From contig JAUIGV010000009.1 of the NCBI GenBank assembly GCA_030432565.1, positions 1 through 64,000 of the forward strand: a stretch of DNA of 64,000 nt, written 5' to 3'. The DNA comes from Verrucomicrobiia bacterium (GTDB lineage Bacteria > Verrucomicrobiota > Verrucomicrobiia > Verrucomicrobiales > Akkermansiaceae). Positions 1 through 64,000 of this stretch are shown here, piece after piece. The notes beneath the pieces were generated by a model. It was not told the DNA's origin and did not search any database. It saw nothing but the letters and a program-made list of their open reading frames with translations. Within the stretch, counting starts at the first letter, position 1; each line of letters opens with the position of its first letter. The translations under genes were made by a program, and so were the position numbers.

Positions 1-43
1 ATTCATCAATGCTCTTTTTGCTCATTTCCATGGCTGGCGCCAT

Positions 44-122
44 GGTGTCCTCTTTTATGAGGCAATGGGGACTTTGCCCGCCCAATCACAATTCCCGTAG
101 GGTGTCCTCTTTTGTGAGGCAA
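44..122. repeat. Pair of 22-bp direct repeats with nearby inverted repeats
   Basis: Two copies of a 22-bp unit lie at 44-65 and 101-122, period 57 bp, differing at one base (position 57 A, position 114 G). Each carries a small CCTC/GAGG dyad. A perfect 7-bp inverted repeat with a 4-nt loop sits just before at 28-45, and GGCAA/TTGCC can pair at 61-78. The block lies upstream of the PEP-CTERM gene. It could be a REP-like intergenic element or a regulator-binding array; the sequence alone does not decide. Confidence 0.6.
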
Positions 123-194
123 CACGCACAGCATCCGGAGAGGTGTTTTTTCTTGTATAGTGACCTTGTGGCTCGATAAGCTCCCCACAAGTCT

Positions 195-872
195 ATGAAA
201 ACAAGAGCGATAAGTCTTACAGGCCTGTTTGTGGGAGCTTCCCTCCAAGCCGCTGTATTTTACCCCATCAGCGACATCGGGACGAACATGAACTCCGGAA
301 ACCCTGGTGGTAATCCGCTTAGCAACATTATTCAGGGGGCTGGTGTTGGTTTTGACGCTGCCGAACCTCACGCGAACACCGGTGGAACCTGGTATACCGA
401 CGCTCCGGGAGGATTTCCTTCGGACTATATCGCGGTCAATGCGGGACCCGAATACATGTGGTTTGACCTTGGTCAGGATGTCGTGCTGACCGAGATCAGC
501 TATTGGGGATATGCGTCGACAAACCTCAATGGAATGCGAGAGTTTAACCTGAGCTTTGCTACCGATGCCGAAGGTGGTGCCGCTGGTTTGGGTGATGAGA
601 GCTTTGGAGCCTCGATTGCCGATAATCCGGCATTTACTGCCATTCTGGATCCGAGCCCCAGGCAAAGTTTTACATTCTCTCCGGTGACTGCACGTTATGT
701 GCAGGTGGAAGCGACCTCAACATTCTTCGGACTTCCACAAGGAGGGGCTGGTGCTGGTGGTGACCGGCTGGGAATTGGTGAGATTGCCTTTGAAAACAAC
801 CCGGTTCCGGAACCGTCAACAGGCCTCCTGGCAATGCTCGGAGCTGTCGTTCTTCTGCGACGGAAGCGCTAG
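195..872 (+). CDS. PEP-CTERM sorting-domain protein, discoidin-like
   Basis: A secreted protein of 225 residues. Residues 1-19 form a signal peptide. The C-terminus carries the VPEPS motif at about 204-208, then a hydrophobic helix and a basic RRKR tail. This is the tripartite PEP-CTERM signal, known to be processed by exosortase in bacteria that make exopolysaccharide. The middle (about 90-200) looks like a coagulation-factor 5/8 C-type beta-sandwich, with a late ARYVQVEATS stretch, so carbohydrate or surface binding is plausible but inferred. It stands alone and is followed by a strong terminator. No exosortase gene is in the window. Confidence 0.85.
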   Translation: MKTRAISLTGLFVGASLQAAVFYPISDIGTNMNSGNPGGNPLSNIIQGAGVGFDAAEPHANTGGTWYTDAPGGFPSDYIAVNAGPEYMWFDLGQDVVLTEISYWGYASTNLNGMREFNLSFATDAEGGAAGLGDESFGASIADNPAFTAILDPSPRQSFTFSPVTARYVQVEATSTFFGLPQGGAGAGGDRLGIGEIAFENNPVPEPSTGLLAMLGAVVLLRRKR

Positions 873-904
873 ATTCCACAAACCGTATTGTTTTTAAAAA
901 CAAG

Positions 905-930
905 GCGCCGGTTGATCCGGCGCTTTTTTT
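905..930. terminator. Bidirectional intrinsic terminator
   Basis: A 7-bp perfect GC stem (905-911 with 917-923) closes a 5-nt loop and is followed by seven T on the + strand. The other flank is A-rich (895-903), so it can also stop comF transcription coming from the right. It sits exactly between two convergent genes. Confidence 0.85.
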
Positions 931-1675
931 ATCCCCGGACGAGGGTAAGAACGGCCACTTCCGTGACTCCGCCCTCATTTTTTAGGACCTTGGCACATTC
1001 GTGTGCCGTAGCACCGGTTGTGAAAACATCATCGATGATGAGAGCCTTTTTCCCGGAAATTTCGGGTGCACACTTCTTCCTGATTTTAAAAGCGCCACGG
1101 AGATTCGAGAGACGCTGCTTTCTGTTCAATTTGGTTTGCGTGCTTGTAGGGCGTATTCGCTTGATGGCTTCGATTGTCTGGAGTCCGGTGAGCCGGGTGA
1201 GTTCCCGGCTCAGTTCATAGGCTTGGTTCCCCTGCCGCCATTGCTTCCTTTTCCAGTAAAGGGGCACCGGAATTAGAAGTGCGTCATTGAATTCGGCAAG
1301 CCGCGGATCCTCTTCCAGGGCCTCGTGGAGAAACCCTGCCAGTTCACGGGCAAGATAGAATTGTCGTTGATACTTGAGCCCGTGAACGAGGTGAAACGAG
1401 AGGGCAAGTCCCTTGAGCGCCGCTCGTGAGAAATCGAAATCGAACTTCAATCCATGGCAGTTTTGGCAGCGAAAGCTTTCTTCAATATTGCCATCAAACA
1501 CCTCACCGCATTTTTCGCAAAAGGGTGGAGTGACTCGAGGAAGTTCATCACGACAGTCGCCGCACAGGGAACGCCCCCGCGTGAGCGAACTTTGGCAAAG
1601 TTCACAGACAGCCGGATAAAGAAGATCGAGAATCCGGGTTGAAATCCGCAGGCCGTTCCTATCTCGTTTCCGCAT
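929..1675 (-). CDS. comF: ComF family phosphoribosyltransferase-like protein
   Basis: 248 residues, a normal ComF length. The N-terminus holds two zinc-ribbon-like pairs of CxxC (C24/C27 with C38/C41; C53/C56 with C70/C73). The C-terminal half is a type I phosphoribosyltransferase fold with the PRPP loop LIIDDVFTTGATA at about 212-224. ComF proteins are needed for DNA uptake in naturally competent bacteria and are otherwise conserved with unclear chemistry. It starts 2 bp inside the longest rightward frame of its neighbour, but that neighbour's true start lies further on. No other competence gene is in the window. Confidence 0.88.
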   Translation of the reverse strand: MRKRDRNGLRISTRILDLLYPAVCELCQSSLTRGRSLCGDCRDELPRVTPPFCEKCGEVFDGNIEESFRCQNCHGLKFDFDFSRAALKGLALSFHLVHGLKYQRQFYLARELAGFLHEALEEDPRLAEFNDALLIPVPLYWKRKQWRQGNQAYELSRELTRLTGLQTIEAIKRIRPTSTQTKLNRKQRLSNLRGAFKIRKKCAPEISGKKALIIDDVFTTGATAHECAKVLKNEGGVTEVAVLTLVRG

Positions 1676-1853
1676 GTTTGAGGTGATGTGCGTTGGTCAT
1701 CTTCCTCGAGAATTTAAAAACAGATGGCCCGGCATTGCGAGGAGAGATCGATGTCAGTTTGACAATCTTACGCACCGTGATTCAAATTGCTGTGAATCGT
1801 GGAAAACCGAATTTCAAAGTTGGTTTTCGAGTGAAAGTGAGAAAACTGGAAGC

Positions 1854-2114
1854 ATGACGAGGCACCAATGGCGGGGAGAAGATGGCGAGGAGGTTCGTTT
1901 TTGGCGGGCGAATTATCATGGGGGTCGTTTTGAACTTTATACCAAGACCGATGAGGACGATCGATGGGAAAAGCTTGATCCTCCCTCAAAGGAGGTCTGG
2001 GAAGCTCTCCGCGATGTTCTCTGGCGGAAATATCAGCGTAAGCGTTGCGCCTGGAATTTGGTTGCCAAGGTCGACAAAATTTTGGGTAAGCCTAATGAAG
2101 GACCCGGTGAATAG
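1854..2114 (+). CDS. Small conserved-looking hypothetical protein
   Basis: 86 residues from an ATG at 1854. The open frame extends back to 1674, but that extension overlaps comF's start and looks non-coding, so the internal Met is preferred. The protein is rich in Trp, Arg and charged residues (WRANYHGGRFEL; LRDVLWRKYQRKR) and has no signal or membrane segment, so it is probably cytoplasmic. Its 3' end overlaps the bioA start by 20 bp, which suggests translational coupling. I do not recognise a characterised family. Confidence 0.6.
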   Translation: MTRHQWRGEDGEEVRFWRANYHGGRFELYTKTDEDDRWEKLDPPSKEVWEALRDVLWRKYQRKRCAWNLVAKVDKILGKPNEGPGE

Positions 2115-3312
2115 GTGGGGCGCAGCAGACCATGCTCATTCCTGGCATCCTTTCACTGATCAGGAAATTTGGGAAAGCGAAGCTCCGGTTGTGATTTCCC
2201 GGGGCGAGGGGAGCTGGCTTTTTGATGTGGAGGGGAATCGCTACCTCGATGCCAATTCCAGTATCTGGACCAATATCCACGGGCACAGTCATCCGGTGAT
2301 TGTCGAGGCGATCCAGGAGCAGGCGGCCAAACTCTGCCATAGCTCGTACTTGGGTTTGGCGAATGACAAGGCGAGTGAATTGGCCGAGAAGTTGTGCTCA
2401 TTTTTTCCGGGTCGCTTGGAGCGATGTTTTTTTTCGGACGATGGTTCAACCGCGCTGGAGGTGGCCTTTAAAATGTCCCTGCAATGGCGTCAGCAAAATG
2501 GTGAACACGAACGGACGGGAATCATCGCGTTTGAAAATGCTTACCACGGTGACACATTGGGCGCGGCTTCAGTCGGAGGCGTTTCGAGGTTTATCAAAGG
2601 TTACGGCGAGGCAGGGCTCGAAGTTTATCGTGTTGGTTCGCTGGAGGATTTAAAGGTTTTGCCGGAAGTCGTCGTACAAACGGCTTCGGCAGTTGTCATC
2701 GAGCCGCTGATTCAGGGGGTGAACCAAATGCGTCCGTGGCCCCAAGGGATGCTGAGTGAATTGAGGGCTTGGGCGGCAAGTCTCGGGATTCATCTCATTC
2801 TCGATGAAGTGATGACGGGATTTGGTCGGACTGGCGAGATGTTTGCCTGTCAAAAGGAAGGGGTCATTCCCGACTTTCTTTGTCTTGCCAAAGGTTTGAC
2901 CGGCGGGACCATGCCGCTGGCCGCCACCCTGACGACAAGTGAGATCTACGAAGGTTTCAAGGGGCCGGGCCGGACCTTCTACTACGGTCATAGTTACACC
3001 GGGAATGCCCTTGGCTGCGCGGCGGCTCTCGCAAGTCTATCACTTTTCGAAACGGGAGAGACTTTGTCGGAAGTGGAAGAGAAGGGCGCTTATCTCGAGC
3101 GGGAGTTGGTCAGGATTCCGAAGATTCAGGAGGTAAGAAGGGTCGGGCTCGTGGTCGGGTTTGATATCGAGGGATGTGGTCAGGAATTTTGCCGTAAGCT
3201 CCGGGAACGCGGAGTTCTAACAAGACCGATTTTAAACACCATTGTCATCATGCCACCGCTATCCGTGACGATGGAAGAACTGGAATTTTTGGTTGAGGCC
3301 ATCGCCAGGTAG
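2095..3312 (+). CDS. bioA: Adenosylmethionine-8-amino-7-oxononanoate aminotransferase
   Basis: Class III PLP aminotransferase of biotin synthesis, converting 7-keto-8-aminopelargonate to 7,8-diaminopelargonate with SAM as usual amino donor. With the start at 2095 it has 405 residues. Family marks: HSWHPFT at 15-21, DDGSTALEVAFKM at 115-127, the PLP-phosphate aspartate in LILDEVMTGFGRTG (D237), and the Schiff-base lysine in LCLAKGLTGG (K266). YGHSYTGN near 298-304 is also BioA-like. No bioB, bioD or bioF lies nearby, so the pathway is dispersed. A related diamine or omega-amino acid aminotransferase is the main alternative. Confidence 0.85.
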   Translation: MKDPVNRWGAADHAHSWHPFTDQEIWESEAPVVISRGEGSWLFDVEGNRYLDANSSIWTNIHGHSHPVIVEAIQEQAAKLCHSSYLGLANDKASELAEKLCSFFPGRLERCFFSDDGSTALEVAFKMSLQWRQQNGEHERTGIIAFENAYHGDTLGAASVGGVSRFIKGYGEAGLEVYRVGSLEDLKVLPEVVVQTASAVVIEPLIQGVNQMRPWPQGMLSELRAWAASLGIHLILDEVMTGFGRTGEMFACQKEGVIPDFLCLAKGLTGGTMPLAATLTTSEIYEGFKGPGRTFYYGHSYTGNALGCAAALASLSLFETGETLSEVEEKGAYLERELVRIPKIQEVRRVGLVVGFDIEGCGQEFCRKLRERGVLTRPILNTIVIMPPLSVTMEELEFLVEAIAR

Positions 3313-3414
3313 CCCAAAGCAATGGGCATCGGAGGTCGTCGAGAATGAACTCCTTGGCAGACTGGGGTCAGGCGAACAAAGGGGGGCAGAAGAGGGCGAT
3401 TTTCATCAATGGGC

Positions 3415-4335
3415 TCAGTCGAATTCGGGTGCTTCAATTTCTCTCGATTGTCCTTTTAACAATCCTTCAGGCCCGAAAAGCCAGGCGAGGAGGAAGAGGA
3501 AGCCGGCGGCGGTGGCCATCATGCCGGAGCTGGTGGTGTCGGGCAGGCCGAGCAGGGGAGGGAGATGGGAGGCAACTTGTCCAAGGGCTGCAGAAAGGAC
3601 CGCCACAATGAGGCTGACGATGATGAGGACGGGAAGGTTTTTTGTGAGGAGAAAAGCGGTGGCGGGAGGAACAATGAGCATTGCGATAACGATGATGGAA
3701 CCGACTGCTTCAAATGCTGCGACCGTGGTCACGGCAACCATGGTCATGAGCAGGTAGTGCATGAGTTGGGGGCGAAAGCCCTGGGTTTCGGCCAGGCCGG
3801 GATCAAAGGAGGCGAGTTTGAATTCCTTGTAGAAAAGGGTGATGACGAGGGTGTTGAAGAGGAGAGTGGCCCCGATGATCAGAGCAGCGCGTGGGACTGC
3901 GAAGAATGAGGTCTCGTTTTCGAAGAGTGTGACCATATCGAGCGGGGTGTATTCGAGGGCACCATAGAGAACGCAACCGGCATCGAGATCAACGTGGTCG
4001 GCAGCCTTGCGAATGAGAACAAGTCCGATGGCGAAGAGGGTGGTGAAAACAATCCCCATGGCGGCTCCGCGTTCGACCTTTCCGAAGCGGGTGATCCACT
4101 GGGTAAAGAGGGCGGTGAGAATTCCGGCGATGGCGGCGCCGAGGAACATCCAGATGTTGGCCCGTGAGCCTGAGATAAGAAAGGCGATGGCCAGTCCGGG
4201 GAGAACGGCGTGGCTGATGGCGTCTCCCATCATGCTCATGCGGCGCAGGAGGAGGAAGGTGCCCGGAAGCGCGCACGCCATGGCACACAATCCTCCGACG
4301 AGGATGATGTGGAAGTCGTTTGTGGTCCAGTTCAC
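3415..4335 (-). CDS. ytgD: Metal ABC transporter permease (second permease)
   Basis: 306 residues, mostly hydrophobic, with the layout of ZnuB/MntB/SitD-type permeases (ABC-3 family): LLRRMSMMGDAISHAVLPGLAIAF near the N-terminus and repeated transmembrane helices to about residue 285. It is the last gene of a five-gene leftward operon, 12 bp after the beta-barrel gene. Systems with two permeases are the Sit/Ytg type, where both form the membrane channel. Unlike the first permease it has no C-terminal regulator. Substrate is inferred as Mn(II) or Fe(II) from the operon's binding protein. Confidence 0.85.
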   Translation of the reverse strand: MNWTTNDFHIILVGGLCAMACALPGTFLLLRRMSMMGDAISHAVLPGLAIAFLISGSRANIWMFLGAAIAGILTALFTQWITRFGKVERGAAMGIVFTTLFAIGLVLIRKAADHVDLDAGCVLYGALEYTPLDMVTLFENETSFFAVPRAALIIGATLLFNTLVITLFYKEFKLASFDPGLAETQGFRPQLMHYLLMTMVAVTTVAAFEAVGSIIVIAMLIVPPATAFLLTKNLPVLIIVSLIVAVLSAALGQVASHLPPLLGLPDTTSSGMMATAAGFLFLLAWLFGPEGLLKGQSREIEAPEFD

Positions 4336-4347
4336 GGGTAGAGGAAT

Positions 4348-5247
4348 TTAGAAGCGTTGAGTGAAGCCGGTGAAGCAGCCGAAGTCTTCAGAGTCGCTGT
4401 TGAGGCCAACCTGCACGCCGGCATCAAGGACGAAGTTTTCGTTGATCTCGTAGGTGAAGCCGCCGGAGTAGTAGGATTCGTAGCGGTCTTCCGCGATGAC
4501 TCCGATGTATTCGGTGTAGCCGCCGAGATTGCCAATGATGGTGTAGCCGATGACGGCGGTGAAGAGGAACTCGGTTTCGCTTCCGGTGCCGTCGTTGACG
4601 AAGTCAAGCTGGCCCTGAAGCCCGAGGCTGATGTCATCGGTTAGGGTTGAGGCCCAAGGGACGATGATTCCGCCCTGCCATTCGTCGCTGTGGGTGGGGG
4701 CGGTGACATAGGGCATGATGGCGAGGGCGGAGTCGCCGCTATCATTGCCCCGGAGGTTGTACTTGAGTCGAACGGTGAGGTCTCCGAAGCTGGTCCAATC
4801 TCCGGCGGTCTCGGACCTGACGTCGATGACCGCCTGAAGGTCGATGTTGTGAGTGAGTCCGGCCTTCATATTGATCTGACCATAAGTAGAGGTCTCGAGG
4901 CCTTGGTCGCGGCGGTAGTCGAAGAGGGAGGCTTCGATCTGGTAGCGCCCGGCATCGACGGTGATGGGTGATTCGGTTGCGTCGGGGCGATCAGGAGAGA
5001 GTCCACGGAGCAGGTGGTTGGGTGTGGGTTTAAAGAGGTTGTATTGCGTTTTATCGTAAACTGGGCTGGGTGGGATGCCGGGAATGTCGATTGCGTTGAC
5101 GACACCGATGAAGTCTTGATTGGTCCGAGTTCCAGTTAGTTTTCCTGAAGGGTGTTCTCTGTAGTGCGGCATGAATGCAATCGCTTTGAGGTCATCTGCT
5201 AATGTTGTGCCAATCAGGCTGAGGATGAGGATAGCGGGTGGTTTCAT
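4348..5247 (-). CDS. Outer-membrane beta-barrel, MetA-pathway transporter-like
   Basis: 299 residues from ATG at 5247 (a second ATG at 5253 is equally possible); the longer open frame overlaps the upstream gene and is discarded. Residues 1-17 form a signal peptide ending TTLA. The rest alternates polar and aromatic/hydrophobic residues in short strands and ends with a terminal Phe (TQRF), the outer-membrane barrel signature. It resembles the family annotated as 'transporter / phenol MetA degradation' (PF13557). Its place inside a metal ABC operon, 19 bp after the permease-repressor gene, suggests a metal-passing outer-membrane channel; that role is inference. Confidence 0.75.
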   Translation of the reverse strand: MKPPAILILSLIGTTLADDLKAIAFMPHYREHPSGKLTGTRTNQDFIGVVNAIDIPGIPPSPVYDKTQYNLFKPTPNHLLRGLSPDRPDATESPITVDAGRYQIEASLFDYRRDQGLETSTYGQINMKAGLTHNIDLQAVIDVRSETAGDWTSFGDLTVRLKYNLRGNDSGDSALAIMPYVTAPTHSDEWQGGIIVPWASTLTDDISLGLQGQLDFVNDGTGSETEFLFTAVIGYTIIGNLGGYTEYIGVIAEDRYESYYSGGFTYEINENFVLDAGVQVGLNSDSEDFGCFTGFTQRF

Positions 5248-5266
5248 ATTCATGAGGTGATAAGGT

Positions 5267-6625
5267 TTAGCCTGTAGGCTCGGACAGAGGTCCAAGCGCC
5301 TTCGGTTCGATGGTGTGAGGTGAGTCAATGGTGGGCTTGGAGAGGTCGAGTTCGGCTTCGAGTTGGTGGACGATTTCGGCACCGAGAAGGTGCTCGACCA
5401 TGTCGGCATCGCGGTCGACGTGGCTGGGTGCGATGTCGGCGTATTTGATGAGGTAGAGTTCCCAGAGCCGGTGGTTCCGGGTAATGCGTGAGGCTTCGCC
5501 GAAGCCGGATTCGGAGAGGCGAAGTTCGCCCGACGGCTGGCGTTCGATATGATCTTCGGACCGGGCTTGGCGGATCAATTTTGGGAGTTCTCCTTTTGAC
5601 CAGTAGCGGTGCTTGCGCAGAAGATCCATTGGGATGGGAAGGTTTTTGAGCGGCTTGGCATCCTGGGTTTCTTCGAGAATTTCGTATGTCGAGCGCAGGA
5701 GGTGTTGGCGGCCAACCTTGCGCTGCAATTTGAGATGGCGGAGGTAGCGGGGAAGGACGCCACGGGCGGTGCCGAAAATCATGCTGAAGAGGAACATGGT
5801 TGCGGCGGAGATGACGATGATTGCTCCGGCAGGGAGATTGGAATAAAGCGCCGAAATCGAAACCCCGAGCCAGCCCGAGATTGCTCCGATGGTTGCGGAA
5901 AGGAAAAGCATCCATCCGAGCCGATTGGTCCAGAAACGTGCTGCGGTGGGTGGGGTGATGAGGAAGGCGATGATGAGAATCAGGCCAACCGCCTGAAGAC
6001 CGACGACGGTGACTGCAGTGACGAGGGCCATCAAAATGATATCGAGCCAAAGAACGGGCCAGCCCTGCGCCGAGGCGAAATTGGCGTCAAAGCAGAGGAG
6101 AGTGAGTTCTTTTAAAAGGGCAATCGTGACTGCGGTGGTGATCACAAGGATGATGGCGATGAGAACGAAGTCAGACCAAACCATGGAGGCGGTCTTTCCG
6201 TAAATGAAGCCATCGAGTCCGGCTGCGCTTTGGCCCGGGATTCTCTCCACCATTTTTAGAATGGCGACTCCCAGGCCGAAGAAGACGGAGAGAACGATGC
6301 CCATCGCGGCATCATCTTTGAGGCGAGTGGTTTTGCGGATGGCCAGAACAAGCAAGACACCGAGGAGGCCTGTAATGGTGGCTCCGATGAGGAGGCCGGG
6401 CAGGCTTTTGCCGGTGAAGCCCAAGGCGGACATCAGGGCAAAGGCGATACCAATGCCGGGGAGGGTGGCGTGGGAGAGGGCGTCGCCGAGGAGGGATTGT
6501 TTTCTCAAAAGCAGGAAGCTGCCGACGAGACCTGCGGTGGCTCCGAGGAAGGCGACGCCAAGAACCACCAAACGTGTGTTGTAGTGTTCGAGGCGAAGAG
6601 TTTCGCTAAGGAGCTCCCAGGTCAT
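5267..6625 (-). CDS. ytgCR: Metal ABC permease fused to a DtxR/MntR-type repressor
   Basis: 452 residues. Residues 1-288 are an ABC-3 metal permease (SFLLLRKQSLLGDALSHATL at 36-55; ITPPTAARFW at 223-232). After a basic linker, 305-380 read as a winged helix ending GELRLSESGFGEASR, and 384-420 match the DtxR dimerisation/metal region: HRLWE (H385, E389) and MVEH (E411, H412). The position equal to DtxR Cys102 is Asp408, acidic as in MntR (Glu99), which hints at manganese. The same fusion is known in Chlamydia trachomatis YtgCR, whose repressor half is cleaved off and controls the operon. Cleavage here is inferred, not seen. Confidence 0.9.
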   Translation of the reverse strand: MTWELLSETLRLEHYNTRLVVLGVAFLGATAGLVGSFLLLRKQSLLGDALSHATLPGIGIAFALMSALGFTGKSLPGLLIGATITGLLGVLLVLAIRKTTRLKDDAAMGIVLSVFFGLGVAILKMVERIPGQSAAGLDGFIYGKTASMVWSDFVLIAIILVITTAVTIALLKELTLLCFDANFASAQGWPVLWLDIILMALVTAVTVVGLQAVGLILIIAFLITPPTAARFWTNRLGWMLFLSATIGAISGWLGVSISALYSNLPAGAIIVISAATMFLFSMIFGTARGVLPRYLRHLKLQRKVGRQHLLRSTYEILEETQDAKPLKNLPIPMDLLRKHRYWSKGELPKLIRQARSEDHIERQPSGELRLSESGFGEASRITRNHRLWELYLIKYADIAPSHVDRDADMVEHLLGAEIVHQLEAELDLSKPTIDSPHTIEPKALGPLSEPTG

Positions 6626-6637
6626 GGTTCTTTCGTA

Positions 6638-7417
6638 TTAAGAGCGTCCGACGTTCTTGAGCGCCTGGGCGACATCGTCGAGCAGGTTGAGTTTGCCGCC
6701 GTAGGTTTTTTGGAGATTCTCCCGCGTGAAGGTTTCACTGGTGGGGCCGCTGGCCACGACGCGCATATTGAGCAGCACCAGATAGTCGAAGTATCGCGAT
6801 ACGGTGGCGAGATCGTGGTGAACGCAGAGAACGGTTTTCCCTTGCGCATTGAGCTCCTGGAGGAGCTCGATAATGGCTTGTTCGGTAGCGGCATCGACGG
6901 CGGCAAATGGCTCATCCATGAAGTAGATTTGAGCGTCCTGGACGAGAGCACGGGCGAGAAAGACGCGTTGTTGTTGGCCACCCGAGAGTTGCGAGATTTG
7001 ACGCCTGGCGAGGTGACCGATGCCAACCTTTTCAAGGGCTTCGAATGCCTGTTTTTTTTGTGCGCCGGTAATGCGTTTAAACCATCCAAGTTTTCGGTAG
7101 GTTCCCATCGCGACGACATCGAGAGCGCTCACCGGGAAGTCCCAATCGACACTTTCGCGTTGCGGGACATAAGCGATGAGGTCGCGTTGTTGCTCGTAGG
7201 GTTTGCCGTAAATCAGGGCCTCGCCGGAGGTTTTTGGGATGAGTTCGAGACACGCTTTCAGCAGGGTGGATTTGCCTGCTCCGTTCGGTCCAACAATGCC
7301 GGCCAGGGTTCCCTCGGGGATGTTTAATTCGACATCCCAAAGAACGGGCTTGCGATGATAGGCCACGGTAAGGTCGTGGACCGCAAGCGGGAATTCGGGA
7401 GGGTGTTCCGGGCGCAT
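6638..7417 (-). CDS. ytgB: Metal ABC transporter ATP-binding protein
   Basis: 259-residue ABC ATPase of the zinc/manganese/iron subfamily. It has Walker A GPNGAGKST at 43-51, Q-loop near YVPQRESVDWDFP (83-95), signature LSGGQ at 144-148, Walker B IYFMDEP at 164-170, and an H-loop His in CVHHDL. YVPQ-x-x-x-VDWDFP is typical of Mn/Zn transporters. Its start abuts the stop of the binding-protein gene with no gap and it is 12 bp before the permease gene, so it is clearly operonic. Confidence 0.93.
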   Translation of the reverse strand: MRPEHPPEFPLAVHDLTVAYHRKPVLWDVELNIPEGTLAGIVGPNGAGKSTLLKACLELIPKTSGEALIYGKPYEQQRDLIAYVPQRESVDWDFPVSALDVVAMGTYRKLGWFKRITGAQKKQAFEALEKVGIGHLARRQISQLSGGQQQRVFLARALVQDAQIYFMDEPFAAVDAATEQAIIELLQELNAQGKTVLCVHHDLATVSRYFDYLVLLNMRVVASGPTSETFTRENLQKTYGGKLNLLDDVAQALKNVGRS

Positions 7418-8362
7418 CTAGTCGTTGAGTTTATTTTGGAAGCCGCCTTCGGGCGCGCTGCCGCCGAGGGCGTTTACGATGGTTGTGATATTGTGGTCCA
7501 TCATTCCAATGTAGCTTCCCTGGTAGGTTCCGGCGGGACCCATGGCGTCTGAGAAAAGCTTCCCACCGATTTTGACGGTGTGGCCCTTTTCGGCAGCCCC
7601 TTCGATCACCGTTTTGACAGATTTTTCCGGGACCGATGACTCAATGAAGATTGCGGGGATTTCGTTTTCAACAAGGTAGGAAACAAGGTCGTTGATGTCT
7701 TTGGTGCCGGCTTCGGATTCTGTTGAGATTCCCTGAATGCCGCGCACCTCGATCCCGTAGGCCCGACCGAGGTAGGAGAAGGCGTCATGAGCGGTGACGA
7801 GGACTCGCTGCTTTTGAGGAATGGTGGGAAATACCATGAGTGCATAGGTGTGAAGGTCGTTGAGTTTCTCCTGATATTCCTGGCATTGCTTTTGATATTG
7901 GTTGGCATTGTCCGGATCAAATGCGGCCAGTTCATCACCGATTTTTCCGGCGACTTTGGACCAGATGGAAAGGTCCATCCAGAGGTGGGGGTCTGGATGG
8001 TCGCCATTACCGATGAGTTCGACCTCAGCCAAGCCCTCGGCTACGGCAGAGACAGGGTTGTCCCGTTCTGCCCGGCTTTTGAGAATTGATCCCATCTTGC
8101 CTTCAAGGAAATGGCCGTTGTAAAGGACGAGTCCGGCCTTCTGAATTTTGTCGATCTCAGACTTGCTTGGCTGGTAGGTGTGTGGATCGGTGCCTTCGCC
8201 GATGATATTAATAACCTCTTGCTTGTCTCCGGCGATTTGACGCGTGACGTCCCCGATCATGCCCACCGTCGTGACAATCGTCCCGTCGGTCTTGGCCGCT
8301 TCATCCTTATTCGTGCAGGCCCCCAAAAAAAGCAAAGGAGCGAGGAGGAGTGATTTCTTCAT
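7418..8362 (-). CDS. ytgA: Metal-binding lipoprotein of ABC transporter (Mn/Fe type)
   Basis: 314 residues, cluster A-I (TroA/PsaA/YtgA) solute-binding protein. A lipobox LGAC places the lipidated Cys at 16. The four metal ligands can be read as H61 (DPHTYQPS), H126 (DPHLWMD), E241 (IFIESSVPEKS) and D272 (SDAMG). His/His/Glu/Asp is the PsaA/MntC pattern for Mn(II) or Fe(II); zinc proteins usually carry a third His, and there is no long His-rich loop. First gene of the five-gene operon, preceded by an 18-bp palindrome. Metal identity is inferred from the ligands. Confidence 0.9.
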   Translation of the reverse strand: MKKSLLLAPLLFLGACTNKDEAAKTDGTIVTTVGMIGDVTRQIAGDKQEVINIIGEGTDPHTYQPSKSEIDKIQKAGLVLYNGHFLEGKMGSILKSRAERDNPVSAVAEGLAEVELIGNGDHPDPHLWMDLSIWSKVAGKIGDELAAFDPDNANQYQKQCQEYQEKLNDLHTYALMVFPTIPQKQRVLVTAHDAFSYLGRAYGIEVRGIQGISTESEAGTKDINDLVSYLVENEIPAIFIESSVPEKSVKTVIEGAAEKGHTVKIGGKLFSDAMGPAGTYQGSYIGMMDHNITTIVNALGGSAPEGGFQNKLND

Positions 8363-8382
8363 ATACGTGAAGTGGCACCACG

Positions 8383-8400
8383 ACTTTGAATAGTCAAAGT
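8383..8400. promoter_or_regulatory. Perfect palindrome, probable operator of the metal operon
   Basis: A 7-bp arm ACTTTGA (8383-8389), 4-nt spacer and exact complement (8394-8400) lie 21 bp upstream of the first gene of the metal operon. DtxR/MntR-family repressors bind short dyads of this size at promoters, and the operon encodes such a repressor domain. On the minus strand TTAAAT and TACTTT, 18 nt apart, could form a promoter whose -10 touches the palindrome; that promoter call is weak. Confidence 0.55.
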
Positions 8401-8457
8401 AAAAAACTTGAAGTGTCGTATTTAAGGGGGATTTCGAAGGAATCTGGCGTAAAAAAA

Positions 8458-8489
8458 GCCCCGCAACCGGATTGGTCGCGGGGCTTTTT
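8458..8489 (-). terminator. Intrinsic terminator of the leuC-leuD operon
   Basis: A perfect 7-bp stem (8458-8464 with 8478-8484), with possible extra ACC/GGT pairing inside the loop. On the minus strand it is followed by seven U (A run at 8451-8457). Five T also follow on the + strand, so it can work both ways. It lies 16 bp after the leuD stop and insulates the metal operon promoter. Confidence 0.85.
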
Positions 8490-8505
8490 GAAGGTGATTC
8501 GGATG

Positions 8506-9108
8506 TTAGCCGACGTAGGACAGGGAAGCGGCGGTTGCTTCAATCTTGTCGTTGTTATCGAGGAGTTCCTTGATGGGATCGTATTTGCCGGCCAGCAGGG
8601 CTTGGCGGGCGGAGGCGGGCATCTCGACAGGGAAGGAAAGATCTCCGGCTGTCACCGTCATGGCATTAAGATCGATCGAGACTTCAAGCGATGGGTCTGC
8701 CGAGCATGCTGCTTTGAGCGTGTCGATATTTTCGCGGGAGGAACTGACGCAGGGAAGTCCGAGGGTCGTTGAGTTTCCGTAAAAAATCTCGGCAAAAGAC
8801 TCGGCGATGATGGCGTTGAAACCATACTTGGTGAGCGACTGGGGTGCGTGCTCCCGGGAGGACCCGCAGCCAAAGTTGATACCGGCGATGAGGATGGAAG
8901 CTCCCTTGAAGCGCTCGTCATTGAGCGGGTGATCGGTTTTTTCTCCTGACTCCGGGTCAAAGCGAACGTCGTAGAAGGCGTATTCTCCCAGTCCGTCGAA
9001 GGTGACACACTTCATAAAGCGTGCGGGAATGATGCGGTCCGTGTCGATGTCTGCTCCCGGGATGGGAACGGCCGTGCCGGAGACTTGCGTAATTGGTGCG
9101 ATAGCCAT
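8506..9108 (-). CDS. leuD: 3-isopropylmalate dehydratase small subunit
   Basis: 200 residues, the usual length. It forms the swivelling small subunit that with LeuC isomerises 2-isopropylmalate to 3-isopropylmalate in leucine synthesis. Marks include GADIDTDRIIPARFM at 18-32, the FGCGSSREHAP motif near residue 80, and NSTTLGLP near 117. It is last in a leftward operon after leuC and a DUF2059 gene and ends 16 bp before a terminator. Confidence 0.95.
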   Translation of the reverse strand: MAIAPITQVSGTAVPIPGADIDTDRIIPARFMKCVTFDGLGEYAFYDVRFDPESGEKTDHPLNDERFKGASILIAGINFGCGSSREHAPQSLTKYGFNAIIAESFAEIFYGNSTTLGLPCVSSSRENIDTLKAACSADPSLEVSIDLNAMTVTAGDLSFPVEMPASARQALLAGKYDPIKELLDNNDKIEATAASLSYVG

Positions 9109-9131
9109 GGTGGTTAACGGAGTTTTGTTCC

Positions 9132-9614
9132 TTACTTGTCTCCACGGGCGGCTCTGCGCTCGAGGATCTTGGTGAGGGCGTCCTGGAACGATCCGACGTG
9201 CTTCTGGGCCAACTGCTGACTCAGAGCCATGACTTCACCGGTGATCGCAGGCATAACGTCGAGGGTTTTTTGACCCACTGGCGTTTTGTAAAAGGCAATC
9301 AGTGCTGTGATTTCGTCTTCGCTGAAGTGTTCCTCATAGACAGCTTTTGTTTTAGCCTTGAGCTGCGGATCGCCGGCGACTTTGCCCATATAGGCCATGA
9401 AGGCGTCTTTGACTTCGCCCATTTCCTCTTTGTTGAGGTCCTGGCCCGCGAGGCTCTGCTCGACCATGGCGAAGCCGGCTTCACCGCCATCGATCACGGT
9501 TTGCTCGAACTTCATGATCTTGAGAAGTTCGTCAATTGGGGCGGGCTTGGCTTCCTCCTGTCCGGATACCGGTAGAAGGAGGAGTGAAAAGGTGAGGAGT
9601 AGAATGGATTTCAT
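9132..9614 (-). CDS. DUF2059-like secreted protein
   Basis: 160 residues with a signal peptide (1-18, cleavage after PVSG). The helical mature part resembles DUF2059: YEEHFSEDEITALIAFYKTPVGQK, where SEDE-ITALIAFY and the TPVGQK turn are typical. The function of the family is unknown; an exported protein has no obvious part in leucine synthesis. It sits between leuC (19 bp away) and leuD (23 bp away) on the same strand, so it must be co-transcribed with them. Confidence 0.8.
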   Translation of the reverse strand: MKSILLLTFSLLLLPVSGQEEAKPAPIDELLKIMKFEQTVIDGGEAGFAMVEQSLAGQDLNKEEMGEVKDAFMAYMGKVAGDPQLKAKTKAVYEEHFSEDEITALIAFYKTPVGQKTLDVMPAITGEVMALSQQLAQKHVGSFQDALTKILERRAARGDK

Positions 9615-9633
9615 TTTTTAGGTTTTGTTTGGA

Positions 9634-11058
9634 TTAGGCGACGGCCGGTTTTTCGGTGACGTCGAATGTTTCTCGGGCATCGGCGATTCGGCCTTCGACG
9701 GCGGCAGCGGCGACCATGATGGGCGACATGAGGACAGTGCGACCGATGGGGGATCCCTGGCGGCCTTTAAAATTTCGGTTGGAGGAAGAGGCGCAGATTT
9801 GATCGCCGATGAGTTTATCGGGGTTCATGGCGAGGCACATGGAGCAACCGGCGGCGCGCCATTCGAATCCGGCTTCCTCGAAGATCTTGTCAATCCCTTC
9901 CTTCTCGCATTGGATTGCGGTGATTTGTGATCCGGGAACTGCGATGGCTTTAACCCCTTCGGCAACCTTGTGTCCTTTGAGGTATTTGGCGGCTTCGCGG
10001 AAATCGGAAAGGCGTCCGTTGGTGCAGGAGCCGATGAAAGCAACATCGATGGGGATGCCTTTGATCGGGGTTCCGGCAGGAAGCTTCATGTAGGCGAGGG
10101 CTTCCTCGATGACTGCCTTTTGATCGGGTTCCGCCGTGGCGGGGTCCGGGATGGACTCGCCGATGGAGATTCCGTGGTCTGGTGAAATCCCCCAGGTGAC
10201 GGTCGGTTCGATGTCTTGGGCATCGATGACAATGATATCATCGAATTCCGCATCGGCATCGGTGGCGAAGGACTTCCATTCCTCGACAGCCTTCTCCCAA
10301 TCCTCGCCCGTGGGAGAGTAGGGTCGGCCTCTGAGGAACTCGAAAGTGGTCTCATCAGGATTGACATAACCGCAGCGGGCCCCTCCCTCGATGGCCATGT
10401 TGCAGACGGTCATGCGCTCCTCCATGGAGAAGTTGTCGAAGGTGGTGCCGGCATATTCGTAGGCGTATCCGATGCCGCCTTTGGCTCCCAGCATGCGGAT
10501 GATGTGGAGGGTCACGTCTTTGGCGTAAACCCCCGGACGAAGCTCTCCGTTCACCTCGATCTTGCGAACCTTGAGAGATTCCATAGCCATGGTTTGAGTG
10601 GCCAGAACATCGCGAACCTGGGTGGTGCCGATGCCAAATGCAATTGCTCCGAAGGCACCGTGGGTGGCGGTGTGGGAGTCTCCACAAGCGATGGTCGATC
10701 CGGGTTGGGTGATTCCTTGCTCGGGTCCGACCACGTGAACGATCCCTTGTTTGCCGGACTTAAGATCAAAGTAGGTCACTCCAAAGTCATCGCAATTTTT
10801 GCGAATGGCATCGATCATGGCGGCGGCGAGTGGATCAGCGGGTTCGTCCTGATTGATGGTGGGGACAATGTGGTCGATGGTGGCGAAGGTCCGCGAAGGG
10901 TATTTCACCTTCAGGCCGAGATCTCGGAGCATGCCGAAGGCCTGCGGGCTGGTCACTTCATGAATGAGGTGGGTTCCGATAAAGAGTTGCGTGCGTCCAT
11001 CACTCAGGGTTCCCACTGTGTGAGCATCCCAAACTTTCTGATAAAGAGTCTTTCCCAT
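9634..11058 (-). CDS. leuC: 3-isopropylmalate dehydratase large subunit
   Basis: 474 residues starting [15 protein letters not shown]; the start at 11058 matches the family and removes a 20-residue extension. It is the aconitase-type catalytic subunit holding a [4Fe-4S] cluster with ligands C345 (GSCTNGR), C405 and C408 (GCSMC). [12 protein letters not shown] at 127-138 is also diagnostic. It pairs with LeuD two genes downstream. No leuA or leuB is in the window. The 75 bp before it separate it from chrA, and no leader-peptide attenuator was recognised there. Confidence 0.96.
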
Positions 11059-11133
11059 GGCAAAACCGCGAATTTTTCGCGGGGCGGGGACGATGTACGG
11101 AAATCCGCTTGAAAGCAAGCATCTCGGGAGTTT

Positions 11134-12282
11134 CTAGCCGATGACGGCACCACCGGCTGCCGCGATGATCACGAGTGCCCAGACCGGGATGATTTTTTTC
11201 CGTAAAATCAGGAAGAGAATGGCGACGCAGGTGGCATCGACCCAGCCCGTCAGGGTGGTGGAGTCGGTCGCCATGCGAAGGAGGGCGACACCGAGGACGC
11301 CGACCACACCGGCATTGGCTCCATTGACCGCGCGCTGGGCCCACCGTTTGCCGCGGAGACGTCCCCAAATCTTCATTGTGCCGCCCAGGAGCAGCATTCC
11401 GGGGAGGAAAACCGCGATGAGGGCTGCGCCGGCGCCCAGCCAGGGATTATCGAAGATGTTGGCCTTGACCCCGAGAAAAGCGGCGAAGGTGAAGACGGGA
11501 CCGGGAACACCCTGGGTCGCTCCATAGCCTCCGAGGAAAACCTCTTTTGACATGTAGCCACCATCGACCATGCTTTCTTGCAGGAGGGGGAGAACGACAT
11601 GGCCTCCGCCGAAGACGAGAGAGCCGGCGCGGTAGATTCCGGCGAGGGGGCCATTGTGACCGATGGAGATAAAGAGGAGGAGAAAGAAAACCACGAGTGC
11701 TCCCCAGCCGAGAAGCCCGCGACCGCCTGTCTTTTGTTTTTCAATTTTCTCCCCGGCTGAGAGGGTGAAGACCCCGATTATTCCGGAAATGGTGATCATA
11801 AGAACGGTAATCCATGGTGCCTGGAAGAACCAAAGCGCCACCAGCACAAGAAAAGCGATGGCGAGGCGTCGGAGGTCCGGGGCGAGGTTTTTGCGCATTC
11901 CCAGCCATGCTCCGGCAACGACGGCCAGCGCAACCAATTTAAGTCCGCGAAGCGCTCCTTGCGCGTGATCGCCGGAGAGGTCGCCAATACCAAGCGCGAC
12001 AAGAATGAGAACCAGAGCCGAGGGGAGAGTGAAGCCGAGCCAAGCCGCCAGGCCTCCGGGCAATCCGGCCCGTTCGTAGCCGATGGCAGCGCCGAGTTGG
12101 CTACTTCCCGGGCCCGGAATGAATTGGGTGAGCGACATGATTTCGGCAAAGCGGGATTCCGTGACCCACTGGCGTCGGGCCACGTATTCCTCGCGGAAAT
12201 AGCTGACATGGGCAACGGGTCCGCCAAAGGAGGTGAGTCCGAGCCGGAGGGCAACGAGAAAGCATTCAAAGGCTGCGTTCAT
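11134..12282 (-). CDS. chrA: Chromate transporter, two-domain ChrA type
   Basis: 382-residue inner-membrane protein with the two homologous halves of long-chain CHR proteins. Half one starts LGLTSFGGPVAHVSYFREEYV (about 14-34) with FIPGPGSSQ; half two has VFGGGHVVLPLL (about 213-224) and TQGVPGPVFTFA. These proteins are proton-coupled exporters of chromate, or sulfate-like anions by analogy. No chromate reductase or regulator lies nearby, so real substrate is uncertain. It is followed on the same strand by leuC after 75 bp, which leaves operon membership open. Confidence 0.9.
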   Translation of the reverse strand: MNAAFECFLVALRLGLTSFGGPVAHVSYFREEYVARRQWVTESRFAEIMSLTQFIPGPGSSQLGAAIGYERAGLPGGLAAWLGFTLPSALVLILVALGIGDLSGDHAQGALRGLKLVALAVVAGAWLGMRKNLAPDLRRLAIAFLVLVALWFFQAPWITVLMITISGIIGVFTLSAGEKIEKQKTGGRGLLGWGALVVFFLLLFISIGHNGPLAGIYRAGSLVFGGGHVVLPLLQESMVDGGYMSKEVFLGGYGATQGVPGPVFTFAAFLGVKANIFDNPWLGAGAALIAVFLPGMLLLGGTMKIWGRLRGKRWAQRAVNGANAGVVGVLGVALLRMATDSTTLTGWVDATCVAILFLILRKKIIPVWALVIIAAAGGAVIG

Positions 12283-12387
12283 TTGTGAATGAGCAGACCA
12301 CAGGACGAAAAACTGTCAATGGCAGGCTTGTGACAGAGGGGCATTTTAGATCTCGCGAAGTCTTTGAGGATAAGGAAACTTGCGCTC

Positions 12388-12909
12388 ATGAGATTGATCT
12401 TCGCGGCAAACTGCTTGCTGTTCGTTTTGGTGTCCTGTGGTTCGGATCCGGTGTCGCGGCCTTTTGTGGCAAAGGCACCATCCAAAAATAAGCTGCCCAA
12501 GGTTGAGGCTTCGGTGGTATCAAAGAAGAAAGCATTTGCCGGGCAAGTGACATTCGAAGAGGTGGCGGGTTCACAGTTGGAAAAGATCCGGGTCATTCCT
12601 GAGAGCGGAAGGGGATTGATCATGCCGTCCAATCAAACCTACGATCAGGTGGACGGACTCTGGGTCATGGGAGCCACGCCGGGGGAATGGTTTAAGATTC
12701 CGGACTACAGCGAAGTTTGGGTCGGAAAACAACCTGAGAAGTTTGACGGCACCGCTCATCTTGGTTCTTTGAAAATTTACTACCGAAGCAGCCCGGTTCT
12801 GCGATTGGTCGGAGCAATGAAGAGGGGGCTGAAACACCCCGCGTGGGTGCCTGATTCCGGAGTTACCAAAAGCCCTGTTCCTTCACCCTGGAAAAGCAAA
12901 CTTCAATAA
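12388..12909 (+). CDS. Putative lipoprotein of unknown function
   Basis: 173 residues from ATG 12388, which has AAGGAA 9 bp upstream; the longer frame from a TTG at 12364 lacks support. Residues 1-16 form a lipoprotein signal with lipobox LVSC. The mature part has no recognised domain; it contains LEKIRVIPESGRGLIMP and a C-terminal proline/serine-rich tail. It lies 7 bp ahead of the PI-PLC-like gene, so both are probably one transcript and both are exported. Confidence 0.75.
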   Translation: MRLIFAANCLLFVLVSCGSDPVSRPFVAKAPSKNKLPKVEASVVSKKKAFAGQVTFEEVAGSQLEKIRVIPESGRGLIMPSNQTYDQVDGLWVMGATPGEWFKIPDYSEVWVGKQPEKFDGTAHLGSLKIYYRSSPVLRLVGAMKRGLKHPAWVPDSGVTKSPVPSPWKSKLQ

Positions 12910-12916
12910 TCACTTC

Positions 12917-13954
12917 ATGAAAATAATTCTCTTGATCCTCCTTTTGCCTTTCCCGGTTTTTGCGGAATTCCGTCTCAATCAGATCCAGCTGATCGGAACC
13001 CATAATTCCTACCATGTCGCTCCGACGGCGCAGGAAATGAGAGTTTTTGGCCTCTTCGACAAGCGGGCTGCGACAGCCTGGGACTACACACGGAAGCCTT
13101 TGGGAGAGCAGCTGGACAATGGCTTGCGGCATTTCGAGCTCGATGTCTTTGCCGATCCAAAGGGCGGGCTTTTTGCCAAGCCGGGTGACCCTGCAGATAG
13201 CCCGATGCGAAAGCCCGGGATCAAAGTCCTCCATGTTCCGCAATTTGATGCGAGATCGATTCACCCTACTTTCAAGGGCGCGCTGGCTGCGGTGAAAGAA
13301 TGGTCCGATAAGAATCCGAACCATTTGCCGGTCATGATTCTGGTGGAGCTGAAGGACCGGGCTGATAATCCTCTCGCTCAGAAGCCGGTGAAGTTCGATC
13401 GAGCGCAGATGATCGCGTTGGAGAAGGAAATTCTCTCGGTGGTGAAGAAGGATAATCTGATCACGCCTGATTTTGTGCGGGGAGAGAGCGCCACTTTACG
13501 GGATGCGATTGGTGAAAATGGATGGCCGACGCTGGAGAAATGTCGGGGGAAGCTCATGTTCTGTCTCGATAACGAAGGGGGGCACCGGGATGTATACTTG
13601 AAAGGGAATCCCACCCTGGAGAAGCGACTCTTGTTCGTGAGTGTTGATCCCGTGCACCCTGCGGCAGCCTGGATGAAGCGGAATAATCCGGTTGGGAGTT
13701 TCGACGAGATTCAGAAACTGGTCAAAGCGGGGTTCATGGTGCGTACCCGGGCCGATGCCAATACGGTGGAGGCCCGTGCCAATGATAGGAACCGGGCCCG
13801 CAGGGCTCTCGCCAGTGGAGCCCAGTTTGTCAGCACGGATTTCCCCGACAATGTACCCCGGATCGGCGAATACGAGGTCCGGTTTCCTGGTCGTGTCGTT
13901 GCCCGGGCGAATCCGGTCTCTGCACCGGAACTGAAAGGCCGGGCGGTCAAGTAG
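12917..13954 (+). CDS. Secreted PI-PLC-like phosphodiesterase
   Basis: 345 residues. A signal peptide covers 1-16 (PVFA|EFR). The N-terminal LIGTHNSYH (H29) and RHFELDVF (E74, D76) match the active site of the calcium-dependent phosphoinositide phospholipase C-like family (PF16670); FVSTDFPDN near the C-terminus is the expected last barrel strand. Members cleave phosphodiester head groups of phospholipids or related glycerophosphodiesters. Substrate is not predictable. It is the second gene of a two-gene unit with a lipoprotein gene, and ends 42 bp before dgt. Confidence 0.85.
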   Translation: MKIILLILLLPFPVFAEFRLNQIQLIGTHNSYHVAPTAQEMRVFGLFDKRAATAWDYTRKPLGEQLDNGLRHFELDVFADPKGGLFAKPGDPADSPMRKPGIKVLHVPQFDARSIHPTFKGALAAVKEWSDKNPNHLPVMILVELKDRADNPLAQKPVKFDRAQMIALEKEILSVVKKDNLITPDFVRGESATLRDAIGENGWPTLEKCRGKLMFCLDNEGGHRDVYLKGNPTLEKRLLFVSVDPVHPAAAWMKRNNPVGSFDEIQKLVKAGFMVRTRADANTVEARANDRNRARRALASGAQFVSTDFPDNVPRIGEYEVRFPGRVVARANPVSAPELKGRAVK

Positions 13955-13996
13955 GGTGGTTCTTGAAGATTCGGACAAAAGTGTTCATCCTCCGGC

Positions 13997-15286
13997 GTGC
14001 AGAACCGTTTTTACCAGGCCTTTGATACCGCGCGAGCTTCCGGTTACGACACTTCGGATGATTTTCGCTCGCCTTTTCAGATCGATCGCGACCGGGTTCT
14101 GCATACTCCGGCGTTTCGCAGGTTGCAGAGCAAAACCCAGGTCTTTTGGAGCGGAGAGTACGATTTTTACCGTACCCGCCTTACCCATTCGCTGGAAGTT
14201 GCGCAGATTGGCAAGTCGATTTGCCACTGGCTGAAGCATTCAAGCGATTTGCTCGCTGATGATTTTTTTGTCGACGAGGATTTGGTTGAGGCCGTCTGCC
14301 TTTCCCACGATCTAGGGCATCCACCCTTTGGCCATGCCGGGGAACGTTCGCTCAACCACTTTATGGCGGACTACGGAGGGTTTGAGGGGAATGCCCAGAC
14401 GCTGCGATTGCTCACTGACAGAATCTTTTCGCAAAGCCGCAAGGGCATGGATCCGTCGCGGGCGTTTTTGGATGGAGTTCTGAAATACAAATCTCTCTGG
14501 TCCGAGTTAAAGACCACCAAAGGAAAGCTGCCCAAAAATCATTTCCTTTACGATTCACAGAGCGAGGACTTAAGCTGGGCCATGGGAGGGAATGACTTCC
14601 CTGCCGAACTGCCTCCGGGTGATGAAAGGGACGGCTTTAAGTCGATAGAATGCCAGATCATGGACTGGGCGGACGATACCGCATACTCGCTTAATGATCT
14701 GGCAGATTCGGTGAAGGCGGGATTTCTCACGGTGGAGAGAATTGAGCGCTGGGCCGAAAGGCGCGGTCACGAGACCTCGGGGGATGCTCCGCTGGGTGCT
14801 CTTTTGAAGGCGATTCGCGGTCAAAGGATCGAACCCTTTGTCGGGAAGCGCATCGGGAAATACATTCAATCGGCCACTCTGGTAAAAGCCACAAATTTGC
14901 TGAGTGGAACCAGCCACCGGTATGCCCTGGACCTGGTGATCAATTCCGGGGTTCGGGCGGAAAGCGAGTTGTTCAAGAGTCTTGCGTATGAAGTGGTGTT
15001 TCTATCGCCACAACTCAAGCAACTGGAGCACAAAGGGAGCTACATGCTTCGGCGATTGTGGGAAGTGATGGAGCAGCGATACGTGCTGGGTGCTGATATT
15101 GATGGACAGGATTTTGCGCTGCTGCCGGAGGCCGACGCGGCTGAGATTTTGGAAGCGGAGACTTCGGAAAAAAAGGCCCGTCTTGTTTGTGATTTTCTGG
15201 CGGGGATGACTGATGGTTATGCTGCCAGAACGTTCCGGCGGCTCTTTGAGCCCGGATTTGGAAGTATTGGTGATCTCGTCGGTTAG
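13997..15286 (+). CDS. dgt: dGTP triphosphohydrolase-like HD enzyme
   Basis: 429 residues from a GTG start. It is an HD-domain deoxynucleoside triphosphate triphosphohydrolase: RDRVLHTPAFRRLQ at 31-44, metal ligands H64 (RLTHSLEVAQ), H104 and D105 (CLSHDLGHPPFGHAGE), and the later Asp in MDWADDTAYS. Such enzymes release triphosphate from dGTP and limit dNTP pools. Its stop is immediately followed by the rsuA start with zero spacing, so the two are translationally linked. Confidence 0.93.
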   Translation: MQNRFYQAFDTARASGYDTSDDFRSPFQIDRDRVLHTPAFRRLQSKTQVFWSGEYDFYRTRLTHSLEVAQIGKSICHWLKHSSDLLADDFFVDEDLVEAVCLSHDLGHPPFGHAGERSLNHFMADYGGFEGNAQTLRLLTDRIFSQSRKGMDPSRAFLDGVLKYKSLWSELKTTKGKLPKNHFLYDSQSEDLSWAMGGNDFPAELPPGDERDGFKSIECQIMDWADDTAYSLNDLADSVKAGFLTVERIERWAERRGHETSGDAPLGALLKAIRGQRIEPFVGKRIGKYIQSATLVKATNLLSGTSHRYALDLVINSGVRAESELFKSLAYEVVFLSPQLKQLEHKGSYMLRRLWEVMEQRYVLGADIDGQDFALLPEADAAEILEAETSEKKARLVCDFLAGMTDGYAARTFRRLFEPGFGSIGDLVG

Positions 15287-15994
15287 ATGCGCCTTGATCG
15301 AATGGTCGGGAAATGGGCGGGGACGGGGAAGCGTCGGACTCGCGGCTTTTTTGAGTCTGGCAGAGTGATGCTAAACGGGCAGCTGTGCGAAGATGGGCAG
15401 GTCCAGGTGGGCAGGTTTGATCACGTTCAGGTTGATGAAGTGATTTTGCAAAATGAGGTGCCTCGATACATCATGCTCCACAAGCCAAAAGGCGTCGTGA
15501 GTGCGACCACTGATCTTGAACACGAGACAGTGATTGATTTGATTCAGGAAGACTGGGCGGACCAACTTCATCTGGCAGGAAGGCTCGATCGCTTCACCTC
15601 CGGATTGGTGATTCTTACCAATGACAGCCGTTATTCCGAATCATTGACCGAGCCTTCGAACAAGGTTGGGAAGCGGTACTTGGTAGAGGTGGATGGCGGG
15701 ATTGGCCCGGAGGTGATTTCGGCCTTCGAGGCCGGGATATGGTTTGCCAAGGAAAAGGTGACGACCTCTCCAGCTGCAATTGAGCAGTTGGGTCCAGGCA
15801 AGTGCCGCCTCACCATCTACGAGGGGAAGCATCATCAAATTAAGAGGATGTTTGCAAAATTCTCGCTGAAAGTGATCGCCCTTCATCGCGAGGCCATCGG
15901 GGAGTTGGAGCTTTCCGGCGAGCTTAAAGAAGGGGAATGGATTGAAATTATTCCAACCCCAGGCCAGACAGGTGGCATTCCCGAAGCGGGGTAA
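15287..15994 (+). CDS. rsuA: 16S rRNA pseudouridine synthase, RsuA family
   Basis: 235 residues. An N-terminal S4-like domain (1-50, GFFESGRVMLNGQ) is followed by the catalytic domain with GRLDRFTSGLVILTND; D101 is the catalytic aspartate. HHQIKRMF near 183-190 is the usual RNA-facing motif. The length and motif order fit RsuA (pseudouridine 516 of 16S rRNA) better than RluB/E/F, but the RNA site is inferred. Directly after dgt without a gap. Confidence 0.88.
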   Translation: MRLDRMVGKWAGTGKRRTRGFFESGRVMLNGQLCEDGQVQVGRFDHVQVDEVILQNEVPRYIMLHKPKGVVSATTDLEHETVIDLIQEDWADQLHLAGRLDRFTSGLVILTNDSRYSESLTEPSNKVGKRYLVEVDGGIGPEVISAFEAGIWFAKEKVTTSPAAIEQLGPGKCRLTIYEGKHHQIKRMFAKFSLKVIALHREAIGELELSGELKEGEWIEIIPTPGQTGGIPEAG

Positions 15995-16047
15995 GAAAAT
16001 CACGGATTGCGACTTGATGGGAGGATGTCTGACTTTAGCTTTCAGAC

Positions 16048-18996
16048 ATGAACTTAAAGAGCGTTGCCGTTTTTCTGTTGGCTTCCAAATCCCTTGGTCT
16101 AGCCGTTGCCGCGGTTCCTGTCGCGGGCATCACAAAGGGATATTTTGATGGGAAACGTCCGATGGATGCGGTCCAACTCGTGGGCGAACGCGGGCACATT
16201 TTGGTTCCTGAATCCGGGAAGGTGGCAAGCCAGTGGGTTTTTAATGACGGAGTGCTGACGGCTTCGCCCAAGTGGGACAGCCTGGTGACTCCGGATTCGT
16301 ATACCGACTTTAGGATGCACGTGGAGTTCAATGTAAACAACGTGCCAAATGTGGATGCCGAAAAGAACGGGAATTCGGGGATCTACATCCAGAAGCGATA
16401 TGAGCTTCAGATTTTAAATTCCCACGGAGTTTCGCCCGAAGACTACAAGGCGAGCTATGCCGGCAGTCTTTATCGTCAGAAGAAGCCGGACAAGTTGGTG
16501 TCCAAGCCGGCTGGAGAGTGGCAAACCTATGATATTGTTTTCAGGGCTGCCCGCTTTAAGGATGGCGAACGGATTGAAAAGGCCCGTATCAGTGTTCAGC
16601 ACAACGGGGTTTTAATTCATGATGATTACGCCCTCGTCAACAAGACGGGTGCCGGCCAGAAGGAGGGGCCCGAGCCGGGCCCCATTAAATTTCAAGGACA
16701 TCATAACCCGGTAAAGTTTCGGAACGCCTGGATCCAACGATTAAAACTCGACGAAGTGAAAAAGAAGGATGCCCCCAAGCCTCAGAAAAAAAAGGGTTAC
16801 ACCTATGTGATTCCCTTCGATGAGATTCCGGCCTCGCCCGCTTTGAAGCCGCAGGAAGCTTTGGAGACCTTTCGGCTGCACAAGGATTTCGAGATGAGTC
16901 TGGTTTCCCACGAACCGGCGGTGCAAAATCCACTCGCGTTGCGCTTTGATGGCAACGGCCGGATGTGGGTGGTGGAAATGCGATCCTACATGCCCAATGC
17001 CAATGGGGAAGGCGAGGATGCTCCAACCGGGAGGATTTCGATCCACGAGGATACGACCGGTGACGGATTCTATGACAAAACGAGCGTCTTTCTTGATGGG
17101 CTCAATCAACCCCGGTCAATCGCCCTTTATAAAAACGGCCTTCTTTTTGGAGGACATGAGAAGCTCTACTACGTCGAGAATGTCGATGGTAAGGCGGGTA
17201 AGATGACGGTCATCGATGAAAATTACACGCAGGACGCAAACGTGGAGCACCGCACCAATGCTCTTTTTCGTGGGCTTGACAATTGGATTTACAACGTGAA
17301 GTCAGATGCCCGGTATCGGGAGGTCGATGGAAAGTGGGTGAAGGAAAAAACCTCCTTTCGCGGGCAGTGGGGGTTGTCCCAAGACAATTTTGGGCGGCTT
17401 TATTACAACGAGAATTGGTTTGGGATCAAAGCGGATCAATTGCTGCCAAACACCCTCATGAGGAATCCCAATTTCCAGCTGGGGCGGGCGCACGGCCGAC
17501 ACATTTCCTTCCGGGATAAGCTTTATCCCGCCCGCATCACCCCGGGGGTGAATCGCGGGGGTGAAGGCGATATCGATGAAAATGGATATTTGAAAGCCGC
17601 GACCGGGGCAGCCGGCCCGGTGGCATATCGAGGTGATCAATTTCCTCCTGAGTTTCAAAATACCGCGCTTTTTTGTGAGCCGACCGCGAATCTCATTCGC
17701 ATGGTCCACGTGAGTCGTAAAGATGGACTGCTCACTGGTGAGCATCTGATGGGGGAACGGGAATTTCTTGCGTCGACCGACGAACGTTTTCGGCCGGTGA
17801 ATCTTTTTAATGCTCCTGATGGGACGATCTACGCGGTTGATATGTATCACGGCATCATTCAGCACAAACACTACCTGACAAAGTATCTTCGCGAGCACAT
17901 CACACATCGTAACCTAGAGAGTCATCCGCGTCTTGGGAGGATTTATCGAATTAAGCATCGTGATCGCCCCCGCGGCGCAAAGCCTGAAATGATTGGAAAG
18001 AAGCCGGGGGAGTTGGTGGAGTTTCTTGCTCATCCGAACGGGTGGTGGCGCGATACCGCCCAGCAACTCATCGTTGATTCAAAAGACCTTGCGGTCGTTC
18101 CTCAATTGGTTGCATTGGCTGATGATAAAGGGAAGTCGCTGGGCCAACTCCATGCTCTCTGGGCCCTTGAAGGGTTGGGGCAAGTAAAGCTCGACCATAT
18201 TGCGGGAGCAATGGCTTCATCGGACCCATATGTCCTGGAGTCCGCGATTCGTCTCTCGAGCCTTCTTTCTTCCGAGGAACGGGAGCAATTGATTGCGACT
18301 TTTGAGCTGCTTGCAGAACATCCCAGTCTTGTGGTTCAGCGCGCTCTTGCCGGAGGGCTTGGTCAGATGGGTTCGAGGCGAGCACTCATTTTGCTGAAGA
18401 AGCTCCTCTTGAGGAATATCGACGAACCCTACTTCCGCGAAGTGGTTGTCAGTGGGTTGGCTGGTCGAGAGAAGGAGTTTCAAGACTTTCTTGGGAACGA
18501 CTTTAAAGACGGAAAGTTTCTCAAGTATCTCGAGCATTGCCTGACCCCCAAAACAACAGCCTCTGCTTTCAAGGCACCTCGTAACAAGGAACATAGGGAG
18601 TCTTTTCAACGGGGCGAAAAATTCTACATCACCAATTGCATGGCTTGTCACGGGCCGGACGGAAAGGGGCTTGAGCAGCTTGGACCGCCTTTGGTCAAGT
18701 CGGAGTGGGTCACGGGCTCGCCGGAGCGTTTGTCGGCAATTTTGCTTCAGGGCTTGATGGGCCCCATCGAGGTCAATGGCATAAAATACACTCCGGCAGC
18801 AGCGATGCCCGGATTGAAAGATGCTCCGCAAATAGATGATGCCGACCTGGCTGATGTCTCGACTTTTATCAGACATGCGTGGGGAAATAATCATTCAGCG
18901 GTTCAGGTTGAGACAGTCAAGACGACGCGTGAGAAATTGAGTGGGCGTCAAACTGCTTTCACCCCGGAAGAATTGATGAAGTCCTTTGCCGAGTGA
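16048..18996 (+). CDS. DUF1080-propeller-HEAT-cytochrome c secreted protein
   Basis: 982 residues with a signal peptide. About 25-235 is a DUF1080/3-keto-disaccharide hydrolase-like lectin fold (GNSGIYIQKRYELQI). About 270-640 is the propeller of PVC 'membrane-bound dehydrogenase' proteins (DGNGRMWVVEMRSY; LDGLNQPRSIAL). Helical repeats follow to about 830. A mono-haem cytochrome c ends it: C864-x-x-C867-H868 and a distal Met in AAAMPGL. The expected role is periplasmic oxidation or hydrolysis of sugars with electrons passed to the haem. These proteins are abundant in Planctomycetota and Verrucomicrobiota. The substrate is unknown. Confidence 0.85.
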   Translation: MNLKSVAVFLLASKSLGLAVAAVPVAGITKGYFDGKRPMDAVQLVGERGHILVPESGKVASQWVFNDGVLTASPKWDSLVTPDSYTDFRMHVEFNVNNVPNVDAEKNGNSGIYIQKRYELQILNSHGVSPEDYKASYAGSLYRQKKPDKLVSKPAGEWQTYDIVFRAARFKDGERIEKARISVQHNGVLIHDDYALVNKTGAGQKEGPEPGPIKFQGHHNPVKFRNAWIQRLKLDEVKKKDAPKPQKKKGYTYVIPFDEIPASPALKPQEALETFRLHKDFEMSLVSHEPAVQNPLALRFDGNGRMWVVEMRSYMPNANGEGEDAPTGRISIHEDTTGDGFYDKTSVFLDGLNQPRSIALYKNGLLFGGHEKLYYVENVDGKAGKMTVIDENYTQDANVEHRTNALFRGLDNWIYNVKSDARYREVDGKWVKEKTSFRGQWGLSQDNFGRLYYNENWFGIKADQLLPNTLMRNPNFQLGRAHGRHISFRDKLYPARITPGVNRGGEGDIDENGYLKAATGAAGPVAYRGDQFPPEFQNTALFCEPTANLIRMVHVSRKDGLLTGEHLMGEREFLASTDERFRPVNLFNAPDGTIYAVDMYHGIIQHKHYLTKYLREHITHRNLESHPRLGRIYRIKHRDRPRGAKPEMIGKKPGELVEFLAHPNGWWRDTAQQLIVDSKDLAVVPQLVALADDKGKSLGQLHALWALEGLGQVKLDHIAGAMASSDPYVLESAIRLSSLLSSEEREQLIATFELLAEHPSLVVQRALAGGLGQMGSRRALILLKKLLLRNIDEPYFREVVVSGLAGREKEFQDFLGNDFKDGKFLKYLEHCLTPKTTASAFKAPRNKEHRESFQRGEKFYITNCMACHGPDGKGLEQLGPPLVKSEWVTGSPERLSAILLQGLMGPIEVNGIKYTPAAAMPGLKDAPQIDDADLADVSTFIRHAWGNNHSAVQVETVKTTREKLSGRQTAFTPEELMKSFAE

Positions 18997-19059
18997 GATA
19001 AGCGGTTCTGTAAAGTGTCTCCTCCTTCGGAGCTGGAGTAGTCCGGCTCTGCGAGAGGC

Positions 19060-19674
19060 TTAACGCTTTCTGGTTCGTCCGGTTTTACGACGAGGGCCTT
19101 TGTTCTTCAGTTTTGGTTTTTTGTGCTGAAGCGGCTTGGAGTTACTCCGGTTGCTCTGCCCCTTTTTTGGCTGAACCCTGATCAAATGCGGCTGCTTGTC
19201 GTAAATGAATCCCTCGGCGAGACACTTTTCAAGCTCTTCTCCTGCCAGCTTTTCCAGCGCTTTTAGGCGATTCTGATCACTTCGTGTGATGAAGGTGATG
19301 ACTTCGGAAGAGGCTGATTGAAGATGACCCAGATAGTCGGCATCGATCTCGTGCACATCAAAATGGATGATGGTTGCGATGCCCGAGAGGTCGCTCTCCC
19401 GCAGGACCGACTCGGTGGCGAAGAGAATATCGAATGCCCTTTCCTTAAGTTCCTTGAGAGTTCGTTCGCGGACGTCGGGTTTTTTGTTTCCCGAGATATT
19501 CTCAGTGGCAAGGCCCTTCAGTCCTGCAGCGGTATTCAAGGCATGGAGTGTTTCCCGGCTCCGCACAAAGACGAGAGCGGGTGCCTCGCAGATTGATTTG
19601 GAGAAAAGGTGCAGGAGAAGGTCTTTTTTCTGATGGGGAAAGACTTCGTAGATTGATTGGCGGACAGTTGACAT
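19060..19674 (-). CDS. Standalone superfamily-2 helicase C-terminal domain protein
   Basis: 204 residues. The first about 150 match the second RecA lobe of RhlE-like DEAD-box helicases: the linker VRQSIYEVFPHQKKDLLLHLF, then PALVFVRSRETL (motif IV-like), DILFATESVLRESDLSG (motif V-like, degenerate) and a weak motif VI. The first lobe with Walker A and DEAD is absent, and no such sequence lies upstream, where a sulfatase gene ends. About 160-204 is a Lys/Arg-rich RNA-binding-like tail. It could be a degenerate helicase remnant or an RNA-binding adaptor. ATPase activity is not expected. Confidence 0.7.
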   Translation of the reverse strand: MSTVRQSIYEVFPHQKKDLLLHLFSKSICEAPALVFVRSRETLHALNTAAGLKGLATENISGNKKPDVRERTLKELKERAFDILFATESVLRESDLSGIATIIHFDVHEIDADYLGHLQSASSEVITFITRSDQNRLKALEKLAGEELEKCLAEGFIYDKQPHLIRVQPKKGQSNRSNSKPLQHKKPKLKNKGPRRKTGRTRKR

Positions 19675-19683
19675 GGGCTTGAG

Positions 19684-21552
19684 CTATTTCACCGTGTTGG
19701 TGGTGCCAAGAAGGTCATTAACCGCTTTGTTGGCCACGCGGATAATGTATTTATTTGGCTGATTTTTCAGGGCCTCCTTAAGGGATGTTAGAACGGGGCG
19801 GGCCTGCTCGTCGGCTTCATCAAGTGCGATTGCTGCGTGGAGGCGGGACCATTCCTCCGGAGATTCTAGGGATTTGGATAATTCGGACAGGGCTTTCTTC
19901 TCTTCTGTCTTCATTCTGAGGAGGGCCCGGCCGGCGGCAATGCGAACGACGGTGGAGGTTTCTTTTTCGAGAATATTCAGGCATGCCCTTGTGGCCTCGT
20001 CCGAGAGTCTCCCGATGTTTCCAATTCCGGTGGCGGCCCAGTAGCGGACAGCGGCGTCCTTGTCCTGAAGACCTTTGAGGAGTTCGGGGAGAGCCTTCGT
20101 GCCTTCCGACGCGAGGGCAGCCATGCGACCAAGTCGCTCGGGGAGGGTCTTGTCATCGGTCTTCCCAAGGATGTCGTATCGTGATCCGGCCTGCTTTTCG
20201 CGAAGGACCATTTCGGGTTCGGGGATGAGTCCGAGGTCCCGGGTCTCTTTGATCCACTGCTTGTGAACTTTGCGAAACTTTTCAAGCTGCTCCTTATATT
20301 TGGGGTCTGTTGCGAGGTTGTTGATTTCGTGCGGGTCGTTTTGGAGGTCGTAGAATTCTTCGACTGGTTTACGATCCGCCATGAAGAGTTTCATGGCGGG
20401 GGGCATCTTTCCGGTTTTAGCGACGCGACGAAGCTCTTTCATGGTTGCTCCTTTTTCGGGAGTGTTCATGTATTGGAAGTAAGGCTTGAGCGGTTCGTAG
20501 TTGCGGATGTAACGATAGCGTTTGTCGCGGACGCTGCGAATGATGTCGTAGCGTTCGTCCATGCGGTCGCGGGCACCGAAGATGTAGTCGCGTTGAGGCG
20601 AGAGGTTTTCGCCGAGGAAGGCACGGCCCTGGGTTAGGGGTGGGGCGGGGAGTCCGGCTAGATTGAGGGCGGTATTGCCGAAGTCGATGGAGCTGATGAG
20701 TTGCTCGTCGACAGTGCCGGGCTTGCCCTGGCCGGAAGTACGAAACTTCTCGGGGATGCGAACGATGAGGGGAATGCGGGTACCGGAATCATAGAGCCAG
20801 CGCTTGGCCCGGGGCAGGCCGACCCCGTGGTCAGACCAGTAAACGATGATGGTGTTCTCATATTCTCCGGCCTCCTTGAGCGCGGTGATGTGGTTGCCGA
20901 CCCACGCATCCATGGCGGTGATGAGCTCGTAGTTTCGCTTCCAGTCCTCCCGAACACGCGGCGTGTCGGGGTAGTAGGGGGGGAGGGTTTTCAGTTTGGC
21001 GGGATCCTGGCGTTCGCCGGGCGAAAGTCCTTTGGTCACGGACTTGTATTTTGCATCGCCGGCGATGCCGCTCTCGTGGCAGCCGGTGAAGTTGAAGACC
21101 GCAAAGAAGGGTTTGTTCGACTCCTTTCGCTTCTTCCAGTGGGCCTTGCCACTGGACTCGTCCCAGGTCTCTTTAGGAGCCTTGAATTGGTAATCGGTTT
21201 TCGAATTGTTGGTGCAGTAGTAGCCGCTGTTTCTGAGGTAGATTGGAAAGGGTTTGATGGAGTCCGGCAGGACGGCGCTGCTGCGCATGTGCATGGTGCC
21301 AATGCTCGTCTGATACATGCCGGTGATGATGGTGGAGCGGCAGGGCGCGCAGACTCCGGCGGCGGTGTAGGCGTTGGTGTAGCGGACACCCTCCCTGGCC
21401 AGTTGGTCAAGATTGGGAGTCATGGCGTTGGGGTCGCCATAGCAGCCAAAGTGGGCGTTGATGTCTTCGGCCGAGAGCCAGAGAATGTTGGGTCGTTCGG
21501 CACCATGCAGCGAAGTCGATACGCAGATGATGAAAAGGAGGAGGGATTTCAT
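19684..21552 (-). CDS. Secreted sulfatase with C-terminal HEAT repeats
   Basis: 622 residues with a signal peptide (1-18). It is an alkaline-phosphatase-fold sulfatase: SAEDINAHFGCYG holds metal ligands, and CAPCR at 68-72 is the Cys-type site that is oxidised to formylglycine. YWSDHGVG supplies the later metal residues. The start resembles heparan N-sulfatase-type enzymes. About 480-615 are HEAT-like helices, an addition common in this phylum. The start overlaps the stop of the upstream sulfatase by 4 bp (ATGA). No sulfatase-maturating enzyme was seen here. Confidence 0.9.
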   Translation of the reverse strand: MKSLLLFIICVSTSLHGAERPNILWLSAEDINAHFGCYGDPNAMTPNLDQLAREGVRYTNAYTAAGVCAPCRSTIITGMYQTSIGTMHMRSSAVLPDSIKPFPIYLRNSGYYCTNNSKTDYQFKAPKETWDESSGKAHWKKRKESNKPFFAVFNFTGCHESGIAGDAKYKSVTKGLSPGERQDPAKLKTLPPYYPDTPRVREDWKRNYELITAMDAWVGNHITALKEAGEYENTIIVYWSDHGVGLPRAKRWLYDSGTRIPLIVRIPEKFRTSGQGKPGTVDEQLISSIDFGNTALNLAGLPAPPLTQGRAFLGENLSPQRDYIFGARDRMDERYDIIRSVRDKRYRYIRNYEPLKPYFQYMNTPEKGATMKELRRVAKTGKMPPAMKLFMADRKPVEEFYDLQNDPHEINNLATDPKYKEQLEKFRKVHKQWIKETRDLGLIPEPEMVLREKQAGSRYDILGKTDDKTLPERLGRMAALASEGTKALPELLKGLQDKDAAVRYWAATGIGNIGRLSDEATRACLNILEKETSTVVRIAAGRALLRMKTEEKKALSELSKSLESPEEWSRLHAAIALDEADEQARPVLTSLKEALKNQPNKYIIRVANKAVNDLLGTTNTVK

Positions 21553-22940
21553 TGCTTCTTGTAGTCGTTTCCGGCGTGGCTGTTGAGGACTGATTTTTGC
21601 CAGGTGGTCAGTTGCTTTTGCATGCCGGCAAGGCGCTGGGGCTGTTGGGCATTCAGGGGAGAGGTCTCCATGGGGTCTTTGGAGAGGTCGTAGAGTTCCC
21701 AGGTGATTTTCTTTTTGTTGTAAATGCCGTGGATCTTGAAGGGCCAGTCAAGAAGGGCGGCGTGGCCGCTTTGATGAGAGCCGTCCTCGTAATTGGGGAA
21801 GTCGTTCACATTCTTAAGAAGCCGGTCGGGGAAAGGGTTGGCTTGCTTCGCCTGCTGGGCTTCCATGAGCTTTTTTATGATGCGGTCGCTTTGTGTTGAT
21901 TGTCCCCCGGTGAATCTGTGCCAGAAGCCGATGGACTTGGCGCGTTTTACTTTGTCGCCAGAGATGAAGGGAAGGAGGTTAATGCCGTCTAGCGGCGTTT
22001 GGTTTTTGACGTTGGTGTCGGTGAGTGCGAGGAGGGTTGGGTAAATGTCGGTGGCGCTGGTGGGGACTGTGATACGGGTTGGTTTGAATTTGGCCGGATA
22101 TTCGATGAGGGAGGGCACCCGGAGTCCGCCTTCGTAAACCGAGCCTTTTTTCTCGCGTCCGCCGGAATGTTCTTTGACGAGACCGCCGTTGTCGGAGGTG
22201 TACCACAGGAGGGTGTTGTCGGCGATTTTAAGGTCGCGGAGAGTTGTGCGGAGGCGTCCTATTTGTTCATCGATCAGGGTGATTTCCTGATAGTAGGGTG
22301 CGTGGGGCTTTCCTCGGTAGAGGCTGGGATTGGCGGAGGTTTCGCGATGGGGATCGTGGGGCGAGGGAAACCAGATGACGGTGAAGGTGGGGTGCTTTGG
22401 GGCGTGGGATTTGAGGTGTTCGAGAGCGTGGTCCATGGAGATGACGGTGCCTTGGCCTTTGAACTGTTGGAAGGTTCCGTTGAGCGAGAGGTAGGGCTCG
22501 CGGTCAAAGAAGTTGAGTCCGCTGAGCCAATGGTCGAAGCCTTGGCCTCCCGGAGAGGTGGGGCTTTCTTTTTGAACCGAGCCGATGTGCCACTTGCCGA
22601 AGTGAGCGGTCAGGTATCCGCTTGATTTCAGGGCTTCGGCGATGGTGGTTTCGTGAGGGCGGAGATAGTGACCGTGGTTGGGAACGTTGACTCGAACAGG
22701 GTTGCGCCCTGTCATGACGCTGGCCCGGGTGGGTGAGCAGACCGGTGCTCCGGCATAGAAGCGGTCAAAGACGACCGAGTTTTTTGACATCGCGTCGAGG
22801 TTGGGCGTCTTGACGTAGGGATGTCCGGTAAACCCGCAGTCGCCATAGCCTTGGTCGTCGGCCATGACGAGGATGATGTGCGGGCGGTCGGCTGCGGTTA
22901 GCGTGGCAAGAATGCAGAGGAGAAAAAGGAGGTGCTTCAT
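21549..22940 (-). CDS. Secreted arylsulfatase-family enzyme
   Basis: 463 residues with a signal peptide (1-17). Sulfatase marks: ILVMADDQGYGD at 23-34, the formylglycine site CSPTR at 68-72 followed by ASVMTGR, GKWHIG near 116-121, and YTSDNGG. Family S1 sulfatases of this type remove sulfate esters from glycans. It lies between the sugar-dehydrogenase/cytochrome gene (12 bp upstream) and a second sulfatase (4-bp overlap downstream), so three secreted enzymes form an operon. The two sulfatases are diverged, suggesting different sulfate positions on one glycan; that is inference. Confidence 0.92.
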   Translation of the reverse strand: MKHLLFLLCILATLTAADRPHIILVMADDQGYGDCGFTGHPYVKTPNLDAMSKNSVVFDRFYAGAPVCSPTRASVMTGRNPVRVNVPNHGHYLRPHETTIAEALKSSGYLTAHFGKWHIGSVQKESPTSPGGQGFDHWLSGLNFFDREPYLSLNGTFQQFKGQGTVISMDHALEHLKSHAPKHPTFTVIWFPSPHDPHRETSANPSLYRGKPHAPYYQEITLIDEQIGRLRTTLRDLKIADNTLLWYTSDNGGLVKEHSGGREKKGSVYEGGLRVPSLIEYPAKFKPTRITVPTSATDIYPTLLALTDTNVKNQTPLDGINLLPFISGDKVKRAKSIGFWHRFTGGQSTQSDRIIKKLMEAQQAKQANPFPDRLLKNVNDFPNYEDGSHQSGHAALLDWPFKIHGIYNKKKITWELYDLSKDPMETSPLNAQQPQRLAGMQKQLTTWQKSVLNSHAGNDYKKQ

Positions 22941-22952
22941 GGGAAGTTTGGA

Positions 22953-25496
22953 TTATTCGAAACGAAACCAATCCAGATTGGCGAGATGTTGTTTGCCAGG
23001 ATTGGTGAATGTGAGGCGAAGGTTAACGAGGCCCCGGGGTGTATCTACGAGCGGTACGGTGACTTCCTCCCACTTGTTCCAATCGCCCGTGGGTTTGATT
23101 GGTGCGACGGCAATACTCTTCCCATCGGCCGTGATGGTAATCCGTGCTCCCGGGCCTGCCGAGGCGTAGCGAAGAGTGATGGATTTGCAGTCATTGATGC
23201 GGAAGCCAGGATACTCCGTCCAGTGGGAGTGGTTGATGGCTCCAATGAATTTGGAATCGCCGCTTCCGAGGATTTGAGGTCCTTTGTGGGACGAGAAGTC
23301 TTCGGCCTGAATGGTGCGCGGATGGAGCCGAATGGAAGTGCCGCCTGAAAGCGAAGAGGCTTTACCTCCGTGTGCACCGAAGTCGGTAAAGTTTGCGGAA
23401 AGCTCAAGGGATTGAATGCCCGCTGTCGGTGTTAGGCTCCCCTCGACGCCTCGCGAGACTTGCGGAGCGGTTTTTTCGGAGAGGGAGTAGATCCAGCGAA
23501 CCATGGAGGCCACTTGGTCACGCTTCAAGTTGGGATGGGGAAGCATCGGGATTTCACCCCAAACTTTTGATGAACCCTTCATCACTCTTTCGACCGAGAT
23601 GTCGAAGGCGGCCGGGTCTCCCTTGTAGCGTTTGGCGATGTCGTTGAACGACGGGCCGATGAGCTTCTGAGTGGAGTGGTGGCAGTTGAAGCAGTCGGAG
23701 GCGCGGATGGCTGAGAGACCGGGAGCGGCTTTGGCGAGAGGGGCGAGGGTGACCACCGTGGAGGCAAAGGAGTCTGGCCTCGTTGTGGAATCACCATCTT
23801 CAGGGTCGCTTACGGAAAGTCGGTAATCGATGGGAGCTCCAGGGGTGAAGAAGGACCCGTCGAGGGGAGATTCGAAAGTGAGTTCGGGCGGCGAATTTCC
23901 GGCACTTACGTTTTGGGTGAGTTCGCTGGTGGCACCATGTGTGTCGGTAATCTTCAGGGTCACCGGTTGGTCTCCGGGGTCGGTGAAGGTGACGGTGGTC
24001 TTCGCGTCAGTTGAGACGACTTCATCGTCTTTGAGCCAAGCAAATTTTAAAGGTTCGCCTTCGGGGTCGGTGGAACCCGAGGCGTCAAGTTGGACCTTGA
24101 GGGGAAGAGAGCCATGTTTTCTGTCGATGGTGAATTTGGCGATGGGGTCGAGATTTCCGTGACGATAGCTAATGTGGATAAGCTTGGCATCCTTGTTGTT
24201 TCCCCAGGTGGCTCCGTAGTCGATAAACCAGAGGGTGCCATCGGGAGCAAAAAGGGCATCGGACGGGCGCTTGATTTTTACGGGAAGATCGAAGTTCTCG
24301 ATTCCAGCAAGGTTCTCATTGTTATCAAGTCGGCCCCACTTGATGAAGGGGCGATTCCAGTCCCAGAAGAGCAGACAGTGATCGAAGTCCTTGGGGAAGC
24401 CGCCGGTTTTTTCGAACTTGGGATCGTAGTGGAAGACGGGCCCGGCACAAGCGGTACGCCCCCCTTTTTTGAGTTCTGGGAACTCTTTCGAATCCGCGTA
24501 AGGGTAGAAGATGAATGCTGATTGAGCGGGGGGGAGATCCTTGCGCCCGGTGTTAAGCGGAGAGTCGTTGATGGGATTCCGCGCGTTAAATTTTTCTCCA
24601 ACTTTTCCATTTGTGAAATCGACGCGGGCATACGGTTTGTTATCGGCGATAAAGTAGGGCCAGCCGAAGAAACCGGCTTTGCGGGCCTGATTGATTTCGT
24701 CGTGTCCACGGGGACCGCGGGGCCCGTCATTTCCGGCGTCGGGTCCGACGTCTCCCCAGTAGAGGTGGCCCGTCTTGGGGTCTATGGAAAACTTCCAGGG
24801 ATTGCGACAACCCATGATGTAGATCTCGGGGCGCGTGCCTTTCATTCCAGGAGGAAAAAGGTTGCCTTCGGGAATGGTGTAGGTTGCGTCGGGCTTGACT
24901 CTGATGCGAATCAATCCGCCGCGAAGGTCGTTGGGATTGGCTGAGGATTTTTCGGCATTCCATGGTTCGCGGTTGGGGCGTCGGTCGATGGGTGCATAAG
25001 ACGCCGAATCTCCGAAAGGATGGGTGTTGTCACCGGCGGAAGCGAAGAGGCAGCCATCGGGACCGAATTTGAGCATGCCGCCATGGTGGCAGCATTCACG
25101 ACGCTGGGTGGCCCATTCGATGACCTTCTTTTCATCGGCAAGAGTGTTTTCCCGGACAGTGAAGCGGCTAATGCGTTGTCCAATGAAATCGGCAGGCGAG
25201 TAAAGAAGGAAGAGGTGATTGTTCTTTTCAAAGTTTGGATCGAGAGCGATGCCGAGGAGACCATTTTCCTGTTCTCCGAAGACCTTGATTTCTGCGAGGG
25301 TGGAGCGCTCCCCGGTCGTCGGGTGAATGCGGCTCACCTTGCCTTGGAGTTCGATGAGATAAATGGATCCATCGGGTCCTAGGTCCATGCCCATCGGGCG
25401 GGCGAAGTCTTCCGCGATGGTTTTGACCTGAAAGCGGAAGGAGTCTGCCGCAGATGCGAACGAGCTGAGGAGGAAGAAGACGAGTAGGCGGGACAT
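22953..25496 (-). CDS. PQQ-type sugar dehydrogenase/PKD/cytochrome c/CBM6-like protein
   Basis: 847 residues from ATG 25496, where a signal peptide begins (MSRLLVFFLLSSFASA). About 20-440 is a glucose/sorbosone-dehydrogenase propeller (GLDPNF-like GIALDPNF, CCHHGGMLKFGPDG, GWPYFIADN). About 455-540 is a PKD domain (LDASGSTDPEG). A cytochrome c unit has C602-x-x-C605-H606. About 710-847 resembles a CBM6-type beta-sandwich. The protein could oxidise a bound sugar and hand electrons to its own haem in the periplasm. First gene of the sulfatase operon. A 16-residue upstream extension was discarded. Confidence 0.87.
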   Translation of the reverse strand: MSRLLVFFLLSSFASAADSFRFQVKTIAEDFARPMGMDLGPDGSIYLIELQGKVSRIHPTTGERSTLAEIKVFGEQENGLLGIALDPNFEKNNHLFLLYSPADFIGQRISRFTVRENTLADEKKVIEWATQRRECCHHGGMLKFGPDGCLFASAGDNTHPFGDSASYAPIDRRPNREPWNAEKSSANPNDLRGGLIRIRVKPDATYTIPEGNLFPPGMKGTRPEIYIMGCRNPWKFSIDPKTGHLYWGDVGPDAGNDGPRGPRGHDEINQARKAGFFGWPYFIADNKPYARVDFTNGKVGEKFNARNPINDSPLNTGRKDLPPAQSAFIFYPYADSKEFPELKKGGRTACAGPVFHYDPKFEKTGGFPKDFDHCLLFWDWNRPFIKWGRLDNNENLAGIENFDLPVKIKRPSDALFAPDGTLWFIDYGATWGNNKDAKLIHISYRHGNLDPIAKFTIDRKHGSLPLKVQLDASGSTDPEGEPLKFAWLKDDEVVSTDAKTTVTFTDPGDQPVTLKITDTHGATSELTQNVSAGNSPPELTFESPLDGSFFTPGAPIDYRLSVSDPEDGDSTTRPDSFASTVVTLAPLAKAAPGLSAIRASDCFNCHHSTQKLIGPSFNDIAKRYKGDPAAFDISVERVMKGSSKVWGEIPMLPHPNLKRDQVASMVRWIYSLSEKTAPQVSRGVEGSLTPTAGIQSLELSANFTDFGAHGGKASSLSGGTSIRLHPRTIQAEDFSSHKGPQILGSGDSKFIGAINHSHWTEYPGFRINDCKSITLRYASAGPGARITITADGKSIAVAPIKPTGDWNKWEEVTVPLVDTPRGLVNLRLTFTNPGKQHLANLDWFRFE

Positions 25497-25554
25497 AAGA
25501 AAGGGAAACTGTTGAAAGTTGAAGAAATGAGTGCTGGAAGGCAAGGTGGCTTTT

Positions 25555-26214
25555 TTAGGGCGTACGTCCGATCTCGGATCCTAGCTGATTGAGGAAGTCG
25601 ATCAGGAATTGAGTGCGTTCCCCGGCGAGGGCTTTGCCCGCTCGGGTCTGCATGGTGTCCTTGAGGCCGAGGAGCTTGGCGTAGAAGTGGTCGACGCAGT
25701 ATTTTGCATCATTGATCGTGCGATTTACAACGAATGGATCTTCGATGTGGTAAAGGTCGGAACCCATGTGCCCTCCGAGCATAAGACAGCGGCTGAGTCC
25801 GACCGCACCAAGGGCGTCAATACGATCAGCGTCCTGCAGGACTTTTGCCTCGAGGGTTCTTGGAGTGATGTTTGCGGAAAAACTGTGTGCTTCGATGGCG
25901 TGGTGAATGGCCTCGAAATGTTCCCCGGGATAGCTGTGGGATTTGAGAATGGTGAGCGCGTGATCGGCAGCCAGGCTTGATGCCTTGGACCGTTCAGGAG
26001 AATTTTTTGGGACGTGAATGCAGTCGTGAAGCCAGGCAGCGGGAAGTAGGACTTCGAGTGAGAGATTCTCAATTCGAGCGAGATTTTTGGTGTTCCGAAC
26101 AACCCGGCGAATGTGTTCGAGATCGTGGGCCGGGTCTCCCGATTCAATGGCTGTCTCAAAGACTGTTGACCAGTGTGTGATGTCTTCCTCCGTCATGTCG
26201 TGGAGTGTTGGCAT
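25555..26214 (-). CDS. HD-domain phosphohydrolase
   Basis: 219 residues from the Met at 26214 (another Met at 26196 fits equally). It has the HD signature: HDLEHIRRVVRN, then LLPAAWLHDCIHVPK with the paired His-Asp, and a later Asp in LQDADRIDALGAVGL. This matches small HD hydrolases related to YedJ/YpgQ, which act on nucleotides or similar phosphates; substrate is unknown. It ends 58 bp before the start of the sugar-dehydrogenase gene on the same strand and may read into that operon. Confidence 0.85.
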   Translation of the reverse strand: MPTLHDMTEEDITHWSTVFETAIESGDPAHDLEHIRRVVRNTKNLARIENLSLEVLLPAAWLHDCIHVPKNSPERSKASSLAADHALTILKSHSYPGEHFEAIHHAIEAHSFSANITPRTLEAKVLQDADRIDALGAVGLSRCLMLGGHMGSDLYHIEDPFVVNRTINDAKYCVDHFYAKLLGLKDTMQTRAGKALAGERTQFLIDFLNQLGSEIGRTP

Positions 26215-26364
26215 GTCGGATGCGAGGAACAAGGCGTGAACGGCGCAAAGTTTGACGAAGGAAATCAAGCCAAACGAAATCTTGAGTCAGCAACAACCTG
26301 CAACACCTTTCTTAAATCCAAGAAGGAGTCCTGGAGCGCTACTAAAAATTTATCCGAATTAATT

Positions 26365-26802
26365 ATGAAAAAGACACGAAACGAAGAACTAGACTCAAAG
26401 CTGGAGAATGCGATCGCCTTGCTCGACGCCCACACAAAGGGCATCACGAAGGATTTGGACGCAGAGGCTTTGAATCTGCACCAGCTGGTTTCAGATGAGG
26501 ATTCCGAAACGCAGGAACATTTAAAACAGCTCGATGGAGTGGTTGCTGATCTTAAGAGTGCCCTTGGTGCGATTCGCTCTGAGATCAAATCGGCGCAAGC
26601 ACTTGCCAATTCCGACGGCGACGAACCAGGATCTGTCTCGTCCGATGAAAACGGAGCCAGCGGCTCATCCGGCTCCCCCAATCTCTCTGCCGAGAAGGCC
26701 TCTAAAATTCGTCACGACGAACCGGTTACGATCGGGACGGTTTTGCGATCGCTTCTTATGGCGAACGAGCCCGCCCAGCGCGAGCGTCGAAAAGATCTCT
26801 AA
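26365..26802 (+). CDS. Coiled-coil protein of unknown function
   Basis: 145 residues starting MKKTRNEELDSK; earlier open frame overlaps the HD gene's start and is not used. Residues 1-90 are strongly helical with heptad-like spacing (AIALLDAHTKGITKDLDAEA; QLDGVVADLKSALGAIRSEI). A Ser/Gly/Asp-rich linker follows, then a short basic C-terminus. There is no signal peptide or membrane segment. I recognise no family. It is monocistronic and ends at a strong terminator. Confidence 0.65.
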   Translation: MKKTRNEELDSKLENAIALLDAHTKGITKDLDAEALNLHQLVSDEDSETQEHLKQLDGVVADLKSALGAIRSEIKSAQALANSDGDEPGSVSSDENGASGSSGSPNLSAEKASKIRHDEPVTIGTVLRSLLMANEPAQRERRKDL

Positions 26803-26828
26803 TTGTCTTGCTGGCCCGGACACTGAAA

Positions 26829-26860
26829 AGCTGCCGCCCGGATTGGGCGGCGGCTTTTTT
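26829..26860. terminator. Intrinsic terminator
   Basis: An 11-bp stem with one T-G wobble (26829-26839 with 26845-26855), 5-nt loop and T run. It lies between the convergent coiled-coil gene and kptA; A residues at 26826-26829 make weaker leftward termination possible. Confidence 0.88.
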
Positions 26861-26873
26861 CGTGATCGTGTGA

Positions 26874-27413
26874 TCATAAAGAAAAACGGCGGGTGAGATA
26901 GTCCGGCGGGACCGACTCGGTCAGCCAAACTCCATTCTCGGACAGAAAGAATTGGTGACCGTGGTTGTGCATGACGTTTGAGGAAATTTCGAGAATGATG
27001 GGCTTGCCATGTTTCTCGCCTGCGTCGTGTGCGGGGCGAATGCCGCGACTCAGATGAACCTGCTGACGGGACATTTTGGAAAGACCTTCGCGCTCAATAA
27101 GATCCATGAAACGAGTGGCGGTCCCGTGGTAGAGGAATTCGGGAGGTTTTTTTGCGACCGCTACAAGTTCGATCTCGATCGAGTGTCCTTCGTTTGCCCG
27201 GATTGCGGTTCCGTCGTCAGTGAAGGAAAATCGTCGAGGCTCATGCGAGTTCACCAGCTTTTCGAGATCGGCGCAGGTGAACGGGCCATGCTTTTTGTTC
27301 AGGCATGTCAGGAGTTCATCGACCCGGGCCCAGCCTTTTGGATCAAGGGTGAGGCCAATTTCTTCCGGTCGGTGTTTCAGAACCAGGCTGAGAAGACCGA
27401 TTAATTTTTTCAT
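26874..27413 (-). CDS. kptA: RNA 2'-phosphotransferase (KptA/Tpt1)
   Basis: 179 residues from ATG 27413 (MKKLIGLLSLVLKHRPEEIG). The open frame upstream runs through the formate dehydrogenase gene and is ignored. Family marks are LSLVLKHRPEEIGLTLD, GWARVDELL, FLYHGTATRF (H96 in the NAD-binding part) and VHLSRG. Tpt1/KptA moves an internal RNA 2'-phosphate to NAD+, giving ADP-ribose 1'',2''-cyclic phosphate; its bacterial role is unsettled because bacteria lack tRNA splicing of that type. It is 28 bp after fdhA on the same strand. Confidence 0.93.
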   Translation of the reverse strand: MKKLIGLLSLVLKHRPEEIGLTLDPKGWARVDELLTCLNKKHGPFTCADLEKLVNSHEPRRFSFTDDGTAIRANEGHSIEIELVAVAKKPPEFLYHGTATRFMDLIEREGLSKMSRQQVHLSRGIRPAHDAGEKHGKPIILEISSNVMHNHGHQFFLSENGVWLTESVPPDYLTRRFSL

Positions 27414-27441
27414 GGCAATGCCGGAAGACAGAGAGTCTCCG

Positions 27442-30180
27442 CTAAGCTGGCTTGATCCGGACAGGGCAGACTTTGAGTTCGGCGGTTTGGGTGACAGGGT
27501 CGTAGCCGGATCCGGTGAGAATGTTGACGTTGGTGTCGGCAAAGCTGAAGGAGGTGAAAACGGTGCCGCGCGGAGAGCGGGTGGTGGCTTCGACCTTGAG
27601 CTGGATCTCGCCCCGGCGGCTGGCAATCTTGGCAAATTTGCCGTCGATGAGGCCCCAGTCCCTGGCGTCGTCCGGGTGGACTTCAAGAGTTTCCTCGGAG
27701 AGGAGGTAGTCGATGCCACTGGCGCGCCCGGTTTGGGTGCGGGTGTGATAGGCCTGGAGGCGGCGACCGGTGGTGAGCCAGACCGGGTAGTCGTCATCGA
27801 TGACTTCGGCGGGGTCACGGTAGCCGATGATTTTGAAGAGGCCTGGTTTGCCGTCTTTGAATTCGCCTTGGTGGAGGATGGGAGTGCCGGGGTGGCCTTC
27901 TTCGGGGACTGGCCATTGGTAGTTGCCGTCGCCGATATTGTCCCAGTTGAGACCTTTGTAGATCGGACTCAGTGAGCAGAGTTCGTTGAAAACGTCTTTT
28001 GCAGATTCGAATTCGAATCCGGGAATGCCCATTTCTTTGGCGATGCCGGCGATGATCCACCAGTCGGGTTTGGAGTCGCCCCAGGAAGGGACGGCGGCGC
28101 GGAGGCGTTGGACCCGTCGTTCGGTGTTTGCCTGGACTCCATCGGTTTCGCCCCAGGCGGAGGCGGGGAGGACGACGTCGGCCATTTGGGCGGTTTCGGT
28201 GAGGAAAATGTCAATGACGACGAGGTGGTCCAGAGAGTTGAGGGCCTTTTCACAGTGGTTTTTATCCGGGTCGGTGACCACGGTATTTTCGCCGTTGATG
28301 AGCATGGCGTGGATTCCTCCCTCTTTCTGCCCGCAGAGGTTCAGAGCGGTGACCTTGGTCATGGCATTGCCGAGGTCGAGGTCGGGTTGTTGATACGCTT
28401 TCTTGAACTTTTCGTGAAACTCCTCCGAGACCACGGGTTGGAAGCCGGGATAGTTTGCGGGGACGGCTCCGCAGTCACCGGCGCCCTGAATGTTGTTCTG
28501 TCCGCGCATCGGGTTGATGCCGGTGCCTTCCTTGCCGAGATTGCCGGTGAGCAGGGCGAGGTTGCAGAGGGACTGGACGTTGTCGACTCCGCAAATGTGC
28601 TCGGTGATGCCGAGAGTGTAATAAATGGCTCCGAGTTTGGCCGAGCCATACCAGAGGGCGGCTTGTTCGATATCAGCCGCAGGGACTTCGCAGATTTCAG
28701 AGGCCCACTCCGGAGTGAATTCCCTGACGTGTTCCTTAAAGGCTTCGATCTCGGTGGTTCGGTCGGAAATGAATTCCGTGTCCTCCAATCCTTCCCGCAC
28801 GATGACGTGAGCCATGGCGAGGAGAAGGGCGACGTCGGATCCAACGCGGATGGGGAGATGAAGGTGGGCAAGCTCGGCGAGGCGCGTCTTGCGGGGGTCG
28901 GCGACGACGAGTTTGGCTCCCTTTGTGAGTGCTTTTTTGAGGCCGGTAGCGGCGACAGGGTGGCACTCGGTCATGTTGGTGCCGATGGCGAAGATGGTGT
29001 CGGGTTTGTCCATGTCCACGAGGGGGTTGGACATTGCGCCTCTTCCGATTTGAGCGGCCAGACCGGCCACGGTGGGAGCGTGTCAGGCTCGACTACAGTT
29101 ATCGATGTGGTGTGTCCCGAATCCCGCTCGAATGAACTTTTGCATCGAGTAGGCGGCTTCGTGCGGGGCCCGGCCGGAAGCGATTCCGAAAATACTATGT
29201 CTGCCGTATTTGGCCTTCGCCTTGGCAAATCCTTCGGCGGCTTTCTTAAGGGCCTCGTCCCACTCGACCTCTTTAAAGGTTCCGTCGGCTTGTTTGATGA
29301 GGGGCTTCTTGAGGCGATCCTCGTGTTGGATGAAATCGTAAGTGAACTGGCCTTTGATGCAGAGGGCACCTTTGTTGGCGGGGCCGTCCATCGCGGGCTG
29401 GGCCCCGACGATTTTGTCGCCCTTCGTCATGAGGTCAATCGAACAACCAACGGCGCAATATGGACAAACCGTGCGGGTCTTTTTGATGGGCTCGGGGAGA
29501 GCTTCGGCGCGAATGGCCTTCTTGTCAGCAAGAGCACCAGTGGGGCAGGTTTGAATGCACTGTCCGCAGAAGGTGCAGTCGGAATCACGGAGGTCGTTGT
29601 TGAACTCGGTGGTGATTTGAGTGTGGAAGCCGCGGTTGGCGACGGTGATGGCGTAGTCGCCTTCCTGTTCGGCGCAGACGCGGACGCAACGGTAGCAGGA
29701 AATGCACTGCTCGTAGTCGCGGAGAATGAAGGGGTTTTCGTCTTTGATGTTTGAAGTGCCCGATTTGGCTCCTTTGAAGCGACCATTGCGGGCGCCGTAT
29801 TTGTTAACGAGGGTGGAGAGCTCCTGGGAGGCGAGGCCGCGGAGAGGGTCGACATCGATCTGGCGGTTTTCAGAAGCGACCATTTCGAGGAGCGTCTTAC
29901 GCATTTTCTCGATTCGGGGTGGGGCCGTTTTCACGACCATGCCGTCGTTGGCCTTGGTGGTGCAGGAGGCGACGGGATTGCGGATGCCTTCGACCTCGAC
30001 AACGCAGAGGCGGCATCCGCCGAAGGCATCTAGGCGATCATCGTAACAGAGAGTGGGAATGTCTTTTTTGAGACGGGTGGCGACTTGGTAGATCGTTTCG
30101 CCTTCGGTGAAAGTGGTCTTTTGGCCATCAATGGTGATGGCAAGTTGTGAGGCGATGGCGGAGTTTGGGTCGTTGATCAT
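27442..30180 (-). CDS. fdhA: Selenocysteine formate dehydrogenase alpha subunit (TGA read as Sec)
   Basis: 912 residues if the TGA at 29083-29085 is decoded as residue 366. Cofactor sites: [2Fe-2S] C45/C56/C59/C73; [4Fe-4S] C159/162/165/169, C202/205/208/212 and C239/242/246/274; then the molybdopterin domain. At the TGA the protein reads NCSRA-U-HAPTVAGLA, the place where formate dehydrogenases have Cys or Sec (E. coli FdhF U140 in RV-U-HGPSVAGL). Both sides stay in one frame. The N-terminal NuoG-like modules suggest an NAD- or ferredoxin-linked cytoplasmic enzyme. No partner subunits, fdhD or sel genes are in the window. Confidence 0.9.
29054..29085 (-). promoter_or_regulatory. SECIS-like hairpin following the in-frame TGA
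   Basis: On the minus strand the mRNA has UGA (29085-29083), 18 nt, then GGUCU (29064-29060) as the loop of a 6-bp stem, GUGGCC with GGCCGC (29070-29065 and 29059-29054, one U-G pair). E. coli fdhF has the same GGUCU loop 18 nt after its UGA, which SelB recognises. The match in loop sequence and spacing was read by eye. Confidence 0.8.
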
Positions 30181-30236
30181 GGCGCTGGAGGGATGATAGC
30201 TAAATGAAGAGGGAAAGGCAAAGGGATGAATGCAGT

Positions 30237-30623
30237 TTATGTGATGAGATCTCTGAGGCGGGTGGCGAGGTCGGCCTTGCGGATGCGGGAGGCGGCGACG
30301 TCGAGGACGAGGGCCTCCCAGTCGGGGCTGTCAGGTGTGGGTTGGTAACCGTTTAGCTTTAGGAAGATGAGGCAGGTGGCGAAGGCGACGCGCTTGTTTC
30401 CATCCACGAAAGGATGGTTACTGCAGAGGTAGAAATGGTAGGCCGCAGCAACCTCAATGGGATCGGTAATGATTGGGGTGCCCCCGAGGGTGGCTTGTGG
30501 CACGGCGAGGGCACTTTCCAAAAGAGCCTCGTCGCGCAGGCCGTCGCTGCCTCCATCTTTTTCGAGGACTGCTTGGTGAAGGCGAAGGATCTGGTTCTTG
30601 GTGGGATGAACCAAGTCGCTCAT
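30237..30623 (-). CDS. doc: Doc-type (Fic family) toxin
   Basis: 128 residues, the normal Doc length. The Fic motif HPFVDGNKR lies at 70-78; Doc proteins carry this form, and Doc phosphorylates elongation factor Tu to stop translation. Its start overlaps the stop of the antitoxin gene by 4 bp. The sequence is complete, so it is likely active. It lies 56 bp before the fdhA start, on the same strand. Confidence 0.93.
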   Translation of the reverse strand: MSDLVHPTKNQILRLHQAVLEKDGGSDGLRDEALLESALAVPQATLGGTPIITDPIEVAAAYHFYLCSNHPFVDGNKRVAFATCLIFLKLNGYQPTPDSPDWEALVLDVAASRIRKADLATRLRDLIT

Positions 30624-30859
30624 GAGAGCTTGGTGAGGGTGTCACTGTAATCTTCGAGCACGCTTTCGATCGCTTGATCGAAACTTTCATCATCAACAGT
30701 CCGGTCTTTGACGGGAGTGAAAGTAATCGTCCCGCCCTCGTGAATGGTGACGGAGAGTTGGTCGCCTTCCTTGAGGTGGGCCATTTCGAGGAAGGCGGCG
30801 TCGAGGATGATGCCTTTTGAGTTCCCGATTTTCTTGATCGTCTTAACTATGGAAAACAA
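30620..30859 (-). CDS. AbrB/MazE-type antitoxin of Doc
   Basis: 79 residues from a TTG at 30859; no ATG fits, and the longer open frame is antisense to the sigma-factor gene with a proline-rich low-complexity translation, so it is rejected. KTIKKIGNSKGIILDAAFLEMAHLKEGDQLSV is a swapped-hairpin AbrB DNA-binding domain; the acidic C-terminus should neutralise Doc. Such pairs usually repress their own promoter, which here would lie in the 104 bp shared with the divergent sigma-factor gene. The exact start is uncertain. Confidence 0.8.
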   Translation of the reverse strand: MFSIVKTIKKIGNSKGIILDAAFLEMAHLKEGDQLSVTIHEGGTITFTPVKDRTVDDESFDQAIESVLEDYSDTLTKLS

Positions 30860-30963
30860 TGTATTACGCAGGTGGGTAGGTGTCAAATTCCTTGTCGGAA
30901 GATAAAAACGGAGTGGTGGAATTTTTTTGTCCGTTTTTTGGGGGTGGTGGTGTCTTTTGGGTG

Positions 30964-32646
30964 ATGGTGAGATTTGAGTCAGAGAAGTGCTTGGCTGAGT
31001 TTGTGAAGTTGCGTTCGGAAGAGGCGTTCCGGAAGGTAGTGGCGGAGCAATCGGGCCTGGTCCTGGGGACGGCGGCGCGGCGATTGGGTGGCGATCGAAG
31101 CGGGGCGGAAGATGTGATGCAGGAGGTTTTTGTGCTCTTGGCAAGGAAGGCCCGGGTTTTGGTGAGAGGGGAGATTTCGGTGAGCGGGTGGCTTTATCGG
31201 CAGACCTGTCGGCTGGCGGCGAACCGGGTGCGTGGGGAAGTGCGGCGGCGGAAGCGGGAGGAGAAATTTGGCTCGGGAGAGGATGAAGGAATTGAAACTA
31301 AAAATGAGATGACGGGAGAAATTGATGAGGCTTTGTTGAGGCTGGATGATGAGGAGCGGGAGTTGGTTCTTGCGAGGTATGTGGAGGAGCGGGATTATGC
31401 GGAAATTGGGAAGAAGGTGGGGATTTCGGGAGAGGCTGCGAGGAAGCGGGTGGCGCGCGCGATGGAGAAGTTGCGGGTGATTTTGGAGAAGAGCGGAGTG
31501 AGGGTTTCGGCAAGTGCCTTGGCGGTGACGTTAGTGGGCGTGAGTGGGCCGAGGGCGTCGGCAGAGCTGGTGGCAAGCGTCAGTCGGGTTGCGATGAAGT
31601 CGGGTGTTGTTGTGGGTGGCGGGACGTTTTCGATTGTTGGGATTTTGGCAGGAGCGGCCGGGGTGAGTGTGGTGATGGGTGGGGTGAGAATGATGGATGC
31701 TGAAAAAGCGCAAAAGGTAGAGGTAGCGAAATCGGGCAGAGCGATGGGAAGTCGAGGGAGTGTTTTAGAGCGACTCCAAATGGCAGAATTGGATAAGAGA
31801 CCGATGAGCGATGAGAAGATTTACGAGCATTTGATCGCTCTGGATGGAGAACCGGTTACCTTGGTGAGTGATTTGATGCTGGAGCAGGTCCTGGAGTCGG
31901 TTGGTGGGGAGAGGTTTTTTGAATTTGTTGACTGGGCCGGGTTGCACGTTTCGATGGGAATGAGAGAGCGGATCTGTTTTGCGTTGGTGGGACGGTCGAT
32001 GGAATATGACCCGGCAGGGACCTTGGAAAGGATGCTGGAGAAGGGTATTTTTAAAGTGGGTCAATTCGGTGATAGATACTCTGGAACGCTGGGAGTGAGG
32101 GCCTTCTCGAGCTGGAGTGGGAAGTCGCTTGAGGAATCTTTAAATTGGTTGATGGACCACTGGGGTGATCTTGATGCGCTGGGCCGAAAAGGTGGCCTCA
32201 TGGCAATGGAAACCGCCAGACGACGTCAAGGGCCTTTTCAACCATTGAACAACGACACGGTTGCCGATGAACTGGGACAGTCGTTGGGACTGAGAGTTTT
32301 TGCCTCCGGGGGGCTTGAGGCGGTTGAGAGGTTCGTAACGGATCTTGACGACCAGTCAAAGGTGGCGGTTTGGAAATATGTCTTCTTGTTGACGCCAAAA
32401 CCCGGTGAGCTTTATCCCCGGGAGTTGGCGGAGTGTCTGGGGAAGTTTCCTGATAAGGAGCCCTTTGGTGAGTTGAAGGAGGTGAGTTGGTTGAGGTGGT
32501 ATCAATTGTGGGGCACTCAGGGGCGCGATGGCCGGAGGATGACCAAGGAGGAATACATGGAGTTCTTGCCGCAGGAATTTGCGGCGGAGTTTAAGAAGGC
32601 GTGCCTGGACGAGATCATCAGAGACGGGGAAGGAGTGGGGGAATGA
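30964..32646 (+). CDS. ECF sigma factor with membrane segment and C-terminal domain
   Basis: 560 residues from ATG 30964 (the first 28 codons of the open frame look non-coding). Region 2 covers about 15-95 (GAEDVMQEVFVLLARKAR; SGWLYRQTCRLAANRVRG) and region 4 about 125-190 (LDDEERELVLARYVEERDYAEIG, with helix-turn-helix GISGEAARKRVARA). A hydrophobic segment at about 218-242 (TFSIVGILAGAAGVSVVMGG) follows, then a helical domain of about 300 residues of unknown function. Membrane-attached sigma factors of this form occur in this phylum. The 285-residue gene downstream overlaps by 4 bp. Confidence 0.85.
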   Translation: MVRFESEKCLAEFVKLRSEEAFRKVVAEQSGLVLGTAARRLGGDRSGAEDVMQEVFVLLARKARVLVRGEISVSGWLYRQTCRLAANRVRGEVRRRKREEKFGSGEDEGIETKNEMTGEIDEALLRLDDEERELVLARYVEERDYAEIGKKVGISGEAARKRVARAMEKLRVILEKSGVRVSASALAVTLVGVSGPRASAELVASVSRVAMKSGVVVGGGTFSIVGILAGAAGVSVVMGGVRMMDAEKAQKVEVAKSGRAMGSRGSVLERLQMAELDKRPMSDEKIYEHLIALDGEPVTLVSDLMLEQVLESVGGERFFEFVDWAGLHVSMGMRERICFALVGRSMEYDPAGTLERMLEKGIFKVGQFGDRYSGTLGVRAFSSWSGKSLEESLNWLMDHWGDLDALGRKGGLMAMETARRRQGPFQPLNNDTVADELGQSLGLRVFASGGLEAVERFVTDLDDQSKVAVWKYVFLLTPKPGELYPRELAECLGKFPDKEPFGELKEVSWLRWYQLWGTQGRDGRRMTKEEYMEFLPQEFAAEFKKACLDEIIRDGEGVGE

Positions 32647-33500
32647 AGCAACAGTTTTGGACCTCTGTTTGTTTTGGTGGAGTTGTGGCGGGGTTGTGGT
32701 GGGTGCTTTTACCGGAGGGTGACGTGGATGCGCAACGGCAGGTTCCTGAATCTCCTGTGAAGTTGATTGAAGGGGATCGGAGAGGGGTGTTTGATGAGTT
32801 GAATTATGCTGAATCACGCAGGGAAAAGTTGAAGGCAGTTTCCCGGTTGCAGGCGATGGATTTGAAGGAGGTGAGGCGAGAGATGCAGGAATGTCCGGAG
32901 GATCAATATCGGGGGAAGTTGTCCTTTGCTATCAAGGTGATGATCCTGAGGCTTGCCGAGCTTGATCCAAGGGCAGCAGTTGCATTTATTAAAGAGCGCT
33001 GGGTTAGAGAGGATCAGGACAATAGTCACATGGCTGAATTATTTCACGCTTGGCCCTTGGTGACAGCTGAGTGGGCTCATCAGGACCCAATGGGGATGTT
33101 TGCTTTCTGGGAAGAGACGCAAAAGACGCAGAACCATCCGCTAAGGATTTTTAAGACTGATCTGGCGGAGATGATGTTGGCAGGGAGTCCACTGGGATTT
33201 ATGGAGCTTTATCACAATACCGATTATTTTCCGCTGCATCCGGAGAGGTTTACAAGCACTCTGAAATCGGAGGAAGATTTTAGAGCTGTCTTGAACACCT
33301 GGAAAAACCCGACGGAAAGGGTGAAGAGAAGATGGGAGCGACTGGAGGCGGAAGCGTTGCGTCTCTATGGCCAGATCATAGGGCAAGGTCGGTCGAACCC
33401 TAAAAAGAATAGATTGGCTCAAGCGATTATTGCGCGTTGGCGGCAGGTGGATGAGGCTGGTTTTCTGGCCTCGGAGTTTGTGGAGTGGGAGGCGGAGTGA
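32643..33500 (+). CDS. Membrane-anchored helical protein, partner of the sigma factor
   Basis: 285 residues starting at the ATGA overlap with the sigma-factor gene, so the pair is translationally coupled. Residues 5-22 form a hydrophobic anchor (WTSVCFGGVVAGLWWVLL). The rest is helical and Trp/charged-rich, with repeats of the kind LDPRAAVAFIKERW and QDPMGMFAFWEE, similar in flavour to the sigma factor's C-terminal domain. I do not recognise the family. A role in sensing or holding the sigma factor is inferred only from coupling. Confidence 0.7.
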   Translation: MKQQFWTSVCFGGVVAGLWWVLLPEGDVDAQRQVPESPVKLIEGDRRGVFDELNYAESRREKLKAVSRLQAMDLKEVRREMQECPEDQYRGKLSFAIKVMILRLAELDPRAAVAFIKERWVREDQDNSHMAELFHAWPLVTAEWAHQDPMGMFAFWEETQKTQNHPLRIFKTDLAEMMLAGSPLGFMELYHNTDYFPLHPERFTSTLKSEEDFRAVLNTWKNPTERVKRRWERLEAEALRLYGQIIGQGRSNPKKNRLAQAIIARWRQVDEAGFLASEFVEWEAE

Positions 33501-33546
33501 GGCTTGCTCGGGTGTGCACAGGTGGGGAAGCCTGTCCCAAGTTAGG

Positions 33547-35553
33547 TTATTTCCAGGCGGGGTTGCGGATGACTTGGTTTGCTATTGTTTTTTGGAGGGC
33601 GGCGTTGACCTCTTTTGTGAAAGGGGAATCGGGTGGAGCGACTTGGGTGAGGAGGTTGAGGGTGTTGGTGGCGGCCTCGAACTTGCCGAGGTTGGCCTGG
33701 GCGTAGGCGAGGGTGAGGAGGTGGTTTGCGTTTTTGTTCTTGGAGAGTTGGCAGAGACGGGAGGCGAGGGCGAAGGATTCCTCGGGGCTGCGAATTTTGT
33801 CGTTGGGATGGGTGGAGAGAATTCGGGAGAGAAGGTTGGCGGCTTCGAGAAATTTGGGTGAGGTGCTGAGGATGGTTTTGCAGTTGGCGACGGCATCCGC
33901 GGGCTGACCCTGTTCGAGTTGAAAAAGGACGAGGCGGTAGCGAAGGATGGGGTTCCGGGGATTGTTGGTGACGGATTTTTGCCGGTAATTCAGGGCTTGT
34001 GCCGGATCTTTGGCTTTGAGTGCAATCCCGATGGCATCGTCATAAATATCGAGATTTTGCGGGTGGAGTTTCATGGTCGAGTCGAAGGTGGCGTAGGATT
34101 CGGCGAGGTTTCCTGTCTCCGCGTAGGCGGTGGCGATGAGACGGAGGATGCGAATGTCCTTGGGAAGAAGCTGGCGGGCGGCTTCCAGATGAGTCAGGGC
34201 TTCGGCGGGGCGCCCTTGTTGACCGAGGAGTTGCCCCAGAAGAAGGAGGTTGTCGCTTTGCGTGAATTTGTTGCCTTGCAGGAAGGGCTTGGCTAGGGAG
34301 GAGCGGAGGTAGTTGATGGAGAGATCGGGTTGGGCGCGCTGGACGAGTTGTTGTGCGGTCCGTTGTGGGGATGAGGGGGTGGGCTTGCCTGTCCAGCGGC
34401 CGGAGAAGGGAGTGCCGGCGAGCCGGCGTTCTTCGGCGGTGGCACTTGCGAGTTTGGTGTCGGAGATGATTTGGGCGAGAGAAGCCGGGCCGCGATAGAT
34501 GGCGAGGAGCTGGCCTTCATTCGAGACGAGGAAGCTGGTTGGGACGGGGATGGGAATCCAAAGGTCGATGATGGAGGCATGAAGAGCGTCGAGGAGTTCG
34601 ACGGCTTCGGGTGCGGCCATTTGGGTAAGGAAGGGTGACTTGATGGATTTGAGAAAAGCGTCGGCTTCATCGCGGGGCTCCTGATCAGTGCAAAGGAGAG
34701 CAAGGTTGATGCCGGAGGTTTTGAATTTCTCGGCTTCGCCGGACCAGGTCCTGAGTTTTTCCTGACAGTGTGGACAGGTGTGGCTCCAGAGAGCAATGAG
34801 GGTTGTTCCGGAAAGGTTGACGGATTGACCTTCTGAAACGGGTAAAGTGGGGATGGCATGACCCGCCGGCGGGATGATACGGGCGATGGAGGTTTTTTCG
34901 GGGAGCGGGTGCGGGCCCGGTTTGAGGGCCGTCTCCTGGCGGCCTTGGCGCGGAGTTGCGGCGATTGAACCCTGGATAAGGTGGAGGTGTTGGTTCGCTT
35001 TGATGCCGGTGTAGGTTTGTGATTTGGCGCCGGGCCAGCGGACGATCACTTTTTCGATGACGGCCTTTTTGCCGAGGCCGAAGTGGAGCCAGCGGGAGGA
35101 CTGGGCGAGGAACGATTGGCCGGCATGGAGAGTGCGGAGGTGGGGGATGGGCTGGTCTTTGAGATGGACTTCGACACGGGCACCGATGGCGTCGCGCGGG
35201 GTGGATTTTCCGTCTCCGGTGAGGTGGAGGGAGAGGAAGTCTGACTCGGATTTGAGGTTGTTTTGAAGGAGCCGGACGCGGGGGGCGGTGCGATTGGTGA
35301 CGAAGAGGTCGAGGTCGCCATCGTGATCGTAGTCGATGAGACCGATGGCGCGGGCGTCGTCGGCAAAGTCCCAGCCGATGGCGGTAGAAACGTCGGCGAA
35401 AGGTTTGCCATTTCCGCAGTTGAGGAAGGCGTTGTTGGTTTCGCGGCCGGAGAAAGACTTGTTCTCGTGGAGAAGCCGGTTCAGCGCCTGCCAACCCTGG
35501 CGGTAGGATTGAAGTCCGGCTGTTCCCCGGGGGTCGAGAGGAGATTGCGACAC
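33547..35553 (-). CDS. ASPIC/UnbV - thioredoxin-like - TPR protein
   Basis: 668 residues from a GTG. About 45-95 is an FG-GAP-like calcium loop (IDYDHDGDLDLFVTN). About 105-195 is an ASPIC/UnbV domain (GARVEVHL; HAGQSFLAQSSRWLHFGLG). About 225-370 is a redoxin fold with CPHC at 260-263. About 400-655 is a run of TPR-like helices. No signal peptide is visible at this start. It follows the FG-GAP gene by 21 bp and continues its theme, so the two may be a split CRTAC1-type protein. Its function is unknown. Confidence 0.75.
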   Translation of the reverse strand: MSQSPLDPRGTAGLQSYRQGWQALNRLLHENKSFSGRETNNAFLNCGNGKPFADVSTAIGWDFADDARAIGLIDYDHDGDLDLFVTNRTAPRVRLLQNNLKSESDFLSLHLTGDGKSTPRDAIGARVEVHLKDQPIPHLRTLHAGQSFLAQSSRWLHFGLGKKAVIEKVIVRWPGAKSQTYTGIKANQHLHLIQGSIAATPRQGRQETALKPGPHPLPEKTSIARIIPPAGHAIPTLPVSEGQSVNLSGTTLIALWSHTCPHCQEKLRTWSGEAEKFKTSGINLALLCTDQEPRDEADAFLKSIKSPFLTQMAAPEAVELLDALHASIIDLWIPIPVPTSFLVSNEGQLLAIYRGPASLAQIISDTKLASATAEERRLAGTPFSGRWTGKPTPSSPQRTAQQLVQRAQPDLSINYLRSSLAKPFLQGNKFTQSDNLLLLGQLLGQQGRPAEALTHLEAARQLLPKDIRILRLIATAYAETGNLAESYATFDSTMKLHPQNLDIYDDAIGIALKAKDPAQALNYRQKSVTNNPRNPILRYRLVLFQLEQGQPADAVANCKTILSTSPKFLEAANLLSRILSTHPNDKIRSPEESFALASRLCQLSKNKNANHLLTLAYAQANLGKFEAATNTLNLLTQVAPPDSPFTKEVNAALQKTIANQVIRNPAWK

Positions 35554-35574
35554 GACCTGTCGCCAATAGACACT

Positions 35575-37308
35575 TCACAAGTCGCCGGTGTCTTCGGCGG
35601 TAATAAAGCCGTTGGCGCCGAGGATGTCGAGCCAGCCGTCGTTATTGAGATCCGCGAAGGTGGAGCCCCAGCACCAGCGGGCCATGGTGGTTTTGGTTTG
35701 GGTGGAGACGTCGGTGAATCCGCCCTTTCCGTTGGCGGCGAAGAGGGTGTTGCCGCGAGCCATGCGGCGGAAGGTGCCGGCGGCTTCGGCGTTGCGCTCG
35801 AGTTCCTGGACGAAGCGGTTTTGGCCGGTGATCCGGCTCCCGGCGCTGGAGAACATGTTGGAAACGTAAAGATCCATCCAGCCGTCGCGATTGAAGTCGC
35901 CCCAGTTGGTCGACATTCCGGCGGCGGAGTCTTCGACCCCGAGAGGTCCGGCGATGTTGACGAAGAAAGGGAGCTTGCCATTGGTGGCACCTTGGTTTTG
36001 GTAAAGGCAGTTGCGACCGAAGTCGTTGGCGAGGTAGAGATCGAGATCGCCGTCCTGATCGTAGTCTTCCCAGGAGGCGGCGAAGGAGAAACGGGTGTTG
36101 TCCTGGTCGAGTCCGGTCTGAGGGGTGACGTCCTCGAAGGTCCAGTCTCCCATGTTTCGCCAGAGAATGTTTTGGCCGCCGTTGTTGGCATCGTGGAAGG
36201 GGACAGGTTCGGCGAGGGCACCGGCCCGGGCTGCCGATTTTGAGGGGTTGTAGCCGCAGACATAGACATCGAGGAAGCCGTCTTGATCGAAGTCGGCAGA
36301 GGTAAGGGAGAAGGATTGAGCTTTGGTGGAGCGACCGAAGGCGAGTTCGAAGTGGCCCTTGCCGTCGACATTATCCATGAAGAGAATTTTGAAATCCTGT
36401 GAGATGACGAGGTCCTGGTCGCCATCGTTATCGAGATCGAGGAAAAGGGCGGCAGCGCAGTAGTCGAGCCAGTTGGTTTGGGATTCGGCCGAAAAATCGG
36501 TGAGGGTGCCGTCAGGGTTCTGGAGGAAGAGGAGGTTGGGGAGGCCGCCCTGTTGGCAGAGGTAGAGGTCTTCGAGGTCGTCTCCATTCACGTCTCCGAG
36601 GGCGAGGCCGTGGTTGGCGGCGGAGTCGAGCCCGAAGTCGCGGGGAATGCGGCTGCGCCAGTGGTCGGTGGAGCGAAGGAGCTGGGAGTGATAGGAGGGG
36701 TTTTTTTCGAAGGCAGAGGCGGTGACGTCGGAGAGGAGTTGGGAGGTGCCGGATTGCTCCACTTCCTCAAAGTATTCAAGGGCGATGGTTTTGAGTTTTG
36801 GAGGCGAGGTATCGGTCCAGGTGCAGCTCCAATGGGCATTGATTTGAAGGAGTGGGGACTTGAGGGTGACAAGTGAGTTTGAGGTGGCCTTGCCGACCGA
36901 GGTCATCTTGATCTTGGTTTTGAATTTTGGCTTGGGGCGGGGAGTAAGCTTGGAGTAGGGGGTGTCGATGGCATCGACAGAAATCCTGCGAACGGTGATG
37001 CCGGAGTTCTGAAAAACGACCGCGGTTTCGGGTTTGAGGAGCTGGGCAGATTTGAAATCCGGTGCGATTGTCCCGGTTTCTTGCTGGTGAAGGAGGTCAC
37101 TTAGGAAAATTTCGAGGATTCCTTGATACTTCGAGGAGCGGGCTTCGGATTCCCAGCCGTCCTTGCTGGGGTCGATGCGCTCATAGGCGTCAGCGAGCGA
37201 CTCTTCGTATTGGCGGTGGCCGAGGCCCGGGTTTTGGGAGGTTTCGGTGACTTGCCCCCAAACCGTTGCCGTGAGCACCGAAAGGATGCCAATGACCGCA
37301 ATTTTCAT
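35575..37308 (-). CDS. Secreted FG-GAP/VCBS repeat protein (CRTAC1-like)
   Basis: 577 residues with a signal peptide (1-18, ATVWG|QV). From about 225 on it has repeated calcium-binding loops of an integrin-like propeller: DVNGDDLEDLYL, DLDNDGDQDLVI, DFDQDGFLDVYV, DYDQDGDLDLYL, DFNRDGWMDLYV and DLNNDGWLDILG. The N-terminal 200 residues are unassigned. The usual C-terminal ASPIC domain is missing here and is found in the next gene 21 bp on, so the pair probably acts together outside the cytoplasm. Divergent from the cysJ-type gene. Confidence 0.82.
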   Translation of the reverse strand: MKIAVIGILSVLTATVWGQVTETSQNPGLGHRQYEESLADAYERIDPSKDGWESEARSSKYQGILEIFLSDLLHQQETGTIAPDFKSAQLLKPETAVVFQNSGITVRRISVDAIDTPYSKLTPRPKPKFKTKIKMTSVGKATSNSLVTLKSPLLQINAHWSCTWTDTSPPKLKTIALEYFEEVEQSGTSQLLSDVTASAFEKNPSYHSQLLRSTDHWRSRIPRDFGLDSAANHGLALGDVNGDDLEDLYLCQQGGLPNLLFLQNPDGTLTDFSAESQTNWLDYCAAALFLDLDNDGDQDLVISQDFKILFMDNVDGKGHFELAFGRSTKAQSFSLTSADFDQDGFLDVYVCGYNPSKSAARAGALAEPVPFHDANNGGQNILWRNMGDWTFEDVTPQTGLDQDNTRFSFAASWEDYDQDGDLDLYLANDFGRNCLYQNQGATNGKLPFFVNIAGPLGVEDSAAGMSTNWGDFNRDGWMDLYVSNMFSSAGSRITGQNRFVQELERNAEAAGTFRRMARGNTLFAANGKGGFTDVSTQTKTTMARWCWGSTFADLNNDGWLDILGANGFITAEDTGDL

Positions 37309-37384
37309 GACTCGATGAGGTTGCCGTGGCTTCTGAGGCTTGTCCAGTCGGGAGACTGTCTCATAGGCGGGTTGAAAAGTTAGA

Positions 37385-37465
37385 TCGAGGATGGCTCGAA
37401 ACGCGCTTGTCAGGTCTCCAGGTAAGCGCCATGTTCCGGCCCAGCTCTCCCTGAGCCCTTTTTTT
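37385..37465 (+). promoter_or_regulatory. Structured leader with terminator-like hairpin before cysJ
   Basis: Three consecutive hairpins can be drawn in the 5' region of the flavoprotein gene: TCGAG/CTCGA (37385-37399), GCGCTT/AAGCGC with a 15-nt loop (37403-37429), and a 7-bp stem with one mismatch (37438-37457) followed by seven T. The T run ends 7 nt before the ATG. A terminator-like element just before a start suggests attenuation or a riboswitch. It does not match the SAM or SAH consensus as I know them. Confidence 0.45.
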
Positions 37466-37472
37466 CTTTAAG

Positions 37473-39200
37473 ATGAGTTCTCCGATTGTCATTCCAGAAA
37501 ATGCCCCTTTTAACGCCGAGCAGCGCGCTTGGCTCAGTGAGTTTTTAACCAAGGCACTTGGTGGCCAGGCTGTTTCAGTCGAGCCGGCCGGTCCTGCAAT
37601 TCCCGTGACAATTTTGTGGGGAAGTCAGACCGGTAATTCCGAGGGGGTTGCCAAGAAATTCATGAAAGCCCTGAAAGCGGGCAATTACGAGCCGGAGGTT
37701 TTTGATATGGCGGCTTATGACAAGAGCAAGCTGCCTACGGAGAAGAATCTTTTGATCATCACGAGCACTTACGGCGATGGCGAGCCACCTGATAATGCGG
37801 CGGACCTCCACGAATACATCATGGGAGATGACGTCCCGAGTCTTGAGGGGGTCAATTATTCGGTTTTTGCGCTGGGCGACAGCGAGTATCCCGATTTTTG
37901 CCAGTGCGGAATCGAATTTGACCAGCGCCTCGAGGCCTTTGGGGCCAAACGGATGTTCAAGCGGATCGATTGCGATGTCGATTATGACGATGAATTTGCC
38001 GAGTGGAAGCAGGGGGTCATTGCCGCGATGGGTGGCATGGAGACGGCGACGGCAACGCAGGAAGTCGCTGAGGAGGAGGAATACGGAAAGAGAAACCCGT
38101 TTCCTTCTCCCTTGCTCAATTCGTATGATTTGAACAAGGCGGGATCGGTGCGTGAGACCTATCACGTCGAGCTCTCGCTCAAGGATTCCGGTTTGGAATA
38201 TCAAGTGGGCGATGCGCTGGGTGTGCTGTCGCATAATCCGGCCCAAGTGGTGGATGAGATGCTTCCGCTGCTTCCCTTCAATGTCAAGGACGAGGTGCCG
38301 CTTCCGAATGGAGACGAGGCTCCGCTCCGCGAGGCTCTCATTACCTCTTATGATATTCGGAGTTTGAACAAGAAGCTTTTGCAGGCTTGGTCGGAACGAT
38401 CCGGCTCGCCCTTTCTGCGCGCGCTTGTCGAAAGTGGAAGCCGGGAGGAAATCGAGGAATTTTGCTGGGGTCGTGAATTGATCGACTTGATCAACGACCA
38501 TCCCGCCGATTTTGGAGACGGGGAGGAATTTGTGAGTGTGCTGAAGAAATTGCAGCCACGTCTCTATTCCATCGCTTCAAGTCCCAATGCCCATCCGGGT
38601 GAGGTTCATCTGACGGTGGCGATTGTCCGCTATAACACCCACGGTCGTGATCGGGGGGGCGTTTGCTCCACCTATCTTGCGGATCGGGTCGGAGATGTTT
38701 GTGCCGGAGTTTTTGTCCACAATAACAAGGCCTTCCGTCTACCCGAGGATGTTACCAAAGACGTCATCATGGTGGGGCCGGGAACGGGGATTGCTCCCTT
38801 CCGTGCCTTCCTGGAAGAGCGCGAGGTTTCCAAGGCGAGTGGTCGGAATTGGTTGTTCTTTGGCAATCCATACCGCGCTACCGACTTCATTTATGAGGAC
38901 GAAATCAACGCTTGGGTTGAGAACGGCACTTTGAGCAAGCTTGATCTGGCGTTCTCCCGAGACCAGGAGCAGAAGATTTACGTCCAGGATAAGATGCTTG
39001 AAGCCGGAGCGGAGCTCTGGGAATGGCTGCAAGGCGGCGGATATTTCTACGTCTGTGGTGATGCCTCGCGTATGGCGAAGGATGTGGATAAGGCGCTTCA
39101 TACGATCGCGCAGACCCATGGCGGATTGAGCGAGGAGGAGGCAGTGGATTACTTCAAGAACTTGAAAAAAGAGAAACGCTACGCTCGCGACGTTTATTAA
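37473..39200 (+). CDS. cysJ: Sulfite reductase flavoprotein (CysJ-type diflavin reductase)
   Basis: 575 residues. About 45-190 is a flavodoxin domain (GSQTGNSEGVAKKFM for FMN phosphate; TSTYGDGEPPDN; ALGDSEYPDF). About 215-420 is the FAD domain (PRLYSIASSP; GGVCSTYLADRV). About 425-575 is the NADP domain (MVGPGTGIAPFRAFLEER; YVCGDA), ending YARDVY as CysJ does. It passes electrons from NADPH through FAD and FMN to a haemoprotein such as CysI. No cysI is adjacent, so its partner is encoded elsewhere. It follows a structured leader. Confidence 0.9.
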   Translation: MSSPIVIPENAPFNAEQRAWLSEFLTKALGGQAVSVEPAGPAIPVTILWGSQTGNSEGVAKKFMKALKAGNYEPEVFDMAAYDKSKLPTEKNLLIITSTYGDGEPPDNAADLHEYIMGDDVPSLEGVNYSVFALGDSEYPDFCQCGIEFDQRLEAFGAKRMFKRIDCDVDYDDEFAEWKQGVIAAMGGMETATATQEVAEEEEYGKRNPFPSPLLNSYDLNKAGSVRETYHVELSLKDSGLEYQVGDALGVLSHNPAQVVDEMLPLLPFNVKDEVPLPNGDEAPLREALITSYDIRSLNKKLLQAWSERSGSPFLRALVESGSREEIEEFCWGRELIDLINDHPADFGDGEEFVSVLKKLQPRLYSIASSPNAHPGEVHLTVAIVRYNTHGRDRGGVCSTYLADRVGDVCAGVFVHNNKAFRLPEDVTKDVIMVGPGTGIAPFRAFLEEREVSKASGRNWLFFGNPYRATDFIYEDEINAWVENGTLSKLDLAFSRDQEQKIYVQDKMLEAGAELWEWLQGGGYFYVCGDASRMAKDVDKALHTIAQTHGGLSEEEAVDYFKNLKKEKRYARDVY

Positions 39201-39244
39201 AAGTCGGTGCTGGTTTTTCGGAGCCGATGAGGTGAGGTTGCGGC

Positions 39245-39709
39245 ATGAGCGATCTGGTCAGAGTCGAGCCGGTGGCGCTCCTGCCAACCCCGGCGGGATG
39301 TGCCGTTTTTCTTGGTGATGGGAAAAAGGTGATCGTGTTTTACATCGATCCGGCAATCGGCGCATCTATCGATGCTGTTTTAGCGGGGGCGGTGCCGCCG
39401 CGTCCGCTCTCGCACGACCTCTTCGCGCAAACACTCGATGCCTTCGGTGCGGAAGTGCTTCACACCACGATTGTGAAGCAGGAAGGGGAGATCTTTTTTG
39501 CCCGCCTCATCATCAAGGCCGAGAACGAGATCATGGAGAAGAAGATCGTGGAGCTCGATGCCCGGCCCAGTGATTGTCTGGCCCTGGCGGTCAGGCATGA
39601 AGCCCCGGTTTTCGTGGTCCCGGAAGTGTGGGAGAAGCTTGAGGACATGAGCGAGGCTCTCGACAGCTTGCGAAATCAGGAAAACCCTCCCGAGGGCTTT
39701 GGGGTTTAG
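39245..39709 (+). CDS. DUF151 bifunctional-nuclease-like protein
   Basis: 154 residues, cytoplasmic. It matches the BFN/DUF151 family: VVFLGDGKKVIVFYID-type opening, RPLSHDLFAQTLDAFGAEV, then LDARPSDCLALAVRHEAPVFV (ARPSDxxALA is the family motif). Members have been reported to cleave DNA or RNA, but the physiological role is unclear. It is followed by the M29-like gene after 44 bp. The preceding 44 bp after cysJ carry no visible terminator, so co-transcription with cysJ is possible. Confidence 0.85.
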   Translation: MSDLVRVEPVALLPTPAGCAVFLGDGKKVIVFYIDPAIGASIDAVLAGAVPPRPLSHDLFAQTLDAFGAEVLHTTIVKQEGEIFFARLIIKAENEIMEKKIVELDARPSDCLALAVRHEAPVFVVPEVWEKLEDMSEALDSLRNQENPPEGFGV

Positions 39710-39753
39710 CCGAATTCAAAAGATCGCTTGCGGGACTTTGGAGGGGCGATAAT

Positions 39754-40980
39754 ATGGTTCGCATGAGTAAACCATCGTATCTCGAGGAAGAGGTTCTCCT
39801 GAATCCGGAGAAGCGGACCTTCCCAAAATTTGACTTAAGTCGCCTTCTTGACACCGTTTTCGCCCCGACCGAGGGGTGTCGTGTTTGTATTCTCGTTGAC
39901 TTTGAGGACCCGGCAAAGTGGATCAAGGACTTCGCTTTTCGAGGCGAGGATCAATTTGAGGTTCAGAACAATGCCTACACCTACTTTTACGAGGGACTCC
40001 AGAACGGAGTTCTTAAGGAGTTGGGGATGACCGGAGGCGAGATGTTTGCTTACAAGTATACCTATGGTTCGAATCTTGATATGAGCGACGAGGTCTGGGA
40101 TACCGAGGGAAATCAGCTTTCGCTGGATCGCGACATCTACTCGAAATATGATATTGTGCTTTGCGTCTCGACTTGGTCCGCGACTGCTCCGTTGACGGCG
40201 AAGTGCAAGGAGTTCAATTTCCGCGGTGCGACAATGCACGGCATGAACGATGTTATCTTGAATTCAGGACTCGCGGTGAATTACCAGGAGGTGTCCGACG
40301 ACGCCGAGAAAATGAGGGTGGCACTGACGAAGGCGGATTCGGTGGAGATAGATTTCGAGCTTGAGGACGGTGAGATTTTGACGGCATGGCTCGGCCTTGG
40401 CGGGCAGGAGGCCCAGAAGTCGCATGGCCTTTGTCGTGGAACGACTCCCGATATTGCCAATCTTCCGGCTGGGGAGGTTTACTTTGTGCCGCAGGACGCC
40501 CGCGGGAAATTTCCAATGAAATACGAAGACGGGACGCTGGGGGTCCTTGATGTTGTGAATCGTGATGTGGTGAAATCGACTCTCATTGAGGGGAATCAGG
40601 CCACGATCGACGAACACAACGCCCGTCTCGCAGATGACCCGATGACGGGCACTCTGGGTGAACTCGGATTTGGCACCCAGGTCCTGCCGGTCTCTTATCA
40701 GGACATCCAGGATGAGAAGGTGCTGGGCACCTGCCATCTTGCCACCGGTCGTGACGACCATTTGGGGGGCGACATCGTTCCCGAGATGTTCAAAAAGCAC
40801 GAGAACAGCACTCATGACGATATTTTGTTCGCTCCTCACAAAACACCGAATTTCAACGTGAAGGAGGTTCGCATGAATTGGGGCGACCGCACGGAGGTGG
40901 TCATTGAAAACTTCCGGCCTGCCAACTATGTCATGAATGCCCTTTGCGAAAAATCGCCCGAGGAGCTGGTTCCGGCGTAG
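39754..40980 (+). CDS. M29-like aminopeptidase family protein
   Basis: 408 residues. The start at 39754 has GGAGG 8 bp upstream. The C-terminal third resembles M29 metallopeptidases (AmpS/AmpT): GELGFGTQ, DEKVLGTCHLATGRDDHLGG and STHDDILFAP, which hold candidate Glu, His and Asp metal ligands. The N-terminal part (DFEDPAKWIKDFAF, YTYGSNLDMSDEVWD) is more divergent. A broad-specificity aminopeptidase is the best guess; without alignment the ligand set is not certain. It ends just ahead of a strong terminator. Confidence 0.65.
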   Translation: MVRMSKPSYLEEEVLLNPEKRTFPKFDLSRLLDTVFAPTEGCRVCILVDFEDPAKWIKDFAFRGEDQFEVQNNAYTYFYEGLQNGVLKELGMTGGEMFAYKYTYGSNLDMSDEVWDTEGNQLSLDRDIYSKYDIVLCVSTWSATAPLTAKCKEFNFRGATMHGMNDVILNSGLAVNYQEVSDDAEKMRVALTKADSVEIDFELEDGEILTAWLGLGGQEAQKSHGLCRGTTPDIANLPAGEVYFVPQDARGKFPMKYEDGTLGVLDVVNRDVVKSTLIEGNQATIDEHNARLADDPMTGTLGELGFGTQVLPVSYQDIQDEKVLGTCHLATGRDDHLGGDIVPEMFKKHENSTHDDILFAPHKTPNFNVKEVRMNWGDRTEVVIENFRPANYVMNALCEKSPEELVPA

Positions 40981-41007
40981 ATGGATCTGCAGAGATTAAA
41001 ACCCAAG

Positions 41008-41039
41008 CGGTCCGATCGTCCCTCGATCGGGCCGTTTTT
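41008..41039 (+). terminator. Intrinsic terminator
   Basis: An 11-bp stem with one T-G wobble (41008-41018 with 41024-41034), a 5-nt loop and five T, 27 bp after the M29-like gene stop. Confidence 0.88.
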
Positions 41040-41123
41040 GTTTCAAGTTGAGATCTTGCATGGCGTCCTGAATGCGATAAAATAAAGGGTATCGAAACGA
41101 AATCCCCAACCTGCAACGCTCTT

Positions 41124-41708
41124 ATGGCAAGCACAGAGAAACACGTGAATTTGGCACCCAAGCAAAACAAAAATTCGTCACGCTTCCGACCGTGGCTCGA
41201 CGAACACGGCTCAAAGCTCCTCTTATTCGCGAGACAGCAGACGCGGAGTATCGCGGATGCTGAAGATGTCTTGCAAGACGCTCTTGTGAAATTGGCCCGC
41301 AAGGTCGAAGAGGGATCGTTCGTGGGGGGGCAGGACTCGTGGCTCGCTTTCATTTACACCCAGATTCGCCGGGAGGCGATCGACCTGGGGCGGAAGGATG
41401 ACCGACGGCGGAAGCGAGAGGAGAATGTCGTGAAGGATGAGCGCTCTCTGGGGCGTGACATTGAGATGCCGCTCTTTGAAGAAGGAGAGAGTCAGGATGA
41501 GACTCGCCGCATTCTCATCGAGGGGATGAAGACCCTGCCCAAGAAATTTTCCGAAGTGATCAGCATGAAGCTATGGGGCGAGCGCACTTTTGCCGAGATC
41601 GGTGAAGCCCTCGATATCTCGCTCAACACGGCGGCATCGCGATATCGCTACGGAATCGAAGCTCTCAGAAAACAACTCGCAACGGCACGCTTGAATGGGG
41701 ACATTTAA
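41124..41708 (+). CDS. ECF-family RNA polymerase sigma factor
   Basis: 194 residues. Region 2 is visible at about 22-95 (FRPWLDEHGSKLLLFARQQT; SIADAEDVLQDALVKLARK; SWLAFIYTQIRREAIDLGR) and region 4 at about 130-190 (LPKKFSEVISMKLWGERTFAEIGEAL, helix-turn-helix DISLNTAASRYRYGIEALR). It starts a three-gene unit with a membrane-spanning regulator-like gene 50 bp on and a PDZ protein. The layout is that of an extracytoplasmic stress regulon. The preceding terminator marks the transcript start region. Confidence 0.92.
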   Translation: MASTEKHVNLAPKQNKNSSRFRPWLDEHGSKLLLFARQQTRSIADAEDVLQDALVKLARKVEEGSFVGGQDSWLAFIYTQIRREAIDLGRKDDRRRKREENVVKDERSLGRDIEMPLFEEGESQDETRRILIEGMKTLPKKFSEVISMKLWGERTFAEIGEALDISLNTAASRYRYGIEALRKQLATARLNGDI

Positions 41709-41758
41709 GCTGCGGATTGAAAGACACACACAAACCCTAATTCCCGATACACAAACCT

Positions 41759-42421
41759 ATGGATATGGATTCCATCACTCTCGAAAACGAATTGAAGAAA
41801 TTGGCCCCGGCTCCAATATCAGGATCTCTTCTTGACCGGCTCGACGGGGCCATGGCTTCGGCGGCCGAGGAGATTGCCGGGCGCGAAGAAAAGATTATCG
41901 TGGCCTCATCGGATACCGGGCTTTCGGCTTTGGAAGAAAGCCTTCGTGGACTGGTTCCTTATGGCGTTCCGGCGGATATGATTTCCCGTCTTGATGATGC
42001 GATGGCCCGTTGGCACGAGGAGGTGCCGGTGGAAGAAAAGATCGTTGCGATTCACCCGGATGTCGTTGACCGCCGGTCATCGTGGCTTGGTATCCGGTCG
42101 GTGGCGGCCGTCGCTGTTCTGGGTGCGGGTGCTGCGATTCTTTCGAGCAATCCTTTTTCCCAATCCGAGCCGGTCGCCGAACGAATCCCGGACCTCACCA
42201 ATGGAAACACGGCGCCTGTTGTGTTCACGCCTGAGGACGCGCGTGCCTCGGTGGTCTCGGCAAAGGATCACGGGGTGGTTTGGACCAAGGGGGGGCAGCC
42301 GCTTCGTTGTTTGGAGGTGCACGTGAACAACGAGCTGCAGTTCGTGAATGAGCGCGGTGAAAAATTGATCATCGAGCAGCCCAAAAGAGAGGTGACTTTC
42401 ACTCCGGTGAAATTTGATTAA
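41759..42421 (+). CDS. Putative membrane anti-sigma factor
   Basis: 220 residues. Residues about 8-33 and 54-80 are two related helical units (LENELKKLAPAPISGSLLDR and LEESLRGLVPYGVPADMISR, each followed by LDGAMA or LDDAMA). A transmembrane helix lies at about 108-130 (IRSVAAVAVLGAGAAIL), with a C-terminal outer domain of about 85 residues. One membrane span between a cytoplasmic helical part and an exported domain, next to an ECF sigma gene, fits an anti-sigma factor. No zinc HxxxCxxC motif is present. Confidence 0.7.
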   Translation: MDMDSITLENELKKLAPAPISGSLLDRLDGAMASAAEEIAGREEKIIVASSDTGLSALEESLRGLVPYGVPADMISRLDDAMARWHEEVPVEEKIVAIHPDVVDRRSSWLGIRSVAAVAVLGAGAAILSSNPFSQSEPVAERIPDLTNGNTAPVVFTPEDARASVVSAKDHGVVWTKGGQPLRCLEVHVNNELQFVNERGEKLIIEQPKREVTFTPVKFD

Positions 42422-42455
42422 ACAAATTTTTTGGGGCAAGTCGCTCAATGGACGA

Positions 42456-43484
42456 ATGAAAAATCCTGCTATGAAAATCACAACAATCGGGCTGACAGCT
42501 CTTCTCGGTTCTCTCCTTGGCCTTTCGGCAATCGAGCGTCCGGGCGGGGATAAAACAACTGGGAAAACTCCTGCCCAGCCTAAGGGAGGAATCCTTGGAG
42601 ACGACCAAAAGGCTGATAAAGCTGACAAGGGAGATGGGGTCAAAGTGGCGCCCAAGCCGATGCCAATCGAGAAGGTAGCCTACCTTGGCGTTCGGGGAGA
42701 TGCGGCAAGCGAAGCTCTTCGCGCGCATCTTGAACTTGAGGGAGGCCTTTTGCTCAGCACGGTGAAGCCTACCAGTCCTGCGGGTCTGGCCGGTCTCAGC
42801 GAGCTGGACATTATCGTGTCGGTTGATGAGAACAAGCTCACCGATCAGGACTCGCTCCGCGAGGTCATTACCGGTTATAATCCCGGTGATGAAGTGACCT
42901 TGAAGATCATTCGTCGAGGAAAGACGATCGAGCAAAAGGTGACTCTCGGTGAAGCACCTGCCATCCGGAATTTCCCACCTCAAGCAATCATTCCCAATCC
43001 AGCGGCTGACATGAATCGTCTGCTGAACGAACAACTCCAGAATGCCTTGGGTGACCTCGGCAACGACAAGTTGCAGAAGGAGATGATGGAGCAGCTTGAG
43101 AAGGCGCTTGGCGGAAATGCCGGGGGCTTCAAGCAGTTCAAGTTTAATCTCGGGGGTGACATGCTCGATGAGAAGAATCTCAAGATGGGCTTCCGTGGAA
43201 TCGGCTCGATGAAGTTTGTCGATGAAGATGGATCGATTGAAATGAAGATGACCGATGGTCAGCGTGAACTTGTAATCCGGGACAAGGATGGAAATCTTCT
43301 CTTCGAGGGGCCTTACGATAACGACATCGACAAGGCTGCCGTGCCAGAGGAGTACCGTGAGCGAGTTGAACGGCTCGATAATAGTGGTAACGGAAATGGA
43401 TTTCGACTGCAACTGAACGGCCGCGACCTCCTTCAGAAACAGAAAGGTGGTCAGGAAGACGTTCCCGGAAAGAAGGGCGAGTAA
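42456..43484 (+). CDS. Exported PDZ-domain protein
   Basis: 342 residues from ATG 42456 (a second ATG at 42471 starts directly at the signal peptide and may be the true one). The signal peptide is MKITTIGLTALLGSLLGLSA. A PDZ domain spans about 80-165: AYLGVRGDAASEALR, then GLLLSTVKPTSPAGLAGLSELDIIVSVDE, DSLREVITGYNPGDEVTLKIIRRGK. The remainder is Asn/Gln/charged-rich without protease motifs. It is third in the ECF sigma operon and may present or sense periplasmic proteins for the anti-sigma factor; that is inferred. Confidence 0.8.
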   Translation: MKNPAMKITTIGLTALLGSLLGLSAIERPGGDKTTGKTPAQPKGGILGDDQKADKADKGDGVKVAPKPMPIEKVAYLGVRGDAASEALRAHLELEGGLLLSTVKPTSPAGLAGLSELDIIVSVDENKLTDQDSLREVITGYNPGDEVTLKIIRRGKTIEQKVTLGEAPAIRNFPPQAIIPNPAADMNRLLNEQLQNALGDLGNDKLQKEMMEQLEKALGGNAGGFKQFKFNLGGDMLDEKNLKMGFRGIGSMKFVDEDGSIEMKMTDGQRELVIRDKDGNLLFEGPYDNDIDKAAVPEEYRERVERLDNSGNGNGFRLQLNGRDLLQKQKGGQEDVPGKKGE

Positions 43485-43509
43485 GTTTCAAAGTCCTCTC
43501 AAAACTCTC

Positions 43510-43539
43510 AGCACCCCGGAAGCGGGGTGCTTTTTTTTT
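43510..43539. terminator. Bidirectional intrinsic terminator
   Basis: A 9-bp perfect stem (43510-43518 with 43523-43531), GAAG loop and a run of T. It lies between the convergent PDZ and rhodanese-like genes. Confidence 0.9.
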
Positions 43540-43542
43540 ACC

Positions 43543-44088
43543 TTAATCCATTTCAAGCCGGTAGCGGGGAATTGAGGAATCGACTTCCCTGGCGTAACGA
43601 TCAATTCCGCCATCGACTCCGTAGGTCCCGGTGAGCCCATGCCCCCGGAACCATGCGCAGTGATCGAGAACACTTCGTCCCTGATGATCAATCAGGATGA
43701 TTTTTTGATCAGGCTTCTTGTGGGCAAACAAGCTGTTTTGCAGTTCCTGGGTCATGAGTTGGGCTCCCGGCAGGGTAATTGCCTCGAACTCTTCGCGGGT
43801 CCGGGTGTCCAGAAGGACGAAGGGTTCATCGCCATCAAGCAGGGTTTTTAATTCTTCAGGCGAAATCAACATGCTGGCGTCGTGTTCCTGGCTTTCGACG
43901 AGGCATTGGAGGGCGGTGTCCAAATCGATCTCATGATTTTTGCAAACCTCCTCAAGAGTTTCATCGAGCTGGTAGGCGCAGGATTGGCAGCCCCCTATGT
44001 GGAAGGCGGAGAAGAGGGCTCTCCTTGCTCCCGGGTACTGGTCGAGAAGTGATTTCATGGTAAGGTCCGCGGTCATCTCAGCTGGCAT
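43543..44088 (-). CDS. DUF1858-like + inactive rhodanese domain protein
   Basis: 181 residues. The N-terminus (1-65) resembles DUF1858/ScdA-type helical domains with IGGCQSCAYQLDETLEEVC (C34, C37). About 75-165 is a rhodanese fold (FVLLDTRTREEFEAITLPGAQ), but the loop that should hold the catalytic Cys reads IDHQGRS, with Asp134 in place of Cys. Sulfurtransferase activity is therefore not expected. The CxxC part could bind a metal or Fe-S centre. It stands alone, facing the PDZ gene across a terminator. Confidence 0.8.
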   Translation of the reverse strand: MPAEMTADLTMKSLLDQYPGARRALFSAFHIGGCQSCAYQLDETLEEVCKNHEIDLDTALQCLVESQEHDASMLISPEELKTLLDGDEPFVLLDTRTREEFEAITLPGAQLMTQELQNSLFAHKKPDQKIILIDHQGRSVLDHCAWFRGHGLTGTYGVDGGIDRYAREVDSSIPRYRLEMD

Positions 44089-44183
44089 GGGCCAAAGATG
44101 ACAGAGAATCCCTTCGGGGAAAGAGGGGAGTTGAGACTTTCCAAGGGCGAAGACCTTTGACAGGCTTTCCCTAGGAAGAAGTC

Positions 44184-45011
44184 ATGGAACAAGAAGACCA
44201 AGAACCCAAAATTTACCTCCTGCCGAATTTAATGACGGCGGGCAATCTCTTGTGCGGATTTTTGGCGATCCTGACGATTTTTCAGGGGATGCAGGCTGAA
44301 GACCTCCTGGGGGATTTGGATTTTCACGAGAAAGCCATGATCTCGAAGGGATACTACGAGAAAGCGATGCTCTATATTTTCGGCTCGTGTCTTTTTGATC
44401 TTCTTGACGGGCGGCTTGCGAGGCTGGGAGGTCAGGAATCTCCCTTTGGTCAGGAGTTTGACTCGCTGGCTGATATGGTTTCGTTCGGTCTCGCGCCGGC
44501 GATGTTGGTCTCGCGTGCGGTTCTGGGTGATCTCCAATTGCCGGAAGTGTTTGACCCGAATGGAACGCGCGAGCGTGGATTGACCTGGGCGATAGCCTTT
44601 ATCTATTTGCTGTGTGGTGGAATCAGGCTGGCGCGATTTAATTGTCTCGCGAGGATCGGCTCGACCAGCGGTGACTTTCGGGGCATTCCCATTCCCATGG
44701 CGGCGGGTTTTGTGGCCTCATTGACCTTCATTATGATTAGTCTGGCTGAGAATGATCGTTCGCTGGGGCTTTGGTCCTACGTTTTGGCCGGAATGATTCT
44801 CGGGATTTCGATCTTAATGGTGAGCAACGTGCGCTACCCAAGTTTTAAAAAGATTGATCTCAAAACCAAAGCCAATGTTTGGACTCTCCTGGGATTTGCC
44901 CTGCTTTTGGGGCTTATTGTCAAGTGGACCGTTTATACTCCAGCCGCGATTTTCGTGGTTTATCTGGTTCTCCCGCTCTTCAGAGGAAAGAGGGCGGAGG
45001 TTAAAGGTTAG
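44184..45011 (+). CDS. pssA: CDP-diacylglycerol-serine O-phosphatidyltransferase
   Basis: 275 residues, an integral membrane enzyme making phosphatidylserine, the precursor of phosphatidylethanolamine. The CDP-alcohol phosphotransferase motif is complete: DLLDGRLARLGGQESPFGQEFDSLAD (read at about 72-97), preceded by YLLPNLMTAGNLLCGF. Hydrophobic helices fill the rest, ending in a basic tail. No psd is adjacent. A related phosphatidyltransferase (for example PgsA) is less likely given the N-terminal LPNLMTxxNLLCG form. Confidence 0.9.
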   Translation: MEQEDQEPKIYLLPNLMTAGNLLCGFLAILTIFQGMQAEDLLGDLDFHEKAMISKGYYEKAMLYIFGSCLFDLLDGRLARLGGQESPFGQEFDSLADMVSFGLAPAMLVSRAVLGDLQLPEVFDPNGTRERGLTWAIAFIYLLCGGIRLARFNCLARIGSTSGDFRGIPIPMAAGFVASLTFIMISLAENDRSLGLWSYVLAGMILGISILMVSNVRYPSFKKIDLKTKANVWTLLGFALLLGLIVKWTVYTPAAIFVVYLVLPLFRGKRAEVKG

Positions 45012-45046
45012 TTTTACATGAGTATCGACATTTTTTAAAAACTTCG

Positions 45047-45075
45047 TTGACTTAAGGGATTGCTGAGGATAAAAA
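45047..45075 (+). promoter_or_regulatory. Sigma-70-like promoter for the amidase gene
   Basis: TTGACT at 45047-45052, 17-bp spacer, and TAAAAA at 45070-45075, 19 bp before the amidase ATG. The -35 is near consensus; the -10 is weaker. The short leader leaves little room for other control. Confidence 0.5.
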
Positions 45076-45093
45076 GTCGCAAGTTTTGCGATT

Positions 45094-45909
45094 ATGAGGG
45101 TCCTTCGGCTAAAAAAATATCTAATTGGCGTCATGTTTGCCGTTTTTTCGTGTGCTCTGTCAATGGGACTGACGCACACCGTCAAGAAGGCTGAGAATCT
45201 CTATCGAATATCGCTTAAGTATGGAGTCTCGATGGAGAGTCTTGCGGCGTATAACGGGATTAAGGACAAGAATAGTTTGAGGGCCGGACAGGTGCTTAAA
45301 ATTCCCTCGAAAACGGTGAAGATTGCGACCCGGGTCTCGAATGTCAGCCCGCCGCCCAAATCCCAAACGGCGTCCAAGTCTCTCAGAGTCATTATTGATG
45401 CGGGCCATGGCGGCAAGGACCGGGGTGCGGTTTGGGGCGGAGTCCGGGAATCTGACCTTAATTTGAAGGTGGCTCGCCGCGTCGAAGCTTCCCTGAAGAG
45501 CAAGGGATATCCCGTCACCATGATTCGTCGCAGCGATGTTTTTGTGGACCTTCGTCGCCGGGCTGAGATCTCGAACAAATACCGCAACTGTATTTTTATT
45601 AGCATCCACTTCAACGCCACTCCTCACACGGGCGTCCGGGGAGCGGAAACGTTTTATGTCGGCAAGCGTGGCAGTTTTCTTGCGAAAAGCATTCAGAGTC
45701 ACCTTGTGAGTAACCTCAAAGTGCGAGATCGGGGATACAAATTCAAAAAGTTTTCCGTTCTCAGTCACACTCTTTGTCCCGCTGTTTTGGTGGAGTGCGG
45801 GTTTATCAGCAATTCGTATGAGCGTTCCCGTTGCAAAACTTCAAGTTATCAGGCCGCAGCAGCCCGGGCCATCGTTTCCGGAGTTGAACGCTACGACCGG
45901 ACTTACTAA
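45094..45909 (+). CDS. LysM N-acetylmuramoyl-L-alanine amidase
   Basis: 271 residues with a signal peptide (about 1-25). A LysM module at about 28-72 (HTVKKAENLYRISLKYGVSM; LRAGQVLKIPS) should bind peptidoglycan. Amidase_3 follows at about 95-268: IIDAGHGGKDRGA gives the first zinc His, ESDLNLKV the Glu, SIHFNA the second His, and VLVECGFISN the catalytic Glu. It cleaves the bond between MurNAc and L-Ala during cell separation. It is monocistronic with its own promoter. Confidence 0.93.
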   Translation: MRVLRLKKYLIGVMFAVFSCALSMGLTHTVKKAENLYRISLKYGVSMESLAAYNGIKDKNSLRAGQVLKIPSKTVKIATRVSNVSPPPKSQTASKSLRVIIDAGHGGKDRGAVWGGVRESDLNLKVARRVEASLKSKGYPVTMIRRSDVFVDLRRRAEISNKYRNCIFISIHFNATPHTGVRGAETFYVGKRGSFLAKSIQSHLVSNLKVRDRGYKFKKFSVLSHTLCPAVLVECGFISNSYERSRCKTSSYQAAAARAIVSGVERYDRTY

Positions 45910-46049
45910 GGATAGCCCTCGAGACAGCGTGTCGACGGGATCGTTTTCGCACCTGTGCCGGTCAGTAATGACGCTGGAGCGATTTTTTTCCCGGTGAAAA
46001 AGTGATTTTGCCGGATTGGCTAAGTTGAACTCGCTGCTAGACTTCCGGT

Positions 46050-47663
46050 ATGGCCAGTCGGAGAAGTCGCAAATCAAAAGCGCGCAAGGCGCAGAGTCGC
46101 AAGTCTCGCAAGAGAGGGTCGATGAAGTGGGTGTATTTTGCAGGGGGGATTTTTGCGCTTTTAATTTTGGCCGGATTGATCGTTGGATACAACTCGGTTC
46201 GAAGCTATTTGCGAAGTGATGAATTCAGGTTGATGCTCGGCGAGGAGGTCGGTTACGAACTTAATGGAGATGCCGAACTTTCAATTTTCCAGTGGGATGG
46301 TTGGAGCGTGAAGACCGACAACTTTGCCTTCAAGGGGTTGAATGGCATGCGGAATATCAATGCGCGGGGCATTGACGCCCAAGTGGATATTGGAGCGGTT
46401 TGGAGCGGAGTTTATCGCATAGAGAACGTACATCTGCGCGAACTTGAATTCATAGGTGATTTTCGGGACGATCCTAACCGCGAGATGGTCTTCAAAGAGC
46501 GTCCGGTGAAGGAGAAGAGTTTTTGGGATCCCTTTCTGCCTGAATCTCTCGAAGTGACGGGGGTTGATGTCGCGTCCGTGAATGGGTCGGTCGCAACGGA
46601 TGGTGGGATTTGGGCGTGGGAAAATGCTTCGGCTAAAATCCGGCCTGGTTCCACGAAGGAAGTTTTCGATATCTCGTTAGCTGGCGGTGAAATCTCAACT
46701 CCCATGCCACTGGCGGAAAGGGTAACCCTGCGCACAGCAAAGGGCCGTTATTCGGGGGATCGTTTTTACCTGCTCTCTTCTGAAATTAACGTGCTGGAGA
46801 ACGGTTTGATGACGGCGGAGGGGGATTTTGGGATCGACGATGGCAGATGGCAGTTTCGGGGGGAAGTGACCGGTTCCCGGATCCAGGAAGTCGTGGCTGA
46901 GGACTGGAAACAGCGTCTCATGGGGCCGCTTGATCTTTCCTTCGAAGCGACCGGAAAGCCTGACTCCCAAACCCGGGTAACCGGCCATCTTAGAATTAAG
47001 GATGGAATGCTCACGGCCCTTCCGGTGCTCGACACTATCGCGGCTTACGCCAACACCTCGCGCTTTCGTCGGCTGGCTCTGAATGAAGCAAGTCTGGACT
47101 TCGAAAAAGTCGGGGAGAACATCGAGCTTACCAATATTATTTTGTCCAGCGAGGGGTTGGTCCGGCTTGAAGGGGTGATGGAGATTGAAGGGAGTCAGAT
47201 CCTCAAGGGAGACTTCCGCGTCGGAATTACTCCGGGGACTTTGGCTCACCTTCCGGGTGCCGAGACCAAAGTCTTTAGCCGTGGCGATTTGGGGCTTTTA
47301 TGGACTCCGCTCAAAATAAGCGGCACGCTCGACGCTCCCCAGGAAGATCTGAGCGATCGCTTGATTGCAGCGGCCAAGGAACGGATGTTTGAGTTGCTTC
47401 CCGGGATCGGAGAATATGCGCTTAAGTTCACCGGGAAGCCGATCGGAGAATCGACCAAGGCAACCCTTGAAGAAGAGGGTGTGATTCTTGGGCTGGGGAA
47501 GACGGCCCTGGAAAAGGCCTCTGACCTTCTCAACCCCGATAGCACTGATACTCCGGCCGCAGTGATCGAAGGAGGCGGGGGTGTCATTGAGAAGGGGACC
47601 GGAACGATCAAGAAAGGGGTCGGGGCCATTTTTGACATTTTCGGGCGACCAATCCCAAAGTGA
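46050..47663 (+). CDS. AsmA-like inner-membrane-anchored protein
   Basis: 537 residues. The first 24 are very basic (RRSRKSKARKAQSRKSRKRG), then one transmembrane helix at about 26-48 (WVYFAGGIFALLILAGLIVG). The remaining periplasmic part has the repeated beta-strand pattern of AsmA proteins (LSIFQWDGWSVKTDNFAFKG; ARGIDAQVDIGAVWSG; LTGHL-like VTGHLRIKDGML). AsmA-like proteins are thought to move phospholipids to the outer membrane. The C-terminus is Gly/Val-rich. The next gene follows after 18 bp. Confidence 0.75.
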   Translation: MASRRSRKSKARKAQSRKSRKRGSMKWVYFAGGIFALLILAGLIVGYNSVRSYLRSDEFRLMLGEEVGYELNGDAELSIFQWDGWSVKTDNFAFKGLNGMRNINARGIDAQVDIGAVWSGVYRIENVHLRELEFIGDFRDDPNREMVFKERPVKEKSFWDPFLPESLEVTGVDVASVNGSVATDGGIWAWENASAKIRPGSTKEVFDISLAGGEISTPMPLAERVTLRTAKGRYSGDRFYLLSSEINVLENGLMTAEGDFGIDDGRWQFRGEVTGSRIQEVVAEDWKQRLMGPLDLSFEATGKPDSQTRVTGHLRIKDGMLTALPVLDTIAAYANTSRFRRLALNEASLDFEKVGENIELTNIILSSEGLVRLEGVMEIEGSQILKGDFRVGITPGTLAHLPGAETKVFSRGDLGLLWTPLKISGTLDAPQEDLSDRLIAAAKERMFELLPGIGEYALKFTGKPIGESTKATLEEEGVILGLGKTALEKASDLLNPDSTDTPAAVIEGGGGVIEKGTGTIKKGVGAIFDIFGRPIPK

Positions 47664-47681
47664 GGTTAGGGTGGCATCCAT

Positions 47682-48173
47682 ATGAAGGTTCACTCGCTTT
47701 CGCAAGAACAGACGATTCCAATTTCGATTGAGGAGGCGTGGCGGTTTTTTTCAAGTCCCCGAAACCTCGAGGCAATGACACCTCCCGAGATGGGGTTCAA
47801 GATTGTTTCACTTCCATCTGAAACTCTGTATGAAGGCGAAATTATTCAGTATTCGGTCAAGGCCTTTCCCGGGATCTGGATCCCGTGGGTTTCGGAGATC
47901 AAGTCCCTAAAAAAGGGCGAAAGCTTCGTGGATGATCAAATTTCGGGTCCATTCAAGTTTTGGCACCACCGTCATTCCTTTGAGGAAACGGAGTGCGGGA
48001 CGGTGGTGCAAGATCTCATCCATTACTCGGTCGGCTTTGGCATCTTTGGCGAACTGGCCAGAGCCTTGGTGGTGAAAAACCAATTGGCGAGGATGTTCGA
48101 ACATCGTCGAGAGGTTCTTGAAGAGAAGTTTGGAAGGGTCACTCGGTCTCCTCAACAAACTGAGGGTCGGTGA
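47682..48173 (+). CDS. SRPBCC ligand-binding protein
   Basis: 163 residues. It has the START-like fold marks EEAWRFFSSPRNLEAMTPPEMGF near the N-terminus and FEHRREVLEEKFG at the C-terminal helix, the form often labelled 'SRPBCC / cell division inhibitor'. A hydrophobic ligand pocket is expected; ligand unknown. It ends inside the 3' end of the convergent di-haem peroxidase gene (35-bp overlap). Confidence 0.85.
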   Translation: MKVHSLSQEQTIPISIEEAWRFFSSPRNLEAMTPPEMGFKIVSLPSETLYEGEIIQYSVKAFPGIWIPWVSEIKSLKKGESFVDDQISGPFKFWHHRHSFEETECGTVVQDLIHYSVGFGIFGELARALVVKNQLARMFEHRREVLEEKFGRVTRSPQQTEGR

Positions 48174-49173
48174 GTGTTTCCAGGAAGGCGGTGAGCGCCT
48201 TCTTCTCCCCGTCGTCCAATTCGAGGCCTTGCTTCTTAAGTTTTGGGTCCAGCGTAGGTGATTGATGGAGGGGGGAATTGTAGTGTTCGATCACGTCCGC
48301 GAGCTTCTCCAAACGCCCATCGTGCATGTACGGTGAAGTAAGGGCGATATTGCGGAGGCTTGGGGTCGTAAAGAGTAGCTTGTCCTCCTCGTTCCCTGTG
48401 ATTTTGTATCTCCCGAGGTCGTTCAAATCCCGTGCCGGTTTCAGGCCGTTGTTGCGGTAGGCAAAGTCGCTGAAATGAGGGCCGCTATGGCATTCAAAAC
48501 ACCCGGCGCCTCCTTTGTCGTGACGGGTGAAGAAGAGCTTGCGACCTTGGTCTTCCAGCGGGCTGAATTGAGCCTTCCCTTCGAGAACACGGTCAAATTT
48601 TGAGTCTCCGCTGACAATGGTCAGAAGATAGTTTTCCAGAGCCAGCGCAAGCGTCTCGCTGGTAATTCGGCCGGAGCCATAGGCTTTCTCAAAATCCTCG
48701 CGGTAGGATTTCTGGCGGTTGAGTCGGAAGATCACCCGGTCTAGATTAGCGGCCATCTCGAGATGGTCCTGAATTGGTTGCAGGACTTGCTCGCGAACGG
48801 TCTTGGCGCGACCATCCCAGAAAAAGTGGTCTTTCCATGCCAGATTGAAGATCGGAGGGGAATTCCGTTTTCCGAGGCGACCTTCAAAGCCGCGGGACAA
48901 ATCGACATCGTCGCTGAAGGCGAATTCGGCGACGTGGCAACCAGCACACGAAACGGTTCCATCGATGGAAAGAATGGTGTCATGAAACAGCCGTTCTCCC
49001 AGGTTGGCCCTCTCTTTGGTAAGCGCGTTGTCCTTGGGAAGGGAGGGCTCTCCAAATTTCCGGGGGTAGGCCAGCTTTACCGAAGTGGAGCCCTGCGGTG
49101 GTTCCCGATCTGCTTTTAAGAGAGAGAGACCGATCAACAAAGTTGCGGTTGCGGCAATTCCCTTCCGAATCAT
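48139..49173 (-). CDS. Di-haem cytochrome c peroxidase (MauG/CcpA family)
   Basis: 344 residues from ATG 49173, where the signal sequence begins (MIRKGIAATATLLIGLSLLKA); the 30-residue upstream extension is dropped. Two haem c sites are present: C76-x-x-C79-H80 (CAGCH) and C225-x-x-C228-H229 (CFECH). SPYMHDGRL near residue 295 holds a possible distal Met ligand. Such periplasmic proteins reduce hydrogen peroxide or oxidise protein side chains. The stop overlaps the SRPBCC gene by 35 bp on the opposite strand. It is divergent from the NHL-repeat gene. Confidence 0.92.
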   Translation of the reverse strand: MIRKGIAATATLLIGLSLLKADREPPQGSTSVKLAYPRKFGEPSLPKDNALTKERANLGERLFHDTILSIDGTVSCAGCHVAEFAFSDDVDLSRGFEGRLGKRNSPPIFNLAWKDHFFWDGRAKTVREQVLQPIQDHLEMAANLDRVIFRLNRQKSYREDFEKAYGSGRITSETLALALENYLLTIVSGDSKFDRVLEGKAQFSPLEDQGRKLFFTRHDKGGAGCFECHSGPHFSDFAYRNNGLKPARDLNDLGRYKITGNEEDKLLFTTPSLRNIALTSPYMHDGRLEKLADVIEHYNSPLHQSPTLDPKLKKQGLELDDGEKKALTAFLETLTDPQFVEETE

Positions 49174-49327
49174 GCGTAACAAATAGCACAGAAGCGTGGG
49201 ATTGATGACAAAAAATCCGCTGGGGCGGCGGGAAGACGGGCGCAATCTTCGCTTGCAAACCACACTCTCTTCAAAGGCTCATTTTTTTTCTTTTCGCCGA
49301 CAAGATGTCAGACACCATTCCGGGGTC

Positions 49328-50347
49328 ATGAAACAACCACCCGCCCTGCTCGTGGCTCTGCTTCTTACTTCTCCTCTCGATGCCCATGAGGGTCACCATC
49401 ATGGAGACGGGGTGGGGGCGATCATCACCACCGCCACGGTAACAGGTTCCGGGGCACACGAATATGTCACGGTTCCGGGGTGGGGTGCTCCTCCGAACGG
49501 AGAAAATATCGGCCCGTTGCATGGCGACCTTGCCGTTGATAAAGCAGGGAATGTTTACGTTGCCACCACTGTTGAACCGGGAATCGCGGTGTTTGATCGT
49601 TTTGGGAACTACTGCCGGTCACTGAAGGAAGGCCTGGCCGGAATGCACTCTCTTACCATGGTGACCGAAGGAGACATGCAATTTATCTGGGGATCACAGC
49701 TAAAAAAAAATCGCGCGGTCAAATTTGATCTTGAGGGGAATATTGTCTCGATTCTTCCGAACGAGAAAACCGGGGAGCTCGAAGGTGGAATTGGCGGGCT
49801 GACCGAGCTGTTGGTCGGACCGGATGGACACATTTACTTACTCATGGGATATGGATCGAAAAAAATCCACAAGCTGAAGTCTGATGGAACTCTTGTGAAA
49901 ACCTACGGGGGCAGGGGCACTGGCAAGGATCGCTTTAAATCTTGTCACGGGGCCGGAATCGACCACCGCTATGGTGAGCCCCGTCTTCTCGTTTGCGATC
50001 GCGATGGGCGGCGCATGATTCACCTCACCATGGACTTGAATTGGATCGGAATTTACGGCGAGACTCCGATGCGTCGTCCGGCCGATGTGGCTCTACGGGG
50101 CGATTTTGCGGCTGTGGCCGAGTTTGAAGGACGGGTCGTTCTTATGGACAAGGCCGGCAAGGTTGTCTCGGTACTTTTGGATAACCCGGACCGGAATCAG
50201 TGGGCAATGGAGCGAATCCCGGCTGAAGAACTTCACGACAATGCCTTCACCGCACCTCACGGCATCAAGTGGGGGGCGCAGGGGCAAATCTACGTGACCG
50301 AGCACTCTAATGCGGGCCGCCTGATTGCCCTTTTTCCTAAAAAATAA
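49328..50347 (+). CDS. Secreted six-bladed beta-propeller (NHL-like) protein
   Basis: 339 residues from ATG 49328; the first 44 codons of the open frame overlap the divergent peroxidase promoter and are not used. The signal peptide ends at LDAHEG, followed by a short His-rich stretch (HEGHHHGDG) that may bind metal. NHL-type blades follow: LAVDKAGNVYVATTVEPG, ELLVGPDGHIYLLMGYG, HGIKWGAQGQIYVTEH. The function is unknown; similar proteins sit beside haem proteins, as here. It is 15 bp before the MBL hydrolase gene. Confidence 0.8.
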   Translation: MKQPPALLVALLLTSPLDAHEGHHHGDGVGAIITTATVTGSGAHEYVTVPGWGAPPNGENIGPLHGDLAVDKAGNVYVATTVEPGIAVFDRFGNYCRSLKEGLAGMHSLTMVTEGDMQFIWGSQLKKNRAVKFDLEGNIVSILPNEKTGELEGGIGGLTELLVGPDGHIYLLMGYGSKKIHKLKSDGTLVKTYGGRGTGKDRFKSCHGAGIDHRYGEPRLLVCDRDGRRMIHLTMDLNWIGIYGETPMRRPADVALRGDFAAVAEFEGRVVLMDKAGKVVSVLLDNPDRNQWAMERIPAEELHDNAFTAPHGIKWGAQGQIYVTEHSNAGRLIALFPKK

Positions 50348-50362
50348 ACTCTCATTAAAATT

Positions 50363-51199
50363 ATGATCGAACTTGAAGACTTTTTTGAAGACGTCATCGG
50401 CAAAACTCTCAAAGGCACAGGAATGGCCGATGGGGTCTTGTCATTTCTTACCAACGTGGATCCGGAAACCATCGCCAAGCTGAAAGACGGTGAGTTCGAT
50501 GAAGCGGCGGTCCGTGCCATTGCTCCGGCGCTCGGACTTGATGCCGATAGTCTGGTGGAGCTTGGAAAGCGGGCGTGGCAGCCCGAACCGGTCGAACTCG
50601 ATGGACTCCGGCAGTCCAATACCGTATTCGATCCCGATCCTGACGACATGATGACCGTGAATTCCTACCTCGTTTGGGATCCCCAGACCCGGGAAGCGGC
50701 CCTTTTTGACACAGGCGCGGACGCCGGACCCGCCCTGGAGATGGTGAAGGAGCTCGGACTTGAGCTGAAAACGCTCTTTATCACGCACTCCCATATCGAT
50801 CATATTATTGATCGCGAAAAGGTGGTCGCGGCTCACCCTGAAATTCGTGTTTTGGTGAATGCCAAAGAGCCTGTTGCCGGAGCAGAACGATTTGCGGTTG
50901 GCGACACTTTTTCCATTGGAACTCTTCGGGTTACCACCCGCCTGACCTGGGGCCATTCGCCCGCTGGAACCACCTATGTGGTCAATGGTCTCGCTCGCCC
51001 CGTAGCCATTGTTGGTGATGCTCTTTTTGCCCAGTCGATGGGCGGAGGCGTGATCTCCTTTAAGGATGCTCTTGCCACCAACCGGTCAGAGATTTTTACT
51101 CTCGAAGATCAAACCGTCGTTTGTCCCGGACACGGACCGATGACCTCGGTGGGCGAGGAAAAAGCCCACAATCCATTTTTCCCGGAATTCAAATCATAA
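50363..51199 (+). CDS. MBL-fold hydrolase with N-terminal helical domain
   Basis: 278 residues. The metallo-beta-lactamase core is clear: NSYLVWDPQTREAALFDTG (about 100-118), THSHIDHI with H142, H144, D146 and H147, LTWGHSPAGTTYVV (third His), GDALFAQS (bridging Asp) and PGHGPMTSV. It resembles glyoxalase II-like enzymes. About 1-75 is an extra helical stretch (DPETIAKLKDGEFDEAAVRAIAPAL) that looks like a Cro/XRE helix-turn-helix. It is 22 bp before the dehydrogenase gene, so small-molecule detoxification or salvage is plausible but unproven. Confidence 0.85.
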   Translation: MIELEDFFEDVIGKTLKGTGMADGVLSFLTNVDPETIAKLKDGEFDEAAVRAIAPALGLDADSLVELGKRAWQPEPVELDGLRQSNTVFDPDPDDMMTVNSYLVWDPQTREAALFDTGADAGPALEMVKELGLELKTLFITHSHIDHIIDREKVVAAHPEIRVLVNAKEPVAGAERFAVGDTFSIGTLRVTTRLTWGHSPAGTTYVVNGLARPVAIVGDALFAQSMGGGVISFKDALATNRSEIFTLEDQTVVCPGHGPMTSVGEEKAHNPFFPEFKS

Positions 51200-51221
51200 C
51201 CACCCAACCCAACAAAATATA

Positions 51222-52112
51222 ATGAGTAAAGTAGCATTCGTCGGCGTCGGCCGCATGGGCGCCAATATGGCACGTCACCTCCAACTCGATTGCGGACACG
51301 ATGTCACGGCAGTCTATGATGTGAACAAGGAAGCCTCAGCAGGAATTGCAAACGAGCTTGGGGCCAAAGACTGCGGCACCCTGGCGGAAGTCACCGATGC
51401 TGCAGAGATCATCTTCACCGTGGTGACCAATGATGATGCCATGCGGGCCATCTTCCTGCAGGACGGTGACAATCTCCTCTCCGGTTCATCCGGTAAAACC
51501 TTCATCAACTGCGCGACTCTTTCACCGGGAATTCACAAGGAAGTTTACGAAGCCGGAAAGAGCGTCGGAGCCCACGTTCTCGAAGGTGCGATGGCCTCAT
51601 CGATTTCCCAGGCCCGCGAAGGGAAGCTATTCCTCATGATCGGAGGAGATCAGGAGGTCTTCGACGAGCACAAGGACATCCTTGAGCAACTTTCGGTCAA
51701 TCTTCGGCTCTGCGGACCCATCGGAAAGGCCGCCGAAGTTAAGGCCCTGGTGAACATGGTCATGAATATTAATACCGCGGCTCTCGCCGAGGGCTTGGGC
51801 CTTGCGGATGCCCTGGGCCTCGATTTGGAGATGGTGTGCGACATTTTCGCCCAGACCGGTGCGAATAGCCGCGTGCTCGAGACTGATTCCGAAGATATGA
51901 TCGCCCGGGACCACGAATGTTGGTTTTCAGCGGAGCACGCTGCCAAGGATTCCGGAATTGCTGCCGCTCTGGCCGGAGAGGCCGGTATCAATCTTCCTGT
52001 CAACGATGCCACCAAGGCCCAATATGATAGAATGGTGACTGTGGGACTTGGTGAACTCGACAAATCGGGGATCGCCGAGCTCACCTTCAAGGGGCGGGGA
52101 CCCTCGGCCTAA
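51222..52112 (+). CDS. Beta-hydroxyacid dehydrogenase (HIBADH family)
   Basis: 296 residues. The Rossmann motif GVGRMGANMARHL lies at 8-20, followed by YDVNKE. FINCATLSPGIHKE and VLEGAMASSISQAREGKL are the substrate-binding segment, and KAAEVKALVNMVMNIN holds the catalytic Lys. The family oxidises 3-hydroxyisobutyrate, tartronate semialdehyde, succinic semialdehyde or similar acids with NAD(P). The exact substrate is unknown. It ends the NHL-MBL-dehydrogenase unit at a strong terminator. Confidence 0.88.
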   Translation: MSKVAFVGVGRMGANMARHLQLDCGHDVTAVYDVNKEASAGIANELGAKDCGTLAEVTDAAEIIFTVVTNDDAMRAIFLQDGDNLLSGSSGKTFINCATLSPGIHKEVYEAGKSVGAHVLEGAMASSISQAREGKLFLMIGGDQEVFDEHKDILEQLSVNLRLCGPIGKAAEVKALVNMVMNINTAALAEGLGLADALGLDLEMVCDIFAQTGANSRVLETDSEDMIARDHECWFSAEHAAKDSGIAAALAGEAGINLPVNDATKAQYDRMVTVGLGELDKSGIAELTFKGRGPSA

Positions 52113-52130
52113 GAGCACCAAATTTAGCGG

Positions 52131-52165
52131 GAAGTGGCGGTTTTTGGCCCGCCACTTCTTTTTTT
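52131..52165 (+). terminator. Intrinsic terminator
   Basis: A 10-bp perfect stem (52131-52140 with 52149-52158), 8-nt loop and seven T, 18 bp after the dehydrogenase stop. Confidence 0.92.
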
Positions 52166-52219
52166 CCCCGATTTAGCCTCTTGTTCTCAATATTTCCGAC
52201 ATTTTCCAAACTTCGTGGT

Positions 52220-52249
52220 TTGACAGGTTGAGGCTGAATTTTGTTTAAT
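52220..52249 (+). promoter_or_regulatory. Sigma-70-like promoter of the proline-rich gene
   Basis: A consensus TTGACA at 52220-52225 and TTTAAT at 52244-52249, spaced by 18 bp, 60 bp before the ATG. It lies right after a terminator, as expected for a new transcript. Confidence 0.55.
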
Positions 52250-52309
52250 CACCGAAAGCACTGGTAAACACCACGCGATTATTCCAATCACAAACACCAC
52301 GATCTAATT

Positions 52310-52927
52310 ATGGCCGACGAAAACGAAAACGCACCGCCCGCACCCGATGATCAGACTTCATCGGTGCCCGTTAAGAAAGAGACCGTCCGCGTGACTCTCA
52401 AGGCTGATCCGCCTGCGCCCACGGCACCGAGTGCTCCCACTCCACCGCCAGCCCCGACTGCGGGTGCGCCCAAGCCTCCGGCCCCGGCACCCACAATTCC
52501 TTTGAAGACCGCTCCGGCACCGACCGGCGCTCCGACTCCTCCGCCGGCCCCAACTGCGGGTGGAGCTCCCCGGCCGCCGGCCCCAGCTCCTACTATTCCT
52601 CTCAAAACGAGTCCGGGAGCTTCTGGTCCGGCAACCGTTCCTCTCAAGACTTCACCGGCACCTTCCGCTCCGGGAGCTCCTACAACTGCTCTTCCACAGG
52701 CTACGGTGCAACTGCAAAGTACCCAACAACTCGGGCAGCCCTCTGCTCCGACTGCTCCGACAATGGCAACCATTGGCACCATCGCGATGGACGATGATGA
52801 CGAGGAGGCAAGCGACACCATCCCAACGGTGATGTCCATTCTTGCGTTTGTTCTCAGTCTCGCAGTTCTTGCGCTGACTGTCATGTTCTGGATTACCGAG
52901 AAAGAGTTCGGTGATCTTTTCAAATAA
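52310..52927 (+). CDS. Proline-rich, C-terminally anchored protein
   Basis: 205 residues. About 30-150 is low-complexity Pro/Ala/Thr with repeated units APTIPLKT (two near-identical APAPTIPLKT copies plus ATVPLKT), PPPAPTAG and similar. An acidic patch MDDDDEEASD follows, then a transmembrane helix at about 173-195 (VMSILAFVLSLAVLALTVMFW) and a short tail. With no signal peptide, the proline-rich part should lie in the cytoplasm. The acidic/charged linker suggests a scaffold. I do not recognise a family. A 26-residue membrane peptide gene follows 25 bp later. Confidence 0.75.
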   Translation: MADENENAPPAPDDQTSSVPVKKETVRVTLKADPPAPTAPSAPTPPPAPTAGAPKPPAPAPTIPLKTAPAPTGAPTPPPAPTAGGAPRPPAPAPTIPLKTSPGASGPATVPLKTSPAPSAPGAPTTALPQATVQLQSTQQLGQPSAPTAPTMATIGTIAMDDDDEEASDTIPTVMSILAFVLSLAVLALTVMFWITEKEFGDLFK

Positions 52928-52952
52928 GACTCAAATTACATAAACCAAAATT

Positions 52953-53033
52953 ATGGCACTTCCTCTGATCATTTTTGTTATCGCCGCCGGTGTTGCGGTC
53001 CTCAACTTCCTTACCATGGGCGTTGGCGGATAG
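52953..53033 (+). CDS. 26-residue membrane microprotein
   Basis: ATG at 52953 to TAG at 53031 encodes 26 residues: MALPLIIFVIAAGVAV, then LNFLTMGVGG. It is a single hydrophobic helix ending in a Gly-rich tail. It starts 25 bp after the proline-rich gene and before that transcript's terminator at 53100. The upstream spacing and A-rich context resemble the leader of the preceding gene. Its length is below usual annotation cut-offs. Translation is inferred. Confidence 0.5.
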   Translation: MALPLIIFVIAAGVAVLNFLTMGVGG

Positions 53034-53099
53034 ATGCCGGGATGCGAGACTCGTAAAGATTTTTTTGTTCCGGCCCTGTTTGTCGGCAAACTCCTCAAA

Positions 53100-53125
53100 G
53101 GGTGGCTCTTGACGCCACCCTTTTT
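53100..53125 (+). terminator. Intrinsic terminator
   Basis: A 7-bp stem (53100-53106 with 53114-53120), extendable by A-T pairs, and five T. It closes the proline-rich/microprotein transcript and sits 17 bp before trxA. Confidence 0.85.
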
Positions 53126-53142
53126 ACGTACATATTCGCGTC

Positions 53143-53463
53143 ATGGCTCTAACAATTACTGAAGAAAACTTCGACGCCGAAGTCCTCAAATCCGACCAAC
53201 CCGTTCTTGTCGACTTTTGGGCCGAGTGGTGCGGACCCTGCAAAATGATCTCTCCCATGGTGGACGCGGTGGCCGCAGAGGTCGAAGGCACCGCCAAGGT
53301 CGGAAAGTGCAATTTGGACGACGGTCAGGCTCTTGCAGCCAAGTATGGCATTCGTTCCATCCCAACCCTCTTATTCTTCAAGGACGGAGAAGTGAAGGAC
53401 CAGATCGTAGGTGCAAATGTGACCCAGGGACAAATTTCCGAGAAGCTTCAGGCGCTCGCGTAA
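53143..53463 (+). CDS. trxA: Thioredoxin
   Basis: 106 residues, the classic single-domain length. The active site WCGPCK places the redox Cys pair at 30 and 33. [22 protein letters not shown] with the cis-Pro, and [11 protein letters not shown] are all as in TrxA. It reduces cytoplasmic disulfides with NADPH via thioredoxin reductase (not in the window). A terminator precedes it by 17 bp and another follows, so it is monocistronic; its promoter must overlap the preceding hairpin region. Confidence 0.97.
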
Positions 53464-53490
53464 ACGCAGTCGAAAAACCAAATCACAAAA

Positions 53491-53520
53491 AAACGGGAGG
53501 TTCGAATGAGCCTCCCGTTT
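53491..53520. terminator. Bidirectional intrinsic terminator
   Basis: A 10-bp stem (53491-53500 with 53511-53520) flanked by A and T runs, between trxA and the convergent entericidin-like gene. Confidence 0.85.
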
Positions 53521-53536
53521 TGTTTGAAGAGCGGGG

Positions 53537-53683
53537 TTACCACTTCTTACCATACGCGGTATTTTCCAGCCCCTGGCCGAGGCGTTGGAAATCACGGCCC
53601 ATTCCAAGGAAGGTATTACAGGATGAAAGTAATAGTGAGGATCCGAGGGCGGCGGCAATCATTAATGGAAGTCGAAATTTCAT
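53537..53683 (-). CDS. Entericidin-like small lipoprotein
   Basis: 48 residues, ATG at 53683 and TAA at 53537. The N-terminus MKFRLPLMIAAALGSSLLLS leads to a lipobox LSSC (Cys22). The mature part NTFLGMGRDFQRLGQGLENT follows the entericidin pattern (CNT...G.G.D.Q..G..). Entericidins are tiny membrane lipoproteins; E. coli EcnA/EcnB act as antidote and toxin. Only one copy is present here. It is downstream of dnaG on the same strand (64 bp) and ends at the shared terminator. Confidence 0.75.
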   Translation of the reverse strand: MKFRLPLMIAAALGSSLLLSSCNTFLGMGRDFQRLGQGLENTAYGKKW

Positions 53684-53747
53684 ATCGCCAAACTAATAAG
53701 CGCGCCGACTTCGTGCAAGCCCTTTATGAACTCGCATCTCCGGGATC

Positions 53748-55559
53748 CTAAAACCTTTGATCGAGTTCTTTAAGGATCAGCTGCAGGCGTTTCACCTCCT
53801 CAAATGCTTCAAAAATTTGCTCGGAGGTGAGGTTTGGATCGTTGAGCCTGGTCCGAAGAGCCTTTTCCTTGATTTGATAAAAGCGGGCGGAAAGCATCGC
53901 GATCGTATCGCTGGCCGAGGCAACCGGGTCCTCCGGGAGGGAATCGCTAAAGCCATCTTCCAAGGCAATTCGATCGCTCGTCGGAATCGTCATCAGATAG
54001 GCCTGTTTTGATGCCTCACTTTCGGGATTGGGGCGTTTCGAAAGAATATCGAGGAGAACATGGCTTCCCAGAGTTTCGGTGAGACATTCCTGAAGGTTTT
54101 CCAATTGCTCTCGGATATATTCGGCTGCAGCTTCCGAGTTCAGGGCAAGGTGGCACAGGTAGATGACAAAATGGTCAATCGCGGTAGGTTCAACCTTTGC
54201 CGCTTTTTCATCGTCATTCTCTCGTGGCCTGAAGCGCTTGAGATTCTTCTTGGCTACTGCCACCGCCTGTCGGAAATCATCGACTCCGAGGCGGAGTCGA
54301 ATGGCAAGATTCTGAATGGTTGCGTCCCGGAGGAGATCGTCATCCATGACACAGACCGATTTGGCGAGATCCTGTAGCAGCTTTGTCCTCTCCGCAGGAG
54401 AGGATAAATCAATGGTTTTGAGCTCTTTGTCGAGTTTGGCGTCGAAGTATTCCTTGGCCGAATCCAGAAGTTCGCGAAAAGTTTCGGCGCCATTTTCTTT
54501 CACGAATGTGTCCGGGTCCTCACCCTCGGGGAGATGCATGAGACGAACCGGAAGCCCCTGTGCGGTGAGTTGCTTGAATGTTTTGTCGGCAGCAGCGAGT
54601 CCGGCGCTGTCACCATCGTAGCACAGAACAACCCGGTCGGTGTAGCGTTTGATCATACGGGCGTGTTGCTCGGTGAAGGCCGTGCCGAGCGGCGCGATCG
54701 TATTTTCAAATCCCGATTCGTGAAGGACGATGGCATCGACCTGACCTTCGCAGATGAGCGCAAACTTCTCTTTTCCCATGGCGCGCCGCGCTTTATTGAG
54801 GGCGAAGAGAAGCTTCGACTTGTTGAAAAGGGGCGTTTCGTTGGTGTTGATGTATTTGCCTCTCTTGTCATCTTCCCGGAGGATTCGGGCGCTGAAGCCG
54901 ACGACATCGTCAACGTCGTTTTGAATGGGAAAAGTGAGTTGATCGTAAAACTTCACCCAGAGTCCGGAGCGGGGATTGTCTTTTTCCCGCAATCCTCCCA
55001 GCCCGGCCTGAAGAATTTCTCGACCGTTAAATCCACCTTCCCTGGCCATTTGTAAAAAGAGATTGGAGTTACGTGGAGCCCAGCCAATCAGCCATTTTTG
55101 GGCGGTTTCCTTGCTGAAGCCTCTGCTCTTTAAATATTCCCTGGCGTGGGCCGCATCGGGGTTTTTTAAGAGTTGTTCGTGGAAGAAGCGGGCGGCCTTG
55201 TTGTTCAGCTCTTTCAAGCGGGAAATTTTTCGGCGCTTGCGGTCTGACTCGGGGTCATGAGCTTCTTCAATGATTGGGATGCCTGCCCGATCAGCCAGTT
55301 TTCTGACGGCGTCAACAAAGGGGAGGTTTTCGTACTCCATCAAGAAGTTGAGAGCGCTGCCACTGGCATCACAGCCGAAACATTTGTAGCGTTGTCTGGC
55401 GGGGTTGATATTGAAAGAAGGAGTCTTCTCACCGTGGAACGGGCAGTTGATCTTGAAATCCGAACCGGATCGCTTGAGTGGGAAATATCCTCCGATCAAG
55501 TCGACAATATCCGTCGCCTCAAGGATACGTTCGATTGTTTCTCTCGGAATCATTCCCAC
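53748..55559 (-). CDS. dnaG: DNA primase
   Basis: 603 residues, normal for DnaG. The zinc-binding domain has C39, H42 (CPFH), C60 and C63 (CFGC). The core has the TOPRIM acidic residues in LICEGQVDAIVL and LCYDGDSAGLAAA. The C-terminal about 150 residues are the diverged helicase-binding part (HFVIYLCHLALNSE). It makes RNA primers for replication. No rpsU or rpoD is next to it, so the usual macromolecular-synthesis operon is broken here. Confidence 0.96.
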   Translation of the reverse strand: MGMIPRETIERILEATDIVDLIGGYFPLKRSGSDFKINCPFHGEKTPSFNINPARQRYKCFGCDASGSALNFLMEYENLPFVDAVRKLADRAGIPIIEEAHDPESDRKRRKISRLKELNNKAARFFHEQLLKNPDAAHAREYLKSRGFSKETAQKWLIGWAPRNSNLFLQMAREGGFNGREILQAGLGGLREKDNPRSGLWVKFYDQLTFPIQNDVDDVVGFSARILREDDKRGKYINTNETPLFNKSKLLFALNKARRAMGKEKFALICEGQVDAIVLHESGFENTIAPLGTAFTEQHARMIKRYTDRVVLCYDGDSAGLAAADKTFKQLTAQGLPVRLMHLPEGEDPDTFVKENGAETFRELLDSAKEYFDAKLDKELKTIDLSSPAERTKLLQDLAKSVCVMDDDLLRDATIQNLAIRLRLGVDDFRQAVAVAKKNLKRFRPRENDDEKAAKVEPTAIDHFVIYLCHLALNSEAAAEYIREQLENLQECLTETLGSHVLLDILSKRPNPESEASKQAYLMTIPTSDRIALEDGFSDSLPEDPVASASDTIAMLSARFYQIKEKALRTRLNDPNLTSEQIFEAFEEVKRLQLILKELDQRF

Positions 55560-55615
55560 GCACGTAGTGTGAATCGGATGTTTGGACTTCGCCAGCCTTG
55601 GGTTAGGTTCCTCCT

Positions 55616-57043
55616 ATGAAAACGGTTATTTTTTACATCCTTGCGGGCCTTGGTCTGCTCTTTGGTCAGGATAAGAAGGTTTTTGGGAAATCAGATGAAG
55701 AGAGCTATGCCGGAAAAATCATCCGAATTGAGGTGGGTGAGAATTCACTCACAAACGGTCAAAGCTTTAAGTTCTGGGAGCGGGTTCTGGAGCGGGCCTC
55801 CGATGAAGGGGCCAAGGGCATTATCTTCGATCTCGATACCCCCGGTGGTTTGGCTTTCCCGACCGAGGAGCTCATGACGAAAATTGCGAATGTGGGTGTT
55901 CCTACGGTGGCTTTCGTCAATCCCAACGCCATAAGCGCGGGCTCCTTTATCGCTGTTTCGACCGACCGGATCTACATGACGCCGGGTTCGAAAATTGGCT
56001 CATCCGGAATCATCGACGGTTCGGGCCGGGAAATCGACCCGGTGAGAAGGGCGAAATTGGAGAGCTATTTTGGCGCGCAGATTCGCTATATTGCGCAACA
56101 GAAGGGATACAATCCCGAGGTGATTGAAGCCATGATGTTTCTGAGCGACGAGAAACGGGTGATTGGGGATGTCGAGGTGAAGCCCGGTTCCTTGCTGAAT
56201 CTTAATTCAAGTGAAGCGACGAAAATGATGAGCGATGGGCCTCTCCTGGCTCAAGCGGAATTGGCTTCTCTCGAGGAGGTCTTGAAAGCAGAGGGCTGGA
56301 GTGAGGAGGATTTGATCACTGCAAAGCCGACCGGCTTTGAGCGTCTTGCCTGGTGGATCGCCGGCTTTTCCGGAGTCCTGATTATGGTTGGTCTGGGAGG
56401 AGGGTATCTGGAACTCAAGACGCCGGGCTTTGGAATTGGCGGAATCATTTGTCTCTCTGCTTTTGGTCTTTTCTTTTTTGGAAATTACATGGCCGGCAAT
56501 ATGGCGGGCTATGAACTTGCGGCACTTTTTGTGATTGGAATCGCTCTCATCGGAGTCGAGGTCTTCGTCATTCCGGGCTTTGGAGTTGCCGGGATCACAG
56601 GGCTTCTTTTGGTCGTGGGATCGTTGGTTTTTTCGATGTTCGACGGTGTGACCTGGGATACCTATCAGTGGGGAGGCTCCGAGGAGATCAGCGTCCTGGA
56701 TGCTCTCCAGAAGCCCGCAATGAATGTGGCATTGGGAATTTTTGGATCACTCTTCCTCTTGTTTCTTATGATGAAATTCCTTCCCAAGGTGAAGTTCATT
56801 GAGAACACCATGCTGCCCGGATCGTTGAAGCGAGGAACCGGCGCTGGAGATCCCTCCGAGGCGGGAGCTTTGGTCGGCATGACCGGAGTCGCAATCACTG
56901 ATTTACGACCGAATGGAAAAGCGGAGATCGATGGCGCCATCCTGGAGGTTCTCGCCGACGGAGTTTTCCTGGAGAGAGGGGAGTCCGTGCGAGTCATTAG
57001 CGATGACGGAATGGGAATCACCGTTAAGAAAGTGCCGACTTAG
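55616..57043 (+). CDS. nfeD: NfeD-family membrane-bound serine protease
   Basis: 475 residues. A signal/anchor helix starts it. About 35-210 is a ClpP/SppA-like domain: GIIFDLDTPGGLAFPTEELM, then NPNAISAGSFIAVSTDRIYM, with the candidate nucleophile Ser in NAISAGS and Lys further on. About 235-390 holds four to five transmembrane helices. About 405-475 is the NfeD OB-fold (LVGMTGVAITDLRPNGKAEIDG). Long NfeD proteins cleave membrane proteins such as stomatin partners. No stomatin gene follows; the next gene is convergent with a 4-bp overlap. Confidence 0.9.
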   Translation: MKTVIFYILAGLGLLFGQDKKVFGKSDEESYAGKIIRIEVGENSLTNGQSFKFWERVLERASDEGAKGIIFDLDTPGGLAFPTEELMTKIANVGVPTVAFVNPNAISAGSFIAVSTDRIYMTPGSKIGSSGIIDGSGREIDPVRRAKLESYFGAQIRYIAQQKGYNPEVIEAMMFLSDEKRVIGDVEVKPGSLLNLNSSEATKMMSDGPLLAQAELASLEEVLKAEGWSEEDLITAKPTGFERLAWWIAGFSGVLIMVGLGGGYLELKTPGFGIGGIICLSAFGLFFFGNYMAGNMAGYELAALFVIGIALIGVEVFVIPGFGVAGITGLLLVVGSLVFSMFDGVTWDTYQWGGSEEISVLDALQKPAMNVALGIFGSLFLLFLMMKFLPKVKFIENTMLPGSLKRGTGAGDPSEAGALVGMTGVAITDLRPNGKAEIDGAILEVLADGVFLERGESVRVISDDGMGITVKKVPT

Positions 57044-58842
57044 ATCGTCTCGTCGGAGGCATTCTGCTGACGAGAAATGTCGTTTAAGGTGAGAATCCCC
57101 GCTATTTTCTCGCGATTGGTGGGGCTGACGACCGGGACCTGCTGAAAGTCGCGCGAAATCAGGTGATTGGCGGCGTCACGAATCGAGCAATTGGTGTCGA
57201 CGACAAAAAGTTTTTGATTCGCGATGAGGTCCGAGAGGTGGGAATCCGGTGCGGCTTGTTGGATTTCCGCACGGGTAACGATTCCGCAAAGTCGCCCGTC
57301 ATCGAGAACCGGATACCCGTGGTGCCTTTCGGTTCGGGTCCGCAGTTCATTGCGCGTCTCTTCAATGGTGGCATTCAGCGATAGCCCCTCCACGTCATGG
57401 GTCATGATGGTGCTCACTGGTAGTTTCGCATAGTCTTGTGCGCCGCGATAGCTGGGAAGGTGTCTCAGTGAAATGCCATCTTGAAGCAGGAGTGCGTTGT
57501 AAATTGAAACACTGCCGAGACGACTCGCAATCGCCCATGCAATGAGATTGCCACCCATCAATGGAAGAATTAACGAGTAGGTCCCGGTCATCTCAAAGAT
57601 CATGATCAGGGACGTTAGAGGATTGCGAATGACCGAGCCAAAAAGAGAGCCCATGCCGAGAAGCACGCAGGCACCGATGACGTGTTGATCCCCGGGATAA
57701 CCGGGCAGGGGAAAGAGTTTTTGAAGCTCCGCGAGACCTATTCCGGTCATCCCGCCGATCATGCCACCGAGAAACAAGGTTGGCGAAAAAAGACCTCCGG
57801 AGCCTCCCGTGGCATAATTAATAACCACGGCGATTCCTTTTAGAACGAAAAGAACAGCCAGGACGCCAAAGGCGAGCTTGGATTCAAAGGCAAGTTCCAG
57901 ACTTTCGTAACCCACGCTGAAAACGTCTTTGGTTTGGTGACCCAGCATCCCGGTGAGAAACCAGGCGCTCAGGCCAAGGCAACCGATGACGAAACCTCCG
58001 CTGGCGGGTCTGAGCCAGAGAGGCATGAGTTTTCGTGATTTGAGAAACTGACGAAGCCCGAGAATCGATCCGGTGAAGAGGGGGCCAAACAGTCCGGCCA
58101 CGATTCCCAAGGGGATGGCGACGAGCATCCACAGAGCGGTTTCGTAGTGGAGACCCAGGTGGGTTTGGACGACCGGATCCGCTCCGAGAATCATTCGCGA
58201 TACGGTTGCCGCAATGACGACCGCAATGGCTATTCCGCCCAGTGCTTTGGTCGAAAAGTCATCGAGTAGTTCCTCGAAGACGAACATAATGGCTGCGATG
58301 GGTGCATTAAAGGCGGCCGCAATACCTCCAGCCACTCCAACTGGAACCATCGCTTGTTTTCTCAGAGGGTCGCGAAATCCCCAGCGTCCGATTTTTGATC
58401 CAACCGCTGCCGAGACGTGCACTGTGGGACCCTCCCGCCCCAGCGAGTTTCCGAGGCCGACGTAGAGAATACCGAGAACAAATCTCCAGATTCCAGTGAA
58501 CGCCGAGATGTGCCCCCCTTTGTTGAAGTAGGCCGCCTTGGTTTGGGGGATGCCGCTACCTGCGCATTGCGGTGCCCATTTTTGCACGGCCAGTCCGACG
58601 ATCAGTCCTCCCAGCGTAGGTGCCAAAAGCATGACCCCGATGAAGCCCCAGAAGGATTGAGATCTGGCCAGCTGCCAAACCAAATCAAAGAGGCTATGAA
58701 TGGCGAGGTGGAATCCGACTCCCACGAGCCCGCAAACCAAACCACACATGATGCACAGCGCGAGAAAGCGCTGCTGATCGTCCATGCGCGCACGCATCCA
58801 CTCGGGGAGGCTGCGACGCTTTTTGACGGAGGTTTTGGACAC
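57040..58842 (-). CDS. CLC chloride channel/antiporter with CBS domains
   Basis: 600 residues. The CLC selectivity motifs are GSGIPQ at 95-100, GNSLGREGPTVHVSAAVGS at 131-149 with the gating glutamate E137, and GGSGGLFSPTLFLGG near 340-354 (GGxFxPxL form). About 470-600 are two CBS domains (VSTIMTHDVEGLSL; GYPVLDDGRLCGIVTRAE; QVPVVSP) that usually bind adenine nucleotides. It exchanges chloride for protons or acts as a channel. The 3' end overlaps nfeD by 4 bp. A hairpin lies directly upstream of the start. Confidence 0.93.
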   Translation of the reverse strand: MSKTSVKKRRSLPEWMRARMDDQQRFLALCIMCGLVCGLVGVGFHLAIHSLFDLVWQLARSQSFWGFIGVMLLAPTLGGLIVGLAVQKWAPQCAGSGIPQTKAAYFNKGGHISAFTGIWRFVLGILYVGLGNSLGREGPTVHVSAAVGSKIGRWGFRDPLRKQAMVPVGVAGGIAAAFNAPIAAIMFVFEELLDDFSTKALGGIAIAVVIAATVSRMILGADPVVQTHLGLHYETALWMLVAIPLGIVAGLFGPLFTGSILGLRQFLKSRKLMPLWLRPASGGFVIGCLGLSAWFLTGMLGHQTKDVFSVGYESLELAFESKLAFGVLAVLFVLKGIAVVINYATGGSGGLFSPTLFLGGMIGGMTGIGLAELQKLFPLPGYPGDQHVIGACVLLGMGSLFGSVIRNPLTSLIMIFEMTGTYSLILPLMGGNLIAWAIASRLGSVSIYNALLLQDGISLRHLPSYRGAQDYAKLPVSTIMTHDVEGLSLNATIEETRNELRTRTERHHGYPVLDDGRLCGIVTRAEIQQAAPDSHLSDLIANQKLFVVDTNCSIRDAANHLISRDFQQVPVVSPTNREKIAGILTLNDISRQQNASDETI

Positions 58843-58852
58843 GGGCGGTCCT

Positions 58853-58879
58853 CTAGCACGTCTTGCCCTGCGGTGCTAG
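58853..58879. repeat. Inverted repeat before the CLC gene
   Basis: CTAGCAC (58853-58859) and its complement (58873-58879) flank 13 nt, starting 11 bp upstream of the CLC start. It could fold in the mRNA leader near the ribosome site or bind a regulator. It is not a fluoride riboswitch as far as I can read. Confidence 0.5.
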
Positions 58880-58971
58880 CCCGATGCAGAAGGAATTGCC
58901 GGGCAACGTTTTCCGCAGTCGTCAAAAAGTGCGAAATACGATGACAGTCTGAAGATAGCCACTCTGTCGCA

Positions 58972-61900
58972 TCATGAGAAGTATTTTACCCCCGTGCTAA
59001 AGAGGGGCTGGTGAAGATTACCCGAAATATTCTGCCCGACATCGGGCCCCCGTCGTTCGGTGTGGCCCATTTTCCCGAGGATGCGACCGCAGGGTGATGA
59101 GATCCCTTCGATGGCGTGGATGGAACCGTTCGGATTAAAATCGGGAGCCATGGTGGGTTGCCCTTCAAGGTCAGTGTATTGGGTCGCAATTTGACCAGCA
59201 CTTGCGAGTTTTTGAACATCCTCTTCGCTGGCGTAGAATTTGCCTTCGCCGTGAGAAAACGGAACGTTGTGAAGATCGCCAACCTGAGTATCTGCAAGCC
59301 ATGGTGACTGTGTCGATGCGATACGGGTGGTTGCGTAGCGGGCAATGTGCCTGCCGATATCGTTGAATGTCAAAGTGGGATCGCCGGGTTGCGGTTCGCG
59401 AATCTCACCATAGGGGACAAGACCGGTTTTGATGAGGGCCTGAAATCCATTACAGATTCCAAGGATGAGTCCGTCGCGATTCTTGAGGAGATCCATGACC
59501 GCCTCGGCGACCTCGGGACTTCGCAGGATGGTCGCAATAAACTTACCTGATCCCGCGGGTTCGTCACCAGCCGAGAATCCACCGGGGAGCATAAGGATTT
59601 GAGAGTGACGGATGCTCTTGGCGAGAGCCGCGAGGGATTCCTCAACAGCTTGTGGCGTGAGGTTTCGGAAGACCTGGATTTCAGTTTCTGCTCCGGCTTC
59701 ACGGAAGGCTTTCGCGGAATCGTATTCGGAGTTGGTTCCCGGAAAAGCAGGGATGATGACTTTGGGCTTCTGAACCTTGGTTGTTGAGTGTTTAATATCG
59801 AAAGTGGAAGAGAAGGTTTGGGCATCACTGGTCGATGGATCTTCGGTTTCGGGATAGACCTCGGAGAGTGGCTCGGTCCAAGCGTCAAGGAGGTCTCCAA
59901 GCGCAAGAGCTTTATCACCGATTCGGATGGTTGGTTCAGTTTGGGTTTTCCCGATCACGATTCCTCCCGGGATTTTTTCCTTCGACTCGATCAAAAAGCA
60001 AAGGAAGCGTTCTTGATAGAGGTCGAGGTCGGTTTCGATAACGGCTCCTATCCCATTTCCAAAGGCCATCTTACTGAGTCCTGTGGCAATGCCTCCGTGG
60101 TCCAGCGTGTGCGCTGCGAGGATGTTTGCGCCGTGGAGGATGGCTGCGATCTCCCGGAGCTTCTTGAAATCAGGAAGCTGGTTTCCGTCGCGTGGAATTT
60201 CGATAAAGGAAATGACCGAATCGGCCTCCTTGAACTCGGGAGAGACGACGTTTTTCGTACTTCCTGGGGCGAGGGCAAAGGAAACGAGCGTGGGGGGAAC
60301 GTCAATGTCGTTGAAGGTCCCGGACATGGAGTCCTTTCCTCCGATCGCTCCAAGTCGGAGTTCATGCTGCGCTTTGAAGGCGCCCAGCAGAGCGGCGAAA
60401 GGGAGGCCCCAGCGAGTGGGATCGTCTCCGAGTTTGGGGAAGTATTCCTGCAGGGTAAGCCGGATGTCGGTGAGGCGGGCTCCGGAGGCCACGGCCCGGC
60501 AAACAGACTCGGTCACCGCGTAGGCCGCTCCATGGTAGGGTGACCAGGTTGCGATGTTGGGATTGAAGCCCCACGACATGTGCGTGCAGACTTCGGTTTG
60601 GCCTTCCAGGAAGGGCAGGGTGGCGACCATGGCGTCGACTGGAGTGCGTTGGTAGGTTCCTCCAAATGGAGCAAGAACGGTGCCCGCCCCAACTGAAGAG
60701 TCGAACATTTCACCGAGCCCTTTCTGAGACGCAATGTTGAGATCGCCGAGTGCCTCTTCGAAACTTTCAAAGGCAGTGCAGCCGAGAGGACTTTCCGAGC
60801 CAACCGTTTCAACGTGGACGGTGGCTTCCTGCTGGACGCCATTGGTGTCGAGAAACTCGCGGGAGAGATCGACAATGGTCTTTCCCCGCCAGGTCATGCG
60901 CAGGCGACCGGTGTCGGTGACAGTCGCAACGTGAACACACTCAAGGTTCTCCTTGTCCGACTCAGCGATGAAGTAAGCGACCTCGGAAGGATCGACACAA
61001 ATTGCCATGCGCTCCTGGGATTCCGAAATGGCAAGTTCGGTGCCATCGAGTCCATCGTATTTCTTTGGGACGGCATCGAGGTTGATCTCAAGGCTCTCGG
61101 CAATTTCCCCAATTGCAACCGAGACGCCGCCGGCGCCGAAGTCGTTGCAGATTTTGATTTTGGGAGCGAGTTCGGGGTTGCGGAAAAGTCGCTGAATTTT
61201 GCGCTCGGTCGGGGCATCTCCTTTTTGGACTTCGGCTGAGTTGTCCAAAGCATCATCGGTGTGTTCCTTGGATGATCCGGTGGCACCTCCAACCCCATCA
61301 CGACCGGTCCGCCCTCCGATGAGGAGGATGTAGTCGCCGTTTTCCGGGCCACCGCGGAAGACATTCTTGCGCGGTGCGGCCGCGACCACGGCCCCGATCT
61401 CCATGCGCTTGGCGGCGTAGTTGGGGTGGTAGACTTCGGAGACTTTGCCGGTGGCGAGGCCGATCTGGTTGCCGTATGAGGAGTAACCGTGCGCCGATTC
61501 CTGACAGATTTTCCGCTGGGGAAGCTTGCCGGGGATGGTCTCATCGTAAGGGGTGCGCGGATCGGCGGCACCGGTAACGCGCATGGCTTGATAGACATAG
61601 GAACGACCACTGAGGGGGTCGCGAATGCAACCGCCGAGGCAGGTGGCGGCACCACCGAAAGGCTCGATCTCGGTGGGGTGGTTGTGGGTTTCGTTCTTGA
61701 ATTGGACGAGCCACTCCTGGCCATCGTCGCCATCAACCACGATGGAGGCCGCGTTGATCTCGTTCGAGACTTCGAGGTTATCGAGTTCTCCGGACTTGCG
61801 GAGTTCCTTCATTCCCATCAGCGCGATGTCCATGAGGGTCACGGGGCGGTCGGTATTGGCTCCGTAAACTTCGTTTCGGGTGGCGAGGTAGGTTTGATAG

Positions 61901-62634
61901 GTGTCCTCGATAATCTCGGTGCCTTCGTCGAAGGTGACCTTGGCGATCTTCGACATGAAGGTGGTGTGGCGGCAGTGGTCGGACCAATAGGTATCGAGCA
62001 TGCGAAGTTCCGTGATGGTTGGTTCCCGTTCTTCGCTTTGGAAATACTGTTGAGTGTGAAGCAGGTCGGCTGTGGACATGGCCAGACCGAGTTCACTGCG
62101 GTATTGTTCAAAGTCTGCTTCGGACTTCTCATTGAACCCTTCAAGGATGGGGACGTCCCCGGGTTCGGGGGAATTGCTGCGTTGATAGGGTGCGGTGACT
62201 GAAACCTCATGTGAATCGACAGGGTTAATGAGGTATTTCTTAATCTCGGCCAGGTCGCCCTCGGAGAGATCTCCATTAAGAATAATGATGCGCGCAGAGG
62301 ATACGAAGGGGCGCTCCTTGCCGGTAAGAATTTGAACGCACTGCGCGGCCGAGTCAGCGCGCTGGTCAAATTGACCGGGAAGGAATTCGACCGCGAAAGC
62401 AGTTTCGCCGGAGGAGAGCGAAAGCTCGGTCGAGGAGGTCTCGACCTGTGGTTCGGACAGGATCAGTTGACTCGCCTTGGCAAATTCCCCGTCGGTCAAC
62501 CCATCGAGATCATAACGTTGAACGATACGGGCTGATTGGATGCTCTCAATTGCAAGATTATTGCGGAGATCTGCAATGAGGTGAGCGGACTCGTTGGCGA
62601 AAGGAGCGGTTTTTTCGACGAAAAGGCGATGCAT
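58972..62634 (-). CDS. purL: Phosphoribosylformylglycinamidine synthase, fused PurL-PurQ
   Basis: 1220 residues, the large single-chain form. About 1-190 is the N-terminal PurS-like part. About 215-930 is the paired ATPase core (YWSDHCRHTTF; FKNETHNHPTEIEPFGGA; GAGGVSVAIGEIAE; AIGGKDSMSG). About 985-1220 is the glutaminase (PAFPGTNSEYDSA; LMLPGGFSAGD; GICNGFQALIKTG with the nucleophile Cys; FSHGEGKFYA; MGHTERR). It makes FGAM from FGAR, glutamine and ATP in purine synthesis. It is monocistronic here. It looks closest to the Clostridia/Bacteroidetes-type long PurL. Confidence 0.96.
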   Translation of the reverse strand: MHRLFVEKTAPFANESAHLIADLRNNLAIESIQSARIVQRYDLDGLTDGEFAKASQLILSEPQVETSSTELSLSSGETAFAVEFLPGQFDQRADSAAQCVQILTGKERPFVSSARIIILNGDLSEGDLAEIKKYLINPVDSHEVSVTAPYQRSNSPEPGDVPILEGFNEKSEADFEQYRSELGLAMSTADLLHTQQYFQSEEREPTITELRMLDTYWSDHCRHTTFMSKIAKVTFDEGTEIIEDTYQTYLATRNEVYGANTDRPVTLMDIALMGMKELRKSGELDNLEVSNEINAASIVVDGDDGQEWLVQFKNETHNHPTEIEPFGGAATCLGGCIRDPLSGRSYVYQAMRVTGAADPRTPYDETIPGKLPQRKICQESAHGYSSYGNQIGLATGKVSEVYHPNYAAKRMEIGAVVAAAPRKNVFRGGPENGDYILLIGGRTGRDGVGGATGSSKEHTDDALDNSAEVQKGDAPTERKIQRLFRNPELAPKIKICNDFGAGGVSVAIGEIAESLEINLDAVPKKYDGLDGTELAISESQERMAICVDPSEVAYFIAESDKENLECVHVATVTDTGRLRMTWRGKTIVDLSREFLDTNGVQQEATVHVETVGSESPLGCTAFESFEEALGDLNIASQKGLGEMFDSSVGAGTVLAPFGGTYQRTPVDAMVATLPFLEGQTEVCTHMSWGFNPNIATWSPYHGAAYAVTESVCRAVASGARLTDIRLTLQEYFPKLGDDPTRWGLPFAALLGAFKAQHELRLGAIGGKDSMSGTFNDIDVPPTLVSFALAPGSTKNVVSPEFKEADSVISFIEIPRDGNQLPDFKKLREIAAILHGANILAAHTLDHGGIATGLSKMAFGNGIGAVIETDLDLYQERFLCFLIESKEKIPGGIVIGKTQTEPTIRIGDKALALGDLLDAWTEPLSEVYPETEDPSTSDAQTFSSTFDIKHSTTKVQKPKVIIPAFPGTNSEYDSAKAFREAGAETEIQVFRNLTPQAVEESLAALAKSIRHSQILMLPGGFSAGDEPAGSGKFIATILRSPEVAEAVMDLLKNRDGLILGICNGFQALIKTGLVPYGEIREPQPGDPTLTFNDIGRHIARYATTRIASTQSPWLADTQVGDLHNVPFSHGEGKFYASEEDVQKLASAGQIATQYTDLEGQPTMAPDFNPNGSIHAIEGISSPCGRILGKMGHTERRGPDVGQNISGNLHQPLFSTGVKYFS

Positions 62635-63127
62635 GGCGATGAAGCCGTGAGGTTAGTGGACGAGGAGGAATGAGCAAGGGGAATGAGGTCTGACAAGTGA
62701 GGGCCAAAATTGAATCAATTCGGAATGAAGCGGGGCTTCTTATTGGAATTTTTTGCGGGTTCGGGATGATATGTGGATATTTTTTGTGTTGTTCAATCCT
62801 GGTGTTACCCGGGAAGCATCTTCAAGAGATTCTGCGGTTTCGTCTTGAGATCATGAAGTCTCCTTCCAGGGGCGATGTCACTCGATCCAAGAGACTGTCA
62901 AAAAACTGCCAAACGAGTGTTTCAGATTTGAAGTGGTGAAGAATGGCGGTTGCGCCGATTGATTAGAAAAGGATCCCTTTCGGGCTGCGAGGCCTTTCAG
63001 ATCAAGCTGCGTTTCTCCCGATTCACCGGTCTCGAGCGGCTTCCTCATCGCGCCTTGCTGGGATGAAATTCCTCCGCACCACTCACGCAGCATGTTTCAG
63101 CCGGCTTCCCAGGGAATCCGTGTGGTG
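62635..63127. other. Intergenic region without a supported gene
   Basis: About 490 bp. Short open frames at 62697-62939 (+) and 62878-63093 (-) lack family marks and ribosome-site support. The left part must carry the purL promoter, leftward. I see no repeat, RNA gene or clear terminator for the gene on the right. Confidence 0.5.
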
Positions 63128-64000
63128 TCAATTACCGGAAATGGCTCTCACCCGGTAGAAACGATATCGCCCGTCTCGCTGGCTTTGGTCAACGAGAGTC
63201 GACGTTTCCGAGTTTGCGAGGATTATCCCACCGACGATGAACCATCCAGCCAACGGGTCGGACAAGGCTTCGAGTTGGTAGCTTTGGCCGGGCTGGCTGG
63301 TGAAGGTAATGGTGGGTTCGGTTTCGAGATTGGTCAGGCTGGTGATTTCCGGTGCAGTGTTGGCAATGATGCCATCAAAGCCAATGACTCGCAGACGCAT
63401 GAAGCGTGTGCGGGTTTGGTCCGCTGTAGTGAGGTCAATGGCACGGAAGGTTTCCGTGAGATCCGTTGAGGAGAGGGCTTCGATATGAATGGCAGAAGGT
63501 CCGCTCCGCCATGTTTTGAGATCGTTTGACACTTCGGCAATGACGGCGAATCTCCGGGTATCAAGTTTTTGGTTCGTCCAGGTCAGGCTCAAGGTTTTGG
63601 TCTCGGGATCGAAGACCGGGACGGGGAAGAGGTCGGAGTCCTGTATGGTAGGGTCCATCCCGAGAGCAAACTCGAAGAAGTTGGAAATCCCGTCGTCGTC
63701 GGGATCATTCTCTTTGTCGGTTTGGCCTGGAGTGGCAATGCCAAAGGTTCGACTCACCCAGGCAGGATAGGAGTCGTGAACAGTCACTTCAACTTCCTGC
63801 GATTGATCAAAGTCAAATGCGGTGGCATTCAAGCGTAGATGATAGGTTCCTGGCAGGTCGAAGGAAATCTCGGTCGACGCTTCTCCGGGGGTGGTGAAAG
63901 ATACCGGAGCTGGACCGTCGAGCAGCTCCCATTGGAAGGTCACGGAAGCGGGGCTGATGGAGCCATATGAGACGAAGGGATCGATGGTAAGACTGTCCGG
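63128..64000 (-). CDS. C-terminal part of a large secreted PKD-type protein (partial)
   Basis: The frame is open to the window edge, so the N-terminus is missing; a GTG at 63943 is only an internal codon. The visible 290 residues start in a PKD/Ig-like domain (SVTFQWELLDGPAPVSFTTP; GTYHLRLNATAFDF). A DxDDDGISNFFEFALGMDP segment follows, a calcium-loop/thrombospondin-3-like linker typical before C-terminal modules in this phylum. Two beta-rich segments follow (SLTWTNQKLDTRRFAVIAEV; TSQPGQSYQLEALSDPLAGW). It ends VRAISGN without PEP-CTERM. Function is unknown; it is extracellular. Confidence 0.8.
   Translation of the reverse strand, partial: PDSLTIDPFVSYGSISPASVTFQWELLDGPAPVSFTTPGEASTEISFDLPGTYHLRLNATAFDFDQSQEVEVTVHDSYPAWVSRTFGIATPGQTDKENDPDDDGISNFFEFALGMDPTIQDSDLFPVPVFDPETKTLSLTWTNQKLDTRRFAVIAEVSNDLKTWRSGPSAIHIEALSSTDLTETFRAIDLTTADQTRTRFMRLRVIGFDGIIANTAPEITSLTNLETEPTITFTSQPGQSYQLEALSDPLAGWFIVGGIILANSETSTLVDQSQRDGRYRFYRVRAISGN

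What the first reader, a model, noticed from the sequence alone, without database searches (positions are those of the whole stretch)
27442..30180. Selenocysteine formate dehydrogenase in a verrucomicrobial-looking genome
Two abutting frames are one formate dehydrogenase split by a single TGA that falls exactly at the catalytic Cys/Sec site (NCSRA-TGA-HAPTVAGL). Flanking codons stay in frame and intact over 900 residues, which a random nonsense mutation would not explain as well. A standard caller would report two genes or a pseudogene. If true, the organism decodes Sec, which I would not assume for this phylum.
Basis: partly seen in the sequence, partly recalled or inferred. Interest (0 to 1): 0.88.

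Follow-up and report, generated by a model that had tools for sequence, protein, structure and literature searches.

The report
Selenium-dependent formate dehydrogenase in Verrucomicrobiota
This gene, which looks split in two, encodes one formate-oxidising enzyme whose apparent stop codon is almost certainly read as the rare amino acid selenocysteine; the genome carries the full machinery for that, so it is a known system found here in a scattered set of Verrucomicrobiota.

Summary
Observation confirmed; interpretation supported. Window 27442-30180 (-) reads as one 912-aa formate dehydrogenase alpha subunit with a single in-frame TGA (29083-29085) that aligns with selenocysteine 140 of E. coli FdhF. 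All 37 related loci that cover the site (36 draft genomes, titled mostly Verrucomicrobiota, six Gemmatimonadota) have TGA there and no other internal stop. A bacterial SECIS hairpin follows: its loop codons 372-374 are the only 3 of 190 conserved fourfold sites with an invariant third base, and one stem pair covaries between two synonymous positions, paired in 30 of 30 distinct sequences. The same assembly encodes tRNA-Sec (anticodon TCA), selA, selB, selD (with an in-frame TGA of its own), fdhD and mnmH. A NuoE-NuoF-type beta subunit, near the alpha gene in 23 of 37 relatives, lies on another contig here. selB passes its cut-off in 25 of 387 sampled genomes of the phylum, including all 5 with a TGA-type enzyme. 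This is a new member of a known kind: Sec-type, probably NAD(P)-linked formate dehydrogenase. Its patchy occurrence in Verrucomicrobiota was not mentioned in the passages I could search. There are no protein data.

The parts
27442..30180 (-). fdhA: formate dehydrogenase alpha subunit, 912 aa, read through one TGA as selenocysteine
   Evidence: TIGR01591 740 bits over cut-off 666.25
29083..29085 (-). TGA codon 366, predicted selenocysteine, aligned with Sec140 of E. coli FdhF
29030..29088 (-). bacterial SECIS region (Rfam SECIS_3, 33.5 bits, E 6.7e-6; below the gathering score of 63)
   Evidence: own model R1 lists only this place in the genome, 150 of 3618 first-look candidates scored
29054..29070 (-). 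apical SECIS hairpin, 6 pairs with loop GGUCU
29059..29067 (-). codons 372-374 (GCC GGT CTG): the only 3 of 190 conserved fourfold sites with invariant third base
29923..30147 (-). N-terminal 2Fe-2S domain (PF13510)
29530..29733 (-). NuoG/Nqo3-like ferredoxin domain (PF22117)
29323..29484 (-). Molybdop_Fe4S4 domain (PF04879)
28036..29316 (-). Molybdopterin oxidoreductase domain (PF00384), holds the Sec residue
27463..27780 (-). Molybdopterin dinucleotide binding domain (PF01568)

Best explanation
The gene encodes the catalytic alpha subunit of a molybdopterin-dependent, probably cytoplasmic and NAD(P)-linked formate dehydrogenase of alpha-beta type. Shown by sequence: UGA 366 stands at the catalytic Sec/Cys site; a SECIS hairpin with a GGUCU loop follows directly; and tRNA-Sec (anticodon UCA), SelA, SelB (with C-terminal winged-helix domains) and SelD are encoded in the same assembly. 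Inferred from the E. coli pathway: SelA and SelD convert Ser-tRNA to Sec-tRNA, and SelB bound to the hairpin delivers it at the UGA. Inferred: FdhD sulfurates the metal cofactor, Sec ligates Mo or W, formate is oxidised to CO2, and electrons pass through the N-terminal Fe-S domains to a separately encoded NuoE-NuoF-type beta subunit that reduces NAD(P)+. Location in the cell was not tested.
For: Single TGA at the catalytic site in 37 of 37 related loci. K276, U366, H367 and R559 align with K44, Sec140, H141 and R333 of E. coli FdhF, 39% identity (that these four are catalytic is recalled). SECIS hairpin: 180 of 180 cells paired, covariation score 0.264 against a shuffled mean of 0.076 (0 of 500 as high), the pair at columns 21/33 occurring as CG 13, GC 8, UA 8, AU 1. 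3 of 190 conserved fourfold sites have zero third-base entropy and all three are the loop codons. E. coli fdhF carries the same GGTCTG at the same distance after its TGA. selC 54.4 bits, over the Rfam cut-off, anticodon TCA; selA 413.7 bits; selB 315.6 with SelB-wing domains; selD 386.7. fdhD is intact. A beta subunit gene 85.6-86.5% identical over 555 residues to the gene upstream of fdhA in L022, L023, L026 and L028, with NADH-binding and 2Fe-2S domains. selB is over cut-off in 33 of 36 genomes with TGA-type enzymes. In the 387-genome sample all 5 TGA-type genomes have selB, against 3 of 27 with a non-TGA enzyme (Fisher p 2.8e-4; genomes are related, so not independent).
Against: No protein, transcript or selenium data. 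The single-sequence fold of the SECIS region is no better than shuffles (z -0.15 to 0.94); the Rfam score lies below the gathering cut-off and the lower stem of the Rfam model is poorly formed. Only one of six stem pairs shows changes on both sides, and two of the five measures (pairs with a change on both sides, 1 against 1.0; further pair types, 6 against 6.2) do not exceed the shuffles. The tRNA-Sec model is not very selective: 5 of 14 control genomes pass its cut-off, although only 2 of 14 pass that of selB or selA. 3 of 36 genomes with the TGA gene show no selB over cut-off (drafts). The beta partner lies on another contig, and 11 of 37 relatives with 5 kb of upstream flank have no beta gene there, so the pairing is by homology. 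Metal, electron acceptor and direction are not tested.
Confidence: 0.97

Rival explanations
1. The TGA is a nonsense mutation or sequencing error, and the gene is a pseudogene or two fragments.
For: The standard code gives two ORFs.
Against: 37 of 37 related loci carry the same TGA and no other stop; equal constraint before and after the codon; loop codons frozen at synonymous sites; selB goes with the TGA.
Confidence: 0.01
2. The organism reassigns TGA genome-wide to a sense codon, so TGA here means another residue.
For: In-frame TGA in fdhA and selD.
Against: Of 41 long non-overlapping ORFs taken mechanically from the window (not curated genes; one of the 11 lies antisense to fdhA), 11 end in TGA; selA, selB and mnmH have no internal TGA; the fdhA site is a Sec/Cys site by alignment and the selD site is one as recalled; tRNA-Sec and SelB are present.
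Confidence: 0.01
3. The alpha subunit is a selenoprotein but works with another partner or as a ferredoxin-linked monomer, because the NuoE-NuoF gene is not adjacent.
For: No beta gene lies in the window (the two NuoF matches of the genome are on C64 and C23) or in the flank held of 14 of 37 relatives, 11 of which have 5 kb upstream (L021, L024, L025, L029, L031, L033, L039, L041, L044, L050, L056).
Against: The beta homologue is kept in the window's genome at 86% identity to the linked form, while the other NuoF (C64) is about 37-42% identical to it over aligned stretches.
Confidence: 0.12

Closest known systems
FDH1 of Methylorubrum extorquens (chains 7vw6_A, 7e5z_A; organism recalled)
   Same: Best solved match over 902 residues; alpha with a NuoE-NuoF-type beta (beta recalled)
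   Different: Cys at the catalytic site in the alignment as printed; Sec here
Moorella thermoacetica NADP-dependent Sec-type FDH (recalled, not tested)
   Same: Sec in a NuoG-like alpha with a NuoE-NuoF-type beta (recalled)
   Different: Not compared here; cofactor preference here unknown
E. coli FdhF (formate dehydrogenase H)
   Same: Sec at the aligned site, K/Sec/H/R residues kept, same GGTCTG in the SECIS loop
   Different: The alignment begins at residue 232 of the window protein, so FdhF lacks the N-terminal NuoG-like Fe-S part; part of formate hydrogenlyase (recalled); 39% identity
Sec-type FdhA and Sec machinery in Planctomycetes (PMC4807772, 12 of 22 passages seen)
   Same: Same superphylum (recalled); full set of Sec genes, fdhA not co-located with them in P1
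   Different: Different phylum; sequences not compared here

Membership tests
Formate dehydrogenase alpha subunit (TIGR01591) | score over the curated cut-off | tested here: met
   740 bits against 666.25
Formate dehydrogenase alpha subunit (TIGR01591) | catalytic Sec/Cys, His, Arg and Lys as in FdhF | tested here: met
   (residue roles recalled)
Formate dehydrogenase alpha subunit (TIGR01591) | formate oxidation activity | not testable with these tools
   no biochemistry
Bacterial selenoprotein | in-frame TGA at a redox site with Cys homologues | tested here: met
   Cys at the site in 25 of 30 phylum loci, U in 5 of 30, the window's own included
Bacterial selenoprotein | SECIS hairpin directly downstream | tested here: met
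   the Rfam gathering score of 63 itself is not reached (33.5 bits)
Sec-decoding trait | selA, selB, selC, selD in the genome | tested here: met
NAD(P)-linked alpha-beta FDH | NuoE-NuoF-type beta subunit encoded | tested here: met
   contig C23, 86% identical to the linked form in four relatives
NAD(P)-linked alpha-beta FDH | complex formation and NAD(P) reduction | not testable with these tools
   needs protein

The most novel reading that the evidence does not exclude
The Sec-type FDH alpha-beta pair is a mobile module that moved between Verrucomicrobiota and Gemmatimonadota, landing in lineages that already had their own, long-diverged SelB. Alpha is 66-70% and beta 62-65% identical between the window's genome and six Gemmatimonadota drafts, while SelB is only 30.7-33.5% identical and the six Gemmatimonadota SelB rows form one group.
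Probability: 0.35. Interest if true: 0.45.

Novelty: new member of a known kind. Interest (0 to 1): 0.35.

Why it matters
It gives a secure case for selenocysteine decoding in Akkermansiaceae-like and other Verrucomicrobiota lineages, used for formate oxidation, with Sec and Cys forms of the enzyme side by side in one phylum. In practice, annotation by the standard code would split this enzyme in the draft genomes found here, so formate metabolism and selenium need may be under-called in the group (inference; existing annotations of these drafts were not looked at).

Tried and rejected
Pseudogene or sequencing error: rejected by conservation. Genome-wide TGA reassignment: rejected. Single-sequence folding as proof of the SECIS: uninformative; comparative evidence was used instead. 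Rfam on the selD SECIS: no match, although the fold scores z -3.3 for one 55-base choice of ends and -2.3 and -1.95 for the two others. Searching the own genome with the FDH SECIS model R1 for further selenoproteins listed only fdhA, with 150 of 3618 candidates scored, so the selenoproteome was not enumerated beyond FdhA and SelD. A first regular-expression search for the motif in the phylum loci printed nothing because it read one strand only; redone on both strands (too strict a motif: 3 loci) and by alignment (30 loci). Two trees are quick searches with warnings about long branches; they are a rough guide only. Rows dropped: L058 (site not covered) and L059 (no motif) from the count of TGA loci; 8 duplicates from the 38 SECIS sequences (30 distinct); L032, L050, L053, L059 and L069 from the FDH tree; L032, L050 and L053 from the neighbour survey. 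Literature: nine library searches (listings only) and 'find' passages of PMC5029168, PMC4807772, PMC5322559, PMC1794560, PMC12013277, PMC13188914, PMC5330540, PMC3281104, PMC2398784, PMC9312934, PMC8674449 and PMC10507051, plus the outline and one whole section of PMC5029168. None of the passages I saw names Sec decoding in Verrucomicrobiota; PMC3281104 names SELO homologues in the phylum. For PMC4807772 12 of 22 places were shown. Supplementary tables (for example Table S1 of PMC5029168) could not be read, so an earlier listing there is possible, even likely.

Full report
WHAT IS THERE. The two ORFs at 29083-30180 and 27442-29070 on the minus strand are one frame of 912 codons with a single TGA at codon 366, 29083-29085. 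The product is a formate dehydrogenase alpha subunit: TIGR01591 at 740 bits over the cut-off of 666.25. Its domain order is 2Fe-2S, NuoG-like ferredoxin, Molybdop_Fe4S4, molybdopterin oxidoreductase and dinucleotide binding. The best solved relatives by sequence are formate dehydrogenases 7vw6, 7e5z, 9wxb and 6tg9 (that these are NAD-linked is recalled). The aligned residue is printed as Cys in the three alignments shown, 7vw6, 7e5z and 9wxb. Against E. coli FdhF (39% identity) codon 366 aligns with Sec140, and K44, H141 and R333 align with K276, H367 and R559.

CONSERVATION OF THE TGA. A scan of genome contigs gave 39 loci. L058 does not cover the site and L059 is a distant enzyme without the motif; the other 37 all have TGA at the site and no other internal stop. 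Titles are mostly Akkermansiaceae, Verrucomicrobiales or other Verrucomicrobiota; six are Gemmatimonadota (L045-L049, L054) and two are unnamed bacteria (L022, L051). L044 and L050 come from one draft, so the 37 loci stand for 36 genomes. Protein identity is 66-98% (best segment), and constraint is much the same before and after the TGA in the seven pairs compared.

SECIS. Rfam SECIS_3 matches 29030-29088 in register with the TGA, 33.5 bits, E 6.7e-6 in a 401-base search, below the curated 63 bits. Folding a single sequence is uninformative. In 30 distinct sequences the apical hairpin, six pairs around GGUCU, is paired in 180 of 180 cells. The pair between the third base of a Val codon and the third base of an Ala codon appears as CG 13, GC 8, UA 8 and AU 1. 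Covariation is 0.264 against 0.076 shuffled (0 of 500 as high) and slid versions reach at most 0.095; two of the five measures, the number of pairs with a two-sided change (1) and of further pair types (6), do not exceed the shuffles, since only one pair varies on both sides. In 38 coding sequences 190 fourfold sites are conserved in amino acid (95% or more); mean third-base entropy is 1.53 bits and only three sites are invariant, codons 372-374, which hold the loop. E. coli fdhF, fetched as a yardstick, has the same GGTCTG at the same distance. The own model R1 lists no second such element in the genome, 150 of 3618 first-look candidates having been scored.

MACHINERY. In the same assembly (5,927,505 bases, 82 contigs, 97.3% complete, 0.19% contamination): tRNA-Sec at C35 over the Rfam cut-off (54.4 bits; the next hit scores 39.8 and is tRNA-Ser) with anticodon TCA; that cut-off is also passed in 5 of 14 control genomes. 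selA lies on the same contig as fdhA; selB on C18 with SelB-wing domains; selD on C73 with its own in-frame TGA at residue 18 in GGUASK. Over-cut-off controls for selA and selB are 2 of 14 each, and for selD 2 of 14. mnmH/SelU, the selenouridine synthase, is present too (330 bits over 219.75), and fdhD is intact on C62, its one TAA being the natural end.

PARTNER. tblastn finds a NuoE-NuoF fusion upstream of fdhA in 23 of 37 relatives. In 16 of these it ends within about 250 bases of the match start, in the others 0.4 to 4.2 kb away. In 14 of 37 none lies in the flank held; 11 of them have 5 kb upstream. The window belongs to the second kind and shares gene order around fdhA with L021, L024, L025, L029, L039 and L044. 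Its genome keeps a 561-aa homologue on C23, 85.6-86.5% identical over 555 residues to the gene in L022, L023, L026 and L028; the other NuoF, on C64, is about 37-42% identical. fdhD lies near fdhA in L028, L032 and L037. I therefore read the enzyme as an alpha-beta NAD(P)-linked formate dehydrogenase whose genes are apart in this lineage; the pairing is inferred.

DISTRIBUTION. selB passes its curated cut-off in 25 of 387 genomes sampled across the phylum, and in 4 of 39 of the same family, the own genome included. A relative of the alpha subunit at E 1e-150 or better is in 32 of 387; 5 have an internal TGA and all 5 have selB, while of the 27 without TGA only 3 (G168, G288, G349) have selB (Fisher p 2.8e-4; related genomes, so the p-value is only indicative). 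Of the 30 loci held, 25 have Cys at the site and 5 have U, one of them the window itself. Among genomes behind the TGA loci, 33 of 36 have selB over cut-off; G398, G404 and G408 do not, which fits incomplete drafts but is not proven. On the quick FDH tree of 65 rows the Sec/Cys state needs at least 4 changes, with a Sec and a Cys row paired in two starred clades (L080/L085, L081/L084). The direction of change is not told.

EXCHANGE BETWEEN PHYLA. Alpha is 66-70% and beta 62-65% identical between the window's genome and the Gemmatimonadota drafts, but SelB is 30.7-33.5%. Within the phylum the figures for L037 are 73% alpha and 42% SelB. SelB evolves faster in general, so transfer of the enzyme is suggested, not shown. 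The six Gemmatimonadota SelB rows form one starred group.

LITERATURE. In the main texts of PMC5029168, PMC5322559, PMC1794560, PMC12013277, PMC13188914, PMC5330540, PMC2398784 and PMC9312934 the string 'Verrucomicrob' does not occur (term counts). PMC5029168 reports SelD in almost all bacterial lineages; the exceptions it names, in a 'such as' list, do not include this phylum (section read), so its tables may already list it. PMC4807772 reports the full Sec set and a Sec-type fdhA in Planctomycetes (passages).

VERDICT. The system is of a known kind; what is added is a secure case with its hairpin, machinery, likely partner and distribution.

Noticed in passing
window 30237-30907 (-): A Fic/Doc-family gene and a MazE-like antitoxin gene (a likely toxin-antitoxin pair) sit directly upstream of fdhA, where other relatives have the FDH beta subunit.
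   Followed up: partly
window 26874-27413 (-): KptA/Tpt1 RNA 2'-phosphotransferase gene 28 bases downstream of fdhA; the mechanical ORF 26874-27818 overlaps fdhA but the domain begins inside (the start at 27413 is my reading).
   Followed up: partly
L064:2395-3444 (genome contig C73): selD is itself a predicted selenoprotein (GGUASK) with a hairpin after its TGA that scores well for one choice of ends but matches no Rfam family.
   Followed up: partly
genome contig C61:32080-32988: mnmH/SelU selenouridine synthase, so the organism probably uses selenium in tRNA as well.
   Followed up: no
L109-L165: SelB proteins of the sampled genomes fall in two well separated groups with full support, one of which holds the Gemmatimonadota rows, in a midpoint-rooted quick tree.
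   Followed up: no
L067:2742-5411 (genome contig C68): A second molybdopterin oxidoreductase of 889 aa with no internal TGA, distant from FDH, about 117 kb from fdhA.
   Followed up: no
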